Below are positions 1 to 64,000 of a stretch of 64,000 bases of DNA, piece by piece. The notes beneath the pieces were generated by a model. It was not told where the DNA came from, made no database searches, and worked only from the letters and a program-made list of their open reading frames with translations. The translations under genes and the position numbers were made by a program. Positions within the stretch are counted from its first letter, which is position 1; every line of letters starts with the position of its first letter. This DNA is from a virus. The stretch lies in IMG/VR virus record IMGVR_UViG_3300028840_002691, positions 41,095 through 105,094 of that record. One strand, given 5' to 3'.

Positions 1-3
1 GAG

Positions 4-132
4 ATGACGTTCACAATTTGGGCAGCGGCACTACTGGCTCTGCTACTTGTCGGGGTGCCGTTTGCGGTGTGGTTGGTATATGTGTTGGATGATGACAATG
101 ATCCAGGGCAGGTACACGGATTCGATTGTTGA
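4..132 (+). CDS. Small single-span membrane protein
   Basis: This 42-residue ORF starts at the first ATG of the window, behind a partial purine-rich stretch cut by the window edge. Residues 3-28 are almost all hydrophobic (one membrane span), followed by an acidic DDDNDPG tail that would lie outside the membrane. I do not recognise a family. It is the first of several tiny membrane peptides ahead of the terminase. Phages often carry such peptides, but no function can be assigned. Confidence 0.5.
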   Translation: MTFTIWAAALLALLLVGVPFAVWLVYVLDDDNDPGQVHGFDC

Positions 133-169
133 GAATGTGCAGGGAAAAGAAAGGAGAACTGAAAGAGAG

Positions 170-241
170 ATGACACTACTGGAGTGGATAGCGGCAGGGG
201 ATGTGTTCTGGATGGCTTTCTGGCTGGGGTTTCTGCTGTAA
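170..241 (+). CDS. 23-residue membrane peptide (possible)
   Basis: The peptide starts MTLLEWIAAG and ends FWLGFLL, so nearly the whole chain could be one membrane span. An AAAGGAG sequence lies about 14 bases upstream, which is far for a ribosome binding site, and GAGAG lies closer. An upstream start at 47 gives 64 residues in the same frame, but the added part looks like non-coding translation. Charged codons continue in frame past the TAA to 349, so this could be the first part of a broken gene. Confidence 0.35.
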   Translation: MTLLEWIAAGDVFWMAFWLGFLL

Positions 242-593
242 AAGGAGAACAGATATGAGCTACGCCTGACTGAGGAAGGACAAAGAGAGAGAGAAGGCAG
301 GCCAGAAACAGAAGGAAGAACCGCAGTGACAAAGAGGGAAGGGGGCTAAGAGATAGTGCTAACACAATAGCAGTGGTAATGATAGCAGTGTGCTGCTCTG
401 GGGTATTATGGGGACACGCTGATGGCCCTGTTGGTGATGATTAGGTTGGGTTTGTTGTAGTGAGTAGAAATATAAAAGGGGATAGGGTAGAAATGAACTG
501 GGTTCTGGGTGCTGATATCTGTGGGCGGATCTGGCCATGACCCACACAGCCCAACCCCCACCCCTCAACCAGCAGGAAGAAGGGGAACCAAGA
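242..593 (+). other. Gap with only tiny ORFs
   Basis: I see no convincing gene here. A 15-codon ORF at 492-539 has AGGGG upstream, and its TGA overlaps an ATG at 537 that could be an alternative, longer start of the following zinc-ribbon gene. A 21-codon ORF at 379-444 lacks a ribosome binding site. No clear promoter or terminator is visible. Confidence 0.4.
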
Positions 594-800
594 ATGCCGA
601 CGAACACAGAAACAGAAGGTAAGGAGTCCAGGGTAGTGGTGGTGCCGGACATCAGGTGCTCAGAGTGCGGTGGGCAGTTGAGTTATAGTGCTGTGTTCCG
701 CAGAGGAGTCTGGACCCTGGAGGTGGACCCCTGCCAGCGCTGTGTTCAGAAGTCTTATAAAGAAGGTCAGGTGTCGTGGGGAGCGCCCTGGAATGGATAG
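594..800 (+). CDS. Small zinc-ribbon protein
   Basis: This 68-residue protein has CSECGG about residues 23-28 and CQRC about residues 48-51. Two CxxC pairs about 20 residues apart are the layout of a zinc ribbon. Between them lies a short beta-rich segment. The start at 594 has AAGGGG about 8 bases upstream. A longer form from 537 adds 19 low-complexity Pro/Gln-rich residues and is less likely. Small zinc ribbons of this type are common in phage genomes and usually of unknown role. A nucleic-acid or protein contact is the only inference I would make. Confidence 0.65.
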   Translation: MPTNTETEGKESRVVVVPDIRCSECGGQLSYSAVFRRGVWTLEVDPCQRCVQKSYKEGQVSWGAPWNG

Positions 801-806
801 TCTGAG

Positions 807-890
807 GTGTTTTGGTTGGGGGAGGCTTTGTGGTGGATCTGTGCGTTTGGTCTTGGTGTCTGTTTGCTGGTGCTGATGTGGGGAGAATGA
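807..890 (+). CDS. 27-residue membrane peptide (possible)
   Basis: A GTG-initiated ORF runs from MFWLGEALWW to VLMWGE and is nearly all hydrophobic, like the two peptides upstream. It has no convincing ribosome binding site. Its only support is composition and position, right after the zinc-ribbon gene. Confidence 0.3.
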   Translation: MFWLGEALWWICAFGLGVCLLVLMWGE

Positions 891-1099
891 GTGGGCACGG
901 GGTTGGGGGGCGGGGTGTTGGAAAACTTTTGACGGTCGGCGGGCCTGGGTGGGGGAGGTTGAATTTGCAGAATTTGAATTTTTTTGCTTAAACCCCAAAA
1001 ACTGAAAATATAATATAGGAATTTTTTTGACAGAAAAAGGGAGGACTCAAAAAGATGAAAACAACAGCCTCAGTATAGGGAGAGGGACTTGAGGACACG
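891..1099 (+). other. AT-rich intergenic region with possible promoter
   Basis: The stretch 960-1065 is much more AT-rich than its surroundings. A TATAAT lies at 1009-1014 but the best upstream element (TTGCTT) is 19 bases away, so the promoter is weak. A TTGACA at 1027-1032 has no good -10. A 7-codon ORF (MKTTASV) at about 1055 follows GGGAGG and may be a leader peptide for the genes downstream. Confidence 0.35.
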
Positions 1100-1426
1100 A
1101 TGACTACCTCCGAAAAACTCTACCTACTGCTCTGGTACCTGAACAGGGAACTGCGTCTCAGGGTTGCCGTATGGTGGTCTGAGTATCGGTGGGCTGTTGT
1201 GCTGGTGGTTCACTCTTTTTCTTTCTGTAGACTTTCTGCTTTTTCTCTATTCATAAACCTGCTGCCACAGAGTGGAGGTTGTGACACTATGAAAGAAGCG
1301 CTCAAAATCATTTTATCGGTTTTCGTGTTCATCATTCTTCTGCCGCTGTGGGTGGTGGTGTGGCTGCTGTTCAGCTACGACCTCCACTGGCACCTGACTA
1401 GGGAAGGAGGGCTGTACAGGAGATGA
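1100..1426 (+). CDS. Small membrane protein(s)
   Basis: The frame is open for 108 residues with hydrophobic stretches near residues 28-53 and 66-90. An internal ATG at 1289 has GGAGG 10 bases upstream and would give a self-contained 45-residue single-span protein starting MKEALKIILSV. This shorter form has the better ribosome binding site and may be the real product or a second one. The 3' end overlaps the next start (ATGA-type). I do not recognise a family. Confidence 0.5.
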   Translation: MTTSEKLYLLLWYLNRELRLRVAVWWSEYRWAVVLVVHSFSFCRLSAFSLFINLLPQSGGCDTMKEALKIILSVFVFIILLPLWVVVWLLFSYDLHWHLTREGGLYRR

Positions 1427-1701
1427 CCACCTGGCAGGACCTGGTCAACGGCACCTTTGAACTGAGCGGTGGGGCGTTCATACTGATGAGCATACTCAGA
1501 GTTTTGAAGGACAAAGCGGTGCATGGCGTCAACTGGGTGCACCCGGCGTTTTTCAGCGCCTGGGGCTTCTGGAACCTCTACTACTACCCGCACCTGGGCC
1601 AGTGGCTCAGCTTCTGGGGTGGAGCTGGAGTGGTCACCGCCAACACCGTGTGGGTCATTTTGCTGATTCGGTACAGGGGGAGGGAAAATGATGAGTATTG
1701 A
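1423..1701 (+). CDS. Phage multi-span membrane protein with WGFWNLYYYP motif
   Basis: This 92-residue protein has about three hydrophobic segments. The middle contains GVNWVHPAFFSAWGFWNLYY, an aromatic pattern seen in a widespread family of small phage membrane proteins of unknown role. The start overlaps the preceding stop by four bases, suggesting coupled translation. It sits in the cluster of tiny genes before the terminase. A transport or host-envelope role would be speculation. Confidence 0.65.
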   Translation: MTTWQDLVNGTFELSGGAFILMSILRVLKDKAVHGVNWVHPAFFSAWGFWNLYYYPHLGQWLSFWGGAGVVTANTVWVILLIRYRGRENDEY

Positions 1702-1879
1702 AGAAGTCCTAGAACAAATGCGCTACATAGACTGCAAATACTACCAGAGCAATTTCCGAGATTTTGATGGTTGCCCAGGTTTAGACTATGCTGGGGATGA
1801 TGAGGACTGTGGTGACTGCCCCTACAGGCTGTTCAAAGTTCAATCAGCACCAGAAAGAGGGTCTGGGCGGCTGATGTGA
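1688..1879 (+). CDS. Small Cys-rich hypothetical protein
   Basis: This 63-residue acidic protein has Cys at C16, C29, C41 and C44, the last two in CGDCPYRLF, which could bind one metal ion. It begins inside the last codons of the upstream gene, behind GGGGGAGGG. Two adjacent ATGs (1688, 1691) are possible. The start MMSIEEVLEQMRYIDCKY and the acidic middle are not recognised. Confidence 0.5.
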   Translation: MMSIEEVLEQMRYIDCKYYQSNFRDFDGCPGLDYAGDDEDCGDCPYRLFKVQSAPERGSGRLM

Positions 1880-1918
1880 TATTAGTGTAGTGATCTAGCA
1901 AGGATGACGGATTAGAAA

Positions 1919-2182
1919 ATGACCCCAGAAGAGCAACAGCTCATGGAGTTCATACGGGATGTGGTCACAGAGAACATCAAGCTCCACCTGCGCGAGATCG
2001 TGAAGCTCACCATCGAAAAAGGGGCCGAGGAAATGAGCAAAGCCGTGCACGAGAACTACACCGCACACCTGGAGAACCTGCTGGGCCGATTGGAGATGCT
2101 GGAGCTGCAGGTGCGCCAGCTCCAGAGCATCATCGACCAGGAGGCAAAAGAAGAGTTCCGGAGGTACTACAAGCTGCAATGA
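1919..2182 (+). CDS. Coiled-coil protein, candidate small terminase subunit
   Basis: This 87-residue, almost entirely helical protein has heptad-like leucines from about residue 48 to 75. Its TGA overlaps the ATG of the large terminase gene (ATGA), so the two are probably translated together. The small terminase subunit usually lies at this place and has a coiled-coil oligomerisation region. No helix-turn-helix is evident, so the call rests on position and coiled-coil content only. Confidence 0.4.
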
Positions 2183-3870
2183 GAGACAAACCCACAGACG
2201 AGCTAATAGGCTTTCTAATCAGCTATATGAAGAGGCCGCCCACCGATGCCCGTGACCGCAGCGTGCTCAACTCGGCCATCGGAGCATTTTACAGCCGTGA
2301 GGTCACCGCCGGAGAGCTGAAAGCCCTGTGGAACGCTTTCGGCGAGCACGGCATTTATCATTCTGATCTGTTGCACTTCTACATACGGGTGTTCCTGGGC
2401 TACGACATACCGCGCAAGAGGTTCTGCCGTCAGCACATTGCTCCCTTTACCTTCATAGAGCAGATGTTCTTTGAGCGAGTGAGGAACGCCATCGCCTTCG
2501 CCAATCGCACGGGGGGCAAGACCATCAACGTGGCCATTCTCAACCACCTGAACATGCGCTTCAAGCCGGAGTGCGAGATAGCCTCCGCGGGGGCCATTCA
2601 GGCGCAGGCCGACCGCATGTACGGGTACTTCCAGAGCTTCCACAAGGGGGAGCTGTTTGCCCCGCTGCTGGACGGCGACATGACCAAGAGTAGGAGCTTT
2701 TACCAGAACGGCTCAAAGATAGAGATCATCACGGGCAGCGTCAAGGGCCTAAACAGCCCCCATCCGCACAAGGCAATCATAGACGAGGTGGAGCTGATGG
2801 ACTGGGCCGTGCTGCAGGAGGGCCTGAGCATGACTATCAGCTCCAAAGACATCATGGCGCAGCAGATCTTCTGCTCCACCCGCAAGTACGAGCTGGGCAC
2901 CTTCCAGCGCTTATTAGACAAGGCCAAGAAGACCTCGGGTGAGCAGGGCTACGTCATATTCAAGTGGTGCATTTGGGAGATACTGGAGAAGTGCAGAAGG
3001 AAATGCAAAAAGGACCCGCGCTACGGCGACTGCCCCATTGAGCACGTCTGCCACGGCAGGGCGCACAAGTGTTCTGGTTTCTATGATCTTTCTGATTTCA
3101 TAGATAAGGTGCTCACACTGGACAAGGACACTCTGGACGCGCAGTGGTTCAACCGTAGACCATCAAGGAGTCTGCTGGTCTACGGCGACTACTGGAACAA
3201 GGCAGTGCACTTTATACCCCGCAGGCAGATCCAGGGCACGGTGGTGAAGATCGCTTCCTTGGACTTCGGCTCCAGCCCAGGGCACGACTTCGTGTTTCAG
3301 GTGTGGGAGGTGGACGTAAGCAAACTAAAGGCCCAGCTGGAGGAGCTGGGGCCTGGAGAGATACCCACCGCCAAGCCTGTGTTCTACCTCACTTACGAGT
3401 ACAGGGCCGGAGGCTCTCCGCTGGAGAACCATGCGCGGTGGATAAAGAGCTGTCCGTTTTGGGATGAGGACTTGATCATATTCGCCGACCCTTCGGCCAA
3501 GCAGCAGCGCCTGGACCTGGAGGCCACCTACGGCATCAGCACCTTTGAGGCCAACAACGCCGTGACCGCAGGCATAGACTCCGTGCGCAGCCACATGCAG
3601 ATCCGTGGCGACAATGAGACCTACTTCTACATCTTCAACGACTACCTGGACAAGACCGATAAGAAGCTCAAGGGCACGCATGAGGAGTTCGCCCTTTACC
3701 GATACAAGATAACCCCAGACGGCAGGCCTGATCCCGAGAAGCCCATGCAGGTGAACGATCACGGCATGGACGCCACTCGGTACGCCATAGCCAGCGCCGT
3801 GCCCTACTTTGTGGAGATGTTTACCCCAGTGTTTGAGGACATCGTTGAAGACGAGGAGTGGCCATTCTGA
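2179..3870 (+). CDS. terL: Terminase large subunit
   Basis: This 563-residue protein would be the ATPase-nuclease motor that packages DNA into the prohead. The ATPase domain shows a Walker A variant NRTGGKT about residues 108-115 and a Walker B strand KAIIDEVEL about 197-205. The nuclease domain starts with ASLDFGSS about 358, which carries the first metal-binding Asp of the RNase-H-like fold, and a second acidic motif, IIFADPSA, lies near 434. Length fits large terminases. It overlaps the upstream coiled-coil gene and the downstream gene by stop-start overlaps. Confidence 0.9.
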
Positions 3871-4469
3871 TGAATGAAGAACTGAAAGCCGAGTGCGCAG
3901 AACTGATCCGAAAGTACCAGTGCTACAAATATGAGTCTTACAAGGTGAGGTGTAGGAATGCGTTGTTTGTAAAAATGCAGCCTTGGATGACAAAGTGGAT
4001 TAAGAAAATATGTGTCTCCTGGAATAAGCGCGAAACCAATGAGGAAGTGCTCTCTTTGAGTTGGGACGCCTTCTACTACTGTCTGGAAAACTACAAATGG
4101 GGTGGCAACAACATACCTGAACACTTTTACAAGTACACTCGCTATTGGATGCTCAACCACTACGCAGTGAAAGACACCGTGAGAGTACCGTTAGAGGAAT
4201 TTGAGGAAATAATGAAACTGGCCGAAGAGCCAGCAACTAGAGCTTTTTCAATCTTGGCCAAGCTGCATAGGCTAAAGTTGGCGGTTCCTGAGAAGTACAG
4301 AGTGATGTTGGATGATGCTCTCCTTTCTTTACATAATGAATCTGTTTATTCTAATAAAGGAAAGAAGTCAAAATGCCCAGGAGTTAGGAGTTCTGCGTAT
4401 TATGAAATAAAGGAGATTTTTAAAAGCATTATAACTACTTATGTATTAGGAATAAAGAAGACAAAATAG
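3870..4469 (+). CDS. Sigma-factor-like helical protein (putative)
   Basis: This 199-residue protein starts at the ATG overlapping the terminase stop, behind GAGGAG. Residues about 45-95 contain EEVLSLSWDAFYYCLENY then FYKYTRYWMLNHYA. This resembles the pattern of sigma region 2 (a helix with E-x-x-x-x-x-W/F, then F-x-x-Y-x-x-x-W). The C-terminal 60 residues are helical and could be a region-4-like domain. The resemblance is by eye only. If correct it could direct host polymerase to late promoters. A terminator-like hairpin follows the gene. Confidence 0.4.
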   Translation: MNEELKAECAELIRKYQCYKYESYKVRCRNALFVKMQPWMTKWIKKICVSWNKRETNEEVLSLSWDAFYYCLENYKWGGNNIPEHFYKYTRYWMLNHYAVKDTVRVPLEEFEEIMKLAEEPATRAFSILAKLHRLKLAVPEKYRVMLDDALLSLHNESVYSNKGKKSKCPGVRSSAYYEIKEIFKSIITTYVLGIKKTK

Positions 4470-4497
4470 GTAAACAGCGTTTTTTCTTTTATATTAT

Positions 4498-4529
4498 CAA
4501 AAGAGGGTATTTCTTTTGGTATTTTTTTG
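4498..4529 (+). terminator. Probable intrinsic terminator
   Basis: CAAAAGA (4498-4504) and TCTTTTG (4512-4518) form a 7-bp stem with a 7-base loop, followed by GTATTTTTTTG. The stem is AT-rich and therefore weak. It separates the packaging genes from the portal gene. Confidence 0.45.
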
Positions 4530-4553
4530 TCCTAAGAGCAGGAAATGAAATAG

Positions 4554-6146
4554 ATGCTTAAAAACATAAAGGGATCACTCAAGCTCAGGCGTGCACAGAA
4601 GCAGCTTGAGCTGAAGCAAGCCGAGTACGCCACAAAGCAGTACGAGCTGGCTATTGAGCAAATTACCGAGGCCACCAACATAGTCCAGGACGAAGACCGC
4701 ATGTCTGGGTGGTTTGCCCACGGAGAGAGCGGCAACGTCGGCATGAGCGTCGAGGAGCACAGCGACATGCTCCAGAACGCCTACAGGCTCTACCACAACA
4801 ATCCGCACGCCAGGGCCGTGGTGCGCAACCTTTCCAAGTTCATTCTGGGCAAGGGGCCGAACGTCATCCCCGAGGACGACAACGAGAGCAACCGCAAGAA
4901 GGCCCAGGAAGCCTGGACAGAGTTCCGCAAACTCAACAAGTTCAACCGCAGGGAAAAGGAACTGGTCAACCGCCTGTTCAGGGACGGAGAGGTGTTTCTG
5001 CGCTGCTTTGAGGACACTGCGGAAGGTGCTGTGAAGATCCGCTTTATCAGAGCAGACCTTGTAGCCGAACCACGAGACAAGAAGAACGTTATAAAGAACG
5101 GCTCCTTTGGCATCGTCACGGACCCAGACGACATCGAGGAGGTGCTCGGCTACATACGCTGCGACCGTGAGGGCAACTACAAGGAGCGGCTGAAACCTGA
5201 GGAAGTGATCCACATAAAGATCTTCTGCGACTCCGACCAGAAGCGCGGCGTGTCGGTCTACAGGGTCTGTGCCAAGCGCCTGAAGCAGTACGAGGAGTGG
5301 CTTGAGGATCGAGTGGTGCTGAACAAGATACGCAGCGCCATAGCACTGGTCAGGCAGATAGACAGCTCCGCAGCAAAGGTCAAGGCCATAAGGGACGAGA
5401 GCCTCAGTGACCAGTACTCCACAGGCAAGCGCCGAGTGCGAACTCCGCATCGAGGCACTGTGATCACTGCCTCCAAGGGCATAGAGTACAAAATGCTCAC
5501 CCCGAACATCAACGCCAGCGACTCCGCAGATGATGGCAAGGCCATACTGCTAGCGGTGGCCGCTGCGGTAGGGTTTCCTGAGCAGATACTCACTGGAGAC
5601 TACTCTAACATCAATTACAGCTCCTCGCTGGTGGCGCAGAACCCGTTCGTGCGGGAGATAGAGGACTGGCAGGACTTCCTCAGCGACTTCTACACCGATA
5701 TGTATGAGCGGGTGATCAAGGCGAAAATCAAAGCAAACAAACTCCCCAACAACACCAAGGCTACATGCAAGGTCGAGTTCCCGCCGATGATACTGGCCGA
5801 GCTGGAGAAGCTGGCCAAGGCTTATGAGATAATGTTCAAGTACAAGATCATCAGCAAGAAGACCTGGCGCGGCAAACAGGGCCTGGATGATGAGGTAGAG
5901 AGCCAGAACATCGAGGATGAGGAAGGCGATGAGGTCTACGGACAGCCGCCAGCAGGACACCCGAACCAGTACCCAATGGGCAGGCCTGGACCTGGCGGGC
6001 AGTTTAACATGCCTTTGGCACCTATGAACCAACTCGGCAAAGCAGTTGTGCAACTTTGGGAGGCGTTTAGGAGGGAGGATTGGGACAAGGTGATAGAGAT
6101 AGGGGAGGAGCTGAAAGGGACTGCCAATGCGGAGACTAATGAGTGA
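4554..6146 (+). CDS. Portal protein (lambda gpB-like)
   Basis: This 530-residue protein would form the dodecameric portal ring at one capsid vertex. Features typical of the lambda-like portal family are visible: an N-terminal helical clip region, YRLYHNNPHARAVVRNLSKF near residues 79-98, RLFRDGEVFLR about 140-150, and a C-terminal part with NINYSSSLVAQNPF near 350-365. The last 70 residues are Pro/Gly/Gln-rich then helical. It follows the terminase region and precedes head genes, as expected. The ribosome binding site AGGAAATG is about 10 bases from the ATG. Confidence 0.85.
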   Translation: MLKNIKGSLKLRRAQKQLELKQAEYATKQYELAIEQITEATNIVQDEDRMSGWFAHGESGNVGMSVEEHSDMLQNAYRLYHNNPHARAVVRNLSKFILGKGPNVIPEDDNESNRKKAQEAWTEFRKLNKFNRREKELVNRLFRDGEVFLRCFEDTAEGAVKIRFIRADLVAEPRDKKNVIKNGSFGIVTDPDDIEEVLGYIRCDREGNYKERLKPEEVIHIKIFCDSDQKRGVSVYRVCAKRLKQYEEWLEDRVVLNKIRSAIALVRQIDSSAAKVKAIRDESLSDQYSTGKRRVRTPHRGTVITASKGIEYKMLTPNINASDSADDGKAILLAVAAAVGFPEQILTGDYSNINYSSSLVAQNPFVREIEDWQDFLSDFYTDMYERVIKAKIKANKLPNNTKATCKVEFPPMILAELEKLAKAYEIMFKYKIISKKTWRGKQGLDDEVESQNIEDEEGDEVYGQPPAGHPNQYPMGRPGPGGQFNMPLAPMNQLGKAVVQLWEAFRREDWDKVIEIGEELKGTANAETNE

Positions 6147-6237
6147 TGAAGCGATTGAGCTTCGTGCTGATGTTGAGAAGACTGCTGAAAGCTCTTTTCT
6201 GCCTACGGAGGGAAAGACCACCAATGGCTGCTACTGA
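6139..6237 (+). CDS. 32-codon ORF overlapping the portal end (possible)
   Basis: ATG at 6139 opens MSDEAIELRADVEKTAES and stops at 6237, 14 bases past the start of the next gene. Composition is protein-like, and the overlap on both sides would fit coupled translation. Its size and the lack of a recognisable family keep confidence low. It may be a remnant of a longer frame. Confidence 0.3.
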   Translation: MSDEAIELRADVEKTAESSFLPTEGKTTNGCY

Positions 6238-6919
6238 ATACTGCCCAGATCCAACCTGTGCTATTGATTTTTGGGCTTCTAAGGGGATTGGTTGGTCGCA
6301 TGATGCTGCGAATAATGAGTTTGATTGTGATGGATCGATGCCAGGTTTTCCACCCGGTCTGACTACAACACTGAGTGTTTATAATCTTCCGACCGATGAT
6401 AGCAATGTAAATATTGGTGGTACGTTTAGGACAGAGTTTACAGTCAGGAATTATGTTTCTGGGACTATATGGTTTGAAATAGCAGCGGAGGACGGAACTG
6501 TTCGGTCAGCCAATGGCACTTATATTGAAGACATAACAGACCCTGGTGGTAGACGCTATGGTTTTTGGGGTATTACCGGAGATGGTGATTTTGTAGGCAG
6601 TATCACTAATATCCACATTCAACTTTACTCTGAACTGTACGGCTGTGACACGGAGTCAGATGTTGGTCGACTACGGTTGCTGACTGGGTTGTGTAGAGGC
6701 AGTGAGGTCGAACTCTTCACGAACGAGGAGCTGGAGCAGGTGCTTTCTATCAGTGATGATGATATTGATATGGCTGCTGCTGCAGTAATGGCCAGCAAGG
6801 CAGCCAGAAGGGCAGAAAGTACTTGCAGTTTGTCTTTGGGCAAGCAGGATCTTGACGTTGATAGGTGCACGTCAACAGAGCAAATGATAAAGACAAGGAA
6901 GCAGTTTTTTGATAAATGA
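6224..6919 (+). CDS. Hypothetical protein, possible structural chimera
   Basis: This 231-residue protein starts at ATG 6224 with GGAGG 12 bases upstream. The first 165 residues are beta-rich with ATEYCPDPTCAIDF at the start and scattered Cys. The last 70 are helical, with ELFTNEELEQVLSISDDD and an Ala-rich helix. The two halves look different in kind, so a fusion is possible. It lies between the portal and two exported beta-helix genes. Codon use shifts toward T-ending codons relative to the portal gene. No family recognised. Confidence 0.6.
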   Translation: MAATEYCPDPTCAIDFWASKGIGWSHDAANNEFDCDGSMPGFPPGLTTTLSVYNLPTDDSNVNIGGTFRTEFTVRNYVSGTIWFEIAAEDGTVRSANGTYIEDITDPGGRRYGFWGITGDGDFVGSITNIHIQLYSELYGCDTESDVGRLRLLTGLCRGSEVELFTNEELEQVLSISDDDIDMAAAAVMASKAARRAESTCSLSLGKQDLDVDRCTSTEQMIKTRKQFFDK

Positions 6920-7024
6920 ATCTGATGATTGTTGATGGGACGGAGACTTGTCTGGTGTGATACAGGGCTTTGGCTGAGCGGATGACAGGCACATATCCTA
7001 AAGTGTAAACAGAGAGGGGGAATA

Positions 7025-8353
7025 ATGAAACAACTCATACTCGCAATCGGGCTGGTGCTGGTGCTGGCGTGTTCGGCCAACTCAACAACATATTATGTTG
7101 ATGAAACACAAGCACTTGAGCAGGTTATAGCTAATCTTGTCTCTGGCGATCATGTGCTGTTTAAGCGTGGGGATAGATGGGCTGGGCAGGTTGAGGTTCC
7201 TTGCTCCAATCTTACATTCGGCTCTTATGGAGTAGGCCCAAAACCCATCATTGACGGTGAAAACAACATCAACTGGATATTCAAGATTGTTGATGTATCA
7301 GACATTACGATTGACGGCCTTGAGTTGATGAATGTTGATAGTCCCACTCAGTCTGGAAATCTTATCTATGTGGGTGCCTTTAAGTTTACTCGGTCTTCTA
7401 ACAATATTCACCTAAAGAACCTCACTCTTCATGGCGCTAAGACCCGTGGCATCGCTCTCATGGGTTACAGTGAAACAGATTATGCTGACGGCATAGTGAT
7501 TGAGAATTGCGAGATATACGATATCGGTGATTGGGGAGATACTGCCGCTGCTGATATTTGTATCATGCACCATGTCAGGGCGGTAACGATTAGAAATTGT
7601 CTGCTCTACGGGAACGCTCTTGATAGAGGCGTAGATGGTATAACATTTGATATGACACAGGCTTCTGGGCATCTGATTGAAAACAACCATATCTGGGGCC
7701 ATGAAGAAAACGAGCTGGACTTCAAGTGGGTATTTGAGGCTGGGAATGAGGGCAGGACACAGGTTGTCAACAACCATTTGAGCAACACTAAGAATACGAC
7801 AATAGTTATCCACCGTGGCTCAAACGGGATTGATTTTGTTGGTAATCGGCTTTCGGGAGCCAATCTTGGCGTTGCTATTATAAACCATGACAGTCCTGCC
7901 TACGAATACTGTGATGGTCAAGAGGGAGACATCTTGTTTGAGTGCAATATCGTCACCAACATGCTTCGCTCACCATTCTTTGACACTGGCCTGACGGCTG
8001 GTGGTAATAGGCTTTACAACAATATCTTTGCCAACAACGGTACCCAATACAATCCTACGTCTTGGTATGTGAATATCAACTCGCCTAACTGGACTGTTCG
8101 AGGCAATGCCTTTTACAAGAATGGTCAGGGAAGAGTGGATGCTGGCAAGATGGCTTATCAGGTATGGTGTAGAGTCGATGAGGGTTTAGTAATGTCAAAT
8201 AACCTGTACTGGCACCCGAACGAACAAACTGGACAAGGTGTGATTCGTCACAGTGGCGTAAGAACTTTGGCCTGGATGCAGGACAATACACCGTTCTGCG
8301 CTGGCTCTGTTGAGGCCAATCCCGCCTTTGTTGGTTGTGTTTTAGGAGAGTGA
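7025..8353 (+). CDS. Exported right-handed beta-helix protein with lipobox
   Basis: This 442-residue protein begins with a short positively charged end, a hydrophobic core and LVLAC, so Cys16 fits a lipoprotein signal (signal peptidase II). The mature part is full of NNI, ITIDGLEL, IENCEIYDIGD and VVNNHLSNT repeats spaced about 20-25 residues, the rung pattern of pectate-lyase-like right-handed beta-helices. Such folds often bind or cleave polysaccharides. A signal peptide is not expected on a virion protein, so I infer a protein placed in the host envelope during infection. GAGAGGGGG precedes the ATG. Its neighbour at 8356 has the same architecture. Confidence 0.75.
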   Translation: MKQLILAIGLVLVLACSANSTTYYVDETQALEQVIANLVSGDHVLFKRGDRWAGQVEVPCSNLTFGSYGVGPKPIIDGENNINWIFKIVDVSDITIDGLELMNVDSPTQSGNLIYVGAFKFTRSSNNIHLKNLTLHGAKTRGIALMGYSETDYADGIVIENCEIYDIGDWGDTAAADICIMHHVRAVTIRNCLLYGNALDRGVDGITFDMTQASGHLIENNHIWGHEENELDFKWVFEAGNEGRTQVVNNHLSNTKNTTIVIHRGSNGIDFVGNRLSGANLGVAIINHDSPAYEYCDGQEGDILFECNIVTNMLRSPFFDTGLTAGGNRLYNNIFANNGTQYNPTSWYVNINSPNWTVRGNAFYKNGQGRVDAGKMAYQVWCRVDEGLVMSNNLYWHPNEQTGQGVIRHSGVRTLAWMQDNTPFCAGSVEANPAFVGCVLGE

Positions 8354-8355
8354 AC

Positions 8356-9414
8356 ATGCTAAAGAAACTCGGTTTGATCTTACTATTGCTGCTCTTGCCA
8401 GCTTTTTGCTCTGCTGCTGATAAAACTGTTGGATCGGCTGGTGCGGACTACACACAGGTTGGAACGGCCCTTACGAGTCATGCTTTTATGCCTGGGGATA
8501 CAATTACGCTTATTACAGACGTAACTGAGGCGAATAAGTGTCTTTGGGGAAATATGGACGACGGGGCAGCCGGGGTCTACGTTACTCTCGATCTAAATAG
8601 TTACACTTGGGACATGACGGCAGCCGATGATTATATACTGGGACTGGCTGCTACAACCTACACAAGGATAAAAGGGCCTGGAACAGTTAAAACCACTGCC
8701 TCCACGAATGGCGCAATAGAAATAAGTGGGGGTAATAACATTATTATTGAAAACTGCACGATAGAGTACGTTGCTGGTGACTGGAGCGATTCCGGCATTA
8801 GGCTTCGGGCTTCTGCCGATACAACCACTATACAAAGAGTAATCTTTACTAGCCTGACTGCGGATAGTGGTGTTGGGGTGTTTGTAAGAGATGACTCAAA
8901 CAATACCACAGTTAAGTATTGTCTTTTCAATAATTGCTCCAGGGGTGTTTATTTCTACGACGTTGACGGAGTGAATCCCCCAACCGGTTTGTTTCTTTAC
9001 AACAATACACTTTACGATTATGATTTGGCTGGTCTTTGGATAGACGCCAACACGGATGCGTCTGAGGTTACTGCTCGGAATAATATTTTTTACGGCGACG
9101 GCTCCTGTAACGGCGTTGATGATGATGGAGCAAATGAAGCTGATCTCAACTACAATTGCTACTACAACAACGCGACTGATGTGGCTGGATCAAGCTCGGT
9201 TGGCGGAAACGGTTTAGCGAACACCGATCCACTTATGGTTGATCCCGCAAACGGCAACTACCGCTTGCAGGCGTTGTCACCGTGCAGGGATAATGGTGAC
9301 GCCACGCTAGGTTTAACCAGCGACATCACAGGCCGACTTGTGCCACTAGGCTCTGCTCCAGACATAGGAGCGTATGAGTACATGAAGCCGAGATGGTGGA
9401 GGTTCTGGAGATAA
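8356..9414 (+). CDS. Secreted right-handed beta-helix protein
   Basis: This 352-residue protein starts at ATG 8356, one base after the upstream stop region. Residues 1-20 form a classical Sec signal (MLKKL, seven Leu, then AFCSA) with a probable cut after Ala. The remainder shows parallel beta-helix rungs (IIIENCTIEY, TIQRVIF, ARNNIFYG) and ends with PDIGAYEY, a C-terminal motif often seen on extracellular bacterial beta-helix proteins. This suggests capture from a bacterial surface protein. Like its neighbour it would be exported, which is unusual inside a head-gene cluster. Confidence 0.75.
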   Translation: MLKKLGLILLLLLLPAFCSAADKTVGSAGADYTQVGTALTSHAFMPGDTITLITDVTEANKCLWGNMDDGAAGVYVTLDLNSYTWDMTAADDYILGLAATTYTRIKGPGTVKTTASTNGAIEISGGNNIIIENCTIEYVAGDWSDSGIRLRASADTTTIQRVIFTSLTADSGVGVFVRDDSNNTTVKYCLFNNCSRGVYFYDVDGVNPPTGLFLYNNTLYDYDLAGLWIDANTDASEVTARNNIFYGDGSCNGVDDDGANEADLNYNCYYNNATDVAGSSSVGGNGLANTDPLMVDPANGNYRLQALSPCRDNGDATLGLTSDITGRLVPLGSAPDIGAYEYMKPRWWRFWR

Positions 9415-9440
9415 ATGAATGCAAATAGGAGAACATAATC

Positions 9441-9764
9441 ATGGCTGTAACAGCAGTTTGCAACGCTAACGTTATTCACGTTACAAATCTCAATGCGGAT
9501 TGGGCCTGGTCTACGACCTTGCCAGCGAGAGGCAGTGGAATACGGGTAGAGAGCATACAGTTTAACCCGACTGCCGCCTCTGATAGGTGTGTTATGCTGG
9601 ATGGGGCCAGTGGTACCACCATAATGGATGTCACCTGCGCTGATACAACCGATTCCAGGGTGAAGTATTTCTATGGGCAGAAGTTGAGGCCTGTTTTTGA
9701 CTTCTCGCAGAGCGTTATCAGTGGCACTTCCACCGACGGTCACATTATCATCATGACGAGGTAA
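9441..9764 (+). CDS. Small beta-rich structural protein (putative)
   Basis: This 107-residue protein starts MAVTAVCNANVIHVTNLN and is beta-rich throughout, without charge clusters or membrane segments. AGGAG lies just upstream. Position just before the MuF-type minor head gene suggests a small head or fibre component, but no family is recognised. Confidence 0.6.
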   Translation: MAVTAVCNANVIHVTNLNADWAWSTTLPARGSGIRVESIQFNPTAASDRCVMLDGASGTTIMDVTCADTTDSRVKYFYGQKLRPVFDFSQSVISGTSTDGHIIIMTR

Positions 9765-9794
9765 GGCAGCTGGTGATTCTGTTGAAAGGGCTAA

Positions 9795-10853
9795 ATGGCA
9801 AAGACAGCGAATGAGATCTTTAGGGACTGGCTCTTACGTCACTCACACTACTTGGGCAGGGTTGAAAATGGGGCAATCCGCGAGATGGTTGCTCCGTACC
9901 AGCGAGCGAGGCAGGAGATATATGACAGGCTGGCAGATCAAGCAAAATGGACAGGCAGGACACGAGAATGGAGAATAGCACGGCTCAATGCTCAGCTTGC
10001 GGAGGTGGAGGGTGCTCTGCAGGCTGCGGCGCTGGACTCGGCTGGCTCACTGCAGCAGACTCTGAGGGAGCTGGCCTATACGGAGGCCGACCTGCAGGCT
10101 GCGATGCTTGCTGGGCCATTTGGACGGGTGGGGGTGGATATCGTCAGCCTGCCCTATGCGCAAATAGAGCAGATACTGGACGAACCGTTGATATACCAAT
10201 ACAGGGGCATGACTCCAGCAGACAGTATGCTCTGGGGCAACAAGAAGGCTGTTGACGCTATGAGGCAGGAGCTGACACAGGCTGTTATTTCTGGGGAGGA
10301 TATGGCTAGGGCTTCTAAAAGACTTGTGAACCCACTGACTGCAACTATGAAAGGTGTTGCCTACGAACAAATAGCACGGAGGGCGACGATAATAGCACGC
10401 TCTGAGATAATGCACGTGAGTAACTCGGTGTCCAGAAGGGTCTTTAACGAGAACCAGGACGTCATGAAGGGCTGCATGTACACAGCCACTCTTGACAGGA
10501 GGACTTGTTTGATCTGCGCTTCTGACGATGGTCGGTTCTTTCCATACAAGGACGGCATCGATCACGAAGGTCCACTTTTGCCTAGGCATCCGCTGTGTCG
10601 GTGCTGTTACAGCCCCGTGACTAAATCCTGGACTGAACTCGGCGCAGACGCTAAAACTCAGACAGGCAAGGATTACTTCTCAGGCAAGAGGCCAGAGGTG
10701 ATCACCTACAGTGACTGGCTGAAGAAGCAGCCTGATGATGTGCTGAAGGAGATACTTGGGCCTGCAAGAATGAAGCTCTGGAAGGAAGGCAAGATCACTC
10801 TTTCCAAGATGGCTACTGACAAGAAAGTGATTGCTGTAAAGGATTTGAAATAA
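9795..10853 (+). CDS. Minor head protein, MuF / SPP1 gp7 type
   Basis: This 352-residue protein has a long helical N-terminal part and, at about residue 232, LDRRTCLICASDDGRFF followed by LPRHPLCRCCYSP. This Cys/His signature (L-D-x-R-T-C-x-x-C, then P-x-H-P-x-C-R-C) is the hallmark of the phage head morphogenesis domain (MuF/SPP1 gp7). Members are injected or sit inside the head near the portal. The stop TAA overlaps an ATG (TAATG), which is the original start of the next gene before it was split by an endonuclease gene. Confidence 0.85.
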   Translation: MAKTANEIFRDWLLRHSHYLGRVENGAIREMVAPYQRARQEIYDRLADQAKWTGRTREWRIARLNAQLAEVEGALQAAALDSAGSLQQTLRELAYTEADLQAAMLAGPFGRVGVDIVSLPYAQIEQILDEPLIYQYRGMTPADSMLWGNKKAVDAMRQELTQAVISGEDMARASKRLVNPLTATMKGVAYEQIARRATIIARSEIMHVSNSVSRRVFNENQDVMKGCMYTATLDRRTCLICASDDGRFFPYKDGIDHEGPLLPRHPLCRCCYSPVTKSWTELGADAKTQTGKDYFSGKRPEVITYSDWLKKQPDDVLKEILGPARMKLWKEGKITLSKMATDKKVIAVKDLK

Positions 10854-10885
10854 TGCCAGTCCACACAGGAAAAGACAACAATTAA
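10853..10885 (+). pseudogene. Severed 5' end of the gene now starting at 11781
   Basis: ATG at 10853 is fused to the MuF stop as TAATG and reads MPVHTGKDNN before a TAA. The intact gene downstream begins MPVEVGNDS, sharing M-P-V, G and D at the same positions. The simplest reading is that an endonuclease gene inserted after about the eighth codon, leaving this stub. Confidence 0.6.
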
Positions 10886-11791
10886 ATGATTAAAAAGAAA
10901 AAATATCGTAAACTCAAAATGAGACTTTGCCAATGTGGATGCGGCCAAGCTTGCTATAATAGATTTGTCAAAGGTCATGCAAATAAAGGTAAAAAATTTT
11001 CCAAGCTACATAAAGATAGAATAGCTATCTCTCATAAGAAAAGATCCAAAGAAACAAGTAGACGTGTAAAAGCTCAATGGGAGGATGATAATTATAGAAG
11101 TAGAATTTGTAAATCTATGAGTATTTATGCTCAAAATAGATCTAATCACCATAAATTTAATTTACAAAAATCTATTTCGACAGAGGAATGTAAAAATAAA
11201 CAATCTATTGAGGCTAAAAGACGGTGGAAAGATCCTGATTATCGGAATAGAGTGTCTTTAGGGGTATCACAATCTGTTAAAAAAAATTGGGATGATAATC
11301 CTGACAGGAAAATTAAAACTAGCAGAAGGATGAAAGAACTGTGGGCTGATCCAGATAGTATTTATAATTCAGATTGGTTTCATAATATGAATTCTAAGAA
11401 AGTAACTAATTTGTATATTGAAGGTAAACTTTGCAAAGTTGGCAAAGGTAAATCAGGCTATTTCTTTTCCAAAAAGAACAATAAAAAACTTTGGTATAGA
11501 TCTTCTTACGAATTAATAGCTTATGAATTGTTAGAACAATTATCTAAAGTGAAAAGTTATGAAGTAGAACCATTTAGTATTCAATATGAATGGAAAAATT
11601 CAATCCATAGAACTATACCAGATATTTTGGTTACTTATATTGATAATAGTAAGGAATTAATTGAAGTTAAACCACGTTTTAAATTTGATATTAAGAAAGA
11701 ACAGATTAAATTAAATGCTATGAAAGAATATGCAGAAAATCAAGATTGGTCTTTTTCTATATGGTCTGAAAAGGAATTAGATGCCGGTTGA
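10886..11791 (+). CDS. Free-standing homing-type endonuclease, PD-(D/E)xK
   Basis: This 301-residue basic protein has an N-terminal CQCGCGQACYNRFVKGH finger (about residues 13-29). Repeated basic helix blocks (KAQWEDDNYR, EAKRRWKDPDYRNR, KELWADPD) follow, like the NUMOD-type DNA-binding repeats of phage endonucleases. The C-terminal nuclease core has YRSSYE about 208, PDIL about 245 and EVK about 259, fitting E...PD...ExK. The gene is strikingly AT-rich between GC-richer head genes, a sign of recent arrival. Its last codons overlap the rebuilt start of the next gene. Confidence 0.75.
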   Translation: MIKKKKYRKLKMRLCQCGCGQACYNRFVKGHANKGKKFSKLHKDRIAISHKKRSKETSRRVKAQWEDDNYRSRICKSMSIYAQNRSNHHKFNLQKSISTEECKNKQSIEAKRRWKDPDYRNRVSLGVSQSVKKNWDDNPDRKIKTSRRMKELWADPDSIYNSDWFHNMNSKKVTNLYIEGKLCKVGKGKSGYFFSKKNNKKLWYRSSYELIAYELLEQLSKVKSYEVEPFSIQYEWKNSIHRTIPDILVTYIDNSKELIEVKPRFKFDIKKEQIKLNAMKEYAENQDWSFSIWSEKELDAG

Positions 11792-12287
11792 GGTTGGTAA
11801 TGATAGTAGGGGATGTTTTGCAAGATGGGGTAATAGCGGGAAGAAGTACTACTACTCATGCGGCAACACAGCAGCCATGGACAAGGCCAAGCAAAAGGCT
11901 CATATACAGGGTGCAGCAATAGGAAAGGAAACAATGAAGGAAGCTGAACTCAAAGAAGCAGAACTTGAACTCACAGCGGAAGGCTATCTGGTTGAGGCCA
12001 CAAGGCCACAGGACAAGCCAGGTGGCTCCAGTGTGGGCAAGTACAAAGGGGTGAAGACATTTTGTGGGCCAGCCGGAGGAGCACCAAAGGGCAGCTTTCC
12101 GGTGAATACTCGTAAACGAGCGGTCGCGGCATTGGCCTATGCACGCAACGCTCCCAACCCAGCAGGCATAAAGGCTTGCGTCTGTAGGCACTATCCGGAT
12201 CTGCCTGCCTGCAAGAAGAAGGCAACGGCTAGTGAGAAACCTGATCTAATCGTGGAGGCAATAAGCAGAGGGAACTGGAATGGCTAA
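11781..12287 (+). CDS. Head-region protein, restarted after endonuclease insertion
   Basis: This 168-residue protein contains CFARWGNSGKKYYYSCGN and then KAHIQGAAIG in the first 45 residues, a motif found in small phage head proteins downstream of MuF-type genes. The C-terminal half has PAGGAPKGSFPVNTRKRA, a paired-Cys segment KACVCRHYPDLPACKKK and a basic end. The ATG at 11781 lies inside the last codons of the endonuclease gene, and its first codons resemble those of the severed stub at 10853. Function unknown. Confidence 0.6.
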   Translation: MPVEVGNDSRGCFARWGNSGKKYYYSCGNTAAMDKAKQKAHIQGAAIGKETMKEAELKEAELELTAEGYLVEATRPQDKPGGSSVGKYKGVKTFCGPAGGAPKGSFPVNTRKRAVAALAYARNAPNPAGIKACVCRHYPDLPACKKKATASEKPDLIVEAISRGNWNG

Positions 12288-12408
12288 GTGCTTATGCAGT
12301 TATGGTTGTGGTAGGGTTGGAAGATATTTGTTCAAGAATGGCAAATGGTGTTGTGAGAAAAATGCTGCACAGTGTCCAGTTTCACCGAGGAGCACCAACA
12401 TAAAATGA
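12280..12408 (+). CDS. Zinc-finger N-terminal piece of a split endonuclease
   Basis: This 42-residue ORF starts ATGGCTAA across the stop of the upstream gene. It encodes CLCSYGCGRVGRYLF then KWCCEKNAAQCP, the Cys-rich finger that opens many phage HNH/Vsr-type endonucleases. The frame ends at TGA 12406, which overlaps an ATG of the nuclease part in the -1 frame. Residues decoded just upstream in that -1 frame (SFTEEHQHKMRKAF) look like the missing linker, so a single base was probably lost or gained near 12376-12386. Confidence 0.55.
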   Translation: MAKCLCSYGCGRVGRYLFKNGKWCCEKNAAQCPVSPRSTNIK

Positions 12409-12725
12409 GAAAGGCATTTTCACTTAAACCGAACAAACCAGAAAGGAAGTTAAATCGGATCTTACAAAAAATGTTTCCAAATGAGTATAGATATGTTGGT
12501 GACTTCCAATTTTTTCTTGGTGGGAAGAACCCAGACTTTATGAATATAAACGGACAGAAAAAGTTGATTGAAGTTTTTGGCGATTATTGGCACAGAAATG
12601 ATAATCCTGAAGACAGGATAAATCATTTCAAAAAATATGGCTTTAGCACTTTGGTTATTTGGCAAAGAGAATTAGAGAATAAGGAACATTTGGTGAAAAC
12701 TTTAACTGAATTTCATAAGAGGTAA
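12405..12725 (+). CDS. Vsr-like (EDxHD) homing endonuclease domain
   Basis: This 106-residue nuclease starts at ATG 12405 (a GTG at 12372 would add 11 linker residues). Its core is KNPDFMNINGQKKLIEVFGD followed directly by YWH, the Vsr-like pattern D...E-V-F-G-x-Y-W-H seen in I-Bth0305I-type homing endonucleases. Then come a helix and STLVIWQRELE. It is AT-rich like other mobile genes here. With the finger ORF at 12280 it looks like one endonuclease split by a frameshift, though translation could be coupled through the ATGA overlap. Confidence 0.65.
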   Translation: MRKAFSLKPNKPERKLNRILQKMFPNEYRYVGDFQFFLGGKNPDFMNINGQKKLIEVFGDYWHRNDNPEDRINHFKKYGFSTLVIWQRELENKEHLVKTLTEFHKR

Positions 12726-12730
12726 GGGGA

Positions 12731-14131
12731 ATGGATAAAAAAGTTTTACAAACAAGGGAGATGACTGAGGAAGTAGAAGCCCCTTTTTCTGCTGTAACTG
12801 AAGCAGGTATAGATACTGATAACCACATGCTTAGCGGTGTGTGTATTTTTGGGACTAAAAAGAGCAAAAACAATCGTATCTATACAAACAAAGCAGTAGA
12901 ATCTCTGGCTTCTCTTACAGAGGGAGCAAAATGTTATGTTGACCATCCTACACATGACGAGTTAAAGCAGCGGGACGGAACTCGTTCGATTAAGGACTGG
13001 ATCGGTGTGTTTGAATCTTCTAGAAGGCAGGGAGACAAAGTTTTTGCAAACCTTCGCTGTAGAGAAGCATATTTCGATCTCCTTAAGGACGTTGCGTTAC
13101 TCCAGCCTAAAGGCGTCGGAATGAGTATTAATGCTCGTGTAAAGGTTTTTGCTGATGAAAAGGGCATGGAAAGTGTTGAAGATATTGATTTTTTGAAGTC
13201 GGCAGATTTAGTTTCGTCAGCGGCCTGCACATCTTCTATCTGGGAGGGTCTACAAGAAAAAGTAGAAGAAGAGAACAATAAACCTGAACAAAGGGAACGT
13301 CTTGTCATTGTGCCCGAGGCAGTGGAGCGGAACGTTGAGTTGCTCTTCGTGCAGGAGGGCATCATACAGGACAAGTTGAACAATGACAAAATCAGAAGCG
13401 AGATAAACGATATCGCTTACACGGCCAACAGGCTCATAGAAAATATCGTTTACGACGAGAAGCTCTCAATCACTGACAAGAAGAAGAAGGTGATCGCAGT
13501 GTTTGACGACCTGAGCAAGGAAGTCAAGAAGAGGGTTTCTGGAATCAAGGAGTCTAAGGACTACTACGAAGAGGAGGATGAAGAGATGGATCTAAATAAA
13601 CTGAAGACTGAACATCAGGACCTTGTCGAGGCAATCATCGCTGAGTACAAGGAGACCGAAGAGGTCAAGAGCATGAAAGCTGATCTCTCCGAGGCCCAGG
13701 ATCAACTGAAGGCCAAGGACGAGACCATTGAAACACAAACCAAACAGATCGAGGAGCTCAAGAAAGAGAACACCGATCTGAAGACTCGTATGGACGAGAT
13801 TGAGCTTCAGGAGAAGGTCTCCGAGAAGAAAGATCTCATGAACCGCCTCATCAAGGAAGCACAGCTCAAGGACGAGTATGTGTCCGACATCTTCATGGCT
13901 AACCTTATGGCCCTGGAGGAGTACAAGAACGATGAGGAAGAGGCTGTTACGGTCGAAGAGCAGGCCAAGGCCATGATCACCGACCGCAAGCAGCTGGCCG
14001 AGAGCGGCTCCGGCAAGGTCAAGGGCTCAGGTGACGAATTCACAGAGGGGAACGAGGACGAAAAAGAGAAAGCCCAAAAGGTCACCGAGCAGGATGTGGA
14101 TGACTTTGCTGGCAAGATCAACAAACGCTAA
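12731..14131 (+). CDS. Prohead protease fused to scaffold
   Basis: This 466-residue protein combines a capsid maturation protease (residues about 25-170) with a long acidic coiled coil (about 285-400). In the protease part YVDHPTHDEL about residue 74 and GVGMSINARVK about 135 match the His- and Ser-containing motifs of phage prohead proteases. The coiled coil is typical of scaffolding proteins that shape the shell and are then degraded. An internal in-frame ATG at 13586 with a strong ribosome binding site would make scaffold alone. The protease half uses more AT-rich codons than the scaffold half. Confidence 0.75.
   Translation: MDKKVLQTREMTEEVEAPFSAVTEAGIDTDNHMLSGVCIFGTKKSKNNRIYTNKAVESLASLTEGAKCYVDHPTHDELKQRDGTRSIKDWIGVFESSRRQGDKVFANLRCREAYFDLLKDVALLQPKGVGMSINARVKVFADEKGMESVEDIDFLKSADLVSSAACTSSIWEGLQEKVEEENNKPEQRERLVIVPEAVERNVELLFVQEGIIQDKLNNDKIRSEINDIAYTANRLIENIVYDEKLSITDKKKKVIAVFDDLSKEVKKRVSGIKESKDYYEEEDEEMDLNKLKTEHQDLVEAIIAEYKETEEVKSMKADLSEAQDQLKAKDETIETQTKQIEELKKENTDLKTRMDEIELQEKVSEKKDLMNRLIKEAQLKDEYVSDIFMANLMALEEYKNDEEEAVTVEEQAKAMITDRKQLAESGSGKVKGSGDEFTEGNEDEKEKAQKVTEQDVDDFAGKINKR
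13586..14131 (+). CDS. Nested scaffold protein (internal start)
   Basis: ATG 13586 is in frame with the protease gene and preceded by GAGGAGG at 8 bases spacing. It would yield a 181-residue, highly charged coiled-coil protein starting MDLNKLKTEHQDLVEA. This copies the lambda C/Nu3 arrangement, in which the scaffold is translated from an internal start of the protease gene. The start is inferred from the sequence and not proven. Confidence 0.6.
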   Translation: MDLNKLKTEHQDLVEAIIAEYKETEEVKSMKADLSEAQDQLKAKDETIETQTKQIEELKKENTDLKTRMDEIELQEKVSEKKDLMNRLIKEAQLKDEYVSDIFMANLMALEEYKNDEEEAVTVEEQAKAMITDRKQLAESGSGKVKGSGDEFTEGNEDEKEKAQKVTEQDVDDFAGKINKR

Positions 14132-14182
14132 ACCACACTGGATAGATACTCTCTTAATAGGGGATACTATCTCTGTTATTCG

Positions 14183-14215
14183 GTATCGTGGTTTAAGTGA
14201 TTCTATTCTAGGAGG
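14183..14215 (+). repeat. 33-bp leader repeat, copy 1
   Basis: The 33 bases ending in CTAGGAGG are identical to 14843-14875, each just upstream of a paralogous gene. The flanks are also similar (CTTAATAGGGGATAC versus CTTAATAGGAGATGC). The repeat contains the ribosome binding site and perhaps a late promoter, copied together with the gene. Confidence 0.7.
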
Positions 14216-14230
14216 TTGAAAGAAACGACT

Positions 14231-14797
14231 ATGTCAGGAAACAACAGACATCTCAGAGGAGATGTAAACGCTATCAAGATGCCCGTCCACGGCGCTACGG
14301 TTGTGGAGCCTGGGGATTTGCTGGTCTACGGTGGCGATACAAACATCTGGACCGCTCACAGCGACTCCAGGGCCGACTACTATGCGTATCCGGTCAGCGG
14401 CATCACCGGCTCAGCTGGTATGGGCGGCACGGGAACGCTTTGCATCGCTAAGAACCATTTCTGCGGCATTGCCCTGTCAGGTTCGAAGAGTGGCACCACA
14501 GAGGACATCACGGTGGCTCTTACGGGTACGTTCCGCTATCCGCTGCGCAACATACCAGGCAAGGACGGCTCCAAGACCTGCGGCACCACAGTGGGGCTGA
14601 AGGTATCGATGGTGACTCCGGCCTCCGTCACGGTGGCTGGGCCTTCGGACCAGGCTGTGTGCATCGCTACTCACAGCGGCACCAGTGCCTACATCGGCTA
14701 CTGCATTATGAACAGCAGCGGCGGTGGCACAAAGGGTGGTACCAGCTATGTGGACTTCGTGCTGAAGAGCAAGTGGGGTCTTGGGCTGGCTACCTAA
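14231..14797 (+). CDS. DUF2190-like capsid decoration protein, paralogue 1
   Basis: This 188-residue protein starts MSGNNRHLRGD. The better start is ATG 14231 by comparison with the next paralogue, although the GGAGG is 15 bases away. VHGATVVEPGDLLVY near residue 20 and GIALSGSKSGTTEDITVAL near 85 match the pattern of small beta-barrel phage proteins (DUF2190-like) encoded before the major capsid gene, which are likely shell decoration proteins. It is followed by two relatives. Confidence 0.65.
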   Translation: MSGNNRHLRGDVNAIKMPVHGATVVEPGDLLVYGGDTNIWTAHSDSRADYYAYPVSGITGSAGMGGTGTLCIAKNHFCGIALSGSKSGTTEDITVALTGTFRYPLRNIPGKDGSKTCGTTVGLKVSMVTPASVTVAGPSDQAVCIATHSGTSAYIGYCIMNSSGGGTKGGTSYVDFVLKSKWGLGLAT

Positions 14798-14842
14798 GCA
14801 GTGAAGAATAGGTACTTAATAGGAGATGCTTTTTCTATTCAA

Positions 14843-14875
14843 GTATCGTGGTTTAAGTGATTCTATTCTAGGAGG
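14843..14875 (+). repeat. 33-bp leader repeat, copy 2
   Basis: This copy is identical to 14183-14215. Here GGAGG lies 8 bases before the ATG at 14884, a standard spacing. Confidence 0.7.
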
Positions 14876-14883
14876 AAAAGAAA

Positions 14884-15471
14884 ATGTCAGGAAACAACCG
14901 ATATCTCAAAGGAGATATCAATTCAATTAAGCTACCAGTCCACGGAGCCACTGTGGTGGAACCTGGTGACTTGCTTATATTGGGAGCTACTACGGAGACC
15001 CAACAGCACCGTAAAGCAGAGGGTGTGGCTGATTACTATGCGTATCCGTTCAGCGGTGTCACCCGTGAAACTGGTGAGGGAGTCATCCGACTCTGTAAGA
15101 ACTGGTTCATCGGTGTGGCGATGAGCGGCTCGGCAAGTGGCACTACCAATGAGGTTACAGTGGCCACTTCGGGCATGTTCCGCTATCCGCTGCGTAACAT
15201 TACTGCCAAAGAGGGTGCTTTGACCTGCGGCACAACGGTTGGCTACATAGTCAGTGCTGCTACGCCTACGGCTTCCACAACGAGTGGCTGTTCGGCGCAG
15301 GCGGTAATGATCCAAGGCCATGGCGGGGCGTCGGCTGCTGTTGATGGTGGTTCTACTGCCTTCTTAGGCTACTGTGTGATCACCAAGCCAGCAGGCACCA
15401 AGACTGGCGGCGCAAGCTATGTGGACTTCACTATCAGGACCAAGTACGGGCCTGGAGGACTGGTAACGTAA
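14884..15471 (+). CDS. DUF2190-like capsid decoration protein, paralogue 2
   Basis: This 195-residue protein starts MSGNNRYLKGD and shares with paralogue 1 the PVHGATVVEPGDLL segment, the ADYYAYP strand, the SGTT loop, FRYPLRNI and the closing GASYVDF. The copied leader and aligned motifs show a tandem gene duplication. Both copies keep a full-length frame, so both probably make protein. Role as decoration protein is inferred from fold and position. Confidence 0.65.
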   Translation: MSGNNRYLKGDINSIKLPVHGATVVEPGDLLILGATTETQQHRKAEGVADYYAYPFSGVTRETGEGVIRLCKNWFIGVAMSGSASGTTNEVTVATSGMFRYPLRNITAKEGALTCGTTVGYIVSAATPTASTTSGCSAQAVMIQGHGGASAAVDGGSTAFLGYCVITKPAGTKTGGASYVDFTIRTKYGPGGLVT

Positions 15472-15475
15472 GAAG

Positions 15476-15994
15476 ATGGCTAATGTTCAACGCTGGGACC
15501 ACGGAGCAAAGCATGTAATTCACGTCACTGTGAAAAGTGGCACCACCGTGGAGACGGGGGACTTGATGTTCCTGGATGACACTGACGGTCTGCGTGAGGA
15601 GGGCGCTTCCACAGCAGACTTCAGCGCTTACCCTATGGAGCACCTGAGGCCGTCGGCAACTCTCAGCACAAACAAAGGCTACCTGGAAACGCGCTTTCTG
15701 GGTGTGGCATTGACCGACAAAGACGGTGGCACCAACAAGCCGCAGGAGGCAATGGCTATCGCCACGGGAGGTATTTTTGAGTTTGACCTCAAGCCAGCAA
15801 GAACTGTGAAGGTGGGTTACTATGCTGGGCCGTCGGGTACGACGAGCGGGTCAAACATGTTCAACCAGAAGATGATGGTTGAAGCAGAAGCAAATAAAGC
15901 CCACTGTTATGGATATTTCGTTGAGTACAAGACCCATGCCCAATCGGCTTTGGTCGAAATAAAAACGCAACATGGGGATGGGATGATATCGTAA
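15476..15994 (+). CDS. DUF2190-like capsid decoration protein, paralogue 3 (divergent)
   Basis: This 172-residue protein starts four bases after the previous stop. It keeps the same order of motifs (KSGTTVETGDLMFLDD, FSAYPM, FLGVALTDKDGGT, IATGGIFEF, ALVEIKT) but with little identity, so it is an older relative or the ancestral gene. Three such genes in a row before the capsid gene is unusual. Confidence 0.6.
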   Translation: MANVQRWDHGAKHVIHVTVKSGTTVETGDLMFLDDTDGLREEGASTADFSAYPMEHLRPSATLSTNKGYLETRFLGVALTDKDGGTNKPQEAMAIATGGIFEFDLKPARTVKVGYYAGPSGTTSGSNMFNQKMMVEAEANKAHCYGYFVEYKTHAQSALVEIKTQHGDGMIS

Positions 15995-16012
15995 CAAGGA
16001 GGGTATAGAACA

Positions 16013-17089
16013 ATGGCACTAAATCCTACAGGTTCTCCGATCAAGGAGCTTGTGGAATCGAAAGGGGCGCAAGGTGCTCAGGAAGTGATCCGCGAGGGTC
16101 TGAAGCAGAAGAAGTTCCAGCCGGAGCACTTCTCACTTCAAGAGATCTGGGAAGCCACCTGCGGGCCTGTGAGTCAAATACAGGAGCAAGTGGTTGCGGA
16201 CTCCTTTCCGAAGATCACCGGAGAGCTTATCAACGCAAAGATCATCGCTGGCTACGACAGCGTGGCGATGATTGGCGACCAGCTCTGCACCACGGTTCCA
16301 AGCAAGCTGAAGACCGAGACCGTAGCAGGCTTTACGGATGCTGAGGTTCCGGACTTCATTCCTGAAGCCGGAGAGTACAACGACTCCACAGTGACAGAGA
16401 AATACGTCACCATGCGCAATAAAAAGTATGGGAAGTTGATCTCCATCACCGAGGAGATGATCCTCTTCGATCAGTCTGGTCAGGTGATGACCAGAGCGCA
16501 GAGGATCGGCGAGAAGGCAGCGCAGTACAGAGAGAAGACCATAGTGGAGGGCGTTCAGGACATCAACAGCTCAGTCTGGAACCCATCCGGCGTGGCTACG
16601 GCTTTCTACAGCGCCACCAACGGCAACCTCGCCACCAGCAACGCTTTCAATGAAGGCGGGCTGGAAGCCGTGCGCAAGCTGATGCAGCAGATGAAGGACG
16701 ACTCCGAGCACAGCGACAGCAACGACTACATCCTCATCAACGAGGCCAACATGATCCTGTTGGTTCCTGTGGATCTGGAGCTTGAGGCGTGGCAGATGGT
16801 TAACTCTACTCTGACGCCCGAGTCGGCTGAGAATGCGTCCAACTTTTTCCGTGGGCGGTATCGGGTGCTGACCAGTCCTTACGTCACAAACCAAAGCGCC
16901 ACCACGTGGTTCCTGGGCGACTTTAGGCAGGACTTCTGGTGGAGCGAGGTATGGCCGCTGCAGACATTTTCACGCGCGGCTGGCAACAGCGACGAGTTCA
17001 AGCGAGACATCAAGAGCATGCACAAGGTCCGCTACTATGGCACGATCGGTGCCGTGGACGTAAGGCATAGCTTCAAATCTACTGCTTAA
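16013..17089 (+). CDS. Major capsid protein (HK97-fold, Mu gpT-like)
   Basis: This 358-residue protein lies right after protease, scaffold and decoration genes, behind AAGGAGGG. It contains DAEVPDFIPEAGEYNDSTVTEK and YGKLISITEEMILFDQSGQVM, typical of the E-loop/spine-helix segments of Mu-like major head subunits. The C-terminal half has YILINEANMILLVP and the ending DVRHSFKSTA. The strong ribosome binding site and GC-rich codons fit high expression. Assignment rests on position and motif resemblance. Confidence 0.75.
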   Translation: MALNPTGSPIKELVESKGAQGAQEVIREGLKQKKFQPEHFSLQEIWEATCGPVSQIQEQVVADSFPKITGELINAKIIAGYDSVAMIGDQLCTTVPSKLKTETVAGFTDAEVPDFIPEAGEYNDSTVTEKYVTMRNKKYGKLISITEEMILFDQSGQVMTRAQRIGEKAAQYREKTIVEGVQDINSSVWNPSGVATAFYSATNGNLATSNAFNEGGLEAVRKLMQQMKDDSEHSDSNDYILINEANMILLVPVDLELEAWQMVNSTLTPESAENASNFFRGRYRVLTSPYVTNQSATTWFLGDFRQDFWWSEVWPLQTFSRAAGNSDEFKRDIKSMHKVRYYGTIGAVDVRHSFKSTA

Positions 17090-17092
17090 TCT

Positions 17093-17113
17093 CGTGTAGC
17101 TGTGTGTTACACG
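17093..17113 (+). other. Small stem-loop after the capsid gene
   Basis: CGTGTA (17093-17098) and TACACG (17108-17113) form a 6-bp stem just after the capsid stop. No T-run follows, so it may protect the mRNA end more than stop transcription. The rest of the 17114-17240 gap holds only the GAGGAGG ribosome binding site of the next gene. Confidence 0.35.
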
Positions 17114-17240
17114 TAGGCAAGAGAGATAGGGAGGAGTTTTGTAGCCGGAACTTCACTCTGTGCGGCTGGGCTTCTTCTCCTTCCTAGTCTTTCTTTACAG
17201 CAATTAGAAGAAGACAACATAGCACGAGGAGGACTATATT

Positions 17241-17753
17241 ATGGCTAGACGAGGACCAGGACGAGGATCTCGCATGGGCAAGGGTGTGCTTTCGGGCAGC
17301 ACTCTGGCTGTGCACCCGTCCGGCGTAACGATAGACAAACAGGGTATCGAGTATACTGCTGGTGTTGTTGTAACTCCAACTGAACTTGGTTACTTGGATG
17401 GGCAGGCGGGGTATGGGCTTGCTTATACTTCAGCAGCAGGGTACAGAATTGCCTATGGACTGACGGACTTCGCAGGCAGCGGCAAGCCTCTTGAAGGCAC
17501 CCTGTCCGTGAGCAACGTGCTGTCCGTAGACACAGGGCTGACAACGGTGTTGGGTTTTTGGCCTAGCATTTATGATGCCACTTCTGACATGCACAAGCTG
17601 TCGGCAAGTGCATTTCTGACCTGGCAGAAGAACCTGACCACGACTTCAGAGGTGACGGTGATCTCTTTGATTGATGCTGGTGCGGCAGGCACAACGCCGT
17701 ACTTCTTGTTCAATAAGGGAGTTTCCTGTTCGTGGATCGCTTTCGGCACATAA
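17241..17753 (+). CDS. Head-associated fibre-like protein, paralogue A
   Basis: This 170-residue protein starts with an Arg/Gly-rich MARRGPGRGSRMGKG and then VTIDKQGIEYTAG and VVTPTELGYLDGQAG. The T-x-x-E-x-x-Y-L-D-G motif recurs in many phage fibre and head decoration proteins. The rest is beta-rich without membrane segments. Its position right after the capsid gene suggests a minor shell component. The following gene is a close copy. Confidence 0.6.
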   Translation: MARRGPGRGSRMGKGVLSGSTLAVHPSGVTIDKQGIEYTAGVVVTPTELGYLDGQAGYGLAYTSAAGYRIAYGLTDFAGSGKPLEGTLSVSNVLSVDTGLTTVLGFWPSIYDATSDMHKLSASAFLTWQKNLTTTSEVTVISLIDAGAAGTTPYFLFNKGVSCSWIAFGT

Positions 17754-17771
17754 TACAAGGAGGACTACATT

Positions 17772-18299
17772 ATGGCGAGTACATGGAGAAGAGGCCCTGG
17801 ACGTGGATCACGTATGGGCAAAGGTGTGCTTTCGGGCAGCACTCTCGCTGTGGTGCCTTCGGGTGTTACGATCGACAAACAGGGCATTGAGTATTCAGCA
17901 GGCACGTTCATAACACCTACTGAAATCGGATATCTAGACGGTCAGGCTGGCTACGGGGTCGCCTACACCACTGCGGCAGGGTACAGAGTGGCCTATGGGT
18001 TGACAGATGTGGCTAACAGCGGTGTAAGCCAGGGCACTGGCTCTGTGAGCAGTATTCTGGAAGTGGCCACTGGGTTGACAACGGTGCTTGGCTTTTGGGG
18101 TAGTGTTTACGATGCCACTTCAGATATGCACAAGTCATCTGTTAGCATATACCTGGATTGGCAGAAGAACGCGACATACACTTCCAGGGTGACTGTGGTG
18201 ACCGCTGTAGAGGCTGCTGCAGCTGGTACTGGTGGTGCAACTCCGTACAATTTGTTCAACACAGGGGTGTCACTGTCTTGGCTGGCTTTTGGGACATAA
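17772..18299 (+). CDS. Head-associated fibre-like protein, paralogue B
   Basis: This 175-residue tandem copy of the upstream gene has nearly identical DNA around GTGCTTTCGGGCAGCACTCT and the same order of motifs (GRGSRMGKGVLSGSTLAV, ITPTEIGYLDGQAGYG, LFNTGVSLSWLAFGT). It has the same AAGGAGGACTA leader, so gene and ribosome binding site were duplicated together. Differences concentrate in the middle and C-terminal part. Confidence 0.6.
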   Translation: MASTWRRGPGRGSRMGKGVLSGSTLAVVPSGVTIDKQGIEYSAGTFITPTEIGYLDGQAGYGVAYTTAAGYRVAYGLTDVANSGVSQGTGSVSSILEVATGLTTVLGFWGSVYDATSDMHKSSVSIYLDWQKNATYTSRVTVVTAVEAAAAGTGGATPYNLFNTGVSLSWLAFGT

Positions 18300-18307
18300 A
18301 CCACAGC

Positions 18308-18345
18308 GCAGAGAACCACAGTCTGTGCACACTGTGGTTCTCTGC
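18308..18345 (+). terminator. Strong hairpin closing the capsid gene block
   Basis: GCAGAGAACCACAGT (18308-18322) pairs perfectly with 18331-18345 across the 8-base loop CTGTGCAC. The 15-bp stem is followed by TTAATATATAT, not a T-run, so it may act as a partial terminator or mRNA 3' stabiliser. It separates strongly expressed shell genes from the membrane-protein gene at 18395. Confidence 0.6.
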
Positions 18346-18394
18346 TTAATATATATCTGAACTGCTGGTTGCATGTTTTTGAAGGGGGGCAAAA

Positions 18395-20479
18395 TTGGAA
18401 TGGGTACTTGCTTGTTTTACACTGACGCTGATAGCAGCACCTCTGGTGTTTGCTCCGTTGAAGTTTATTGATGGCTACATATTACCACAGCTGGCAGTGC
18501 ACGCCATTGGGTTGGGGGTTGCCTTTGTGGGCATGGTGCAGTTGGGAGTGTTCCCACTGAGCTTGCTGTCATTGCTGGTATGTCTTTACTTTGTCTATAT
18601 GGTTATGACTACTTTCTGGTCTACAGCTACTCACGCCTCTTTACGGGATCTGCCTCTCGTGTTCAACGGGTTGGCTGCCTTTCTTGTGGCCTCTGTGCTC
18701 TTCCGCAGTAGCGCGCTGAACATGGTCACGGTTTCCTTGGGTGTTTTCTTTGTTAGCACTATCACTTGTATTTACTGCATTGGGCAGCGGTTGCGTATTG
18801 ATCCTGTGTTCAAGGAGCGGCTGGTGTCAGCGGCGGTGGACTTCAAAGGCTTGCCCAGACAGAGGATACCCAAGTGGTTCAGGAACAAGAACTTTATTGA
18901 CTCCAGACCGATAGGCACGATAGGCAATACGAATTTTGTCTCAGGTTACTTGGGCTCTACTGTACCGTTCTTGGTTTTTTTGTCTGTGGAGGTGTCGCCG
19001 TGGTTCCTGTTGAGCATTCTGTTGGTTGTGGTCACTGTAACTATGGCCGAATGCAGGGCGGCGCTGCTGGGCATGTTTTGTAGTGGTCTGGTATTTCTGC
19101 TGATTGCCTCAAGGGCAGGGCTGGTGATTGACTTTGTGGTGTGGTTGTTTTCTTTTGAGTTGGTGCGACTGCTTTCTGTAATCGGTGCAGTGTATGTGCT
19201 GTTGTTTCTTGTGGATGCGATATGCAGGCTGCACAAGGGAGGAGTGTTCAGGATGTTGAACGCAGAGACTCCTCTCACCTCGGAGTTGTCAGTGGAGAGC
19301 GAGGACCAGGAGGACCTTGTGGCTCACTTGCGGTACAGGTTCCGCTATTGGAAGGCGGCGTGGGAGTTGCTGAAGCAGAAACCGTTGCAGGGTTTTGGGC
19401 TCAGGACGTTTAGGAAAGAAGTATATCAAGCACAAGCAACTTTACACAACAGGGACGGCAAGTTCTTAGGTCTTGGCTACCAGACTCCACAGCCCAGGGA
19501 GTGCCACAATGACTATGTGGAGAACTTTGTTGAAGGTGGGTTGGTCGGTGGGTTGATGTTTCTGGCTATACTTGCGGTTGTGTTTTACAATGCCTGGGTC
19601 TACTTGTCTTCGGTGGTTGCGGTAGACTTCTTGCTGGTGGCTGGAGTGCTGTCTGGTTTCCTCTGCCTGCTTGTGGTGGCGTTCTTCTTTTTCCCGTTCA
19701 GGCTACCAGCATCAGCGGTGCTGTTCTGGGTTGGGCTGGCGTTGCTGGACTCCATGACTACCGATGTAGCAATAGTGACATTTGAGTCGAACATCTTTCT
19801 GACTCTGCTGGTGGCTGGTGTGTTGGCTGCGCTGTTGTGGGAGGGGAGCATAAAGCCGAACGCAGCGAACTTCTACTTCAACAAGTACAGCTTCTCACGT
19901 GACATGATGCTGCGGGAGAAGTTTCTGATAAAGGCGACGGACTTCTCGCCTAGAGAAACGATATTCAGAACTCATGCTGCGGTAAACTACTCGGAGACAG
20001 TGCCGTCGTTTGCCGAAAAGCATGCCAATGTGATGAGCTACTTCTATGACGGCATGACTCCGGCTTGGATGATGTTCTACAATGTGGCTATGGTGAAGGC
20101 AGCCAATGGTAAGTTTGAAGAGGCCATAGAATATTTGAACCATTCACTTTACTACTTTCCGAGGTTTAAGCCCGCCTTGCAGTTCATGCAGATGATCTGG
20201 GCTGAAGCAAAGATGCCAGAAAGGAGGATCTTGATGAAGAGGATGACTAAGGAGGGCCTGCTTGCTATCAAGCTGCATCGCACGGAGGCCGAAAAGCACA
20301 ACATGGCGATAGAGAACATCATCTTGCAGGAGAAGGTGAAATCGAACATACCGATAGAGTGGTCCTTTGACCTGAAGGAGGGTGTATTTCTGACTCCTAC
20401 TGAAGCAGAAAACCTACGTAGAGAGAGACAGAAAGAAATGGGCGGAGGATTGAGTCTGGTACCTGGAACAAATGCTTAG
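18395..20479 (+). CDS. O-antigen ligase/polymerase-like membrane protein with TPR tail
   Basis: This 694-residue protein has about 11-12 hydrophobic segments over residues 1-490 and a soluble helical C-terminus. The large loop contains GFGLRTFRKEVY, then CHNDYVENFVEGGLVGGLMF about residue 369, matching the Wzy_C/WaaL pattern G-x-G ... H-N-x-x-x-E-x-x-x-x-G-x-x-G. KANGKFEEAIEYLNHSLYY about 568 looks like a TPR unit, a pairing known from bacterial Wzy_C proteins. The start is TTG 18395 behind GGGGGG. It sits between capsid and connector genes, where no virion role is expected. Inferred role: altering host surface glycans. Confidence 0.75.
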   Translation: MEWVLACFTLTLIAAPLVFAPLKFIDGYILPQLAVHAIGLGVAFVGMVQLGVFPLSLLSLLVCLYFVYMVMTTFWSTATHASLRDLPLVFNGLAAFLVASVLFRSSALNMVTVSLGVFFVSTITCIYCIGQRLRIDPVFKERLVSAAVDFKGLPRQRIPKWFRNKNFIDSRPIGTIGNTNFVSGYLGSTVPFLVFLSVEVSPWFLLSILLVVVTVTMAECRAALLGMFCSGLVFLLIASRAGLVIDFVVWLFSFELVRLLSVIGAVYVLLFLVDAICRLHKGGVFRMLNAETPLTSELSVESEDQEDLVAHLRYRFRYWKAAWELLKQKPLQGFGLRTFRKEVYQAQATLHNRDGKFLGLGYQTPQPRECHNDYVENFVEGGLVGGLMFLAILAVVFYNAWVYLSSVVAVDFLLVAGVLSGFLCLLVVAFFFFPFRLPASAVLFWVGLALLDSMTTDVAIVTFESNIFLTLLVAGVLAALLWEGSIKPNAANFYFNKYSFSRDMMLREKFLIKATDFSPRETIFRTHAAVNYSETVPSFAEKHANVMSYFYDGMTPAWMMFYNVAMVKAANGKFEEAIEYLNHSLYYFPRFKPALQFMQMIWAEAKMPERRILMKRMTKEGLLAIKLHRTEAEKHNMAIENIILQEKVKSNIPIEWSFDLKEGVFLTPTEAENLRRERQKEMGGGLSLVPGTNA

Positions 20480-20506
20480 AAAGAGAAAGGAAGGAGACAC
20501 GAGAAA

Positions 20507-20929
20507 ATGACCTTGATGGATGATTTGAGAGAAAAGGCAGCCAAGGGAACAAAAATCACTTCCGAAGAGCTGGAAGAGGCCCGCAAGGAGATGGCAATAG
20601 GCAATGCGGCTGACGCTAAGGAGGAGAAAGAAGAAAACCAGAAAGAGGAGCAAAAACCTGAGAAGGCACCACCTCCTCCTGAGCCAGAACCCGAGAAGCC
20701 TATAGTGTTTTCCTTTGACGAGTTTGTGCAGAAGAACTTAGGCACATTTAACAGGGTTACACGTTCCGTGTGGAGGAGCAACGTCACGCTGCTGGCTAAT
20801 ATGTTCCTCTCCATAGAGATAAGAAATGAGTTGAAGGCTATCAGACGTCTTTTGGAAGTAAAGCAAACCACAAAGCCAGAAGAATTAGCAACAGGAAAGG
20901 AGAAGCCAAAAAGGAAACCTAAAAAATGA
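20507..20929 (+). CDS. Charged Pro/Glu-rich hypothetical protein
   Basis: This 140-residue protein has an acidic helix at the N-terminus, a Glu/Pro-rich linker (residues about 48-66) and a helical segment with VTRSVWRSNVTLLANMFLS, then a Lys-rich tail. AGGAGAC precedes the ATG, and the stop overlaps the next ATG. Position between the glycan gene and connector genes suggests a virion assembly role, but no family is recognised. Confidence 0.6.
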   Translation: MTLMDDLREKAAKGTKITSEELEEARKEMAIGNAADAKEEKEENQKEEQKPEKAPPPPEPEPEKPIVFSFDEFVQKNLGTFNRVTRSVWRSNVTLLANMFLSIEIRNELKAIRRLLEVKQTTKPEELATGKEKPKRKPKK

Positions 20930-21327
20930 GCTATACTCATTCACCAGAGACCGACGAGGGGCGTCTCCGTATACTTTTATATGACGTAGTACCAAGCGGA
21001 ACCAGCGCAGCTATAGGCTCAAACTACCACTTTGAGGACGCCGATCTGTCTGCCCTGCTGGATATGAACAGTGACGACCTTTGGGCTAGTGCTGCTGATG
21101 GATGCCGAGCTATGGCTGCAAAGCTCGCTGACGAGGCCATAGCCTTGGGACTTGGAAAGACAGACATCTACGTAGACAAGAGAAAGAAGCCGGACTTTTA
21201 CCTAAAACTGGCAGCAGAGTACCAGGAACGTTCCTACACTGACGTTGACGAGTACATTGACTCAATAAACTACGGCGTGAGCTACACGGGATTTGACGAT
21301 ACAGAGTACTTTGGTGACTACGAATAA
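20926..21327 (+). CDS. Head-tail connector/adaptor protein (putative)
   Basis: This 133-residue protein starts four bases inside the upstream stop. LRILLYDVVPSG, FEDADLSALLDMNSDD and AADGCRAMAAKLADEAIA match the helical layout of small head-tail adaptors of the gp6/gp15 type, in which an N-terminal acidic loop is followed by Ala-rich helices. The C-terminus is acidic and Tyr-rich. The order adaptor, closure, completion, terminator that follows supports the call. Confidence 0.6.
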   Translation: MSYTHSPETDEGRLRILLYDVVPSGTSAAIGSNYHFEDADLSALLDMNSDDLWASAADGCRAMAAKLADEAIALGLGKTDIYVDKRKKPDFYLKLAAEYQERSYTDVDEYIDSINYGVSYTGFDDTEYFGDYE

Positions 21328-21737
21328 TGTCGATACTGACTTCTCAGGAGATAGCGGACATCACAAGCGACATACATGAGATAGTGACTGATGTCGAGCT
21401 GAGCACCAGGATCACTTACAGGCTGGCTGGGGTGACAGCGGAGACCTCCTACGATCCGACCACTCAAGCCATACCGAGCATGTTTTCGACCAGCTCCGTG
21501 AGCGCGTTCAAGGGCACTTACAGCCTGGACGAGGCTGCCCAGTCAGGCGGACTGATAGAGTATGGGGATGTGAAGTTCATCGTAATGCGCTCTCATGTCA
21601 CTGGTATTTTGGGCACAATAGACCAGGTGTTCGAGAGCGGCAGCAGCGTGCAGAGCGGCACCACATACCAGGTAGTTGGTTCGCTGAGCTATGATCCGTT
21701 GAAGATCTGCTACTTCATACATTGCAGGGCGGTATGA
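21327..21737 (+). CDS. Head closure protein (putative)
   Basis: This 136-residue protein has a start overlapping the adaptor stop. After an N-terminal helix it is beta-rich, with YGDVKFIVMRS and SGTTYQVVGSLSYDP, the barrel pattern of phage head-closure (stopper) proteins. Gene order supports the assignment, and sequence evidence alone is weak. Confidence 0.55.
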   Translation: MSILTSQEIADITSDIHEIVTDVELSTRITYRLAGVTAETSYDPTTQAIPSMFSTSSVSAFKGTYSLDEAAQSGGLIEYGDVKFIVMRSHVTGILGTIDQVFESGSSVQSGTTYQVVGSLSYDPLKICYFIHCRAV

Positions 21738-22216
21738 AAGTTACCATTGATGTTGAGACGGAAAAGTTTAACAGGAAACTGAAAAAGTTTTTGAAGAACA
21801 GCAATGTTGAGGTAGGAAAAGGAGTAAGAAAAGCAGCTTTGGATTTGCTCTTTATGATTCATAGGCCAAAACCTCACGGCACTCATCCGGTCGAGACCGG
21901 TAGAGCGAGAGGCGCTTGGGCAGCATCGATGGAGGGTCTTGGTGGCAGGTTCAATTACCATAAAGGAGTAGATCCATCAAGAGATCAAGTAGCCATGGGG
22001 AGAAAAGAAGGCGGCTTCGTAAACAAACTCAAGAACAAGTACTTCAAATATGTGGAGCTTATAAATGGCTGCCCATACATCATATATCTTGAATACGGAC
22101 ATAGCAAGAGCGCCCCTGCTGGAATGGTCAGGATATCTTTACGCGAGATGCGGGGTATGAAAATCACCGACAAGTACTTCAAGCCAGTTTTTCTGAAGGA
22201 GTGGAATAAACTGTAA
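21734..22216 (+). CDS. Tail completion protein, HK97 gp10-like
   Basis: This 160-residue protein starts at ATG 21734, overlapping the upstream stop as ATGA. HPVETGRARGAWAAS near residue 54 and YIIYLEYGHSKSAPAGMVR near 115 are the paired motifs of the HK97 gp10 family (T-G-x-x-R...W and Y-x-x-x-x-E-x-G-x-S). These proteins sit at the neck and join tail to head. Confidence 0.75.
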   Translation: MKVTIDVETEKFNRKLKKFLKNSNVEVGKGVRKAALDLLFMIHRPKPHGTHPVETGRARGAWAASMEGLGGRFNYHKGVDPSRDQVAMGRKEGGFVNKLKNKYFKYVELINGCPYIIYLEYGHSKSAPAGMVRISLREMRGMKITDKYFKPVFLKEWNKL

Positions 22217-22707
22217 TGGCACTGGACATACTGGCAGAACGAGCAAACGTAAAGCGCAGCCTTGAGAGCTACTTTCATGGTATCTTTGGTCCCTCCGGCA
22301 AGGACTTCTACGTGGACTACGAGGGCGTGCCGTTTGAGACGAAAGAGAAGCGTGAGTGGCTGCAGCCACGAGTGATGGACTTCAGCGGCGAGTTCCTGCG
22401 ACAAGGCTCCGCAACACAGTACGCCACCAATGTGAACATGATGTTCAATGTGAATATACTGGTTACAAAAAGCGGCACCACAATAGCCGACAGACACTAC
22501 GTGCTCAGGGACAAAGTCGTAGAGCATTTTAAGATAGGGCAGACCATAAACATACGCAACTGGACCAGCGGCACCACTCCGCTGGCGATTTTAGGCAAGA
22601 TGAAAGTGAGGCAGCTGATAACCGACCGCCCAATCGAGGATGAGCATTTTCTGCAGTACTCACTAACGTGGGAACTTGATTGGTTAGATTTAACAACTAA
22701 TCCATAA
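22216..22707 (+). CDS. Tail terminator protein (putative)
   Basis: This 163-residue alpha/beta protein overlaps the previous stop by one base. It has YVDYEGVPFETKEKREWLQP early, a TKSGTTIADRHYVLRD strand-helix pair and a C-terminal YSLTWELDWLD strand. Its position just before the tube genes matches that of the tail terminator ring protein. No firm motif exists for the family. Confidence 0.55.
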   Translation: MALDILAERANVKRSLESYFHGIFGPSGKDFYVDYEGVPFETKEKREWLQPRVMDFSGEFLRQGSATQYATNVNMMFNVNILVTKSGTTIADRHYVLRDKVVEHFKIGQTINIRNWTSGTTPLAILGKMKVRQLITDRPIEDEHFLQYSLTWELDWLDLTTNP

Positions 22708-22722
22708 GGGAGATGTAATAAA

Positions 22723-22926
22723 ATGATAGAGCAAAGTGAACTCGTAAACCTACTGGCAGGCAACTCTGGCTTTTCGACAAAGCGCTGTGTGAAGACAGCC
22801 CAGACAATGCTGGCTCCACTCAACAAACTGATCGATGAGAAGCTTGCTAAGAAGAAGAGGATAGTAAAGAAGACAAGGACAGAGGACATCACCGAACCAC
22901 TCAGTGAAGTGAAGAAACAAGAGTAG
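22723..22926 (+). CDS. Small basic helical hypothetical protein
   Basis: This 67-residue protein is preceded by GGGAGATG. It has a helical N-terminal half with a single Cys at C22 and a Lys-rich segment (EKLAKKKRIVKKTR). It sits between the terminator and the tail tube genes. No family recognised. Confidence 0.55.
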   Translation: MIEQSELVNLLAGNSGFSTKRCVKTAQTMLAPLNKLIDEKLAKKKRIVKKTRTEDITEPLSEVKKQE

Positions 22927-22951
22927 CATAAACACAGGGGAGGGAAGAAAA

Positions 22952-23578
22952 ATGCTTTTTCAAGGACGAGATGGAGAACTAAGGATATATGAGCACGGTA
23001 CCAGCGGTGCCACATATTATCTAAAACTCCTATTCTGTGATATGAATATGACTTGCCCGATCGGCAGGCCGCAGAGGGAGGAGATGCTGGTTTTCAACAG
23101 AACCAGGTACGATTCCAATGCCCACATGATTACTGGCGGAGATGAGATGGCTTATGGCCCAATACCTACGTCGTTCAGCTGCAGGATTGCTGACACCGAC
23201 GCCAACCAGAACATCTTCTGGTGGCTGGGTAGCGGGGCTACTTCTCTAGCAAAACGCCATGTGCGCGTGGCTGCTGGGAGCACTGTTACCATTCAGAGCA
23301 GGAAAGGGAAATCCGCTGGTATTCACGGCAATACGCTGCCGGATTTTGTGGGCAGTGGCACCAGCAAGTTTGCCTTTCTGGTGCAGGTAAGGTGGGACGG
23401 CAGCACAGACTTCGGCATTTCTATGGACGAGGTATGGTTCCCGCCGCAGGATCAGTCAATAACTGAGGCTGAAGACAGCCTCACTCTGAACATGACTGGA
23501 CATATTTTTGGCGGTGTTTCCAGGATTACTGGTTTCACTGGCGGCACAAATAACTTCGGTGTAACCGTTTGCGCATAA
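22952..23578 (+). CDS. Major tail tube-like protein, paralogue 1
   Basis: This 208-residue beta-rich protein opens MLFQGRDGELRIYEHGTSG and has TYYLKLLFCDMNMTCPIGRP, followed by SCRIAD and LVQVRWDG strands. The second copy follows directly. Position before the chaperone and tape measure genes identifies these as tail tube subunits. GAGGGAAG precedes the ATG. Confidence 0.6.
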   Translation: MLFQGRDGELRIYEHGTSGATYYLKLLFCDMNMTCPIGRPQREEMLVFNRTRYDSNAHMITGGDEMAYGPIPTSFSCRIADTDANQNIFWWLGSGATSLAKRHVRVAAGSTVTIQSRKGKSAGIHGNTLPDFVGSGTSKFAFLVQVRWDGSTDFGISMDEVWFPPQDQSITEAEDSLTLNMTGHIFGGVSRITGFTGGTNNFGVTVCA

Positions 23579-23608
23579 ACAGACTGTATGTAGAGGGGGG
23601 ATGTAGAG

Positions 23609-24214
23609 ATGATTTTTCAAGGACGTGATGGCGAAATGAGACTCATAGAATATGGGGACAGTGCTGGCACCACTTATTACCTGTCCATATTGTTTCATGA
23701 TATGAATCTCTCTTGCCCAATAGGAAGACCACAAAGAGACGAGACTCTGGTTCTAAATAGGACTAGGTTTGACTCCCATGCAACTACGCTTCTCGGAGAT
23801 GATTATACTAGGTATGGTCCGCTGCCGATTAGTTTCACTTGCCGTCTGGATGATAAGATGTACACAAAGAAGCTGATAGACATAATGGCTGGCACTACGG
23901 TTGGAGCTAACTTTCAGGTCGGCGGCGTCACTAGCATTTACAGCACAAAGGGACACACAGATGACTGGGGAGGCTCTGGCAGCAGTCTGCCGTCGTTTGT
24001 TCAGTCTGGAAAGAAGCTCGCTGTCAATGTTGAGGTTCTTTGGGACGGCACGCAGGACATGGGAATCAGGATGGCTGAGGTGCACTTTCCTCCTAACCAG
24101 CAGACGATAACTGAGTCCGAGGATGGTTTAGCTCTCAACTGCAACGGTGAGATATACGGAGGAGTGAGCAGGATAACAGCGTTTGACGCACGTTCAGGAC
24201 TAACAGCAATGTAG
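23609..24214 (+). CDS. Major tail tube-like protein, paralogue 2
   Basis: This 201-residue protein has MIFQGRDGEMRLIEYGDSAG, a DMNLSCPIGRPQRDETLVLN segment and WFPP-like HFPPNQQTITESED matching paralogue 1 position by position. One copy may build the tube and the other a special ring or a tube decoration. Which is the major protein cannot be told from sequence. Confidence 0.6.
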   Translation: MIFQGRDGEMRLIEYGDSAGTTYYLSILFHDMNLSCPIGRPQRDETLVLNRTRFDSHATTLLGDDYTRYGPLPISFTCRLDDKMYTKKLIDIMAGTTVGANFQVGGVTSIYSTKGHTDDWGGSGSSLPSFVQSGKKLAVNVEVLWDGTQDMGIRMAEVHFPPNQQTITESEDGLALNCNGEIYGGVSRITAFDARSGLTAM

Positions 24215-24251
24215 TAAGTGAAGCAGCACAAAGAAAGGGGGAGTTTTTACC

Positions 24252-24806
24252 ATGACTGATGATTATGATGAAGGAAAAGAAGTACATGAGCCGCAGAAGA
24301 TCAAGACCATACGCTTGAAGGAGATCAAACGCGGTGAGGATCTGTTCCGCAGTTCAGGCATAAGCAAGATAAAGGTGACGAAAGACAGCGAAGTCATGAT
24401 TGTGGAGATACCTATCCAGTCCACAGGAGTGGCGGAGCTCATAGACACCTTCAACAAGGACAGGCCTAAGCCTCCGTCGAAGGACAGAAAGATAGAACCT
24501 GATTCGGAGATCGGCAAAGACCTTGGTATCACAAAAACCAGATGGATGAAGATTCCTGACGTTACCGATGAAGGCTACCTGGAGGAAAAGGAGAAGTTTG
24601 AGTCAGACCTTGGCACCGCTATTGTGCTGAAGGGCTTGGCTCTGGACATCGTTGACGAGGAAGGCAACCTGATAGAAGAGGAAAAGAAGAAGATAAACAC
24701 TCTGCGTGATATGGGTATGAGCGGCGACCAGTTCACGCAAGTAGTAAACGACATCACCAACCTCACCAAGTGGACCGAGGAGGAAGAGCGCCGTTTTTTC
24801 GGATAG
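24252..24806 (+). CDS. Tail assembly chaperone, short form (gpG-like)
   Basis: This 184-residue charged helical protein lies between tube and tape measure genes, the fixed place of the tail assembly chaperone. It ends EEEERRFFG at a TTTTTTC slippery site. Most ribosomes would stop at 24806 and make this form, which coats the tape measure during assembly. Ribosome binding site AAGGGGGAG. Confidence 0.7.
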   Translation: MTDDYDEGKEVHEPQKIKTIRLKEIKRGEDLFRSSGISKIKVTKDSEVMIVEIPIQSTGVAELIDTFNKDRPKPPSKDRKIEPDSEIGKDLGITKTRWMKIPDVTDEGYLEEKEKFESDLGTAIVLKGLALDIVDEEGNLIEEEKKKINTLRDMGMSGDQFTQVVNDITNLTKWTEEEERRFFG

Positions 24807-25039
24807 AGATGGGTCTGGTCGATAAGCCCAAGTATGACTTGATGACCCATCTGGAAACTGAAATGTTCATTTGCTCAGAGTATTTACACTGTACACACAC
24901 TGAATTTGAGAAGCTACCTAGGACAGAGAAATTGAAGTGGTTTTTGTTTCTGGAGATGAAGAGCAGGCGTGAGAAACATGAGGAGCTTAAGCGTCAGGAC
25001 CTACAAGTAGCACATCAGAGTAAACCTTATAGGGAGTAG
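24252..25039 (+). CDS. Tail assembly chaperone, frameshift product (gpGT-like)
   Basis: A -1 shift on T-TTT-TTC at 24794-24800 joins the first 183 residues to 79 residues of the next frame (RIEMGLVDKPKYD onward), giving 262 residues. The second part is helical and charged, with LPRTEKLKWFLFLEMKSR, like T domains that bind the tail tube protein. Overlapping frames with a canonical heptamer at this locus are the rule in long-tailed phages. Confidence 0.75.
24794..24800 (+). promoter_or_regulatory. -1 ribosomal frameshift site
   Basis: The heptamer T-TTT-TTC matches X-XXY-YYZ in the zero frame (CGT TTT TTC GGA TAG). The stop follows one codon later, and the -1 frame is open for 79 more codons. 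Confidence 0.8.
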
Positions 25040-25045
25040 TAGACT

Positions 25046-28000
25046 TTGGCTACTGAAGATCTAAAAGTAAGAATCGGTGCAGATGTCAGAGGCTTCAATG
25101 CAGCTCTGGCTCAAGTGCAGAATAAAACTAAGGCATTTGCTACTGGGGCTTCAAGGTCTTTTGACAGTTTGAAAAACTCTGTCTTGTCTGTAAAGACTGC
25201 CGTTATTGCTCTCGCTGGTGCTTACGCTACTGTGAAGGTAGCCCAACAGATAAAAGAATCTGCTCTGCTTGCTGCCAGATACGAAACTCTTGGTATAGTG
25301 ATGGAAACCGTAGGGAAGAATGTCGGCTACACTGCTGACGAGATGCATCGTTTCGCAAAGGGAGTTGAAGCCCAAGGCATCACTATGAATGCTTCTAGGC
25401 TCATAGTGACTCGCCTTGCTCAAGCGCAGTTAGATCTCAGTCAGTCTACAAGATTAGCCCGTATTGCTCAGGATGCCGCTGTCATTGGCATGATCAACTC
25501 CACAGAAGCCTTTGAGAGGATGATTCATGGCATCATCTCCGGTAATGTGCTCATACTAAGAAATATAGGTATCCAAGTTCAGTTTGAAGAAGCGTATAAG
25601 AAAGGAGCAAAGGCATTAGGCAAGACCACAGAAGAACTTACGGCTGTGGAGAAAACACAGCTACGAATGAACGAGGTGATGAAGGCTGGAGAGAATATAG
25701 CAGGCACCTATGTAAATGCTATGGAGACTGTTGGCAAAAAATGGACTTCATTCGTGAGGTATGTGGAGAACTTTTGGACTAAATTTGGAAGTATTTTTAA
25801 TGAATCATTTGGACTGATTGTTGATACAGCAACCCTTTTCATGAAGAACCTTAATAAGTCTATTGATGATATGGGTAAGTCAGGCGAGCTGGAGAAGTGG
25901 GCTCACAGGACCACTCTGGCTATTTTGTCCTTTGTTCAGGAATCTATAAAAGCGCTGAAGTTTTTGGGCGATGCAATAGTATCTCTTATCTTTTCCTGGT
26001 CAAAGTGGGTAGAGTTTGTAAACAAAGGAGCTGCAATAACACTCAGAGCATACGCTTCTATAACAGAAGCCTATGCAAAGTTAGTCAAACTCATTGCTTA
26101 CGCCACTGGGAACATGACTCTGTTAGGGCATGCACAAGATGCCCTTGTTGGAGTTGAGAAAATCAGAAGTTGGGCTGACACCTATGAAGGAATTGGAGAA
26201 CTATACGCAAAGCAGGCAGAAGACGCCTGGGCAGCTTATGGCGACATCATAAATGCACTGGACTCTGCAGAAGACAAGGTAAAAGAACTCTATAAAGAGG
26301 CTTCAGATCGAGCATGGTTAAATAAACAATCTGCTGCTTGGGAAGCTTATTCTTCTGTAGTAGAAAACACGGTGAAGAAGATAGAAAATGAGGTAAATAA
26401 AATTGATCCGCTGTTTGATCCTGTGGAAAGAGCAAAACAATGGAAAGATCTCATTGAAAGAATGAAGCAAATGGCCCAGGCCGAAGCTCCATCATTAGGC
26501 ATAGTAACAGAAGAAGAAGCAAAGAAAGAGCTTGAACTAAATGAAAAGCTTATCAAGGAAAGGCTAGAAGCTCAGAAAGAAGCAAACGATAAACTCCTCA
26601 AAGAGCAAGAGCACTTCTACGAGAGAATGCATGATGCCACAGCTGACTGGACTTATGAGATTCTGGATGGACAAATAAGATCCTGGGGTGATGCCTGGAG
26701 CAAGATAATGGACATAGTGAAGCATGCCATCGCCGAGATGGTGGCTTACGCTATAGCCAGGCCAATAGTAGTCCCTATTGTGGCTTCAATGATGGGAGCA
26801 GCAGGCCTAGGTGGACTTGTTCCAAGCGGCGTTGGTGGGGCTGTACAAACAGCAGGTCTTCTTGGTACTGCAGGAAAGTACATTTCCAAAGTTCCAGGTA
26901 TGAGTTGGCTTGCTGGTGGTTTAGGTGGAGTTTCACAGTTTCTTTCTTCCCCGATATTGACTACTTCTGTTGCTCCTGGTCTTGCAGGAGCAGCTGCACC
27001 TGGCATTGCTGGTTGGGGCGCTGCGAGCTGGGGCAGTGTTCTTGGGGCTGGTGGTCTTGGCTATTTGGGAGCTGATTTACTTTTTGGTGGCAAGGGACAG
27101 TCTGCATTAGGTGGCGGGCTTGGTGCAGCACTTGGCATGTTCAGTCCTCTTGGGCCTCTGGGAGCAGTAATCGGAGGACTTGGTGGTGGTTTTCTTGGAT
27201 CGCTGTTTGGTGCAGAAAAACCTCATAAGTTCAGAGCACAGTACGGTTTCGATCCTCTTGGGAATATAACAGGTAGCACCTGGGGACGTGGCTCTTATCC
27301 TTCTCTTTACACAGGGGTACAGCAACAGCTCCAAGCCACCTACGGCGGGCAGATGCAGCAGGTACAGAGCTACATAGACGTCATAAGGCAGATGTCCGGC
27401 AGGCGTGGAGGCGCTGGCGTAGATCTGCCTTCTATCATTCTGCGCACTAGGGACTTTGAGAACGCGGGCAAACAGGCTGTAGAAAAGATGGGAAAGGCCA
27501 TGGAGAAGTATATGGTTGATGTGGCCAAGGATATGGGCTTTGCCACAGTGGAGGCTTTTGTAGAGTACGCTCAGAAGATGGAGGAGAGGGCACAGGCATC
27601 TGCAGCTTTAATAGGTAGTGCATTCGCGGATATCGTGGAGACAGGTGATTGGGGCAGTTTCATACGGCAGATGAAGAACAGTCTCTACACCAATGTAAAG
27701 GAAGCAGTGATAGCCTCCTTTATGGAATCGGCGGCCTTTAGAACAGCCCTAGCTCCATTCTACCAGGCGTTGGAAAGAGGGTTGGGGGGCAAGAAGTTCA
27801 GCGAGCAGCGTTTCTGGCGCTATATGACACCTGCTTTGGAAGATTTGGATAAGATGCTCGGCACGTTGCAGCCAATGTTCAATCAGGTGAATCAGTTGCT
27901 CATCGGGGTCTCGCAGGCCATGCCATACCAGAGTGGTGGGTATGTGCCTTCTAAACGCTTCGCTATATTGCACCCGTCAGAAGGCGTGCTGAACAAGATG

Positions 28001-28207
28001 GCCACAGAGTCGGTGGGGGGTAGAGAGGGCATAAGGGCTTTGAACCAGGGCACGGTGGCTCCTACCTCAATACAGATGCAGAGTATGCCAATACGGGTTT
28101 CTGTAGAATTGGATGGCGATGTGATAGGGGAGAAACTGGTGGATGCGGCCAGGGACGGACGCTGGAAGTACGGCAGCGTCAGACGACGAGGTGTGGTGAG
28201 CTTATGA
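25046..28207 (+). CDS. Tail tape measure protein
   Basis: This 1053-residue protein is the longest here. It sets tail length and is ejected ahead of the DNA. It starts at TTG 25046 (MATEDLKVRIGADVRGFNAA), behind GGGAG. Helical and coiled regions dominate residues 1-530. Residues about 570-730 are Gly/Ala-rich and hydrophobic (VPIVASMMGAAGLGG, GGLGAALGMFSPLG), as in membrane-interacting segments of tape measures. The C-terminal end VSVELDGDVIGEKLVDAARD is a common tape-measure ending. The tail would be roughly 150 nm by the usual 1.5 A per residue rule. Confidence 0.85.
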   Translation: MATEDLKVRIGADVRGFNAALAQVQNKTKAFATGASRSFDSLKNSVLSVKTAVIALAGAYATVKVAQQIKESALLAARYETLGIVMETVGKNVGYTADEMHRFAKGVEAQGITMNASRLIVTRLAQAQLDLSQSTRLARIAQDAAVIGMINSTEAFERMIHGIISGNVLILRNIGIQVQFEEAYKKGAKALGKTTEELTAVEKTQLRMNEVMKAGENIAGTYVNAMETVGKKWTSFVRYVENFWTKFGSIFNESFGLIVDTATLFMKNLNKSIDDMGKSGELEKWAHRTTLAILSFVQESIKALKFLGDAIVSLIFSWSKWVEFVNKGAAITLRAYASITEAYAKLVKLIAYATGNMTLLGHAQDALVGVEKIRSWADTYEGIGELYAKQAEDAWAAYGDIINALDSAEDKVKELYKEASDRAWLNKQSAAWEAYSSVVENTVKKIENEVNKIDPLFDPVERAKQWKDLIERMKQMAQAEAPSLGIVTEEEAKKELELNEKLIKERLEAQKEANDKLLKEQEHFYERMHDATADWTYEILDGQIRSWGDAWSKIMDIVKHAIAEMVAYAIARPIVVPIVASMMGAAGLGGLVPSGVGGAVQTAGLLGTAGKYISKVPGMSWLAGGLGGVSQFLSSPILTTSVAPGLAGAAAPGIAGWGAASWGSVLGAGGLGYLGADLLFGGKGQSALGGGLGAALGMFSPLGPLGAVIGGLGGGFLGSLFGAEKPHKFRAQYGFDPLGNITGSTWGRGSYPSLYTGVQQQLQATYGGQMQQVQSYIDVIRQMSGRRGGAGVDLPSIILRTRDFENAGKQAVEKMGKAMEKYMVDVAKDMGFATVEAFVEYAQKMEERAQASAALIGSAFADIVETGDWGSFIRQMKNSLYTNVKEAVIASFMESAAFRTALAPFYQALERGLGGKKFSEQRFWRYMTPALEDLDKMLGTLQPMFNQVNQLLIGVSQAMPYQSGGYVPSKRFAILHPSEGVLNKMATESVGGREGIRALNQGTVAPTSIQMQSMPIRVSVELDGDVIGEKLVDAARDGRWKYGSVRRRGVVSL

Positions 28208-29943
28208 CCAACTGCATATTCATGTACAACAACCTGATTGATGATTCTGGTGCCTCGATTACTCCTAGCAGTGCAGTAAGCACCTTCCCTATTGGCAATT
28301 TACAGAATCCTTTCCGCACGAAGGTAGCTAGGGTTTCTGGAGTGGCTGAGTGGTACGGCACCAATCTTGTAGCTGATGGTGGTATGGAAGAGCTTGGTGG
28401 ATGGGACCAATATGGCACTCCGGCAAATGAACAGAGAACAGCTACTGAGTATTATGAGGGCAGTTACAGTTGGTACTTTGAGTCCAATGGAGCCAATGAC
28501 GGGGTGAGCAACGTTACAGCTTGGACACAAACTACTGGGAAAACTTATCTTTGTAGTGGTTATGTTCTTCCGGATAGTGGTACTACGGTAAATGTGAAAG
28601 TTTTGCGTGGTGATGGCGCAGCAGCAGCGTACGATGTCCAACACACGGACTTAACGCAGAGTGCTTGGAACCACATTGAGTTTGTTTATACAGATATCAG
28701 TGGTGGGGCTGCTGCCGAGATAGCTTTCTATGACGGCGACGGAGACACTGGCGACTGGTACGTGGACAAGGTTCAAGTATTTGAAGGGTTGGTTACTAAT
28801 GGTGGCTTTGAGATCGGTGGTACGGGGGATAACTTTAATGGCGGTGCCGAGGTGGACGATGGCACTAGTGACACTTTTACTGGTTGGACGAATGTTAGCG
28901 TCAATGATGGTGCTGGGGACAAGATTGAGGCAACTGCCACAAAAAAGACACAAAGTTACGCTGTGAAATTGACAAGAACAACGCAGACAACTTATATGTA
29001 TCAGTATATATCTGTAACAGCAGGAAGGGTTTACAAGTTGTCATTCTGGGCTCGCGGTGATGGGGCAAATGCTGGCGAATATAGGCTGTACGATGTCCAA
29101 AATGCAGCTTGGATAATCTCTACTACTTCTACGGGAGTTTCTGGAGCTACTTATACAGAGGTGACTGTAGTATTTACAGTTCCTTCTGGATGCACTCAGG
29201 TTAGTATCCATTTGCGTTCGACTTCTGTTGCTGGGACAGCTTACTTTGACTGCGTTCACGTGCAGGAGGTTATTACAGGGTATATAACATTTGATTTAGG
29301 CTCGCATGGGTTGACAGACATCGATTGTGTTGCCTTAGCAAATTATAGTTGGGGCAGTAATCCTGGACGCGTGACTCTTGAACATAATACGTCTGCACAG
29401 AATACTTCTTGGTGCAATCCGGAAACAACTGCTGATCTCACTTGGGCGCTACGGCCAACAGCCAACGGCAACGAGGCTTGTATAGTTAGTCAATTCACTG
29501 ATACTAGTGATCAGTATTTCCGTCTGGTTTTTAGTGATGGTGCAAGTACTTCGGTCTACAATTCAGATATCGGTAGGATTTATATAGGACCAAGTTTTAC
29601 TCCTACACTCGACTATGAGCATAGTGGTTATGAGCTGGACTTCAATGACCCATCTATGCTCAGCCAGACACCAGACGGTCAAAAACACCTTGATGAGCTT
29701 ACAGCTTACAGGTATGTCAAGTTCAACTTCAAAGTCACCACGCAAGCGCAACTGGAGTCGTTCCAGAAGATGTGGAACGAAGTGCGAATGCGCAAGAACC
29801 TCTTCGTTGCTTTCGACTACGACAACGAGGCCAATGAGATGACTATTTACGGGATGTTTGTTACTCCGATGCGCACTTTTCACTCAGATCCAGAATGGCC
29901 TGATTTGAGAAGGGTTTACTTAGAATTTGAGGAGGCTCGATAA
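28204..29943 (+). CDS. Distal tail protein with carbohydrate-binding-like modules
   Basis: This 579-residue protein starts in an ATGA overlap. Residues about 55-200 and 200-355 are two beta-sandwich modules, each opening with NLVADGGMEE or LVTNGGFEIGG and containing LxxSGYV or YKLSFWARG strands, as in CBM4/9-like modules. The C-terminal 100 residues (YELDFNDPSMLSQTPDGQKH, FVAFDYDNEANEMTIYGMF) look like a tail-tip domain. A role in glycan binding at the tail tip is inferred. Confidence 0.65.
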   Translation: MTNCIFMYNNLIDDSGASITPSSAVSTFPIGNLQNPFRTKVARVSGVAEWYGTNLVADGGMEELGGWDQYGTPANEQRTATEYYEGSYSWYFESNGANDGVSNVTAWTQTTGKTYLCSGYVLPDSGTTVNVKVLRGDGAAAAYDVQHTDLTQSAWNHIEFVYTDISGGAAAEIAFYDGDGDTGDWYVDKVQVFEGLVTNGGFEIGGTGDNFNGGAEVDDGTSDTFTGWTNVSVNDGAGDKIEATATKKTQSYAVKLTRTTQTTYMYQYISVTAGRVYKLSFWARGDGANAGEYRLYDVQNAAWIISTTSTGVSGATYTEVTVVFTVPSGCTQVSIHLRSTSVAGTAYFDCVHVQEVITGYITFDLGSHGLTDIDCVALANYSWGSNPGRVTLEHNTSAQNTSWCNPETTADLTWALRPTANGNEACIVSQFTDTSDQYFRLVFSDGASTSVYNSDIGRIYIGPSFTPTLDYEHSGYELDFNDPSMLSQTPDGQKHLDELTAYRYVKFNFKVTTQAQLESFQKMWNEVRMRKNLFVAFDYDNEANEMTIYGMFVTPMRTFHSDPEWPDLRRVYLEFEEAR

Positions 29944-31913
29944 TGGCAGACGCCTACATATATGGGGCTATAGAGTTTACGGGTGGCGGTCGCAGCTCAC
30001 TGGACAATATAGACGGTAATGACTTGCAAGAGAATGATGCTGCATTCGTAATAAAAGACGGCTTCTTTTATGCATATAGACTCAATGCTTCCTCAGCGGC
30101 TTCTGAAAGTGTACCTCATGTAATTTCACCAGATGTAAATGCTGGGGATAAGCGTTGGGAACTGCAGTCGGGGAATCTCGCTTACCTGATTGATCCGACA
30201 GAATCTGACCAGGGAGCAGCAGGCAACGGACGCACATTGAAGGACATTGCTAATTCTGTTGGCACTTCGAAGCATGTGGAAGTTTGGTTCACGAATGTGG
30301 GTGGGGCAACAGGTAATACTACACCATACTATCTCGATACGTCTTTAGACCTCTCATCGTATACCAATATGCATTTCCGTTTCATGTCTGGGGCTTACTT
30401 GGACCAGGTGACAGGGGATGAGGTTTTAACTGTTCCTTCCCCACAGCACATTATAGCCCTACCTGTTACAAAAATTGCAGACGGCAATATGCTCGCCTTT
30501 GCTGCCGGTGGTACTGCTTACCCTGAATGGCTAGGTGTCGACAGTACCAGTGGTGAAACAGCAATTAACGCAATAATAGCAAGGCTCTTTGCTGCTGGTG
30601 GTGGAATTTGCCACCTCCAACCGAAGACCTACACTATAGACGGGAAGATCATCGTATACGAAGACGTAATTCTACAGGGAGTGTTGAACAACTACGGTGG
30701 AGCAGCACATATAACAGGCACAATGATAACCCTCGCAGACTCATCAGACTGCGACATGGTGCAGACAACCCTATCTGCTGCGACCTACCATAATGGTGGC
30801 ATCAGGCAGGTAGCATTTGATGGTAACTCGGCAAACCAGGCAAGTGGTAAAGGGCTTGTTGATGACGCAAAGAACGTGGTCTTTGAGGATGTGTTTGTAG
30901 TTGACTGTAAGGAGGAAGGCATAAATGAGTCTGGTGGATTTGCCAGCTTCACCAGGGTGCACTCCATAAACAACACAGAGGAGAACATTTCTATTGGTGG
31001 TGCTGATTGTAACTTTACTGACTGTGAGTTTCAAAATCCAGACATAGGAGATTCTGGAACCTATGCTAATATTTATCTCAACGGCACTCATAACAGGTTC
31101 TTAAATTGCAGGATTGGATCAAGCAATTCTACAAGTACGCATGGGGTACACATTCAGGCTGCAGCTTATTATAATGATTTTACGGGTTGTGAGTTTAGGT
31201 TCTCTGAAGAATGGGGTATTAAAGATGAGGGCGGGGCAACTTCTATTACTGGATGCACATTCCAAAATAATAAAAGTGGAGGAATACAGGTTCTTGCCAA
31301 CAGTGTGTCAATTACAGGTGGTGAGATCAGGTGTGATAGTGCCACTAAAGCCACTGTAGAACTTGGGTCGGCTGGCACACAGGTAGATTATATAAACATC
31401 GTCGGTGTTGCAGAACTAAACGGATATGTCCAGTGTGTTAATGTTGGAAGCCATATTGTCATTCAAACAGACAAAACCAACAATACTCTTGAGATTGATA
31501 ATTCAAATGTTGCCACATCGGGGTTGGGAGAGGACACACTACAGGCCAAGGGTATCGAAGCAAAGTATATGGGTGATACTTCCGGCATTCGCATAACTGC
31601 CGCAGGAACCATATCTGGTGCAAACGATACCAAGACAATTAGGCTCTATTTTGGCGCTACAAGCGTTACGGTAATATCAGCAGCTGCGGGAGATGAGACA
31701 GATTGGAGAATAGTTGCGGATATTTGGAATACAGCCACTAATGCACAGAGATGGTCGTGGACGGGTGTAGAATCTGACGGCACAATCACATCCGGTTATG
31801 ATACTTCAGCCATAGATACTACCGCCGCTGTTACGTTAAAACTTTCTGGGGAGTGCGCTAATGTTAATGATACAATCACGCAAACAATGTGGGTAGTAGA
31901 ATCTATTAGATAA
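29943..31913 (+). CDS. Tail fibre/tailspike with right-handed beta-helix
   Basis: This 656-residue protein has a start joined to the upstream stop as TAATG. After an N-terminal part it has AIIARLFAAGGGICHLQPKT about residue 202 and TYTIDGKIIVYEDVILQG, the entry pattern of pectate-lyase-like tailspikes. Helical rungs follow (FTDCEFQNP, FLNCRIGS, FTGCEFRF, ITGCTFQNN). The C-terminal 120 residues form a different beta domain, perhaps a trimerisation cap. Likely contacts or cuts host polysaccharide. Confidence 0.7.
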   Translation: MADAYIYGAIEFTGGGRSSLDNIDGNDLQENDAAFVIKDGFFYAYRLNASSAASESVPHVISPDVNAGDKRWELQSGNLAYLIDPTESDQGAAGNGRTLKDIANSVGTSKHVEVWFTNVGGATGNTTPYYLDTSLDLSSYTNMHFRFMSGAYLDQVTGDEVLTVPSPQHIIALPVTKIADGNMLAFAAGGTAYPEWLGVDSTSGETAINAIIARLFAAGGGICHLQPKTYTIDGKIIVYEDVILQGVLNNYGGAAHITGTMITLADSSDCDMVQTTLSAATYHNGGIRQVAFDGNSANQASGKGLVDDAKNVVFEDVFVVDCKEEGINESGGFASFTRVHSINNTEENISIGGADCNFTDCEFQNPDIGDSGTYANIYLNGTHNRFLNCRIGSSNSTSTHGVHIQAAAYYNDFTGCEFRFSEEWGIKDEGGATSITGCTFQNNKSGGIQVLANSVSITGGEIRCDSATKATVELGSAGTQVDYINIVGVAELNGYVQCVNVGSHIVIQTDKTNNTLEIDNSNVATSGLGEDTLQAKGIEAKYMGDTSGIRITAAGTISGANDTKTIRLYFGATSVTVISAAAGDETDWRIVADIWNTATNAQRWSWTGVESDGTITSGYDTSAIDTTAAVTLKLSGECANVNDTITQTMWVVESIR

Positions 31914-31934
31914 AAGTGTAAAAGAAAAGAAGGA

Positions 31935-33926
31935 ATGGCGGCATATTTCAAATATACATCAGGAACGTTCTTCAGAGACACTGCAGGAGTGGCTTGGAGC
32001 CACAGGTGGGATCCTACGAGCTACTTTACTGATTTCAAAGACGAGGTAACTAGCGAAAAGGTATTTCTGGCCGAGATACAAGTGGCTGAGAAGGTCACTG
32101 GCTGGACACAGTACCCAGCGTCTTCTGCTTACTACAAGAGCTACCTGAATGAAACCATCACACTGGCCGACGAGAACAGCTCCACAGAAACCGTAAGAAA
32201 AGAAGTAGTGGCTGTTGAAGAGGACGGTACTGCATTGACAGAAAAAAGCAGCGTGGCGAATGTTGTAGCCAACGCAGGCAGTTTCTACCACGACACTGAC
32301 GCTGGTACCTTGTACGTGCATACCTCTGGCAGCGATACTCCTGATGACCACACGATAATTGCGTACTTCTGGTTGTACTTCGGCACAAAGGGCATAGAGC
32401 TGAACGGCAAGTTTTACGAGCCCTACATCCACGAACGTGGTATTCCAACCCTGAAGCAGCGCAACGCCAACATCCACTGGGGCATATCAGAGATCAGTAG
32501 CGGCAACCTGGTGCTCATAAACAACCGTGGGTACTTTGATCAGATTTCTAGGAAATTCATTTGGCGCAACAAGAAAGTCAAGCTGCTTCTGGGTGGTAAT
32601 GATTTAGCCTACGGAGAGTACGAGACTCTATTCACTGGGATCATAGTGGATAAGGTATTTACCCGCAGGGAAGTCACCTTGAGGCTGAAATCTACTGCTT
32701 TTAGGCTGTTGGAAAGTATACCTACAACCTTTTTCGACACGACCACTTATCCAAATATGGACCCGAACAAAGCTGGTTGGGCCATGCCCATCTACTACGG
32801 CAACTACGACTCCAGGATAAGCCCCATCGTCACCTGCGTAGACAACCCAGGAGTGAATCAGTACATTTTTAGGGTGGCAGTGCATTCACTGAAGTCGATA
32901 AGTGGTGCGTCGATTTCTTACAGTGGCAGCTCAACTTTTAATACTATCGCTATGGACAGCTACAGCGAGTCCGACGCCACGGTGCAGTTGACTGCTGCTG
33001 GCTATGTGAATGGTTACTCAAAGGTCAGGGTGGCTTTCGAGGGCAAGGCAGACGCCTCAGGCAACCTGATAGAGAGCGGAGTTAGCATTGTTGAGGATTT
33101 GCTCACTAGTTATTGTGGCTACTCTTCGGCAGATATAGATGCTACTTCCTCCACTTGCTCAGCTGCCATAGCCGAGTTCAACCTCAATGTACCAATAGAA
33201 GCAGAAGTACAGGCACTGGCAGTGATAGAGAGGGTTTGTGTCAGCGAGCTGGCTTACTTCGACGAGGATGGTGATGGTCAGTTGCGGTACAGGGTGTGGG
33301 AGCCTACGATAACTCCCAGCGCCCCGAAAGTTGACGATATTGATTTTCTGGAGCCTACTCCAGTGATCCAGGATGACAGCGAGTGGCTGTTCTACAAAGT
33401 GCGGATAGGACACTCATACAGGTGCTGGTCTGGTGGCTGGATCTACGATGACTACTACAACGCTGACAGCCAGTACAAGTACGGCATAGACGACGAGCTG
33501 ACGGTGAACACATATCTCAGGAGCAGTAACGACGGAGACACCCTGGCAAGAAGAATGACTATTCTCACCAGAGACCCTTCGCCTATTTTAACAGGTCGGT
33601 TCAAAACTCCTATCATAAACAGACTGCTTGGAGATAAATTACAAATCACTTTGGACAGGGCTCCGTACGAGACCGCCGGGGGCTATGATGATAGGGTGTT
33701 TGAGATCTTCGGCTCCGAGCTGTCCTTCTTCCCACTGGAGCACAAGATACAGGCCCGAGACCTAGTGGACTATGGCAAGGGACAGGGCTTCTGGATGGCT
33801 ACAGGTTCGCCTACTTACGGTGCTTGCACCCAGCAGCAAAGGGACAACAGTGGCTTCTGGTGCGACACTAGTGGCTATGCAGAAACTGCAGACAAAGACT
33901 CACTGGACAAATCACGGTGGTGGTAA
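31935..33926 (+). CDS. Tail tip/baseplate-hub-like protein
   Basis: This 663-residue protein has a C-terminal half with strands such as FKTPIINRLLGDKLQITLDRAP and YDDRVFEIFGSELSFFP, the layout of phage hub proteins that close the tube. The middle (GIELNGKFYEPYIHERGIPT, LFTGIIVDKVFTRREVTLRL) fits a hub barrel. It follows the fibre gene and precedes small tail-end genes. The call is by layout and position. Confidence 0.6.
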   Translation: MAAYFKYTSGTFFRDTAGVAWSHRWDPTSYFTDFKDEVTSEKVFLAEIQVAEKVTGWTQYPASSAYYKSYLNETITLADENSSTETVRKEVVAVEEDGTALTEKSSVANVVANAGSFYHDTDAGTLYVHTSGSDTPDDHTIIAYFWLYFGTKGIELNGKFYEPYIHERGIPTLKQRNANIHWGISEISSGNLVLINNRGYFDQISRKFIWRNKKVKLLLGGNDLAYGEYETLFTGIIVDKVFTRREVTLRLKSTAFRLLESIPTTFFDTTTYPNMDPNKAGWAMPIYYGNYDSRISPIVTCVDNPGVNQYIFRVAVHSLKSISGASISYSGSSTFNTIAMDSYSESDATVQLTAAGYVNGYSKVRVAFEGKADASGNLIESGVSIVEDLLTSYCGYSSADIDATSSTCSAAIAEFNLNVPIEAEVQALAVIERVCVSELAYFDEDGDGQLRYRVWEPTITPSAPKVDDIDFLEPTPVIQDDSEWLFYKVRIGHSYRCWSGGWIYDDYYNADSQYKYGIDDELTVNTYLRSSNDGDTLARRMTILTRDPSPILTGRFKTPIINRLLGDKLQITLDRAPYETAGGYDDRVFEIFGSELSFFPLEHKIQARDLVDYGKGQGFWMATGSPTYGACTQQQRDNSGFWCDTSGYAETADKDSLDKSRWW

Positions 33927-34241
33927 ATGGGTAACGAGAAATTGACGCCTATAAACAAGATAAACCTGAACGGCAAGACCATAAAGAAGGTTTTCTTTGC
34001 CCACATTTCTGGTGGCGACAAGATGTACATCGTATTCACAGATGCCACCGTTCTGGTGATGCCAGTGCACAGAACGTGCCCTGTGCAGGCTGGCAGGTTT
34101 GAAGACTTCCTGGAAGACCGTGAAGAGGTGGTCAACCAGATGAGAGTGGAGATGCAGGTGTTCTGCACCGAGCATCAAAAGATTATAGATTTCTTGACAA
34201 AGGAAGTGGACAATGGCTTGGACGGCAAGCAATCTGGTTAG
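33927..34241 (+). CDS. Small tail-region hypothetical protein
   Basis: This 104-residue protein starts directly after the previous TAA. The first 55 residues are beta-rich (KKVFFAHISGGDKMYIVFTD) and the rest is a helix with DFLEDREEVVNQMRVEMQ. The last codons overlap the next gene by 29 bases. It could be a tail tip accessory or chaperone; unknown. Confidence 0.6.
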   Translation: MGNEKLTPINKINLNGKTIKKVFFAHISGGDKMYIVFTDATVLVMPVHRTCPVQAGRFEDFLEDREEVVNQMRVEMQVFCTEHQKIIDFLTKEVDNGLDGKQSG

Positions 34242-34911
34242 CGTCAGCGATGCCACAGAGAAGGACCACTACGACAAGCTCTGGGACAATGCCGATTACC
34301 TGAAAGATGCCCGTGACGACACCGACGAGGACTCTTACGCTGCCTTTGTGGCTGACGATCACTACAAAGTGCAGATAAACAGCAAGGACGCGGCGTGCTT
34401 TAAAACCACAGGAGTCTCTCTTGGCTGGCACATAAACTCGGCAGACTTGTTTGATCTCTCACAGTACGGCATGACGCTTCATACCACCACTAAGGTCTAC
34501 TCACACCTGACTCCGGACACTCCACAGGCCATCGCCAGTGACGAATGGACGCTGGTGCAGTTCAACTCTGAAGCCAGTGGGTATGATAACTTGAGCGAGT
34601 ACAACACAGGCACTTACACCTGGACCTGTTCTGAGGCTGGCTACTACCTGTTTACGTCTTATCTGGGGATAAAGGACGCAGACGATGCCATTGGCTATGG
34701 GGTGGCTTTCAAGAACAGCGCAGTGACAAAGGCAGCAGCAATGCAGGTCTCTGGAGCTACAGACTCAAGGATAGCCGTTGGGGTGAATTGCATTCTGTCT
34801 GTGGCTGCAGGGGTAACAATACAGACTTACTGTTACTGTGGTGGCACTGGAGACAAGAACATCCTCTCCGGAGTGACGGAAACTTACTTTATGGTACACA
34901 GGTTATCTTGA
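34213..34911 (+). CDS. C1q-like receptor-binding tip protein, paralogue 1
   Basis: This 232-residue protein has an N-terminal segment (YDKLWDNADYLKDARDDTDE) that is probably a coiled attachment helix. The C-terminal 130 residues show WTLVQFNSEASGYDNLSEYN followed by TWTCSEAGYYLF and end with FMVHRLS. This is the TNF/C1q-like jelly-roll pattern seen in phage receptor-binding proteins. A near copy follows. Confidence 0.65.
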   Translation: MAWTASNLVSVSDATEKDHYDKLWDNADYLKDARDDTDEDSYAAFVADDHYKVQINSKDAACFKTTGVSLGWHINSADLFDLSQYGMTLHTTTKVYSHLTPDTPQAIASDEWTLVQFNSEASGYDNLSEYNTGTYTWTCSEAGYYLFTSYLGIKDADDAIGYGVAFKNSAVTKAAAMQVSGATDSRIAVGVNCILSVAAGVTIQTYCYCGGTGDKNILSGVTETYFMVHRLS

Positions 34912-34912
34912 C

Positions 34913-35623
34913 ATGGCTTGGACTACAGCAAACCCAGTGAGCATAGGCGCTCCGACCAGGAAGTCTCAGTACGACAAGCTCTGGGACAATGTTCAGTACC
35001 TGAAGGACGTTAGGGACGATAGCGATGATGATTCCTACGTGTCCTTCCCTAATGATGATCAGAGGAAACTGCTGATAGCTTCCACGGATGATTGGTGCTT
35101 CACTACTACTGGTGTTTCTTTAGGATACCAACTGCCTGCACCAGACGCCACTGTGTTCAGTTTGTCTCAGTATGGGATGACTTTGAGGACCAGCAGGATA
35201 AGTGCTTATGACACGGCAGATTACCCTGGTGGAGCATCTTTCATTGAGGTTGATTTTGACAGTGAACATTTCGATACTCTTAGTGAGTATGATACTACAC
35301 CTTGCGAGTTCACTTCTAGTGAGGCTGGGTATTATCTTTGTATTTGTCAGAACACTTTGAGGGGCTATGAAGCAGTGGACGGTCTCAAGATTGCTTCTTG
35401 TATTTATAGGGGGCTTCCGCATCACGAAGCGTATTATACTAATGTGTGCTCAATTGGAGCTACTGGGGTTACTTGTTCAGTGTCTGTTATGGCGGTCATT
35501 TATTTGTCTGCTGCTTCTGCAGATTGGTGCGGAGGTGTGTCACATTCAGCAGGAATGGGTGTAAGCTTGGATTTTGTTGGTCAGGATGAGTGGAGTTTTT
35601 TTCAGATGCATAGACTTTCCTAA
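34913..35623 (+). CDS. C1q-like receptor-binding tip protein, paralogue 2
   Basis: This 236-residue tandem copy starts one base after the previous stop. It keeps the MAWTTANPVSIGAPT start, YDKLWDNVQYLKDVRDD, SLSQYGMTLRT, the EFTSSEAGYYLCIC strand and the ending FFQMHRLS. The middle of the jelly roll differs, as expected if the two copies recognise different receptors. Confidence 0.65.
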   Translation: MAWTTANPVSIGAPTRKSQYDKLWDNVQYLKDVRDDSDDDSYVSFPNDDQRKLLIASTDDWCFTTTGVSLGYQLPAPDATVFSLSQYGMTLRTSRISAYDTADYPGGASFIEVDFDSEHFDTLSEYDTTPCEFTSSEAGYYLCICQNTLRGYEAVDGLKIASCIYRGLPHHEAYYTNVCSIGATGVTCSVSVMAVIYLSAASADWCGGVSHSAGMGVSLDFVGQDEWSFFQMHRLS

Positions 35624-35637
35624 GGAGACTGTAAGAC

Positions 35638-35856
35638 ATGGGGATCATAAATATAACATTGACGGCAGAGGAGGAGAAGGCTTTGACCTGGCGATATGGC
35701 AGCGCTGCAGCCTGGGCGCAGAGCTACCTGAAACACCTGGCAGGACAGGCGATAAACTCCTTCGTAGAGGAGTTCAGTGATTATCAGGCTCGTAAGAAGA
35801 CAGCGGAAGAAAAAGATACGATAGTCAGCAACACCACAGTTGATAAAAAAATATAA
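35638..35856 (+). CDS. Small helical hypothetical protein
   Basis: This 72-residue protein is preceded by AAGGAGAC. TAEEEKALTWRYGSAAAWAQ and a second helix make up most of the chain, with no membrane segment. Similar small proteins occur after tail genes in many phages, often just before lysis genes. Function unknown. Confidence 0.55.
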   Translation: MGIINITLTAEEEKALTWRYGSAAAWAQSYLKHLAGQAINSFVEEFSDYQARKKTAEEKDTIVSNTTVDKKI

Positions 35857-35870
35857 AATGGAGACTCTTT

Positions 35871-36260
35871 ATGGATGTGAACATTGCTCAAGTTGCTATT
35901 TCTGCTATCGGAGTTGTTGTGGCTGCTGGAGTTTCTGGAGTTCTAGTCAGGTTTATTCTGGCTGGACACGCAACACAGATCGCAAAATTGGAAGACTTCA
36001 AGGGGAAGGTAAAGATGCCAAATGTCGGAGAGAGCATGTGTGACGCACGGCACGGTAAGCACGAGGAAATGTGTACTGAACGGCGTGACCAGATCGAGAG
36101 AGGCATAAAATTTCTGTTCGACGAGCACAAAACGCTAATTTCAGAAATAAAGAGAGACCACGACGTGGTGACCATAGTCAGGACCAAGCTTGACAGCTTT
36201 AACAAGAGGTTTGACGGCATAGACAGAAAGCTAGATAAGCTGAACAACAAAGATGCCTAA
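35871..36260 (+). CDS. Membrane-anchored coiled-coil protein, holin/spanin candidate
   Basis: This 129-residue protein has one hydrophobic span about residues 8-32 (ISAIGVVVAAGVSGVLVRFI), then a charged helical region ending in a coiled coil (LDSFNKRFDGIDRKLDKLNN). One span plus coiled coil fits an inner-membrane spanin or a type-III-like holin. Its place at the head of the lysis region supports this, but the choice between the two is open. Confidence 0.5.
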   Translation: MDVNIAQVAISAIGVVVAAGVSGVLVRFILAGHATQIAKLEDFKGKVKMPNVGESMCDARHGKHEEMCTERRDQIERGIKFLFDEHKTLISEIKRDHDVVTIVRTKLDSFNKRFDGIDRKLDKLNNKDA

Positions 36261-36465
36261 ACGTAAAGATCCAGACTTCACCGTAGACCAGATTGAGCAC
36301 CTGCGGCACATGTGCCTAAACGAGCTGGTGGTGGACTTCAGCCAGTGCAAGTGCTTCCACGAGTGTTGTCTGCTGAATGCCTTTGAGGCCAGAATGAAGA
36401 AGAAACTGGACGATCTGATGAAGGCGGCAAAGAAGTATGAGCGAACTAAGAGAGAAACAAAATAG
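36253..36465 (+). CDS. Cys-rich small protein in lysis region
   Basis: This 70-residue protein starts eight bases before the upstream stop. It has four Cys in CKCFHECC (residues 33-40) plus C21, then a basic helix. A metal site is possible. The last codons overlap the start of the M15 lysin gene. Function unknown. Confidence 0.55.
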   Translation: MPKRKDPDFTVDQIEHLRHMCLNELVVDFSQCKCFHECCLLNAFEARMKKKLDDLMKAAKKYERTKRETK

Positions 36466-36757
36466 ATTCGCCAGGATGTATGCACAGCTAATATTGTATG
36501 CTCAGGAGCTTGGCTATACGCTGGCGCTGGCGGACTGATACCGCAGTCCGCGTATGGAGCCGTGGTACGGCAACCCAAACTCCTGTCACAAGATAAAACT
36601 GGCTGGTGATCTGGACATATTCAAAGGTGAAGAGTATTTGACCAAAACTGCCGATCATGAACCTCTAGGCAAATTCTGGGAGTCAATGGGTGGCTCTTGG
36701 GGCGGACGGTTCAATGACGGCGATCACTATTCAGTTTCCTACAAAGGAAGGAGGTAA
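36437..36757 (+). pseudogene. M15-type peptidase (endolysin) interrupted by in-frame TGA
   Basis: ATG 36437 opens MSELREKQNRFARMYAQLI, and the frame meets TGA at 36536-36538 in the segment LALAD-(stop)-YRSPR. Beyond it the same frame continues through SCHKIKLAGDLDIF, FWESMGG and WGGRFNDGDHYS to 36757. These are the His/Asp zinc motifs of the M15 (VanY/L-alanyl-D-glutamate peptidase) family. Read through, the product has 106 residues. The G/A-D-x-Y-R-S/D stretch around the stop is itself a conserved motif of these lysins. This is either a nonsense mutation, a sequencing error or readthrough. Confidence 0.7.
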
Positions 36758-36763
36758 AGAGAG

Positions 36764-37198
36764 ATGAGAAAACTTTCCGTATTGGCAATTGCAGCCTGCT
36801 TTTTGCTCACAGCTTGTGCAGGCATTGGCATCAACTTACAGCCAGAGGCCACAGACGTAGCCATGGAAGTGGTGGCGTTTACATTCGGGTACAAGGGTGT
36901 GGAGAAGTACCCCTCGGATTTTCAAGAAGCTGGGGTAATAGCCCGAGAGGGCTTAGAACTTCTGGAGGCAGACGAGCTCACCTTGAACGAGCTGGTAGAG
37001 AACCTGCGGGAAAAGGTGGTGCAGGAAGTCACGGAAGACCCGCTGCTCCAGTACCAGGTGAAGAAGCTGCTCAGCCTGGTGGAAGTGGACATCGACGCCG
37101 AGAACCCGATAGACATCCCAGGCGACAAGGACGAGCTGGTGAAGAAGATGCTCGCTGCGTTTGCCGAGGGCGTGGAGGCGCAGACCGTTGTCCAGTAG
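36764..37198 (+). CDS. Small lipoprotein in lysis region
   Basis: This 144-residue protein has a signal of type II: MRKL, hydrophobic core, LTAC with Cys18. The mature part is acidic and helical (LNELVENLREKVVQEV, KDELVKKMLAAFAEG). A ribosome binding site GGAAGGAGG precedes it. A lipoprotein beside lysis genes could be an outer-membrane spanin subunit, but it is longer and less Pro-rich than most. Confidence 0.65.
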   Translation: MRKLSVLAIAACFLLTACAGIGINLQPEATDVAMEVVAFTFGYKGVEKYPSDFQEAGVIAREGLELLEADELTLNELVENLREKVVQEVTEDPLLQYQVKKLLSLVEVDIDAENPIDIPGDKDELVKKMLAAFAEGVEAQTVVQ

Positions 37199-37703
37199 CC
37201 CCTATACGGACGCTGTCAGAGAGGAGATTAAAACAGGAGACTGCATACAGTGGCAGTCTAACAGCATACTAGGAAAATTGATACGGATTTTCAGTCCGCA
37301 GATCAATCACTCCTCTCTGGCACTTCGCTTGGACTACAAGGGGTTGGAGGACAGGCGCTTTCTGCTAGAGGCGCTGGAGATGGGCATAGACATGAACCTG
37401 CTCTCGATGCGTCTGGACGACTACGACGGCAAGGCCTGGTGGTACAAGTTGCACAGCAAGTTCGACAGTCTGCGTGAGCACATTGGCGCTTGGGCACTGA
37501 AGCGTGTGGGCACACCGTACGACTACGGCAGCCTGTTCAAGAACATGATGGGCAGAGTGTCTGCGGATGCCAACAAGTTCTTCTGCTCCGAGTATGTGTA
37601 CCTCTGCTACTTGGAGCACCGCATTGTGCCGCGCATGAAGGCACCGAGACCAGGTGACCTAATACACCTCCCGATATGGGAGCGGATAGAAAGGATACGC
37701 TGA
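37188..37703 (+). CDS. NlpC/P60-superfamily (YiiX-like) cysteine hydrolase
   Basis: This protein of about 171 residues probably starts at TTG 37188 with GGAGG 9 bases upstream; TTG 37161 would add 9 residues. VREEIKTGDCIQWQSNS opens the domain, INHSSLALRL carries the His, and KFFCSEYVYL near the end has the likely catalytic Cys. This order (His first, Cys later) is that of circularly permuted NlpC/P60 proteins such as YiiX. It could be a second cell-wall hydrolase or an amidase/esterase. Confidence 0.65.
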   Translation: MSSSPYTDAVREEIKTGDCIQWQSNSILGKLIRIFSPQINHSSLALRLDYKGLEDRRFLLEALEMGIDMNLLSMRLDDYDGKAWWYKLHSKFDSLREHIGAWALKRVGTPYDYGSLFKNMMGRVSADANKFFCSEYVYLCYLEHRIVPRMKAPRPGDLIHLPIWERIERIR

Positions 37704-37704
37704 T

Positions 37705-37917
37705 ATGAAAGGATGGAAGACAAAACTGGGAGCGATTTTCGTGGCTGTGGGCGGCGCTTGCCTGGCTGGAGCCAAGGTGATACCGGACCCAGTCGTTGCA
37801 CCGTGGCTCACGTTCGTGGGCGTGGTGCTGACTACTATGGGCGGCGGCACTGCAGCCTGGGGCTTAGGGCACAAGATTGAGAAGGCAACCACCAATAACC
37901 AACCAAAGAAGGAGTGA
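37705..37917 (+). CDS. Holin-like two-span membrane protein
   Basis: This 70-residue protein starts one base after the hydrolase. It has spans about residues 7-25 and 31-52 and a charged Lys-rich tail, the layout of class II holins. It lies among cell-wall hydrolase candidates, which supports the assignment. The stop overlaps the next gene. Confidence 0.6.
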   Translation: MKGWKTKLGAIFVAVGGACLAGAKVIPDPVVAPWLTFVGVVLTTMGGGTAAWGLGHKIEKATTNNQPKKE

Positions 37918-38168
37918 AAACTAAGTTGAGGGAAGGGATGTACTGGGCACTGTTTGTGCTGTCACTGTTGGCGCTTGCTGCTGCTGGCGAACTTGTGCTG
38001 TTTGCATTGGGAGGGGGTTCGCTGCTTCTGCTCCTTTCTCTTGGCTTGAAGGACAGTGGTGATGAGACACAGAGAGCTAGAGAAGCTGTACGTGGGAGCG
38101 TTCCTGATGGCGGACGTGGAGCTGGACATGGCAACGGAGACAATAATGTCAGGGGTGATGAGCACTGA
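37914..38168 (+). CDS. Small hydrophobic protein (possible second holin)
   Basis: The frame is open for 84 residues from GTG 37914. An ATG at 37938 behind GGGAAGGG would give a shorter form starting MYWALFVLSLLALAAAGELV. Two hydrophobic stretches lie before residue 45. The charged C-terminal 40 residues overlap the following gene in another frame by about 107 bases. Adjacent to the holin-like gene, it may be an antiholin partner. Confidence 0.45.
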   Translation: MKTKLREGMYWALFVLSLLALAAAGELVLFALGGGSLLLLLSLGLKDSGDETQRAREAVRGSVPDGGRGAGHGNGDNNVRGDEH

Positions 38169-38361
38169 AAGTGGTGGATCGTATGTGCGTTCCACCATCG
38201 AGCACGACGAGCACGCACTGCCCGCGCTGATTGAGTTCTGCGACTACATTTCTTCCGAGAAGCAGTTGAGTTGGAGGCTGTTGCTGTTTGACGAGAACGG
38301 CATAACGGAGCTGGACAAGAACGTGTACCGTGGGATGACTTTCTCCACAGAGTTCCACTGA
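38062..38361 (+). CDS. Hypothetical protein
   Basis: This 99-residue protein starts at ATG 38062 (GTG 38056 also possible). It is alpha/beta with no Cys cluster or membrane segment: a helical start (RHRELEKLYVGAFLMADVEL) and a C-terminal strand-rich part (WRLLLFDENGITELDKNVYR). It overlaps the upstream small membrane gene. No family recognised. Confidence 0.5.
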   Translation: MRHRELEKLYVGAFLMADVELDMATETIMSGVMSTESGGSYVRSTIEHDEHALPALIEFCDYISSEKQLSWRLLLFDENGITELDKNVYRGMTFSTEFH

Positions 38362-38406
38362 GCGTACTCCGGTTCCACTGGTGTTCACCCTAGGCTGTGA
38401 GGAACC

Positions 38407-39375
38407 ATGACTGATGAAAAGAAGTGGATCTACGCAAGAGAAGCTGCAAAAGTACTTGACTATAAGGACACGGCGTCCGTAAGCCGACTGGCTGCCAAGA
38501 ACAATGTGCGCACCAGAAAAGGCAAGCGCAGCTGGACGCTCTACCACAAGGGAGACCTGGAAAAGGCAAGAGAGAAATCAGAACTGCAATGTGTTCCGTA
38601 CAAGAACCTCTACACTCCACCAGAGTACAACACGTTCCCGAGGCTGAAAGGGGACTGGATGGTGATCGCGGACTGTCACTGTCCGCTGGTGGACTGGGCA
38701 CTCTGGGAGGAGAGCCTGCGGGTGCGGGACAAACTGAAGCTGAAGAACTTGGTGCTGGCCGGAGACACTCTGAACTGCACGGCTTTCAGTCGCTTCTATG
38801 AGATAGTGCGAATACCGTGGGAGGTCGAAAAGGAGTCAGCAGCGGAGTTGATCTGCGCTGCCTGCAAGGAGTACGACAAGGTGGTGATGCTGACAGCGAA
38901 CCACGAGCTGCGCTACCTGCGGCGGCTGTGGATAGACTACTCGGAGCGCGTGCTCAAGGAAGGGCAAATGCTTGACGTGTGGCAGCAGGTGACGGCCAAC
39001 GTAGAGAAGGAGTACAAGAGTCGGCTGAGGATAACCATCTTCCCGTACTGCGTGATAAACGAGAAACCTGGTCCTGGATGGCGGATAATACACCCGAGCG
39101 CCTACAGAAAGATCCCACTGTCGCTGGGTCGGGAGATGGCGGCGCTGCACTACCAGAACATCATCACCACCCACGCACACATGAGCGCCTGGAGCTATGC
39201 GCCGAACACTGAGCTGCAGTTGATAGACTGCGGAGTGTTTGCCAACCCGAAGACCTTCAGCTACAAGAACCTGCGCGTGACCGCGCATTTTCTCTGGTCG
39301 GAATCGTTTGTAGCCATAAAGGACAACGCAGGCTACCTGTTCAGGAAAGGAGACAAGTGGGCGGCAGTGTTATGA
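38407..39375 (+). CDS. Calcineurin-like phosphoesterase with N-terminal HTH
   Basis: This 322-residue protein has residues 5-55 resembling an excisionase/MerR-type helix-turn-helix (YAREAAKVLDYKDTASVSRL). The rest shows metallophosphoesterase motifs in order: IADCHCP about 87, LAGDTLN about 117, TANHE about 163, TTHAHM about 254. The family uses two metal ions to cut phosphodiester or phosphomonoester bonds. A DNA-binding domain fused to it suggests action on nucleic acid. It opens the early gene block and overlaps the next start. Confidence 0.75.
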   Translation: MTDEKKWIYAREAAKVLDYKDTASVSRLAAKNNVRTRKGKRSWTLYHKGDLEKAREKSELQCVPYKNLYTPPEYNTFPRLKGDWMVIADCHCPLVDWALWEESLRVRDKLKLKNLVLAGDTLNCTAFSRFYEIVRIPWEVEKESAAELICAACKEYDKVVMLTANHELRYLRRLWIDYSERVLKEGQMLDVWQQVTANVEKEYKSRLRITIFPYCVINEKPGPGWRIIHPSAYRKIPLSLGREMAALHYQNIITTHAHMSAWSYAPNTELQLIDCGVFANPKTFSYKNLRVTAHFLWSESFVAIKDNAGYLFRKGDKWAAVL

Positions 39376-39674
39376 CAAAGCAACAGGCGAACAATGTCCT
39401 CAAGGCTGCTTACAGGGACTTGAGAACGGGCGACATCACTGTGGTGTTCAAGAAGTTCAAGCGGGACGCTGGGCGCATTATGTTCGACGAGTCGCTGATA
39501 CTGCTGAATCCGAAGCGCGACATCTTGGCCACCTTTTTGCATGAGTACGGTCACCACCGCAACCCACAGGCCAATGAGAAGACCATCAAGGCTTGGGAGA
39601 AGGAGATCGTGAACCACCTCTCAGAGAGGCAATATCGTAATCTTTTCAAGCTGTTGGCTGCCGTTCTGCGGTGA
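39372..39674 (+). CDS. Small zinc metallopeptidase-like protein (HExxH)
   Basis: This 100-residue protein starts in ATGA overlap with the upstream stop. LHEYGHHRNP about residue 57 contains H-E-x-x-H, the zinc site of gluzincin/zincin peptidases. A helix before it and SLILLNPKRD match the compact ImmA/SprT-like cores. ImmA-type peptidases cleave repressors, so a regulatory role is possible. The substrate is unknown. Confidence 0.6.
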   Translation: MTKQQANNVLKAAYRDLRTGDITVVFKKFKRDAGRIMFDESLILLNPKRDILATFLHEYGHHRNPQANEKTIKAWEKEIVNHLSERQYRNLFKLLAAVLR

Positions 39675-39684
39675 GCCTTCAACC

Positions 39685-39724
39685 GCCCACCGGAGTTTTT
39701 CTGCCTCCTTTCCCTCCGGTGGGC
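39685..39724 (+). other. Stem-loop before early promoter
   Basis: GCCCACCGGAG (39685-39695) pairs perfectly with 39714-39724 across an 18-base pyrimidine-rich loop. An A-run, not a T-run, follows, so it is not a standard terminator. It marks the end of the transcription block just before the promoter at 39734. Confidence 0.5.
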
Positions 39725-39733
39725 AAAAAAAAT

Positions 39734-39762
39734 TTTGGAAATCCGGATTTTTAGTGTATAAT
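39734..39762 (+). promoter_or_regulatory. Phage-family promoter (copy before 39785)
   Basis: TTTGGA, 17 bases, TATAAT (39757-39762). The GAAATC block after the -35 region is shared with promoters at 44279 and 51569. It reads into the TTG-initiated small gene and the replication operon. Confidence 0.7.
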
Positions 39763-39784
39763 GGTATTGAAAGGAAAAAATAAA

Positions 39785-39913
39785 TTGAAAGCCACAGTGA
39801 AAGGCATCGCTGGGCGCTACAGATGGATCGACGACACACGGCTGTCCACTCCGCTGAAGCAGCTCAAGGCGCAAATACTAAAAGAACAGAAGAAAGACAA
39901 GTCGAATGGCTAA
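39785..39913 (+). CDS. Small basic protein, first gene of the replication operon
   Basis: This 42-residue ORF starts at TTG 39785, with GAAAGGA about 8 bases upstream and about 22 bases after the promoter's -10. The product (MKATVKGIAGRYRWIDD, then QLKAQILKEQKKDK) is basic and helical. A first-gene position under a strong promoter suggests a real early protein. Function unknown. Confidence 0.5.
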   Translation: MKATVKGIAGRYRWIDDTRLSTPLKQLKAQILKEQKKDKSNG

Positions 39914-39946
39914 CACAAGGGTCATGAAGATCGCAGTTTCAGCTTA

Positions 39947-40009
39947 GGCAGTCGCTGCCGTGGGAGTTGGGCATCCTGTCCTTCTCACTTGTGTCCACGG
40001 CACGCTGCC
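39947..40009 (+). ncRNA. Structured leader before the 40032 gene
   Basis: Bases 39947-39963 (starting GGCAGTCGCTGCC) pair with 39995-40009 (CCACGGCACGCTGCC) in a long, slightly bulged stem with a 31-base loop. No T-run follows. It may be a cis-regulatory leader of the replication genes. I do not recognise a riboswitch class. Confidence 0.35.
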
Positions 40010-40031
40010 TATTACATTTCTCATTCTACCG

Positions 40032-40511
40032 ATGGCAAAACAGTTTCCGCTATGGCGCGTTGATATTTCTTGGTACGGGGAGTGGCATCGTTTCTGGACC
40101 CATGCCAAGACCGACACCAGCGCCACCTGGCACGCCGCCGCAAAGCTGGCCAGGATGCTGGGCTGGAACGTGGGCGCTGTGTTCGTGCGGCTGGAAGCCG
40201 ACCGTGGACCTGTGCGCTGTGAGTGCCGTCTGTGGGCTGAGAGGAGGGAGAAAGATGGGCAATCTGTTGCAGTTCAGAGTGAAAAGGAACAAGAAATACT
40301 CGACAGTGAACCTCTCATGCGTAGAGGACAAGACGCTAAGTTGGAAGGCCAAGGGGCTGCACCTGTATCTGATGTCCAGACCACCGAACTGGCAGGTGCA
40401 CACGTCGGAGCTGCAGAGCCGGTCCACAGACGGCCTAGGCAGCTTGCGTTCTGGTCTGAAGGAACTGCTGGAGAAACGGTACATATACCGCGCAGTGGAA
40501 AGAAACACTGA
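40032..40511 (+). CDS. Hypothetical early protein overlapping the initiator gene
   Basis: From ATG 40032 the product begins MAKQFPLWRVDISWYGEWHR and has WHAAAKLARMLGWNVGAV, a convincing folded start of about 75 residues. After 40255 the frame continues only as the shadow of the initiator gene, with low-complexity sequence to 40511. The original stop was probably near 40255 and was lost, giving an overlap of 257 bases. No family recognised. Confidence 0.45.
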   Translation: MAKQFPLWRVDISWYGEWHRFWTHAKTDTSATWHAAAKLARMLGWNVGAVFVRLEADRGPVRCECRLWAERREKDGQSVAVQSEKEQEILDSEPLMRRGQDAKLEGQGAAPVSDVQTTELAGAHVGAAEPVHRRPRQLAFWSEGTAGETVHIPRSGKKH

Positions 40512-41184
40512 AGGCCGCACCTCCATAAAGCGGTGGATGTACCTGGTGTTCGAGAAACCGACGCAGAAAGCCGAGGCCGAAGAAAACCTTCCAGAAGGCT
40601 ATTTCTTATTTATCAAAAACTTAAAAGTTAAAAACGAAACCCATACTAATAATCAGAGTACTAAGGATAAACAGGATACTAAGGATAATGGTTCATTTTC
40701 TAACGAAAATGAAGCACTCCGTGCAAAACCGAGAAAACCTTCTTCTTCTGTAAAGCCGAGGAAGGTACCACGACCTGCCCAGAGTGTAGACCCACCTGCA
40801 AAAAAGAACAACAAACCCACTCCTGAAAACGTACGCCGCTGGAACAATGAGAAGGAGCTGACCACGACCCTGGCCAACGCCTATGCCAGCATCGTGCTCG
40901 GCAAGAAGCGGTATAGGTTCAACCACAACGGAAAGGAGAAGGCGAAGTGTCGTGCTGCGGCGTTGAAGCTCAAGACCTGCCTGGACATAAATGACAACCA
41001 GTTCTACGGATTCGACTTCAAGAGCCTGGCCAAGGTCTTCGTCCGAGGCATGAAGCACTTCTCCGAGAAGAGCGGCATGGAGCTGACCCTGGGCACACTG
41101 AACAGCAACTGGTGGCAGCAGGAGGCTTTCTGCAAGTACATGCGCAGACAGTTCGGTGACTTCAAGATACCAGAGGATTTCTGA
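40255..41184 (+). CDS. Replication initiator-like protein with winged helix
   Basis: This 309-residue protein starts at ATG 40255 behind GAGGAGGGAG. LSWKAKGLHLYLMSRPPNWQ and ELQSRSTDGLGSLRSGLKEL form the winged-helix N-terminal domain of phage replication initiators of the DnaD/RepA-like kind. A Lys/Pro/Ser-rich linker (about 120-195) leads to a helical C-terminal domain. The DnaB-like helicase gene follows directly, so this protein probably binds the origin and loads the helicase. Confidence 0.65.
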   Translation: MGNLLQFRVKRNKKYSTVNLSCVEDKTLSWKAKGLHLYLMSRPPNWQVHTSELQSRSTDGLGSLRSGLKELLEKRYIYRAVERNTEGRTSIKRWMYLVFEKPTQKAEAEENLPEGYFLFIKNLKVKNETHTNNQSTKDKQDTKDNGSFSNENEALRAKPRKPSSSVKPRKVPRPAQSVDPPAKKNNKPTPENVRRWNNEKELTTTLANAYASIVLGKKRYRFNHNGKEKAKCRAAALKLKTCLDINDNQFYGFDFKSLAKVFVRGMKHFSEKSGMELTLGTLNSNWWQQEAFCKYMRRQFGDFKIPEDF

Positions 41185-42653
41185 TGCCGGAACGGAAGAA
41201 GATAGACTATTCCATGGCGCTGAGCTCGCTGCCCAGCCTGGACGAGGCCTACGGGCAGTACTTTACGGATGCGCTGATGCTGCTGTGTATAACGGACACA
41301 CGGTTCCTGAAGATGGCCCGAAACGTGTTCCCTGCCGAGTTCGCCACTGGCCGCACCCAGCAGGCCATGCTCCGAGTCTGGTATGACTACTGGGACAAGT
41401 TCTCTACGGCTCCAGGCGACGACTACGAGATGGAGCTGAACTCAGCCCTGAACAGCAGGAAACTCACGGAGCAGGAGTACGCCCAGGCCATCGAGTACTG
41501 TACGCGGTTGGCGGAGACCGTGGACGTGAGCAACCCCGAGGCCATACTGGACAAGCTCGGGGAGTTCGCCTTGCAGCGTAGGTGGCTGGCCGCTGGGATC
41601 GCGTTCGTGCACAAGGTGCGGAGCGCAGACCTTGAGGGCGGAAGGAGCCTGATATACGAGTATCTGCGGGAGGGCACTAGCACTGTGCTGGACAGCGGGG
41701 TGGACATCTTCAGCGAGGAGAGCATCTCCAATAGGGCTATGAGGAGGGCTTTCAGCAAGCCGAATCTGATGCGCCTGATGATCGGTCCATTCGACAAGGC
41801 TGGCATAGGGCTCAACCGTGGGTGGTTGGTGCTGGGGGCCGCGCCCGAGAAATACGGCAAGACCTGGATGGGCATCCACGTGGCCAAGGTGGCACTGCTG
41901 CAGGGGCTGCGGGTGCTGTTCTGCTCCCATGGTGACTTGAGCACCGATGAGATGGAGGACCGTTTTGACCAGTGCTTTAGTGGGAGCTTCCACTGGCGCA
42001 AGAAACCCCAGCGCAGGTACGAGACGAAGTGGTTCGACAGTGACGGGGAGCTGCGGATCTCGACGGTAAAGGTCAACTCCATAGAGGACATAAAGGTCAT
42101 AAAGCACGGAGTCAGCGTGATGAGTGGCTTCGGGGGCAAGTTGCGGGTTAAGTGGTGGCCGATGAACGCTTGCACCATTGGGATGATGGACGCCTACCTG
42201 GACCACCTCGCCGTGAACGAGGGCTTCTACCCGGACGTGATCATAAACGACTACGCTGAGATCATGAAGCTCAGCTCCCAGGAGCGCTCAGGCGTGAACC
42301 TGATCTACGAGGACCACAAGAGGATGGCTGGAGAACGGAAAGCTGTGGTGATGACATTTTCTCAAGTGAACAAGAAGGCCTACACGAAGAAGTGGATCAC
42401 GATGGGTGATTTTGCCGAGGACAAGCGCAAGGCAGCGCACTGCGACCTGGCCTTCGCGCTGTGCATCACGCCGGAGGAGGAGAGGCAGAAGCTGGCGCGG
42501 ATGGTGATGTTCGTGGACAGGCATTTCGGCTTGAGGGGCTACTGCGCCGAGATGATACAGGACTACGCGATAGGGCAGTTCTGTAAATCAGCTCGCAAGG
42601 TGAAAAGGATAGAGGAAGAGAAGAAGGATGATAGTGAAGCCACTGAGTCCTAG
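41184..42653 (+). CDS. DnaB-like replicative helicase
   Basis: This 489-residue protein has an N-terminal helical domain, then an ATPase core with GAAPEKYGKTWMG about residue 226 (a Walker A with Pro/Glu/Tyr insert), FCSHGDLSTDEMEDR about 255 and DVIINDYAEIM about 351 as Walker B. VMTFSQVNKKA near 390 is the position of DnaB motif H3/H4. Expected to form the hexamer that unwinds the fork. It overlaps the initiator stop and the SF2 helicase start. Confidence 0.75.
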   Translation: MPERKKIDYSMALSSLPSLDEAYGQYFTDALMLLCITDTRFLKMARNVFPAEFATGRTQQAMLRVWYDYWDKFSTAPGDDYEMELNSALNSRKLTEQEYAQAIEYCTRLAETVDVSNPEAILDKLGEFALQRRWLAAGIAFVHKVRSADLEGGRSLIYEYLREGTSTVLDSGVDIFSEESISNRAMRRAFSKPNLMRLMIGPFDKAGIGLNRGWLVLGAAPEKYGKTWMGIHVAKVALLQGLRVLFCSHGDLSTDEMEDRFDQCFSGSFHWRKKPQRRYETKWFDSDGELRISTVKVNSIEDIKVIKHGVSVMSGFGGKLRVKWWPMNACTIGMMDAYLDHLAVNEGFYPDVIINDYAEIMKLSSQERSGVNLIYEDHKRMAGERKAVVMTFSQVNKKAYTKKWITMGDFAEDKRKAAHCDLAFALCITPEEERQKLARMVMFVDRHFGLRGYCAEMIQDYAIGQFCKSARKVKRIEEEKKDDSEATES

Positions 42654-44019
42654 AGCCAGAAGGCATCCGTTGAAGGTGAAGCAGCTGAACCACAGCTACA
42701 GCAGGCTGTTCAGCTACGAGGACTATGAGCGCGTAAAGGACCACCTGAGCTACTGGAAGGTATTCTGGAGGAATGGGAAGAGGGAGTACAGGCAGTGGAG
42801 GATGGTGTACAAGAACTCGCTAAAGTTCGCTACTGGACTGATTCCGTACCTGGAGGAAGTATTCAAGGTGGACGTGGTGAACGGGCTGAATGGATTGGGA
42901 GTGAAGAAGCAGATGCCGGAGCTTGAGGGCATCACCTTTTTCAGGGACCAGGTGCAGGTGTTCGAGAGGGCAAGGGAACAGAAGAGGGGAGTGATAAAGG
43001 CTCCGACAGGGAGCGGCAAGACGGTGGTGGGCGCAGGGCTCATAGACATGTACCAGCCAGCGAAGTGTTTGTTTCTAGTGCATACGCTGGACCTGCTGCA
43101 CCAAACGAGGCAGGAGTTTGAGAGACTGTTACAAGAGGACATCGGGCTCATTGGTGATGGCAACTTCGGCTGGCAGCGGGTGACTGTGGCCACCATGCAG
43201 ACTCTGAAGGACGTGCTGCTGCAGAAGGAGGGCGTGGACATGGTGATCTGCGACGAGTGCCACCACTGTCCAAGTCCTACCTATAGAAAGATACTCAATA
43301 GGCTCACGGGATGCAGCGTTCGGTATGGGCTGAGTGCCACACCTAGAAAGGACACCGAGGGCAAGCTCTGGACCCACGCTCTGCTGGGAGGGCGGATAGC
43401 CGATATCAGTACGGAGGAGCTGATAAGACGGGGTCGGCTGTCCACTCCTACTGTGGAGTTTAGGAAGGTGCCGTTCAACTTCGACATCGCACAGCTAAAT
43501 GAATACCGTGACGCTTACAACCAGGGCATAGTTTACTACGATGTGAGGAACCGGATGATATGGGAGGCGGCGAAGGAGCTGGAACGGAAGGGCACGGTGC
43601 TGGTCACGGTGAAGGAGGTGCGGCAGGGCGAGGAGCTGCAGAAGCTGGGTGTGGGTGTGTTTGTGCAGGGCAGCACAAAGACAGAAACTAGGGAAAGAAT
43701 AAAGACAGCGCTGAAGAACAAAAAGGTTAAGACGGTGATTTGCTCTCCGGTGTGGGATGAGGGCGTTGACGTGCCCAGCCTTGATGCCGTGATTGTGGCC
43801 GGAGGTGGGCTTTCGGAGATAAAGGCTCTGCAGAAGGTTGGCAGGGCGTTGAGGAGAACCAAGGACAAGAGCACGGTGAAGGTTGTGGACTTCCTAGACC
43901 TGCAGCACGGGTGGTTAAGGAAGCATTCTAGGGAAAGACGAAAGGTCTACGCGGCCGAGGGCTGGGAGGTCGGAGGTGTGCCCGTGGAGCAGTTTGATGG
44001 AAGGAGGATGAGGAGATAA
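42628..44019 (+). CDS. SF2 DEAD/DEAH-type helicase
   Basis: This 463-residue protein shows the superfamily 2 motifs in order: KAPTGSGKTVVG about 124 (I), TVATMQTL about 190 (Ib/Ic), MVICDECHH about 205 (II), GLSATPRKD about 234 (III), and LQKVGRALRRTKD about 401 (VI). It resembles the T4 UvsW/RadD group of phage repair helicases. It starts 26 bases inside the DnaB-like gene. Likely roles are fork remodelling, recombination or repair. Confidence 0.85.
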   Translation: MIVKPLSPRARRHPLKVKQLNHSYSRLFSYEDYERVKDHLSYWKVFWRNGKREYRQWRMVYKNSLKFATGLIPYLEEVFKVDVVNGLNGLGVKKQMPELEGITFFRDQVQVFERAREQKRGVIKAPTGSGKTVVGAGLIDMYQPAKCLFLVHTLDLLHQTRQEFERLLQEDIGLIGDGNFGWQRVTVATMQTLKDVLLQKEGVDMVICDECHHCPSPTYRKILNRLTGCSVRYGLSATPRKDTEGKLWTHALLGGRIADISTEELIRRGRLSTPTVEFRKVPFNFDIAQLNEYRDAYNQGIVYYDVRNRMIWEAAKELERKGTVLVTVKEVRQGEELQKLGVGVFVQGSTKTETRERIKTALKNKKVKTVICSPVWDEGVDVPSLDAVIVAGGGLSEIKALQKVGRALRRTKDKSTVKVVDFLDLQHGWLRKHSRERRKVYAAEGWEVGGVPVEQFDGRRMRR

Positions 44020-44045
44020 AAACTGAAGGAGGAGGTATTTGCATT

Positions 44046-44270
44046 ATGGCAGTAGCGGTAAAGAGTCTGTACAGCGCCATGCCGGAGGAGGACCGTGCGG
44101 AGTGGGGAGTGCTGCAAGGGCAGCTGTTTAAGAGTCCTCCGGTGTGCGCCGAGGGCTGGGGCGCTGAGGACTGGAACGCCTGGTACGCCCAGCAGTCGAG
44201 GATCAGAGGGATGACCGATGACATTGAGTATAGGTACGGGGTGGTTGCAATAAAAAATGAGGGATTTTGA
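44046..44270 (+). CDS. Small hypothetical protein
   Basis: This 74-residue protein is preceded by GGAGGAGG. It is rich in Trp (EDRAEWGVLQGQLF, AEGWGAEDWNAWYAQQ) and helical. It ends right where the promoter at 44279 begins. No family recognised. Confidence 0.6.
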   Translation: MAVAVKSLYSAMPEEDRAEWGVLQGQLFKSPPVCAEGWGAEDWNAWYAQQSRIRGMTDDIEYRYGVVAIKNEGF

Positions 44271-44278
44271 AAAAAAAT

Positions 44279-44307
44279 TTGTGAAATCAGAAAAAGTATG
44301 GTATACT
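44279..44307 (+). promoter_or_regulatory. Phage-family promoter (before the ParB-like gene)
   Basis: TTGTGA, 17 bases, TATACT, with an extended -10 (TATGG before TATACT) and the AATCAGAAAAA block. Downstream lies AAAGGAGG, as in the copies at 51569 and 61620. Confidence 0.75.
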
Positions 44308-44326
44308 GAAATAAAGGAGGTTAAGA

Positions 44327-44413
44327 AAACCGGACACAATGAAGGCTAACACCACGGCATACAGACAAAATCTTAAGAGAGCTCCAGAGTGGTTAATGTT
44401 TCTTGTCCGGTTT
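44327..44413 (+). ncRNA. Leader inverted repeat before the ParB-like gene
   Basis: AAACCGGACA (44327-44336) and TGTCCGGTTT (44404-44413) are a perfect 10-bp inverted repeat 67 bases apart. Between them lies the start of a 50-codon ORF (44339-44491, MKANTTAYRQ) overlapping the ParB-like start in another frame. Its role may be as leader peptide or regulatory RNA. The AAAGGAGG at 44313-44320 is 18 bases from that ATG, too far for strong translation. Confidence 0.4.
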
Positions 44414-44465
44414 CATTGGCTGCCTGGGGCTTTCTTATTTTCTGAGAATGAAAGGAGAGTGGGCT

Positions 44466-45683
44466 ATGGAAAGAAGATTGGCAGTTGTTAGAAAAGGTGA
44501 AGAGGCTGTGATCCCTGTAATTGAGATTCCTAAGAAGCAAGAGTTATGGGCTGTTTCTGATCTTAGGCCAGATGAAAACCAAGCGCCAAGGAAAATGCCC
44601 CCAGAGAAGTTGAAGAGTCTTGGTGAGAGTTTGTTACAGAGACAAAAACACCCACTACAGGTTCTTCCAGATGGGATGATAGTAACAGGTGAGCGTCGTT
44701 GGAGAGCTGCCAAACTGGTCGGGATCAAAAGTTTGTGGTGTGTTGTTCTGGATGACTTACTTCAGTATGAAGGAGAGAAGCTCAAATCTGAGATTCGTTC
44801 TGAACAGGCTAGTGAGAACTGGCATCGTGGTGAAGAAGCTGGCGTTAAGTTGTCTGTTTATTTTGCTGAGATGTTCAAAGCCCAACAGCTTTACTACCGT
44901 ACCCGCACAAACGAAGAGCTGCTGGAGGAGGCTAGAGGTGCTGGTGTCGTACTTTTTTCAAAAAAAGTACGAAGGGGACAAGATGAAACTCGTTGGCTCA
45001 CCAGAATGCGGAAGGAAAATAGCTATTATAGCCTCATAGCCCACAAGTTCAGCATAATGGACAAGAGCGGGAAGCCGATGGCAACTGCTGTGAGGAAGAA
45101 CATTTTGTTCAAGGATAGAACATCTGAGAAGGTGTATTCTAAGGCTGAAGACACATCTGTATCGCAGATTGAGGGAACATTAGGAAGTGAGGATTATTCT
45201 GATTGTCAGCTGAAGCAAATTGCAAAGGTGCAGGATGAGATTTGTTCTGACAGCAAGTTTTATGGTTCTGGTATTATGGTCAGGACTGTCATGCGGGCTA
45301 TAAAGAATGATGAATCTGATGAGGTAATTGAAAAAGTAAAGAAGGAGGTACGGAAGGGCAAGTACAAGAGTTCTGATCTTAACAAGGTTGAAGATCAGGA
45401 TGCTTTGATTGCTGCTGTCAAAGAAGAGGTTGAGGGAAAGAAGAAAGAAGAAACTTTTGATGAGTATTTGAAAAAGGTTTCTAATGCTGCTGATGGGCTT
45501 ATTAACAAGTTGGGCATGCTTCTGGAACAGGTGAAGGAGAGTCCAGAGAGTGCCCAAATTATACTTGAAAACTGGGAGGTGATGGAGTCTCTGCTTTTAT
45601 TGATCTCTACGATGCGTGAGGTGTTTGCGATTTCTGCTGTCAGTCAGAGGATGAAGAAGAACAATGTGAAACTCATGACCTAA
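44466..45683 (+). CDS. ParB/Srx-like nuclease-fold protein
   Basis: This 405-residue protein starts at ATG 44466 behind AAAGGAG. PDGMIVTGERRWRAAKLVGI about residue 74 is the central ParB motif (G-E-R-R-x-R-A). The remainder is helical and charged, with a predicted coiled segment near the C-terminus (QRMKKNNVKLMT end). Phage ParB-like proteins serve as DNA-binding, nuclease or, in some modification loci, accessory enzymes. No ParA gene is adjacent, so simple partition is unlikely. Codons are more AT-rich than in upstream genes. Confidence 0.7.
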   Translation: MERRLAVVRKGEEAVIPVIEIPKKQELWAVSDLRPDENQAPRKMPPEKLKSLGESLLQRQKHPLQVLPDGMIVTGERRWRAAKLVGIKSLWCVVLDDLLQYEGEKLKSEIRSEQASENWHRGEEAGVKLSVYFAEMFKAQQLYYRTRTNEELLEEARGAGVVLFSKKVRRGQDETRWLTRMRKENSYYSLIAHKFSIMDKSGKPMATAVRKNILFKDRTSEKVYSKAEDTSVSQIEGTLGSEDYSDCQLKQIAKVQDEICSDSKFYGSGIMVRTVMRAIKNDESDEVIEKVKKEVRKGKYKSSDLNKVEDQDALIAAVKEEVEGKKKEETFDEYLKKVSNAADGLINKLGMLLEQVKESPESAQIILENWEVMESLLLLISTMREVFAISAVSQRMKKNNVKLMT

Positions 45684-45698
45684 AGAAAGGAGGTTACT

Positions 45699-46277
45699 AT
45701 GGGAGGTATTTATAGACTGAGAGAAAAGAGGTTGTGTGAGTATTGGAAGAGTAGCTTTATGAATGGGAACCATCGTATTAACAAAAAGAAAACTGCCCAA
45801 ATTGTTTTTGCTACTGATGCTCCTACAAGAAAAGAGGTAGATTATGCTAATGGCATTATTAAGTGTGCTGCTAAGACTAGGTTTGAGGTCGAGTACGGTC
45901 TTACTTTGACTAGGTCTAGTAAGAGAAAGGGTGGATATAGAGTCTGCCAAAGTAATGGGGAGGTTGCAGTAGAGAGGCGTAGCCGCAAGCGCCGTGTTCT
46001 TACTTCTCTTGCAGCCTTAAAAAGGATTCATCCGTGTATAGATGAGAAGGTACTTCTTCCAGAAGAGAAGATAGTACATAATGAATACAGTAATGTTATC
46101 GACGGTGTGCGGCTTTCTATAGCACATGGTTTTGGAAGAATAGAAGATCAACTGTATGAGCTTGAGGATAAGAAAGAAAGAATTGATTACGATAATGAGG
46201 AAGATACTTATGTGTACAAAGGAAGACGTTTTCCTTACAATAAGGATTTTCTTGCTAAGAAGTATGCTAGCAAGTAA
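45699..46277 (+). CDS. Basic hypothetical protein
   Basis: This 192-residue protein has an excellent ribosome binding site AAAGGAGG. The N-terminal half is basic with RKRRVLTSLAALKRIHP, and the C-terminal part has a helix (RIEDQLYELEDKKERID) and DTYVYKGRRFPYN. It may bind nucleic acid, judged only by charge. AT-rich like the ParB-like gene, it ends just before the structured leader of the primase gene. Confidence 0.55.
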   Translation: MGGIYRLREKRLCEYWKSSFMNGNHRINKKKTAQIVFATDAPTRKEVDYANGIIKCAAKTRFEVEYGLTLTRSSKRKGGYRVCQSNGEVAVERRSRKRRVLTSLAALKRIHPCIDEKVLLPEEKIVHNEYSNVIDGVRLSIAHGFGRIEDQLYELEDKKERIDYDNEEDTYVYKGRRFPYNKDFLAKKYASK

Positions 46278-46285
46278 TTGATTTT

Positions 46286-46338
46286 TAGTTGGACTAAATA
46301 GAGGAGTAGGGTGGCGACTGGCTGCTCCTGTCCAACTA
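46286..46338 (+). ncRNA. Leader hairpin 1 upstream of primase
   Basis: TAGTTGGAC (46286-46294) pairs perfectly with GTCCAACTA (46330-46338) across 35 bases. No T-run follows. It lies directly before a second hairpin covering the ribosome binding site. Confidence 0.5.
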
Positions 46339-46339
46339 G

Positions 46340-46402
46340 ATTCTCCTAAGAGGGCTGTGGAGGTTACTAAGGGCATCTGGCGCAGTTCTCTTAGGGGAGA
46401 AT
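46340..46402 (+). promoter_or_regulatory. Leader hairpin 2, covering the primase ribosome binding site
   Basis: ATTCTCCTAAGAG (46340-46352) pairs with CTCTTAGGGGAGAAT (46388-46402), with a two-base bulge. The 3' arm contains the GGGGAG that lies 11 bases before the primase ATG. When folded, the ribosome binding site is hidden, so translation is probably controlled. Confidence 0.5.
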
Positions 46403-46410
46403 TACATTTT

Positions 46411-47346
46411 ATGAACCTAGAAGCCTACCTACAAGAACAGCTCGGATACCTACCAAAGCCGTCAGGCAGAGAGGGCAATCGTTTTTACAGATGCGAGTGC
46501 GTTGACTGCAACTACGACGGCGACATAAGCCGTCAGCTCTGGATTAGGGCAGACGGACCAAGGCGGGGAAATTTTGGTTGCTGGCGTTGTGAGTCCCACG
46601 GGAATTTTGTGGGTTTGATCGCCCACCTGGAGCAGATCCCATACGGCAGGGCAAGGAAGAAGGCAGAACTCTACGAGAGCATCTACGGCGACGACATAGA
46701 CGAGGAATGCAGAAAGCTACTTGACAACCAGCCCAAACATGCCCACCAGGAGCCCTCAGACGCTGCTGAGAGGGACTTCATTCTAAGCTCGGTTGAATAC
46801 CTTAGACCAAAGACAAAAGCCTTCAGATATCTTCTGAGCAGGGGATTCACTGAAAAAGACATAGAGGACTGGGATCTCAAGTGGTGTACGGCGGGGAGAC
46901 TAAAGGACAGGATAGTGGTGCCGGTGAGAGATCCGAGTGGAAGATACATAAGGGCATGGCAGGGCAGGACCATTAGCAAGTACGGCAAGCCTCCGTACCT
47001 GGCAACCTCAGAGCAGGAGGGCACGAACATAAAGCACCTGGTGCTGAACGTACACAGGGCGCAGGAGCCGTTGGTGCTGGTGGAGGGGCTGATGGACGCC
47101 ATGGCCGTAGGAGCCCGAAATTCGCTTTGTTTTCTGGGCAAGGGTATTTCCCCGCAGCAGCTTGAGATCGTCCGTTCTCTGGGCGCTAAGGAGGTTCTAG
47201 TGGTATTAGACGGTGATGTCCTTGATGACGACGTGCTGGGTGAGCTGCGGTGCTTCTGCGACGCCAGGGCCGTGAGGCTGCCGTATGGGGAAGATCCAGC
47301 CAGTCTTGGTAGAAAAAAGTTTTGGGAAATAGTGAAAAAACATTAA
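46411..47346 (+). CDS. DNA primase (zinc finger plus TOPRIM)
   Basis: This 311-residue protein starts at ATG 46411. A zinc-binding part has CECVDC about residues 27-32 and CWRCESHGN about 57-65. The TOPRIM core has LVLVEGLMDAMAV about 222 and EVLVVLDGDVLDDD about 260. It is shorter than DnaG, like other phage primases, and makes RNA primers with the helicase encoded upstream. Codons are GC-richer than both neighbours. Confidence 0.8.
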   Translation: MNLEAYLQEQLGYLPKPSGREGNRFYRCECVDCNYDGDISRQLWIRADGPRRGNFGCWRCESHGNFVGLIAHLEQIPYGRARKKAELYESIYGDDIDEECRKLLDNQPKHAHQEPSDAAERDFILSSVEYLRPKTKAFRYLLSRGFTEKDIEDWDLKWCTAGRLKDRIVVPVRDPSGRYIRAWQGRTISKYGKPPYLATSEQEGTNIKHLVLNVHRAQEPLVLVEGLMDAMAVGARNSLCFLGKGISPQQLEIVRSLGAKEVLVVLDGDVLDDDVLGELRCFCDARAVRLPYGEDPASLGRKKFWEIVKKH

Positions 47347-47349
47347 AGG

Positions 47350-47377
47350 TTTCCACAAAAAATGCCGATAATATAAA
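47350..47377 (+). promoter_or_regulatory. Possible promoter
   Basis: TTTCCA, 16 bases, TATAAA (47372-47377) upstream of a small gene. It fits the general AT-rich layout of the phage-family promoters but lacks the TATGG extension. Confidence 0.4.
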
Positions 47378-47422
47378 TAAGGGATGAGAAAGAAAACCAA
47401 CACAAGAAAGGAGATCGAGAAA

Positions 47423-47548
47423 ATGAGAGAACTGACGGGGGGCGTAACGGCAGAGGAAAAGCGGGCACTGTGGAGCCTTTTGGATGAGGAGCCTGAAGAC
47501 GAGCCGGAACTGATGGACGTTTATACTGATATTTGGTATGAGGTCTAG
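47423..47548 (+). CDS. Small acidic protein
   Basis: This 41-residue protein starts at ATG 47423 with AAAGGAG 10 bases upstream. An in-frame ATG at 47384 would add 13 basic residues. LLDEEPEDEPELMDVYTDIW is very acidic. Small acidic phage proteins often mimic DNA or bind host enzymes, which is inference only. Confidence 0.5.
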   Translation: MRELTGGVTAEEKRALWSLLDEEPEDEPELMDVYTDIWYEV

Positions 47549-47563
47549 TGGGGGCCGCTTGTA

Positions 47564-48721
47564 ATGGATTGTGTTGATACTGATTTGACTTATTCTATTC
47601 GTGGAAAGCGTTATTATTATAGTGATGCTTATCTTAAGAGAAAGGGTTTGCTTGAGCGAAAGGCAGAGGTTGAAAAGCAAGAGTTACTTATAAGGAATAG
47701 GAGGTTAGCTGGAAGAGAAGAGAAAAAAAGGAAGAAAAGAGAGCAGTCTGAAGTAAAGGAAAGACTGAAATTGATCAAAGAAGAAGAGAGGCAGGAAAAG
47801 AAACAGAAACAAGTTGAATTGAGAAAAAGACGGAAGTTACTAAAATGGGAAGAAAGGCGTAGTAAAAAGAAGGAAAGAAGAGTACCTGAGAAGTTAGGTA
47901 GGGATGATCTCTTTTGTTTTTTTGGTTGTGGTAGAAAGGCTAAGTATTTATTTGGTTCTGGAAATGTTTGCTGTGAGGTTCATCATAAAAAATGTCCAGC
48001 CGTTAATGATCTGATGAAGGAGGTGGTTAGAAAGAAAAAGCGGTATTTGAAGTTGAAATGGGGAGATGATTTTAACAAGATATATCATAACTATTTGTGG
48101 TGGCAAAGATATCCGGATAATTACAACCCGAAATTTGAGCTTAATGAAAAGCAGGACTGGTGGAAGTTAGAGGAATCTTTAAGAGAAGATGATGTTGTTT
48201 GTTGTGAGGAATGTGGTACTTATTATAGTTCTACTTATGATCAATGTCCTTTTTGTGGTGATGGTATAGGAAATAGGATGTTTTTTCGTAGTAATGGTGA
48301 TCCTAGAATACATTGGAATACATTATGTGGAACGTTATTTTCTGGGTACTCAGAAAGTTTCTTTTTATCGTTAGTTGCGTTTGTGTCTCCTTCTTCTGGC
48401 GATAGTTATTGTCATGTTTGGGAAGACGATGGGTATAAACAGTATATTTTTGAACGCGATGGGTACGAGTGTATAAACCCTCTTTGTAGAAAGAATGATG
48501 GAAGTAGAAAGCTTGTTAGGCATCATATAAACTATGATAAGTTTGATTGTTCTTATAAGAATATAGCTACGGTCTGTTTGAGTTGTAATTCTAGGGCAAA
48601 TGGGAATCGTGATCTTTGGCAGGCGTACTATCAAATGGTGATGAGAAGGCTTTACGGTTATAGTTATGATAGCCCTTTGAAACTTGATTATGATGGTTTT
48701 ATGACTTTGTTGGAAAGTTGA
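47564..48721 (+). CDS. HNH homing-type endonuclease with coiled-coil and zinc fingers
   Basis: This 385-residue protein has a basic Lys/Arg/Glu-rich helix at residues about 25-105, then CFFGCGRKAKYLF...CCEVHHKKCP, the same kind of finger as at 12280. A second zinc ribbon (CCEECGTYY, CPFCGDG) is near 210-230. The C-terminal HNH core has FERDGYECINPLC, LVRHHINYDK and NIATVCLSCNSRANG. It is strongly AT-rich. The chain is longer than most free-standing HNH homing nucleases. Inserted between primase and the origin-like region. Confidence 0.75.
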   Translation: MDCVDTDLTYSIRGKRYYYSDAYLKRKGLLERKAEVEKQELLIRNRRLAGREEKKRKKREQSEVKERLKLIKEEERQEKKQKQVELRKRRKLLKWEERRSKKKERRVPEKLGRDDLFCFFGCGRKAKYLFGSGNVCCEVHHKKCPAVNDLMKEVVRKKKRYLKLKWGDDFNKIYHNYLWWQRYPDNYNPKFELNEKQDWWKLEESLREDDVVCCEECGTYYSSTYDQCPFCGDGIGNRMFFRSNGDPRIHWNTLCGTLFSGYSESFFLSLVAFVSPSSGDSYCHVWEDDGYKQYIFERDGYECINPLCRKNDGSRKLVRHHINYDKFDCSYKNIATVCLSCNSRANGNRDLWQAYYQMVMRRLYGYSYDSPLKLDYDGFMTLLES

Positions 48722-48950
48722 AAGTGACAAAAAATGTCAACATTTTGACAAAAATTTACCTATATATTTTAACGTGTTAAGGTGCCTTTTTTGCAAAGTC
48801 TTTAGCCTGTAAGGTTTTTCCAATGCCAAAAAATGTCAATGAAAAGCATCTTTTTGACACAAGGTAGACTGATTTTCATAGGTTTGGTTGTTTTAAAAAC
48901 GTAATAAAACTGACTGTTTAAAATTTTTTTAAGTTTTTTGACTTTTTAGC
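48722..48950 (+). repeat. AT-rich origin/operator-like region with TGTCAA/TTGACA sites
   Basis: No gene fits here. TGACA and TGTCA sites occur at 48725-48729, 48735-48739, 48746-48750, 48834-48839 and 48854-48859 in alternating orientation. TGTCAA-CATT-TTGACA (48735-48750) and TGTCAA...TTGACA (48834-48859) form inverted pairs. A TTAAC-GT-GTTAA palindrome is at 48769-48780. The strand is very rich in A/T runs. This could be a replication origin or a repressor/activator operator next to the promoter at 48951. Confidence 0.5.
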
Positions 48951-48979
48951 TTGACATTGGTACGGTTTTTTCATATGAT
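48951..48979 (+). promoter_or_regulatory. Strong sigma70-type promoter
   Basis: TTGACA (48951-48956), 17 bases, TATGAT (48974-48979). The -35 is a perfect consensus and itself one of the TTGACA sites of the upstream cluster, so a protein binding that cluster could block it. Expected start near 48986. Confidence 0.8.
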
Positions 48980-48985
48980 ATGGGT

Positions 48986-49118
48986 AACAGGATCAAGAAA
49001 GGCCAGGTGGAAGATGGCTGAAATCCTAAAAACAAACAGAATGCTTAGAGCCCAGTTGCCACCCAGAGACTGCCTCAGTCTCTGTCTTCCAAGAATGGCG
49101 GCTGGGCTCTTTTTCTTT
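48986..49118 (+). ncRNA. Probable small RNA ending in a large hairpin
   Basis: From the promoter start to the T-run is about 130 bases without a supported gene. The 5' third is unstructured by eye and Ala/Gly-like purine-rich (ATCAAGAAAGGCC). The 3' part folds into a long double-stem hairpin, then TTTTTCTTT. The transcript may end here or partly continue into the small genes from 49137. A standalone phage regulatory RNA is inferred. Confidence 0.5.
49047..49118 (+). terminator. Two-tier hairpin terminator
   Basis: AGAGCCCAGTTGCCA (49047-49061) pairs with TGGCGGCTGGGCTCT (49096-49110), 15 bp with two G-U pairs. Inside it CAGAGACTG and CAGTCTCTG form a second perfect 9-bp stem with loop CCT. 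A T-rich run follows. The inner stem is more than a simple terminator needs. Confidence 0.7.
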
Positions 49119-49136
49119 GAAAGGGGTGATCTTGCA

Positions 49137-49283
49137 ATGAAGTCGTGGTTTGAGCACCGCTTCAACCCGCTGCACATCATGTGTCGGCTGGTGGAGTTGG
49201 GAATGGACAGGGCAAGGGCACGTTGGCTTTCAATGCGTTACGAGAAATGGTACGATAAAGTCTGCTACTGGGAGGTGAGCTAA
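49137..49283 (+). CDS. Small basic hypothetical protein
   Basis: This 48-residue protein starts at ATG 49137 behind AAGGGGTGATCT. It shares the GGTGATCT leader element with genes at 49859, 50804 and 50901. WFEHRFNPLHIMCRLVELG and ARARWLSMRYEKWYDK make two helices. An upstream extension in frame would run through the terminator hairpin and is rejected. Confidence 0.5.
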   Translation: MKSWFEHRFNPLHIMCRLVELGMDRARARWLSMRYEKWYDKVCYWEVS

Positions 49284-49287
49284 AGAG

Positions 49288-49524
49288 ATGAGATTCGCAG
49301 AGATACCAGAACGCATTGAGTTTGAGTGCATAGACAACACGCTCATGTGCTACTCCTGCGACCACCGACTGGCCACCCATTTTTGCAAGGTGGACAGCAC
49401 GCTGAAGGTGCCGCTATGCGCAGAGTGCATGAACCTGGACGAGGTGGAGCTGAGGTTTCGGCTGGGCGTTATGAAGAAGCCCAATCTATTGATGATGGAC
49501 TGTAGCGAGCTGCTTGTGGTTTAG
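49288..49524 (+). CDS. Small zinc-finger protein
   Basis: This 78-residue protein has CYSCDHRLATHFC (residues 21-33) and CAECMNLDEVELR, with Cys/His spaced as a zinc ribbon or B-box-like finger. GGAGGTGAGCT precedes the ATG. The C-terminal helix carries RFRLGVMKKP. Possibly binds nucleic acid or host protein. Confidence 0.55.
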   Translation: MRFAEIPERIEFECIDNTLMCYSCDHRLATHFCKVDSTLKVPLCAECMNLDEVELRFRLGVMKKPNLLMMDCSELLVV

Positions 49525-49609
49525 CTTTTGACTCTGCCCATCTGTTCTGGGGGCAGGTGGGTGGACTTGAGAGGCTAAATCCAAAAGAGAAAGAGAGGTG
49601 AACTAAGAG

Positions 49610-49852
49610 ATGAAAACCATTTTATCAATCTTCCTCATCTGTGGCTTTTTCTTGGCTGGGGGCTTCGCCAAGTACGACGGCCACGGCAAGGACAACTACA
49701 CAGTCTACGACGACAAGGGCAACCAGACGGGGAGGATCAGAAAGAACCACATCAATGGGGACTTTTACCTGTACGACAACAAGGGCAAGGTCAAGGGACG
49801 TATTCACTGGAACCCAGTCGTGAACAGGTATGAAATTGAGAAAGGAGAGTGA
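49610..49852 (+). CDS. Small exported protein with YDDKGN repeats
   Basis: This 80-residue protein has residues 1-20 (MKTILSIFLICGFFLAGGFA) as a Sec signal. The mature part repeats a hairpin unit: TVYDDKGNQTGRIRKN, then YLYDNKGKVKGRIHWN. AGAGAGGTG precedes the ATG. A periplasmic early protein is inferred; possible roles include superinfection exclusion. Confidence 0.6.
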   Translation: MKTILSIFLICGFFLAGGFAKYDGHGKDNYTVYDDKGNQTGRIRKNHINGDFYLYDNKGKVKGRIHWNPVVNRYEIEKGE

Positions 49853-49858
49853 TCTTAA

Positions 49859-50797
49859 ATGAGGAAGAAATATGTATTGTTAAAGGATGATACCAAAACT
49901 GTTTTTGGAAAGACGTTGTTTAGGATTAAGGAGTATGTTTCATTCGGGGATGTTGGGGAAGGTGATATTGGTGGCTATGTAGAGAAAGAAGAAAATTTGA
50001 GTCATTATGGAGATGCTTGGGTGTCTGGAGATGCTCAGGTGTATGGAAATGCTCGGGTGTATGGAAATGCTCAGGTGTCTGGAGATGCTCAGGTGTATGG
50101 AAATGCTCAGGTGTCTGGAGATGCTCAGGTGTATGGAGATGCTCAGGTGTATGGAGATGCTCAGGTGTCTGGAGATGCTTGGGTGTCTGGAGATGCTCAG
50201 GTGTCTGGAGATGCTCAGGTGTATGGAGATGCTTGGGTGTATGGAAATGCTCGGGTGTATGGAGATGCTCAGGTGTCTGGAGATGCTCGGGTGTCTGGAG
50301 ATGCTCAGGTGTCTGGAGATGCTCAGGTGTCTGGAGATGCTCAGGTGTATGGAGATGCTTGGGTGTATGGAAATGCTCAGGTGTCTGGAGATGCTCAGGT
50401 GTATGGAGATGCTCAGGTGTCTGGAGATGCTCGGGTGTATGGAAATGCTCAGGTGTCTGGAGATGCTTGGGTGTATGGAGATGCTTGGGTGTATGGAGAT
50501 GCTCGGGTGTATGGAAATGCTCGGGTGTATGGAAATGCTCGGGTGTCTGGAGATGCTTGGGTGTATGGAGATGCTCGGGTGGAAGGAGTAGTTTTGAATC
50601 TCCTTGGTGCTTGTTGCTTTTCTGTGACTGCTTATGGAAAGTATTTGCAGATAGGATGCAAACTGCATACGTTCGCCGAATGGAAAAGATTATTGAAAAC
50701 AAACGGCTTAAAAGAAAAGTTTGATCTGTCAGAAAAGGAGTTTCAGGCTTGCGTTGCTGCTGGAGAATACTGTGAAAAGGTGCTGAAAGCGAGGTGA
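49859..50797 (+). CDS. Hexapeptide-repeat (left-handed beta-helix) protein
   Basis: This 312-residue protein has an N-terminal 50 residues ([34 protein letters not shown]) that lead into 32 tandem six-residue units of the form G-D/N-A-Q/W/R-V-S/Y (residues 51-242). Such V-x-G-x-A-x repeats form left-handed beta-helix coils, about three units per turn. The C-terminal domain has [20 protein letters not shown] and a helix. The family occurs in phages and prophages with unknown role. The gene is AT-richer than its neighbours, with a GTGATCTTAA leader. Confidence 0.7.
50009..50584 (+). repeat. 32 tandem copies of an 18-bp unit
   Basis: The unit is close to GGAGATGCTCAGGTGTCT. Copies differ almost only at GAT/AAT, CAG/CGG/TGG and TCT/TAT. 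Such near-identity at silent positions suggests recent expansion or continued recombination between copies. Length of the array may vary between relatives. Confidence 0.85.
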
Positions 50798-50803
50798 TCT
50801 AGT

Positions 50804-50887
50804 ATGTCAATAAGTCCGTTTTGGAGCTGGATGCTGATTGCGGCCATAGTGTGTGTGGCTGCGGTGGTTACAGAATGGGTAAAGTGA
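50804..50887 (+). CDS. 27-residue membrane peptide
   Basis: MSISPFWSWMLIAAIVCVAA continues to VVTEWVK, one membrane span. GAGGTGATCT lies upstream, the leader element shared with neighbouring small genes, which supports translation. Confidence 0.5.
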   Translation: MSISPFWSWMLIAAIVCVAAVVTEWVK

Positions 50888-50900
50888 GGTGATCTGAATC

Positions 50901-51206
50901 ATGTCTAAAAAGAGGAAGAAGCCGGTAAGACATCCAGAGGCACTCTCAACAGAGGAGGTGGTAAGGAAGGTCGAGAACTACGTAGACCCAGCCGAGGCCA
51001 GAAGCATGGGGGGCTACGTCTGGTGCAAGAAGAACGGGGAAAGGAGGCCGAGGCAGATACCAGTTTGTTCTTGCTTGGGCAGGGAGGCTAACGGTTGCAA
51101 GTACCTGAACAGGGCCAGCGCCAGTCCGTGCCGACCGCTGCTGGAGTTGATGTACTCCAGGGGCAGGGCCTGCAGGCTGCGGGCTAAGGTCTGGTGTGTG
51201 TTCTGA
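50901..51206 (+). CDS. Cys-rich basic hypothetical protein
   Basis: This 101-residue protein follows the GAGGTGATCTGAATC leader. It begins MSKKRKKPVRHPE, has a helix with EEVVRKVENYVDPAEARSMG and Cys at CSCLGREANGCKYLN, then SPCRPLLELMYSRGRACRLR. A metal-binding cluster is likely. Function unknown. Confidence 0.6.
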   Translation: MSKKRKKPVRHPEALSTEEVVRKVENYVDPAEARSMGGYVWCKKNGERRPRQIPVCSCLGREANGCKYLNRASASPCRPLLELMYSRGRACRLRAKVWCVF

Positions 51207-51222
51207 GAGGGGGTGGTGAGCT

Positions 51223-52203
51223 TTGGTAGGGCAGCTGCTACCTTTGGAATCTGATTCTAGTTTGCTTGGAACTGCTGATGTGATGCAGATGATTCCAAGG
51301 CGAACGACGGTTGATGACATTAGGGAAGAGTATCGAGATGAGGAGTTCTACTTCGACTTCGAGAGGAAGCTCAGCTATGGGGCGTGCTTCGTGGTGGAGC
51401 TTTTCATAGATCCGATAGAGGATGTTTTGTCTACTTTCCCTAATCTGGAATTAAAGTATGGTACCAATGGAAGTGGACTAACCCTTTTAGATGCCAAGAG
51501 ATTCTTGAGAAAATCCCTTGGCTGGAAACATGAAAAGATAGAAAAAACGGTTAGAGAGATAAAAATTTTTTTGAAATCCAGAAATCTATGGTATGCTAAT
51601 AATAAAAAGGAGGTAACACAAATGGCTAAGAGAAAGAGTACGGCAAAGGCAACGAAGAAAAAGGCAGTGGCTAAGAAGGCTGTAGCACCGAAGATCCCAG
51701 AGGGTTTGGAAAGAGTAGCCAAGGCACTTAATGTCAAGCTCACTGGGTCTGATGGGAATGAACATCGTGATCAACTTCTTGATGTCGTGTATAAGATGGA
51801 TGAGGATGAGTACGAGAAGCTACCTCAATATGTGCATGATTGGGCTACGGCTGCTGATGCGGTGAGGAAGTCGATGGACAAGGAAGCTGCTGATGCTGGG
51901 GAGAAGAAGGTTACCAAGGCTAAAGGCAAGAAGAAAAAGGCGGTTCAGAAGAAGAACATGAAGGAGGCCGCTGTATCTCCAAATGGCAATCCTTTCAAAC
52001 AGGGTTCTAAGTACGCTTTTGTTTTCGATTGTCTTTCTAAGAAGCCTCATACGATTGAGGATCTTTCGAAGATTCTAACAAAGAAATATGGTGAGAAAAC
52101 GGGAAAGAAAGGCAATGTCAGCGTGTATGTGAAAACGATTGGGACCAAGACTGGAAGACTTACTGGCGATTCGAAGGAAGGATTTCAGATTGCAGCATCT
52201 TAG
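51223..52203 (+). CDS. Long frame: hypothetical protein joined to DNA-binding-like protein
   Basis: The frame is open for 326 residues from TTG 51223 (internal ATG near 51280 also possible). Residues 1-120 (DDIREEYRDEEFYFDFERKL, AKRFLRKSLGWKHEKIEKTV) form one alpha/beta domain. The frame then reads through a promoter, ribosome binding site and ATG at 51622 without a stop. So either the upstream gene lost its stop and now makes a fusion, or a full-length and a short product are both made. Confidence 0.55.
   Translation: MVGQLLPLESDSSLLGTADVMQMIPRRTTVDDIREEYRDEEFYFDFERKLSYGACFVVELFIDPIEDVLSTFPNLELKYGTNGSGLTLLDAKRFLRKSLGWKHEKIEKTVREIKIFLKSRNLWYANNKKEVTQMAKRKSTAKATKKKAVAKKAVAPKIPEGLERVAKALNVKLTGSDGNEHRDQLLDVVYKMDEDEYEKLPQYVHDWATAADAVRKSMDKEAADAGEKKVTKAKGKKKKAVQKKNMKEAAVSPNGNPFKQGSKYAFVFDCLSKKPHTIEDLSKILTKKYGEKTGKKGNVSVYVKTIGTKTGRLTGDSKEGFQIAAS
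51569..51597 (+). promoter_or_regulatory. Phage-family promoter inside an open frame
   Basis: TTTTGA, 17 bases, TATGCT, with GAAATCC and TATGG as in the other copies, followed by AAAAAGGAGG. It lies within coding sequence of the 51223 frame and drives the gene at 51622. Confidence 0.7.
51622..52203 (+). CDS. Lys-rich protein with C-terminal winged-helix-like domain
   Basis: This 193-residue protein starts at ATG 51622 behind AAGGAGG. The N-terminus is Lys/Ala-rich (AKRKSTAKATKKKAVAKKA), histone-tail-like, with a second Lys-rich linker at about 103-125. The C-terminal 60 residues (GNPFKQGSKYAFVFDCLSKK, IEDLSKILTKKYG) look like a winged helix. Its own promoter and a strong terminator make it a separate highly transcribed unit. 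Possibly a nucleoid-type or regulatory DNA-binding protein. Confidence 0.65.
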   Translation: MAKRKSTAKATKKKAVAKKAVAPKIPEGLERVAKALNVKLTGSDGNEHRDQLLDVVYKMDEDEYEKLPQYVHDWATAADAVRKSMDKEAADAGEKKVTKAKGKKKKAVQKKNMKEAAVSPNGNPFKQGSKYAFVFDCLSKKPHTIEDLSKILTKKYGEKTGKKGNVSVYVKTIGTKTGRLTGDSKEGFQIAAS

Positions 52204-52225
52204 TCATCATCAACTATTATCATTT

Positions 52226-52272
52226 GCCCAGGTGTATCAACCCATTGCGGTGAGATATGCCTGGGCTTTTTT
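52226..52272 (+). terminator. Intrinsic terminator
   Basis: GCCCAGG (52226-52232) pairs with CCTGGGC (52260-52266), extended by TGTATC/GATATG with two G-U pairs to about 13 bp. TTTTTT follows at once. It separates the small-gene block from the nucleotide module. Confidence 0.8.
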
Positions 52273-52283
52273 GTGGAGTTTTT

Positions 52284-52565
52284 ATGATTAGGACAGAAGA
52301 CCTGGCTAAGAAATTCTTTGAAGTAAGCAAGGAGTTACAGCAGCTTTTTGCTAAGAAAAACTTTGACTATGGCAATGATCAGATCAAAGCTTTTGGTGAC
52401 TTTGGTATTCTTGTTCGTTCTTATGATAAGATTCAGAGGTTGAAAAACATTTATCAAAAGAAGGAGCTATCAGTCCCTGAAGAGACGATTGACGACACGT
52501 GGAGGGATCTTGCTGTTTATGCTATTATGGCTGTCATGTATCGGAACGGGGAGTGGGAGAAGTAG
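52284..52565 (+). CDS. Nmad1-like (DUF1599) protein
   Basis: This 93-residue protein starts at ATG 52284 with GGAG five bases upstream. KKNFDYGNDQIKAFGDFGIL about residue 24, RSYDKIQRLKN about 45 and DDTWRDLAVYAIMAV near the end match the nucleotide-modification-associated domain 1 pattern (K-K-N-x-D-Y-G ... R-x-x-D-K ... D-T-x-x-D-L). Family members are found in phage loci with DNA base modification genes. The stop overlaps the asparagine-synthase-like start. Confidence 0.7.
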   Translation: MIRTEDLAKKFFEVSKELQQLFAKKNFDYGNDQIKAFGDFGILVRSYDKIQRLKNIYQKKELSVPEETIDDTWRDLAVYAIMAVMYRNGEWEK

Positions 52566-53906
52566 ATGTGCGGGTTGAACTTCTGTACGATTGATCCTGA
52601 GACTTATATCCCTTTGATGAATGAAAAGATATCTTATAGGGGTATTCGTTCTAATTGGTATGTCTATGATGATCTTGGGTTTGGTCATGTTAGACTCCCA
52701 ATACAAGGCGTCGATGAAAAATACGATCAGCCGTTTGAGTATAAGAACTGGATCATTCTTTATGTTGGAGAGATATTCAACTATAAGAAGATAGACCCGA
52801 CTGCGAATAGTGATATTGAAGTATTGGCCAAGTCTTGGGATCTGTATGGTGAAGGATGCTTTCATCTGTTTGATGGTTTTTGGTCAGTTGTAGTTTATGA
52901 TAAACAGACAGGCGAGACTCATGTCTTTACAGATTTTCTTGCTAAGAAGCCGCTTTATATCCACAAGTACACGAGTTCTGTTTCTTCTGAGATAAAGTCC
53001 CTTTGTCCTTTTAATGGGTATAAGTATTGGCAGGACGAGTACTATTTTTCTTGTGTCAATAAATGGGGCTATTGCCTTAATGAGCATACTTTTATTTCTT
53101 CTGTTCGTAAGATTCCTCCTTGTACTCATCTTGTGATAAAGAACATGAAAGTGGTTTCCGAAAAGAGATACATGGGCATTTCTCCTAGAAAGATTCACCT
53201 AAGAGAAAAGATAGAAACTGCTGTCTATAATAGATTGGTTTCTGATATTCCTATCTCACTTGTATGTTCTGGTGGGTTGGATTCGTCTATTATTTATAAA
53301 TTGGTAGAGAAGAAGACGCATGATTTTACTATCTTTCATATTGATAACAAGGAGGGTGAATATCTTAACTATCTGAAGATTCCTGGTGATATTAATGTTG
53401 TGATGCTTTCGTTGGATCAGTTTGATTTGAATGAAGTGCTTTACTATAATGAGGGACCAGTTGATCTAGGTTCTGTGTTTCCTCAATATGAAATGGCCAG
53501 TGCTATTGCTGGTACCGGGTTGAGCGTCGCTCTTTCTGGTGATGGTGCTGATGAGTTGTTTGGTGGATATACTAGGATATCTGATTATGATTCTCAGTGG
53601 TCTGATGTATTTGAGGAGTTGGTTTATTATCATTTGCCGAGACTTGATAAGTTAATGATGGCTAAGACAATCGAACTGCGCTGTCCTTATCTTTCTGAAC
53701 CTGTGATTGCTGGGGCGCTTTCACTTCCTTATAAAGACAGGATGAAAAAGAAAATCTTGAAAGAAATGTTTTCTGATATTCTTCCAAAACAGATTATTGA
53801 AAGGGACAAGGTAGCTTTGAAGAGTAAAATGGTTTTGGAAGGTGGGTTGGAATGGCGATATTATCTTGTTAACAAATTCAGAGCGGAGGTATTTAATGAA
53901 TATTGA
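52566..53906 (+). CDS. asnB: Asparagine-synthase-like amidotransferase
   Basis: This 446-residue protein has Met-Cys2-Gly at the N-terminus, the nucleophile of class II glutamine amidotransferases (after Met removal). ILYVGEIFNY is part of the glutaminase site. The synthetase domain has the PP-loop VCSGGLDSS about 234 and ALSGDGADELFGGY about 320. The chain is shorter than bacterial AsnB (about 550). It could raise the host Asn pool or, given its neighbours, amidate a modified nucleotide. Very AT-rich. Confidence 0.8.
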   Translation: MCGLNFCTIDPETYIPLMNEKISYRGIRSNWYVYDDLGFGHVRLPIQGVDEKYDQPFEYKNWIILYVGEIFNYKKIDPTANSDIEVLAKSWDLYGEGCFHLFDGFWSVVVYDKQTGETHVFTDFLAKKPLYIHKYTSSVSSEIKSLCPFNGYKYWQDEYYFSCVNKWGYCLNEHTFISSVRKIPPCTHLVIKNMKVVSEKRYMGISPRKIHLREKIETAVYNRLVSDIPISLVCSGGLDSSIIYKLVEKKTHDFTIFHIDNKEGEYLNYLKIPGDINVVMLSLDQFDLNEVLYYNEGPVDLGSVFPQYEMASAIAGTGLSVALSGDGADELFGGYTRISDYDSQWSDVFEELVYYHLPRLDKLMMAKTIELRCPYLSEPVIAGALSLPYKDRMKKKILKEMFSDILPKQIIERDKVALKSKMVLEGGLEWRYYLVNKFRAEVFNEY

Positions 53907-54318
53907 TGACGCTGGGAGTGTTGTGGTACCGGAGCATGAAGATGATATGCTTAGATTGGTTTTTGCTAGACAGAGGGAGCTGATGGAGAAGTATCATCCG
54001 ATTGAGAAAGAAAAGGGATTATTGCAGGATGAAAATATTCCTGTGAATATTGATTCTCATCTTGGACAAGCTAGGTTAAAAGACTTTGCCTGGCGTGTTA
54101 CTGAAGAGATCGGTGAGGCGATGAATTGTTTGAAAAATAAACCTTGGAAACAGACTCAGATGCAGACAGATGTCCATCATTATTTAGAAGAGATTGTTGA
54201 TGCCTTTCATTTCTTTATAGAACTTTGTATTCTTTCGGGGATGTCTGCTGAAGATCTTTTCACTTTTTACTTCAAGAAGAGTGAGGTCAATAAGTTTAGA
54301 CAGCGGTCAAACTACTGA
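53896..54318 (+). CDS. All-alpha NTP pyrophosphatase, dUTPase-like
   Basis: This 140-residue protein starts at ATG 53896 behind GGAGG, inside the end of the upstream gene. RVTEEIGEAMNCLKNKPWKQ about 64 and HYLEEIVDAFHFFIELCILS about 90 carry the E-E-x-x-E and E-x-x-x-D metal-binding pairs of dimeric dUTPase/MazG folds, and the end VNKFRQRSNY is typical of the dUTPase branch. It would hydrolyse dUTP (or a related nucleotide) to the monophosphate, keeping uracil out of DNA. Confidence 0.7.
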   Translation: MNIDDAGSVVVPEHEDDMLRLVFARQRELMEKYHPIEKEKGLLQDENIPVNIDSHLGQARLKDFAWRVTEEIGEAMNCLKNKPWKQTQMQTDVHHYLEEIVDAFHFFIELCILSGMSAEDLFTFYFKKSEVNKFRQRSNY

Positions 54319-54833
54319 TGCGATCACTGAAACTTATAGAAAGATGTGTTCATAATTGCAGGAGGTGTGGTGATACCTTTGGCAACTCTGCCTGTGGTTT
54401 TGGCAAAGATGATAAGCCTTATGTCTTTTTTATAGGGACGAATCCGTGGGTTAAAGATCATGCTTTTGAGGATGGCAAGGGAATTTCTATTTTGAAAAGA
54501 AATCTGGCTGAATGGAAGTTTGATGATTTTTACTTTTGTAATATAGTAAAATGCCAAATGCCTTGGAATGGGAACCCGAGACAAGAACAGATCGATAACT
54601 GTAGGTCCTATTTGCTTGAACAAATAGAGGTTGTTAGACCAGGAATGCTGGTGTTTTTTGGTAAACAGGTTTCTGAATCGTTTGGTCTTCGATTTCTTCC
54701 TTGGACTTTTGAGAATTTTGGTGAACGCGATGTCCTTATCGTCCCGCACTTTTCATCTATTTTATATGGTGGGACAATTGAGGATATCAAAAGATACTAT
54801 AGAAGATTGAAGGAGGATTTGGATATTGACTAA
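54318..54833 (+). CDS. Uracil-DNA glycosylase superfamily protein
   Basis: This 171-residue protein has N-terminal C10, C14, C17 and C26, likely Fe-S ligands as in family 4 UDGs. FFIGTNPW about 38 replaces the usual G-E-A/N-P-G motif, NIVKCQMPWNGNP about 73 matches the N-x-x-K-C-x-P block, and IVPHFSS near 142 stands at the H-P-S motif. A second UDG domain is fused to the polymerase at 59148. It may remove uracil or a modified base from DNA. Confidence 0.65.
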   Translation: MRSLKLIERCVHNCRRCGDTFGNSACGFGKDDKPYVFFIGTNPWVKDHAFEDGKGISILKRNLAEWKFDDFYFCNIVKCQMPWNGNPRQEQIDNCRSYLLEQIEVVRPGMLVFFGKQVSESFGLRFLPWTFENFGERDVLIVPHFSSILYGGTIEDIKRYYRRLKEDLDID

Positions 54834-56068
54834 ACCCAGGGCACTTGGTGTTACATGTGGGATTGGAAGTATGTTGATTGGTGCCAGACAAGCTGGGTTT
54901 GATATTGTTGGCAATATTGAGTGGAGAAAATACTACCATACTGGAACGTTTGAATATAATTTCCCTGGTGCTTTTATGGTAAAGGAGCTGTCTGCTCTAT
55001 CGCCAAGGATAATTCGCTCTTTAAGGGGGATTGACTTGGTGATGGGGCATCCCTGACTGTGGTAACTATAGTATTCTTTTATCGAGTGGGGGGCATAACA
55101 AAAAGGAACTGATGGAGAAGAGAAAACATCCCTCGGATATTCCTTTGTTTATCAAACTTGTTTCTATTCTTAAACCCAGATTTTTTGTTATGGATAATCT
55201 TCCAGGAGCCATCTGTGCTGTTGGGCCAGATTTTTGGTCTTCTAATCTTTCTTCTTATGATATTTTTTTTGAGTGGGTTAGCAATTATCATTATGGTAAC
55301 TTACAGATTAGGAGAAACAGGCTGTTTATTATTGGTTGTCTTAGGGGCGAAAGTTTTACTTTTGTTCCTGGGGAGAAAGAATTATTCTTGTCTATGAAAG
55401 AGATCTTATCAGACCTTCTACCAGTTTCTTCGTATGGTAGATTTCCGAATCATAGCAAGTTAGACATGAAAGAGAGAGTTGGTGTTGGAAAGAGGATGAA
55501 TTTTTCTGGTTGTTATGATTATCGTTCTTTTGTGGGTTTTGATACGCTATTGGAAAGTGGTGAATGGTCTGATGTCCGAAGATATTTTTCTGCTGTCCCA
55601 GAAGGACATGTGATGACTTATATAAATAAGGAGGGACGGGTAGCAAGAAGAGCTGGTACTAGTAAACCATATTGGAGTGGTCATTCTCATGTTATTGATG
55701 GATCAAGTCCCAGTATACATCCAAAAAAGAATCTTCCTTTTACGATAAGAGAAAGGGCTCGTATTCAGGGCTGTCCGGATGATTTTGTTTTTATCGGTGA
55801 GAAGCTTAATAGTAAGGGAGAATGGGGTTTTTATAAGAATAGTAATCTAATTAAGCAAACCGGTAAGTTTATGCCTGTCCAATTTTGCAGGTATATCTCT
55901 GAGCAGATTATGGCTTATATGAAGGGTAGAAAATTCAAGTGTTCTGGAAGGCGGTTGATAAAAGAGAATCAATCTATCAGCGAGGCTAAGAAATGGTATT
56001 GTGAAAACGTTGGTTACTCTAATCAAAAACTAGCTTGTAAGTATTGCTGGCTAGATTGTGGGAGGTGA
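54826..56068 (+). CDS. DNA cytosine-5 methyltransferase with +1 frameshift at the catalytic motif
   Basis: The first frame (54826-55056) encodes motif I (LGVTCGIGSMLIGARQAGFD) and ends at CCC-TGA. The +1 frame continues DCGNYSILLSSGG and holds motif VI (FFVMDNLPGA), motif VIII (QIRRNRLFIIG), motif IX/X (RARIQGCPDDFVFIG, PVQFCRYISEQI). Joined, the product is 413 residues, a complete C5-methyltransferase with catalytic Cys at 55058-55060. Motif IV is H-P-D-C instead of P-P-C and motif VI is D-N-L instead of E-N-V. Programmed shift, mutation or sequencing error are all possible. Confidence 0.7.
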
Positions 56069-56073
56069 GCTAA

Positions 56074-56481
56074 ATGAAAGTAGAGGTTTTGTTCAATGGT
56101 ACTAAGATTACTTATGTTAGAATTGGTGATTTCTTCTATGATCTTCTTTTCTTGCTAGATGATCTTTCACCGTTGGATGCTCTTAGGAGTAACTTTAATT
56201 CTATTTTTGATCTTTTGTCTGAGTTTGGTTCGGTTGCTAATTCTTCTTCTATTGAATCTGCTGATAAAAGATCGATTTCTTCTATGTTGCATCAGGTTAA
56301 GAATCTTCGGGATCTTTTGAAGAAGGATCATGATCGTGAGTATTTAGTTAAGTTGAAATATGATTTGGCTTTGAAGTTGAAAGGGTTAGGATATCTGCCG
56401 GGTTTTAGTACCTGGACACCTATTGAGAAAGGTGCTTGCTGGTTCAATCCAGAAAGGAGAAGAATAACGAATGAGAATTGA
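56074..56481 (+). CDS. Hypothetical helical protein
   Basis: This 135-residue protein is preceded by GGGAGGTGAGC. It starts with a short strand (MKVEVLFNGTKITYVRIGDF) then helices with many Leu/Asp/Ser, and ends KGACWFNPERRRITNEN. Position between two DNA methyltransferases suggests a role in the modification module. No family recognised. Confidence 0.55.
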   Translation: MKVEVLFNGTKITYVRIGDFFYDLLFLLDDLSPLDALRSNFNSIFDLLSEFGSVANSSSIESADKRSISSMLHQVKNLRDLLKKDHDREYLVKLKYDLALKLKGLGYLPGFSTWTPIEKGACWFNPERRRITNEN

Positions 56482-57349
56482 GGATGCTAAATTTGAAATA
56501 GTTAACAAAAAATCTGGGAAAAGGTTGCCCAGAGACTATCATTGTTCTTGTTCTTTTTGCAAGGGTGGATATTCTGGAATGTTGATAAGGAGTGATGGTA
56601 GTAAATATAGCCGTCGTGTTCGTTCTTACTATTATGATGAAGGGGAGAGAGTTCATCCAGCAAAAACTCCTCTTCATTTGGCTCGCTATTGTGTACAAAC
56701 TTATACTGAATCGGGGGATTGGGTTTTTGATCCGACTATTGGTGCGGGAACTACTGCAGTAGAAGCTTTAAATTTTGATAGGAATGTTGTTGGGATAGAA
56801 CTTTGTTATTATGATAATGTTTTATTGAATATAAGAAAAAATTGTCGTGATGGTAAAAGATATAAAATCTTTCATGGCGATGCTATCGATTGTGGTAAAT
56901 TTCTAAAGAAAGCGGGGAGAAAGTTTAGATTGATTATTAACAATCCACCTTATTCTGCTGATACTATTGTTCAATGGGGATTTACTGGTAGTGGTAAGGA
57001 GGTAAGATATGAAACAGGTGAATCTGGAAATCTTGCCTTTAAAAGAGAGAATGATGAGTATTATAAATTTATTAGGGATATCTATCAAGAAGCCTGTAAG
57101 CATTTACTTTTTGGGGGGTATTTTGTAGTTGGTGTTAAGGATATGATGAGACAGAAGAAGCCCTATTTACTTCATTTCTATCTTGGAAAAATACTGGAAG
57201 AGTTTTTATCGTTTAAAGAAATGATTCTTCTTCCTCATTATCCCCCGACGTTGTTTATGAATACTTATAGAAAAAGGTATCCAGAGGTTGAGAAGATACC
57301 TTTATATCAAACTATTTTGGTTTTTAGAAAGGAGAAGAATAGCAAATGA
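56471..57349 (+). CDS. DNA N6-adenine/N4-cytosine methyltransferase (NPPY)
   Basis: This 292-residue protein has HPAKTPLHLARYCVQTYTES about 74, motif I DPTIGAGTTAVEAL about 92, a GIEL strand after it, and NNPPYSADT about 157 as motif IV. S-adenosylmethionine binding uses motif I, and the NPPY is typical of exocyclic amino methyltransferases. An N-terminal CSCSFCKGG may bind zinc. No restriction partner is visible, so it is an orphan enzyme, likely protective or part of base modification. Confidence 0.75.
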   Translation: MRIEDAKFEIVNKKSGKRLPRDYHCSCSFCKGGYSGMLIRSDGSKYSRRVRSYYYDEGERVHPAKTPLHLARYCVQTYTESGDWVFDPTIGAGTTAVEALNFDRNVVGIELCYYDNVLLNIRKNCRDGKRYKIFHGDAIDCGKFLKKAGRKFRLIINNPPYSADTIVQWGFTGSGKEVRYETGESGNLAFKRENDEYYKFIRDIYQEACKHLLFGGYFVVGVKDMMRQKKPYLLHFYLGKILEEFLSFKEMILLPHYPPTLFMNTYRKRYPEVEKIPLYQTILVFRKEKNSK

Positions 57350-58047
57350 GGATTTATAATGATCCTGTAGAGATGGTCAAGGAGGTTGAAAGAGATCTTT
57401 TTGAAATGGGTCTTCGTGTTGATTGTCATACTGTACAGGACAAGAATGTGGAAGGCGACTCGGATTATCAGAACCTTGAACTGTTTGGTTATACTTATCG
57501 ATTGACTTCTTTTACTTCTCAAAAACTTTCTGAGATGATTGCTTATATGAAAGGGAATGAAGAGTGGGCAAAACATGAATTAGTTGACCGTTTGTCGCCG
57601 GAGTATATCAATCCAGGTAAAGCATATAAGAAGTGGGAAAAGGTTTGGAAACCATTTTTAAGAGATGGGACTTTTTCTTATACTTATAACCAAAGGATTA
57701 GGGATCAACTTCCCTGTGTAATTCAAGAACTGAAAAAGAGGCCAAATAGCAGGCAGGCAATTATTACGGTTTATGACAAACATCTTGACATGAATAATTG
57801 GGGTGGGCTTGATCGTGTATGCTGTTCTCTTTACTATCAACTGTTCTATCGATCTGGTAAATTGAATATGATCTATTCTATGAGAAGTTGTGATTTTCTT
57901 ACTCACTTTGTTCATGATGTTTATTTTGCTATTGGTATTCTTAGATATGTGGCTAAGGAGTTGGACTGGGATGTTGGTTTCTTTATTCATTTTCTTGGCT
58001 CATTGCATGCGTTTAGGAAGGATATGGAAGGGAGGGGGATATTTTAA
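57346..58047 (+). CDS. Thymidylate-synthase family enzyme, Asp at the Asn177 position
   Basis: This 233-residue protein has RQAIITVYDKHLDMNNWGG before the active site, Cys160 in RVCCSLYYQ, and 13 residues later a YSMRSCD motif (R180-D183). Eight residues after D183 lies D191 (FVHD), the position of Asn177 in E. coli ThyA with the same spacing. Asp here is the known switch to dCMP in T4 dCMP hydroxymethylase. His in LGSLHAF matches His207, with Phe for Tyr209. So either dTMP synthesis or hydroxymethylation of dCMP. Confidence 0.75.
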   Translation: MRIYNDPVEMVKEVERDLFEMGLRVDCHTVQDKNVEGDSDYQNLELFGYTYRLTSFTSQKLSEMIAYMKGNEEWAKHELVDRLSPEYINPGKAYKKWEKVWKPFLRDGTFSYTYNQRIRDQLPCVIQELKKRPNSRQAIITVYDKHLDMNNWGGLDRVCCSLYYQLFYRSGKLNMIYSMRSCDFLTHFVHDVYFAIGILRYVAKELDWDVGFFIHFLGSLHAFRKDMEGRGIF

Positions 58048-58072
58048 TCTTATATCTAATTATCCAAAATAG

Positions 58073-58717
58073 ATGAAGAGGAGGCGAGATTTTATGGGAA
58101 ATAGAGAACATTGTCGGTTTGAATTTATCTCTAAAAGTGAGGAGAGAAAGGGGAATAAGAGTAAAAATAAACTGTGGGGTTTTATTTATGCTGTTTGTAT
58201 TTGTAATAAGGGTAGTCGGGTTTTGGAAATTAAGATCGGTAGGACGATTAAGGAGTTGTATCATTATATCTCTTCTAACTATGGAGGTTCTGTTTCTTTA
58301 ATCTATTATCTAATGATTCCTGTTGGTAATGTTGAGATGTGTGAGAAGTGGATAATAAATAGTGAATATATGAAGGAATATCCTGGTTCTACTAATGAAC
58401 GTTTTAATTTATCTGTTATGTGTATTTTACCCCAGATATTTTCTCAGGCTTTTACTTTATTTGGTTGTACAAATGGGATTGACAGAAGTTCTTATTCTGG
58501 GGATCGTTGGGGAAAACAGGGGTTACCGACTCATTCTGAGATTGTGAGTTATATCGTATCTAAGACGGGGGAGTGGCTTACTATTAAGGGTGTTTGTTCT
58601 TTTTTTGGTATTATTAGAAAGAAGAATAAAGATCATGCGTCTAGATATAATACCGTTTCTAGACGTCTTTTGGATATTTGTGGTAAAAACGTTGATGGTA
58701 AATATCTAGTTCCTTAG
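58073..58717 (+). CDS. GIY-YIG/T5orf172-like endonuclease with wHTH (putative)
   Basis: This 214-residue protein contains WGFIYAVCI and IKIGRTIKELYHYI, the Y-x-x ... K-I-G-x-T pattern of the MUG113/T5orf172 group of the GIY-YIG fold, with a Glu in NERFNLS. The C-terminal part (EIVSYIVSKTGEWLTIKGVC) looks like a winged helix. It interrupts the otherwise coupled nucleotide genes, as a mobile endonuclease would. ATG at 58073, with an alternative further in. Confidence 0.5.
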   Translation: MKRRRDFMGNREHCRFEFISKSEERKGNKSKNKLWGFIYAVCICNKGSRVLEIKIGRTIKELYHYISSNYGGSVSLIYYLMIPVGNVEMCEKWIINSEYMKEYPGSTNERFNLSVMCILPQIFSQAFTLFGCTNGIDRSSYSGDRWGKQGLPTHSEIVSYIVSKTGEWLTIKGVCSFFGIIRKKNKDHASRYNTVSRRLLDICGKNVDGKYLVP

Positions 58718-58720
58718 AAG

Positions 58721-59167
58721 ATGATAAATAGAGTATCTCTCGATAAAATCTTTATGGAGACAGCAAAACTATTTGCTGAAAGATCTACGTGCCTTCGGCC
58801 TAAAGAGATGAAGGGTAAGGTCGGTGCCGTAATCGTTCAGGATAATAGAATTGTCTCTACCGGATATACTGGTTCTGCTTCTGGTGATTCCCATTGTATT
58901 GATGTTGGTTGTGAGATTGATTCTAATACCGGAGGTTGTATAAGAACATTGCATTCAGAGACCAATGCTATAGCTTTTGCTGCTAGGAGTGGTATCAAGT
59001 TAGAGAATGCTGAGATGTTTGTTACTTTAAGTCCGTGTCTGGACTGTGCTAAGTTACTCGTTGCTTGTGGATTCAAAAGGGTTGTTTACTTGATAGAGTA
59101 CAGGGATGAAAGAGGAATCAAATATCTGAAAGATCATGGTGTGATTTGTGAGCGATATAGAGACTGA
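58721..59167 (+). CDS. dCMP deaminase
   Basis: This 148-residue protein has LHSETNAIAFAA about residue 77, with the zinc-binding His and catalytic Glu, and LSPCLDCAKLL about 104, with the P-C-x-x-C zinc ligands. AVIVQDNRIVSTGYTGSASG precedes. It converts dCMP to dUMP, feeding thymidylate synthesis. The last 20 bases overlap the polymerase gene. Confidence 0.85.
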   Translation: MINRVSLDKIFMETAKLFAERSTCLRPKEMKGKVGAVIVQDNRIVSTGYTGSASGDSHCIDVGCEIDSNTGGCIRTLHSETNAIAFAARSGIKLENAEMFVTLSPCLDCAKLLVACGFKRVVYLIEYRDERGIKYLKDHGVICERYRD

Positions 59168-61625
59168 TAAGAATTGTGGTAAATGCGGACAGTATAGAAA
59201 GGTAAGAAGTCCTAATATCCCTTGTGATGGTTATGGGAAGAAAGGTGTTCTTGCTGTTGGACAAAGTCCCGGAGTTGTTGAAGATAGAAAAGGAGAAAAT
59301 TTTGTTGGCAGCAGTGGCGATCTTGTTACTGATGTCATGCGTACTTATGGATTGGAGTTTAAACGAGATTTCTATGTTGCCAATGCTTTTAGGTGTAAGC
59401 CTTCTGGTAAGAACTTTTTGATGTATCAGAAGTGCTGTCACCATAGACTTGTTGGTGATATTAAAAGATTGAAACCGTGGTTGATTGTTGCTTTTGGAAA
59501 GGAGGCTATACAATCTGTCTTTGGGATCTTTCATCCGATTACTACTAAACAGTTTCAAGATCTTTTGATTCCACGTGTTGAGTATGGTTGCTGGGTATAT
59601 TGTACTTATCATCCTGCTTGGGTGATCAGGAATGAAAGGGACAACAAAGATCTTTTCATTGATGCTGTTGGCCGTATAGCAGAGTTGATTGAGGATTCGG
59701 AGGAAGAGGGGCTTGAGTTCGAGTGGAGGCATAGGACTGATTGGCAGCTTGATAATGTGGAGACTGTTACTGATTTTGACAAAGCCGTTGAATATCTGAG
59801 ATCGTTAAGGCAGGTTGAGAAGTTTGCTTTTGACTGGGAGAACTATCCATTAAGGCCTTTTTCAAATGACTCCAGAGTGTTATGTGTTGGTCTTGCTGTT
59901 GATGGTGATCATGGTAAGTGTATCCCACTGGATAAGATCCCTGTACCTAAGAGGGAAGTTTATTGGAGCCCACGGCAAAGAAGGATAATTGGACAAGAAC
60001 TGAAGGAGACTTTACAGACAGAAGGACCATTAAAGATAGCTCATAATATACAGCATGAAATGTTGTGGACAAAGTTCATCGGAGCTGAATTGGCGAGACC
60101 GTGGACTTGTACTATGGTCCGGCAGCATTTAAGATGGGAAAAGTCCGGTGCTGGAAAGAATGGTTGGTACGGGCCGAAGTCGTTAAAGTTCCAGATGTTT
60201 GCTAGGCGTGGTTTGTGGCCTTATGATGAACATTTGAAACCTCCCAATATGAACTATGGGCTACTTAATGACAAGGATTTGTTTGACTATAATGCTTGTG
60301 ATGCTAAGTTCACTTACTGGCTTTATGATGAACAAGAACGAGAGAATTATCGTGGTATCGGCGTTGCTGAGAGAATACACATTGAATACGGCTGTAAAGC
60401 CATGGCCGAGATGACTTGGAATGGCGTCGAAGTTGATAAGAAAGTTGTTTCTTCTTTGTCTGGCGAATGGCAGGATCAGTTAAAAGAAGTTAAGAGTGAA
60501 CTGATCAATTGTTCTTATGGGAGGAAATGGAAGAAGAAATATAAAACAGAGATTGATCTGAATAGTGGCAAACAGGTTGGTGAAATGCTTTTTGAGATAC
60601 AGAAGCTTCCTGGAGGTAAGAAAACGCCGAAGAGTGGACAATGGAAAACTACTGAGGATATCATTCAAGATCTCATTAAGAAAGGATATGAATGGCCTAA
60701 GAACTGGTTGAGATATAAGAAACTTGAAAAGGCTGTCGGTACTTTTCTTAAAGGATATCTTGAAGATCAACTTCATGATGATGGTAAACTTCATCCTTCG
60801 TTTGGTCTTGGAGTTGCTGAGACATATCGGGGTCAATCTGATAGTCCTAATATGCAGAATTTCCCAAATAGGGAAGCACTGGTTGGAAGGGAGATCAGGA
60901 AGGCTATCTATGCTCCTAGAGGGTGGGAGATTGGCGAGTTTGATTATAGTCAACATGAGGTTCGTGTGCTTGCAATGTTATCTAAGGATAAAGTTCTTAT
61001 TGATAATATTGTAAGTGGGCATGATTTTCATGAGGACTATGCTGCCAAGATAATGGAGAAACCGGCTAGTAAGTTAACTACGAGAGAAAGGGATGAAGGG
61101 GGTAAAAGGATTTTTGTTTTTCCTATTTTCTATGGTTCTGGTTGGAGGAGTATCTATGAGGACTTGGTTGCTAACGGTTTTAAAGTAAGGGAAAAAAATG
61201 TAAAGCATGTTTACTATGCTTTTAAAGAGAAGTATTCGGGGGTGACAGCATTTCAAAAGAAGCTTGCTGAGTTCTTTAGAGATAATGCTTATGTTGAAAC
61301 ACCTTTGGGATATAGACGGAGGGAACCAATGACTTATACGGCTTTGGTTAATTTTCCCGTCCAGAATGTTGCCTTTGCTTTACTTCTTTATGCTGCTGCC
61401 AAGACGATGGATGCTATTAAGGATCAGGAAATGAAGGCAAAGGGGATATTTCAAATACATGATTCGGCTGGATTTATTTATCCTAAAAATGAAAGACGGC
61501 AGCTTTTTGATCTTGTTCTTGATAATTTTTTGGAGTTCCCCTGGAAGTTTACGGAAACTGTACCACTTAAGGTCGGTGCTAAAGTTGGGAAGAATTGGCT
61601 CGAGATGAGGAAAATAAATTTATGA
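59148..61625 (+). CDS. polA: DNA polymerase I-type with N-terminal UDG domain
   Basis: This 825-residue protein has a UDG-like domain at residues 1-190 with NCGKCG, AVGQSPG, NAFRCKPSGKN and TYHPAW. A 3'-5' exonuclease starts with FAFDWENY about 225. The polymerase core has motif A EFDYSQHEVR about 597, motif B KRIFVFPIFYGSG about 653 and motif C QIHDSAG about 768. It starts at GTG 59148 within the deaminase gene. Family A replicative polymerase of the phage; fusion suggests that uracil or a modified base is checked during synthesis. AT-rich. Confidence 0.85.
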   Translation: MSDIETDKNCGKCGQYRKVRSPNIPCDGYGKKGVLAVGQSPGVVEDRKGENFVGSSGDLVTDVMRTYGLEFKRDFYVANAFRCKPSGKNFLMYQKCCHHRLVGDIKRLKPWLIVAFGKEAIQSVFGIFHPITTKQFQDLLIPRVEYGCWVYCTYHPAWVIRNERDNKDLFIDAVGRIAELIEDSEEEGLEFEWRHRTDWQLDNVETVTDFDKAVEYLRSLRQVEKFAFDWENYPLRPFSNDSRVLCVGLAVDGDHGKCIPLDKIPVPKREVYWSPRQRRIIGQELKETLQTEGPLKIAHNIQHEMLWTKFIGAELARPWTCTMVRQHLRWEKSGAGKNGWYGPKSLKFQMFARRGLWPYDEHLKPPNMNYGLLNDKDLFDYNACDAKFTYWLYDEQERENYRGIGVAERIHIEYGCKAMAEMTWNGVEVDKKVVSSLSGEWQDQLKEVKSELINCSYGRKWKKKYKTEIDLNSGKQVGEMLFEIQKLPGGKKTPKSGQWKTTEDIIQDLIKKGYEWPKNWLRYKKLEKAVGTFLKGYLEDQLHDDGKLHPSFGLGVAETYRGQSDSPNMQNFPNREALVGREIRKAIYAPRGWEIGEFDYSQHEVRVLAMLSKDKVLIDNIVSGHDFHEDYAAKIMEKPASKLTTRERDEGGKRIFVFPIFYGSGWRSIYEDLVANGFKVREKNVKHVYYAFKEKYSGVTAFQKKLAEFFRDNAYVETPLGYRRREPMTYTALVNFPVQNVAFALLLYAAAKTMDAIKDQEMKAKGIFQIHDSAGFIYPKNERRQLFDLVLDNFLEFPWKFTETVPLKVGAKVGKNWLEMRKINL

Positions 61626-61648
61626 GATTGAAAAACGTATGGTATGAT
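61620..61648 (+). promoter_or_regulatory. Phage-family promoter (before 61669)
   Basis: TTATGA, 17 bases, TATGAT, with TATGG extension and the AAAATAAAGGAGG that follows the promoter at 44279 as well. It starts the transcription unit of the zinc-ribbon protein, SSB and recA. Confidence 0.7.
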
Positions 61649-61668
61649 GAAAATAAAGGAGGCAGAAA

Positions 61669-62295
61669 GTGGTAAAACGGAAAACCAAAAAACAGCAAGA
61701 TGATGTTGAATTTCCACAGTACGTTTCGGTATGCGAGAGCTGCGGGGAGACTTATCATTTCCCACTGGAGGACGAGCACATAGACCTGTGTAACAAGTGC
61801 GTAGAGAAGGACTACCGCGAGGAGCTGGCACTGAACAGGTTCAGCCTGGAGGAGCACGCCGAGACCCAGCCACAGAAGCTGGAGAAGTGGTACGCGGCAC
61901 TGGTAGAGATGAAGGACATCTACTACGGTGTAGAGCAAGATTTGAAGTCCGTGAAGGCTCGGCTGGACGGCGACATAAGGCTGTGCGAGTCTGCTGATCT
62001 TGAGGACTTGTATGGCATACAGAAGCTGACGGAGGGGGCGATAACCAGCGCCATAGAGCGCCATGCAGACTACCTGCAAGCTACTAGGCTACAGCGGCTG
62101 GCGTGGAGGAGGAGGGAGATTCTGAGCTCTGCTGTAGATGCTTTCAGGGATAGGAGCAGTATGATAAAGGTGCTGAAGGATCTGTTCGTAAGCCAATACT
62201 TTGACCGTACAGAGGGGGTGGTGAGCAGAAAAAGGGAAGAGACTATAGGCAAGGACATCAGAGTACCTAGAAGAAAGAAAGGAGGCAACGACTAA
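61669..62295 (+). CDS. Zinc-ribbon helical protein
   Basis: This 208-residue protein starts at GTG 61669 behind GGAGGC. VCESCGETYHF about 20 and DLCNKCVEKDY about 36 form a zinc ribbon. The rest is helical and charged (EKWYAALVEMKDIYYGVEQD) with a basic C-terminus. It lies directly before the SSB gene, so a recombination-mediator or SSB partner role is possible. GC-rich again. Confidence 0.55.
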   Translation: MVKRKTKKQQDDVEFPQYVSVCESCGETYHFPLEDEHIDLCNKCVEKDYREELALNRFSLEEHAETQPQKLEKWYAALVEMKDIYYGVEQDLKSVKARLDGDIRLCESADLEDLYGIQKLTEGAITSAIERHADYLQATRLQRLAWRRREILSSAVDAFRDRSSMIKVLKDLFVSQYFDRTEGVVSRKREETIGKDIRVPRRKKGGND

Positions 62296-62296
62296 G

Positions 62297-63397
62297 ATGC
62301 CAAAACCAAGAAAGAAAGAAGTAGCACCAAAGAAAAAGACCGGAAGGGGTGAGCGCAGGCACATACCGAAACCAAGTGACGAGGCCGTGAAGAAGGGCGG
62401 CATGAGTGGAGGCTGGAAGGGCTGGGTCAAGAGCGACTTCCAGGACCGGATGTTCAAGCCTAAGGAGGGTACCAACAGGGTGCGGTTCCTGGCCTGGGCT
62501 GACGGTAGGTACTGGGGGCTGCAGATTCGTGAGCACAGGAACGTGGGACCGAAGAACAGCGCCTACCTCTGCATGCAGAGTGAGATCAGGGATGGCTTGA
62601 CGCTTTATGACGACCTGAAGGACCTTGTGGACAGTGATGAGGTAAGCGACAAGTGCCCGATTTGTGAGGACATCTATCGGCTGATGCGTGAGGGCACCAC
62701 AGGCAAGGAGATCAAGCAGAAGGGCTTGTGGCCCACGTCTAGGACCGTGTACCTTCTTGTGGACAGGGACGAGGAGGAGAAGGGAGTACAGATTTGGACT
62801 GCTCCCTACTGGCAGATTGACGAGGAGTTAAGAGGACTGGTGATTGATCCGCAGACCGGAAGACCACTGCCGATGACCGACCCTGATGAGGGATTTGACT
62901 TCTACTTCGACATGGAGATCGAGAAGACTTCGGCTGGCGACTTCCCACGGTACAAGAAGTGCCAGGTGGCTAGGAACAGCAGCAAACTGGACATCGAGTT
63001 CTATGATCAGGTGTTTGATCTCAGAGAGGCGCTGGTGATACCTAGCTACAACGAGATCGCTGACGAGTACCTCGGCGACCAGGAAGAGGAAGAAGTAGAG
63101 GCCGAGGAAGAGGAGCACGACGACACTCGTGATGCTCCTTGGGAAAAGGATGAACAGGAGGAAGAAGAGTCTGAAGAGGAAACCGAAGAGGAGGAAGAGC
63201 AGGAGGACGACACCGGAGAGCTGGACTGCGAGGACGAGCCCTGCTTCGGCGACGTGGAGGAGTGGAATCGTTATGCAGATTGTTCTACTACTTGTCCTTG
63301 TCGTGAGGAGTGTGAGGCTGAGGTCAAGAGAAAGCAGGCTGCTAAGGCGAAGAAACCTAAAAAACCTTTAAAACCCAAGAAGCCTACGAGGAAATAG
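62297..63397 (+). CDS. gp32-like single-stranded DNA-binding protein
   Basis: This 366-residue protein has FKPKEGTNRVRFLAWADG about 56 opening an OB fold of the T4 gp32 type. YLCMQ and DKCPIC (about 91 and 121) are likely zinc ligands. Residues about 258-305 are almost all Glu/Asp, the acidic tail that recruits partners. Unusually, a Cys-rich segment (CEDEPCFGD, CSTTCPCREEC) and a Lys-rich end follow. It covers ssDNA during replication. ATG behind AAAGGAGGC. Confidence 0.75.
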   Translation: MPKPRKKEVAPKKKTGRGERRHIPKPSDEAVKKGGMSGGWKGWVKSDFQDRMFKPKEGTNRVRFLAWADGRYWGLQIREHRNVGPKNSAYLCMQSEIRDGLTLYDDLKDLVDSDEVSDKCPICEDIYRLMREGTTGKEIKQKGLWPTSRTVYLLVDRDEEEKGVQIWTAPYWQIDEELRGLVIDPQTGRPLPMTDPDEGFDFYFDMEIEKTSAGDFPRYKKCQVARNSSKLDIEFYDQVFDLREALVIPSYNEIADEYLGDQEEEEVEAEEEEHDDTRDAPWEKDEQEEEESEEETEEEEEQEDDTGELDCEDEPCFGDVEEWNRYADCSTTCPCREECEAEVKRKQAAKAKKPKKPLKPKKPTRK

Positions 63398-63441
63398 TGA
63401 ATATAGTTGGTGTTTTGTGTAGTTATGGATGTGGTAGATAG
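63397..63441 (+). pseudogene. Zinc-finger stub of a lost homing endonuclease
   Basis: A 14-codon frame, MNIVGVLCSYGCGR, ends in TAG. LCSYGCGR equals residues 5-12 of the finger ORF at 12280, and 18 of 20 bases agree between 63418-63437 and 12295-12314. A fragment of the same endonuclease family was probably left between the SSB and recA genes. Confidence 0.5.
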
Positions 63442-63449
63442 GTGAGTAA

Positions 63450-64000
63450 ATGGCGGACCCATCAAAGATAAAGCCCACCCGCAAGCCCAGGCGGATGTTG
63501 GAGCCTGGACCCAGTGACGTGCAGCACTTTCTGAGCACGGGCTCCACTCTGCTGGACCTCTGTATCAGCGGGCTTGTAGATCCCAGTGGCCGAGGAGGGA
63601 TCCCCGTGGGCAGGTACACAGAGATATTCGGTCCGGAGGCCAGCGGTAAGAGCTACATCAGTGGTGAGTTACTAAGGAGTGCGCAGGACTTGGGGTGGGA
63701 GCGGCACCTGGTGGACACAGAGAGGAGCTTTGAGTTCGACAGGGCTGTTGATACTTTTGATCTTGAAGTTGATGACGGTAAGTTTCATTACTATCCAAGT
63801 GAAAGGGAAGCAGACATTGATGCCGTTGAAGACATTATCGGTGTGTATAAGGTTGGCACAAGTAGGGTTGCTAGGAAGGGTTTGATAAATAAGATTGCAG
63901 AAAGGATGGATGGTAAGAATCCTGGTGTAGCTATTGTTGATAGTATTGCGGCACTTACTAGCAGGATGGAGAAGGACGGTTCTGACAAGCGTGGGCAGAG
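63450..64000 (+). CDS. recA: RecA-like recombinase (partial, runs off the window)
   Basis: The first 183 residues are present. EIFGPEASGKSYISGELL about 58 is Walker A, HLVDTERSFEFDR about 84 carries the catalytic Glu region, and VAIVDSIAALTSRMEKDG about 157 is Walker B and following loop L1. It promotes strand exchange in recombination and recombination-dependent replication. Start ATG 63450 behind GGTGAG. Codon use changes from G/C-ending to T-ending at about 63740 inside the gene. Confidence 0.85.
   Translation, partial: MADPSKIKPTRKPRRMLEPGPSDVQHFLSTGSTLLDLCISGLVDPSGRGGIPVGRYTEIFGPEASGKSYISGELLRSAQDLGWERHLVDTERSFEFDRAVDTFDLEVDDGKFHYYPSEREADIDAVEDIIGVYKVGTSRVARKGLINKIAERMDGKNPGVAIVDSIAALTSRMEKDGSDKRGQ

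Follow-up and report, generated by a model that had tools for sequence, protein, structure and literature searches.

Modules in which a TS-type enzyme acts on cytosine together with a tailoring enzyme have been described previously. Among the closest to our locus are the 5-hydroxymethylcytosine (5hmC) carbamoyltransferase modules found by MetaGPA (eLife 2021, PMC8670742). As in our locus, these modules bring together in one neighbourhood a TS-like gene with Asp177 and a changed residue 147, a dCMP deaminase and a pyrophosphohydrolase. However, the partner in those modules is a carbamoyltransferase, while here it is an AsnB-like ligase. A search for carbamoyltransferases (Carbam_trans_N, PF02543) found none in the record that contains our locus, and where related contigs do have matches (4 of 14), these are distant from the TS gene. 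The dCMP hydroxymethylase of phage T4 (gp42) also shares with our enzyme the TS fold, the catalytic cysteine and an aspartate for dCMP. In this case, sequence similarity is low, and the TS-like gene is here joined by an AsnB gene, not a glucosyltransferase.

A different precedent is the CmoA/CmoX/CmoY system, which is responsible for 5-carboxymethylcytosine (PMC12783734). The likenesses are an AsnB-related ATP-dependent ligase (CmoY), itself a precedent for enzymes of this type in the modification of phage bases, and a homologue of C5-methyltransferases whose Cx-SAM site has a basic residue. However, for our locus CmoA was not found in the record or in 14 related contigs, motif IV of the methyltransferase homologue is not SPPC, and the constant partner in most relatives is the TS-like gene. 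In the literature on AsnB with TS or Nmad1 in phages, only this paper proved relevant. An earlier note on this DNA had called the combination with AsnB and Asp-type TS an unrecognised pathway. This view needs qualification, given that CmoY is already an AsnB-type ligase that works on modified cytosine; the best-supported reading is a cytosine hypermodification module of the TS-plus-tailoring type, in which the AsnB-like partner would be new. Finally, Escherichia coli AsnB and human ASNS resemble our protein in fold and ATP-site motifs, but its family mostly lacks Arg49 and Asn74, has His in place of Asp384 and has a shorter C-terminus.

The gene block

The window, i.e., the whole stretch of 64,000 nucleotides that was analyzed, makes up the final 64 kb of a viral record of 105,094 bases. 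It encodes a terminase large subunit, portal, head-morphogenesis protein, tape measure, DnaB-like helicase, primase and family-A polymerase, and this set of genes indicates a tailed phage. A megablast search of cultured phages, using a 14-kb query that covers the module, found no close DNA relative.

The gene block at 52284-61625 is real, with all genes on one strand (+). It is AT-rich, as had been claimed, with a GC content of 0.355-0.418 versus 0.487-0.527 in the adjoining 2-kb bins on both sides. Overlapping junctions were also borne out: 6 of 10 overlap by 1-20 bases, and the other four are gaps of 0, 3, 5 and 25 bases. The list of ten genes in the earlier note is correct as far as it goes, but there are 11, since an ORF at 58073-58717 was left out. 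Pfam searches agree with its domain calls at their places (DUF1599/Nmad1, Asn_synthase plus GATase, dUTPase_2, UDG, DNA_methylase, N6_N4_Mtase, Thymidylat_synt and dCMP deaminase).

The first gene (52284..52565, +) encodes a small helical protein of the Nmad1/DUF1599 type (PF07659, E 1.1e-6), whose AlphaFold model is all-helical (pLDDT 84). Comparing this model to known folds gave only matches with Z of about 6-8, and the match to DCTPP1 (Z 6.1) does not exceed the background for helical models. A search for HMUDK_hel had no match anywhere, even in the controls, and is therefore uninformative. Next come the AsnB-like ligase (52566..53906, +), with class-II GATase and ATP-pyrophosphatase parts (PF00733 8.7e-34, PF13522 9.7e-17), a dUTPase_2 or all-alpha NTP pyrophosphatase (53896..54318, +, with an inferred start in an ORF that opens at 53842; PF08761 1.6e-10, phrog_12184) and a UDG-superfamily protein (54318..54833, +; PF03167 1.1e-13).

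The C5-cytosine-methyltransferase family gene (54826..56068, +; PF00145 4.3e-10 on the 3' part) was correctly assigned to its family, but it is not a single intact gene. It consists of two frames (54826-55056 and 55055-56068) owing to one extra base, with CCC-TGA at 55051-55056. We set aside a programmed +1 frameshift at this motif, because the alignment shows that the genes in four related contigs (L014, L015, L016 and L053) have the same motif and are unbroken there; an indel, whether real or due to assembly, is thus more likely. The window's protein has GHP-DCG as its motif IV and Lys at the position of HhaI Asn304.

The following genes encode an unknown protein of 135 amino acids (56074..56481, +; no Pfam match and one relative, L016:11791-12165), an N6/N4 DNA-methyltransferase family protein with an NPPY motif (56471..57349, +; PF01555 1.6e-18) and the TS-like enzyme (57346..58047, +; PF00303 2e-14). 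The previously omitted ORF, between the TS and deaminase genes (58073..58717, +), encodes 214 amino acids with no Pfam or PHROG match, and a profile search found no relatives among the loci covered. The block ends with a dCMP deaminase (58721..59167, +; PF00383 1.2e-22) and a UDG-like N-terminal part fused to a family-A DNA polymerase (59148..61625, +). The polymerase call in this fusion is upheld by PHROGs (phrog_17 9.1e-84) and by tblastn to phage PolA, and the UDG-like call by sequence inspection and a match to the UDG profile. Outside the block, a ParB-like nuclease gene, of a type that is often near CmoX genes, lies at 44403-45683.

Linkage across viral contigs

AsnB and TS contigs were gathered by alignment-based scans of viral contigs, followed by a profile search of their ORFs. 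Scanning the viral contigs with a single TS sequence gave no matches, whereas alignment scans did. Records labelled Listeria phage or faecal phage (L010-L013) also had AsnB matches but resemble bacterial contigs, and these matches were left out. The resulting AsnB family set comprises 87 viral contigs, including the window.

A TS-like gene is present in 79 of these 87 contigs, and the remaining eight end at most 124 bases upstream of AsnB; thus, all 79 contigs with enough upstream sequence have it. Similarly, a dCMP deaminase is found in 83 contigs and the other four end within 123 bases downstream, so that it is present in 83 of 83 loci with enough downstream sequence. The median gap between TS and AsnB is 4 bases. 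Most often TS comes first, then AsnB and then the deaminase, and in many contigs UvsX and DnaB/gp41-type genes come next. These counts are not independent, because the AsnB contigs are, for the most part, apparently T4-like and mutually related, forming 29 groups at 80% identity. At less than 80% identity, the TS gene accompanies 28 of 29 AsnB sequences, and the one other is on a truncated contig. Judged from these neighbourhoods, the TS-AsnB-deaminase core is not due to chance, and the AsnB-like partner appears to be common to many uncultured, mostly T4-like phages.

The earlier note had proposed a search for co-occurrence of Nmad1, AsnB and TS(Asp). The result is strongly positive for TS, AsnB and deaminase, but holds only partly for Nmad1, which is present in the window but less constant as a partner than was implied: of the 87 AsnB loci, counting the window, 46 have a small Nmad1-related protein upstream of TS, as do 23 of the 40 with at least 6 kb of upstream sequence. 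Members of the N6/N4-methyltransferase family occur in 36 AsnB loci versus 0 TS-only loci, a count whose meaning is limited by the kinship of the contigs. The window's nearest group consists of L014, L015 and L016, whose AsnB proteins are 45-55% identical to its own and which have in common with it the dUTPase_2, C5, TS, deaminase and polymerase genes. Four AsnB-bearing contigs (L043, L064, L057 and L091, i.e., G002, G003, G004 and G011) have Carbam_trans_N genes elsewhere.

The TS-like enzyme

The TS-like enzyme in the window has Cys160, Ser161 and Asp191 at positions 146, 147 and 177 of EcTS, which confirms that it is of the Asp type. All 79 AsnB-linked copies have Cys146, Ser or Thr in place of His147, and Asp in place of Asn177; the catalytic cysteine is also kept in all 62 of the other TS copies, which have no AsnB linkage. 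According to MetaGPA, positions 147 and 177 best separate the TS enzymes of phages with cytosine-modified DNA from those of phages with unmodified DNA (PMC8670742). The catalytic Cys, Asp177 and Ser/Thr147 together are the published signature of dCMP-modifying enzymes, and on this signature the enzyme is predicted to be a dCMP C5-hydroxymethylase.

In TS(Asp) phages without AsnB, a protein of roughly 260-350 amino acids is often beside TS (phrog_13667 in actinophages), e.g., L240 6033-6926 (Muddy gp47), L006 7591-9427 and L007 10000-11764. It may be a degenerate TS paralogue, although the profile comparison (P 42%, E 2.6e-4) is only suggestive.

The AsnB-like protein

The AlphaFold model of the AsnB-like protein (pLDDT 91) aligns to E. 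coli AsnB (EcAsnB, 1ct9) with a Z of 39.7 over 409 residues, at 24% identity. Across the family, Cys1 and the SGGxDS ATP loop are invariant, and the equivalent of Lys449 is kept in 84 of 84 members. However, Val takes the place of Asn74 in 79 of 84 members (Val67 in the window) and His that of Asp384 in all 84; Arg49, which the window keeps, has given way to Ser, Ala or His in 77 of 84. Asn74 and Arg49 are kept by 80 bacterial relatives. The corresponding residues of EcAsnB are glutamine-binding or belong to the synthetase site (PMC11296641). Given the frequent loss of Arg49 and Asn74, and the His in place of Asp384, the protein is probably not an asparagine synthetase, and we infer that it uses other acyl or amine substrates than that enzyme does. 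The amination or amidation of a base precursor, which the earlier note suggested, is conjectural, and the glutamine site is altered.

Searches of the cultured-phage collection found no member of this family; matches there, at about 22-29% identity, belong to other AsnB lineages. The profile matches listed for bacterial genomes were all to ordinary relatives of AsnB, with identities of about 24-33%. In Achromobacter phage Motura, annotation alone places an AsnB-like gene (L281 18037-19317) inside a 7-deazaguanine cluster (QueC/TGT/QueE). It is of a different lineage that keeps Asn74 and Arg49, and might by analogy be a further precedent for such enzymes in the modification of phage bases.

Proposed pathway and alternatives

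A role in base modification, as the earlier note proposed, is the best reading of the block, and the TS-AsnB-deaminase linkage supports it. We give about an even chance to the hypothesis that the module conducts cytosine hypermodification at the nucleotide level, by C5-hydroxymethylation and then tailoring by the divergent AsnB-like ligase. In this pathway, pyrophosphatases (dUTPase_2 and perhaps Nmad1) would break dCTP down to dCMP, and the Asp177 TS-like enzyme would put a one-carbon unit on C5 of dCMP, with 5-hydroxymethyl-dCMP as the most likely product. The AsnB-like protein would act as an ATP-dependent ligase that adenylates an acyl group and has a modified amine-donor site, and would add or complete a second group on the cytosine, either in the nucleotide or in DNA. 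The family-A polymerase would incorporate the modified dCTP, while the deaminase, dUTPase and UDG-like proteins would manage the uracil/thymine part of the pool. The UDGs and dUTPase may serve ordinary uracil control and not the modification itself. The proposed route leaves the ligase's acyl substrate unexplained, since a 5-hydroxymethyl group gives no carboxylate.

A carboxylate would be furnished if the C5 homologue acted like CmoX, using carboxy-SAM from a host CmoA to form 5-carboxymethylcytosine in DNA, which the AsnB-like enzyme would then amidate. We consider this unlikely. The HhaI Asn304 site governs Cx-SAM use, as with Arg350 of CmoX and the engineered M.MpeI N374K (PMC12783734). 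This position is Lys or Arg in 12 of 12 C5 homologues, in addition to the window's Lys, versus 19 Asn and 2 Lys in the 21 control methyltransferases scored (Fisher p about 1e-7), and there is the ParB-like gene at 44403. The basic residue keeps a CmoX-like route alive for the window's group, though motif IV is there GHP-D/E-CG, not the SPPC that defines CmoX, and the window's own C5 gene is frame-interrupted. CmoA (TIGR00740) had no match in the record or in 14 related contigs, although these may be fragments and a host CmoA can substitute. Moreover, 12 contigs outside the window's group have AsnB and TS but no C5-methyltransferase. These two absences argue against the CmoX/CmoY route as a general explanation, and as such we rejected it.

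The remaining alternatives concern the nucleotide pool or translation. Asn177-to-Asp mutants of TS make 5-methyl-dCMP (published work cited in PMC8670742), so the TS-like enzyme and the always adjoining deaminase could together yield dTMP, with AsnB in an auxiliary role unrelated to DNA modification. The record has no ThyX, so the window's TS could still serve thymidylate supply; however, 9 of 14 related contigs that bear the TS-like gene also have ThyX and therefore do not require TS for dTMP. AsnB is moreover strictly linked to TS, and we regard this explanation as quite improbable. Slightly more doubtful still is an amination in which the AsnB-like enzyme would convert 5-substituted dUMP to 5-substituted dCMP by activating a ring carbonyl, in the manner of GMP synthetase. 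Its ATP-pyrophosphatase fold is common to GMP synthase (2dpl, Z 10.5), its substrate-side residues are unlike those of AsnB, and its gene sits between TS and the dCMP deaminase. Yet the closest structures are carboxylate-activating enzymes, and a dU intermediate is not needed because the TS has the dCMP-type Asp. Although EcAsnB is the nearest solved structure, a true asparagine synthetase that serves phage translation is hardly credible in view of the mostly or always changed equivalents of Arg49, Asn74 and Asp384 (with Cys1 kept) and the invariant linkage to pyrimidine genes.

Implications

The window phage's genes probably build an altered C, and the AsnB-like enzyme may be making a hitherto unmeasured DNA base. 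Tentatively, and with somewhat less than an even chance of being right, we propose a cytosine that has not yet been described, in which a TS-type C5 handle on dCMP carries a second group attached by a repurposed AsnB-family ligase, and which would be widespread in uncultured, mostly T4-like phages. If this is true, AsnB-like ligases would be a further kind of partner for TS-made hydroxymethylcytosine, after glucosyltransferases and carbamoyltransferases. It would also supply a defined gene cassette, testable in laboratory E. coli, and would suggest that many uncultured phages contain a DNA base that has probably not been measured.

Follow-up and report, generated by a model that had tools for sequence, protein, structure and literature searches.

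The methyltransferase locus and its frame break

The window analyzed here, a stretch of 64,000 nucleotides, comprises bases 41095 to 105094 of a 105,094-base IMG/VR virus record, a contig that carries the terminase, portal, head-morphogenesis, and tape-measure genes of a tailed phage. A low-GC stretch at about 52 to 62 kb (GC of 0.36 to 0.42 versus 0.48 overall) consists of nucleotide and DNA modification genes, and from 52000 to 62000 the codon usage is also distinct, such that this block, in a contig of 48% GC, looks like an acquired nucleotide modification module. It holds genes for an asparagine-synthase-like amidotransferase and a dUTPase-like protein near the C5-cytosine methyltransferase (MTase) gene that concerns us, a UDG-family protein gene (54318 to 54833), an N6/N4-type DNA methyltransferase gene (56471 to 57349, plus strand), a thymidylate synthase homologue (57346 to 58047), and a family A DNA polymerase with an N-terminal UDG-family domain (59148 to 61625). 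The presence of a separate UDG-family gene and a thymidylate synthase homologue near the UDG-polymerase fusion suggests modified pyrimidines.

The C5 MTase gene lies on the plus strand and is divided between two frames. An AGGAGG ribosome-binding site, read from the sequence at 54811 to 54816 within the end of the UDG-family gene, is followed 9 nt later by a TTG start at 54826, which opens a zero-frame ORF of 76 amino acids (54826 to 55056) encoding the MTase N terminus from the motif I region to the residues GHP. Its tail reads GTG ATG GGG CAT CCC TGA, with CCC at 55051 to 55053 and TGA at 55054 to 55056, and the bases from 55048 to 55060 are CAT CCC TGA CTG T. Read instead from 55052, the +1 frame continues with CCT (55052 to 55054), GAC, TGT (55058 to 55060), and GGT, translates as P-D-C-G-N-Y-S, and stays open until the TGA at 56066 to 56068, giving 338 codons and a stop (55052 to 56068) that contain the HP-D-C motif IV and all later motifs. 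Because a TGA at 55040 to 55042 closes the +1 frame on its upstream side and the TGA at 55054 to 55056 closes frame 0, the sole interval able to hold the frame change is 55043 to 55056 (TGGGGCATCCCTGA, plus strand), at the end of which lies the shift-prone stop CCC_TGA_C (55051 to 55057), where CCC can re-pair as CCT. The initial annotation had placed the zero-frame stop after MGHP and had the chain and its catalytic Cys restored by CCT GAC TGT, and both statements agree with the sequence, the frames, and the family matches described below.

The first ATG of the +1 frame opens an ORF of 318 amino acids (55112 to 56068) that lacks the catalytic Cys, and its predicted product would be unable to act alone. 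No ATG, GTG, or TTG precedes the catalytic Cys codon (55058 to 55060) in this frame, so that re-initiation yields no Cys-containing protein; with the catalytic Cys in neither ORF that begins at one of these codons, there is no enzyme without a shift. Two other ways around the stop were considered and rejected. Reading TGA as a sense codon leads frame 0 to a TAA and a TAG within five codons, and transcriptional slippage is rejected at a site without an A or T run.

Integrity of the enzyme and its relatives

The read-through chain of 413 amino acids matches the C5-cytosine methyltransferase family PF00145 (6e-18), and the profile of this MTase family matches M.HaeIII (PDB 1dct; 2e-17), which it resembles both in sequence profile and in its catalytic Cys: Cys78 of the chain, within HPDC, falls on M.HaeIII Cys71 in the profile alignment, the position being counted from that alignment. 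The catalytic Cys and motifs VIII, IX, and X that place the protein in PF00145 come together in the read-through chain only. It differs from M.HaeIII in having a motif IV of the form HP(D/E)C, a motif VI of DNLP or DDLP, and a Cys-rich C terminus. This last feature, WYCxNxGYxxQxxACxxCW, is conserved in the family (56000 to 56065 in the window, with Cys392, Cys404, and Cys407), lies outside the standard C5 MTase core, and is possibly zinc binding.

The initial annotation had described the downstream motifs as undamaged in the +1 frame, and the family alignment confirms this. Of 15 relatives compared, at least 14 agree at 91 alignment columns; the window protein deviates at none of these, whereas most unshifted relatives deviate at several. 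Relative to upstream divergence, downstream divergence ranks first of 40, yet two unshifted relatives (L113 and L128) have practically equal ratios. By neither measure was the further damage of a decaying pseudogene found, and no other clear frame break came up when the 105-kb contig was surveyed for coding potential. An undecayed gene implies one of two things: a break that is recent or an artefact, or continued production of the enzyme.

The alignment-based search recovered 46 related IMG/VR loci (43 distinct proteins), each of which keeps its frame across the site; the patterns used in that search contain motif IV and hence lean toward unshifted copies. Peptides outside motif IV, which are unbiased against shifted copies, found 11 relatives at 36 to 51% identity, and two degenerate DNA-pattern scans designed to pick up shifted copies gave 5 and 10 loci, with no member of this MTase family among the 15. 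With the nearest relative at about 51% identity, a shift confined to close kin would have escaped these searches, and near-identical records may be left out of the set that was searched. No closer kin were found by way of the DNA polymerase and only one, at 26%, by way of the terminase; cultured phages gave matches of 25 to 34% and none at the DNA level, plasmids gave matches of about 25% only, and genome contigs gave none. On the aligned sequences, CCC_TGA is not an evolved recoding site common to the family. The initial annotation had named unshifted relatives, coupled with extra decay in this copy, as the outcome that would count against programming: the relatives are indeed unshifted, but the decay is not there.

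Several relatives differ in how the MTase genes are arranged. Two tandem copies of the family occur in some of them (L005:3808-6188 and L122:1616-4275). L008 (5001 to 7253) encodes a 751-amino-acid fusion of the C5 MTase with an N6/N4-type MTase, across the whole of which a 768-amino-acid protein of L111 aligns; the window and L154 have the second MTase in a gene of its own nearby. This recurrence of the N6/N4-type partner, fused or adjacent, suggests that the two MTases work as a conserved pair.

The L154 homologue (1810 to 3972) contains an in-frame intein of about 290 amino acids immediately before the catalytic Cys (HPE / CIVSGD...VMKN / CGNFS), at a point no more than 6 nt from the position of the frame break in the window. 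The intein has a DUF559/MTES_1575 nuclease domain; its match to Intein_splicing (4e-6) is under the Pfam cutoff, and its match to TIGR01443 is above the cutoff. From its position, assembly of the L154 active site would require splicing. A search of the literature gave nothing useful on inteins located at the catalytic Cys of an MTase.

The CCC_TGA site beside known +1 frameshift sites

Programmed +1 sites had been suggested as a parallel to this break, and the likeness is apt. The sequence CCC_UGA is documented to be shift prone: of 19 E. coli genes with this ending, half shift at more than 1%, and the site in pheL shifts at 15% in E. coli and at 1.9% in Salmonella (PMC5009743). The MTase gene shares CCC_UGA with pheL, whose leakage serves no known purpose; pheL, however, encodes a leader peptide with no downstream enzyme dependent on shifting. 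The Listeria phages PSA, A118, and A500 use a CCC_UGA +1 shift for tsh (PMC5009743), with the slip codon, stop, and CCC-to-CCU re-pairing identical to those proposed here and likewise in a phage gene; there, however, the shift yields an additional product from a structural gene, while in the MTase it is needed for any enzyme, at a site that is unconserved. SPP1 uses CCCUAA (PMC6316719), again a phage case of a rare CCC that re-pairs as CCU when a stop follows, but the stop is UAA, the product is an extension of the tail tube, and the ratio of gp17.1 to gp17.1* has been demonstrated. The release factor 2 gene, prfB, with its CUU_UGA, shares with the MTase a short stub and a stop-dependent +1 shift that yields the active protein, and differs in its strong Shine-Dalgarno (SD) sequence and wide conservation.

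The window has a slippable P-site codon directly before a stop with the remainder encoded in the +1 frame; the stimulators of a programmed site are less apparent. A GGGG ends 3 nt ahead of the slip codon, the same spacing as in prfB. Its anti-SD pairing energy of -5.8 kcal/mol is equalled at 14.5% of window positions; for E. coli prfB the energy is -10.7 kcal/mol, computed on what we take to be the prfB sequence. Of 35 unshifted relatives whose site is HP-D/E-C, 7 also have GGGGCAY at this position, so the G run follows from the choice of Gly-His codons. Downstream RNA folding is at the level of shuffled sequence (z of -0.05 to 0.64), and no phage tRNA able to explain shifting was found. Thus, neither a distinctive SD sequence at the 3-nt spacing nor downstream structure accompanies CCC_TGA. 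With neither standing out, and with all 46 loci in frame, the suggestion of programmed shifting is not supported.

How readily such a site arises by accident was estimated from random one-base insertions over 42 unshifted family genes. A stop fell within one codon in 11.5% of cases; 0.74% gave a slippable codon followed by a stop, and 0.09% gave CCC_TGA. When only insertions extending runs of at least two were counted, the latter two values were 3.2% and 0.47%. Coincidence is possible but not trivial. Among coding-like plus-strand ORFs of the contig, no other end in CCC plus a stop was found, the MTase stub itself being too short for that coding filter.

Origin and consequences of the frame break

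We favor, as the probable explanation, an otherwise intact C5 MTase bearing a lineage-specific or artefactual +1 indel that happens to lie on a leaky site, error included. The indel would fall at codons 76 to 77 and may have arisen recently in the phage itself or, less likely, during sequencing or assembly. It would have created CCC_UGA, a stop context that leaks into the +1 frame at about 1 to 15% in E. coli. If the third C is real, a site so intrinsically leaky leads us to expect low full-length MTase without any evolved program, most likely a 76-residue stub and a few percent of complete enzyme; an MTase needed in small amounts may thereby have its loss softened. According to the authors of GeneTack, a frameshifted gene that stands as a singleton is likely to be an error or a recent indel (PMC3711429), and in our own weighing phage genes very rarely carry genuine +1 programming, which cannot be said of single indels (PMC3711429). 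Counted against the indel are the rarity of the outcome, with CCC_TGA produced by only 0.09% of random insertions and any slippable stop by 0.7%, a gene without any decay, and the absence of any other break in the contig or of a frameshifted relative, which indicates that stray indels are rare in this material. Simple error, a sub-case of this explanation whose likelihood overlaps with it, is improbable taken by itself: the break is a singleton on one metagenomic contig, with the rest of the gene intact and all relatives in frame, but the C run is only three bases long, and the survey of the contig showed no second break.

A programmed +1 frameshift that evolved in this lineage, in which slow or RF2-limited termination at UGA allows a CCC-to-CCU slip of peptidyl-tRNA-Pro, is about as unlikely as error. 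It would explain the exact CCC_UGA_C, the prfB-like position of the G run, a stop right at the frame change, and an intact downstream frame, and it has a precedent at the same slip site in Listeria phages (PMC5009743); the rarity of CCC_TGA among random insertions keeps this reading alive. Against it, no relative shares the site, the nearest available being about 51% identical, the SD sequence is weak and ordinary, the G run recurs in unshifted relatives, and no structure was detected. Two other origins are far less probable. The scar of a homing-endonuclease cut, in which repair adding one base would also have destroyed the target site, draws on the nuclease-bearing intein of L154 directly before the Cys, 3 to 6 nt from the indel; yet this is a single distant intein with a presumed cut site, phages seldom use error-prone repair, and coincidence is easy within a conserved motif. 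The lowest standing belongs to a two-subunit MTase assembled from both ORFs, like known split C5 enzymes. An AAGGA does lie just upstream of the second ORF's ATG at 55112, but with no ATG, GTG, or TTG ahead of the Cys codon in the +1 frame, neither product would contain the catalytic Cys, and the idea was rejected; only initiation at ATC 55049 would rescue it.

If the extra base is an artefact, the case cautions against calling CCC_TGA breaks in single metagenomic contigs recoding. If it is real, the indel preferred here would be a natural one that happened upon a stop where ribosomes leak, and thus a test of whether a few percent frameshifting is enough for a phage enzyme to survive. Under programming, enzyme level would track termination efficiency, as in prfB, and among phage modification enzymes this one would be, as far as we found, the first with a +1 switch. 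That synthesis of the phage MTase is gated by a stop-dependent +1 shift at its catalytic motif is doubtful, slightly more so than programming as such, but were it true, modification of the phage DNA would follow the state of host release factor 2, tRNA-Pro, or EF-P.
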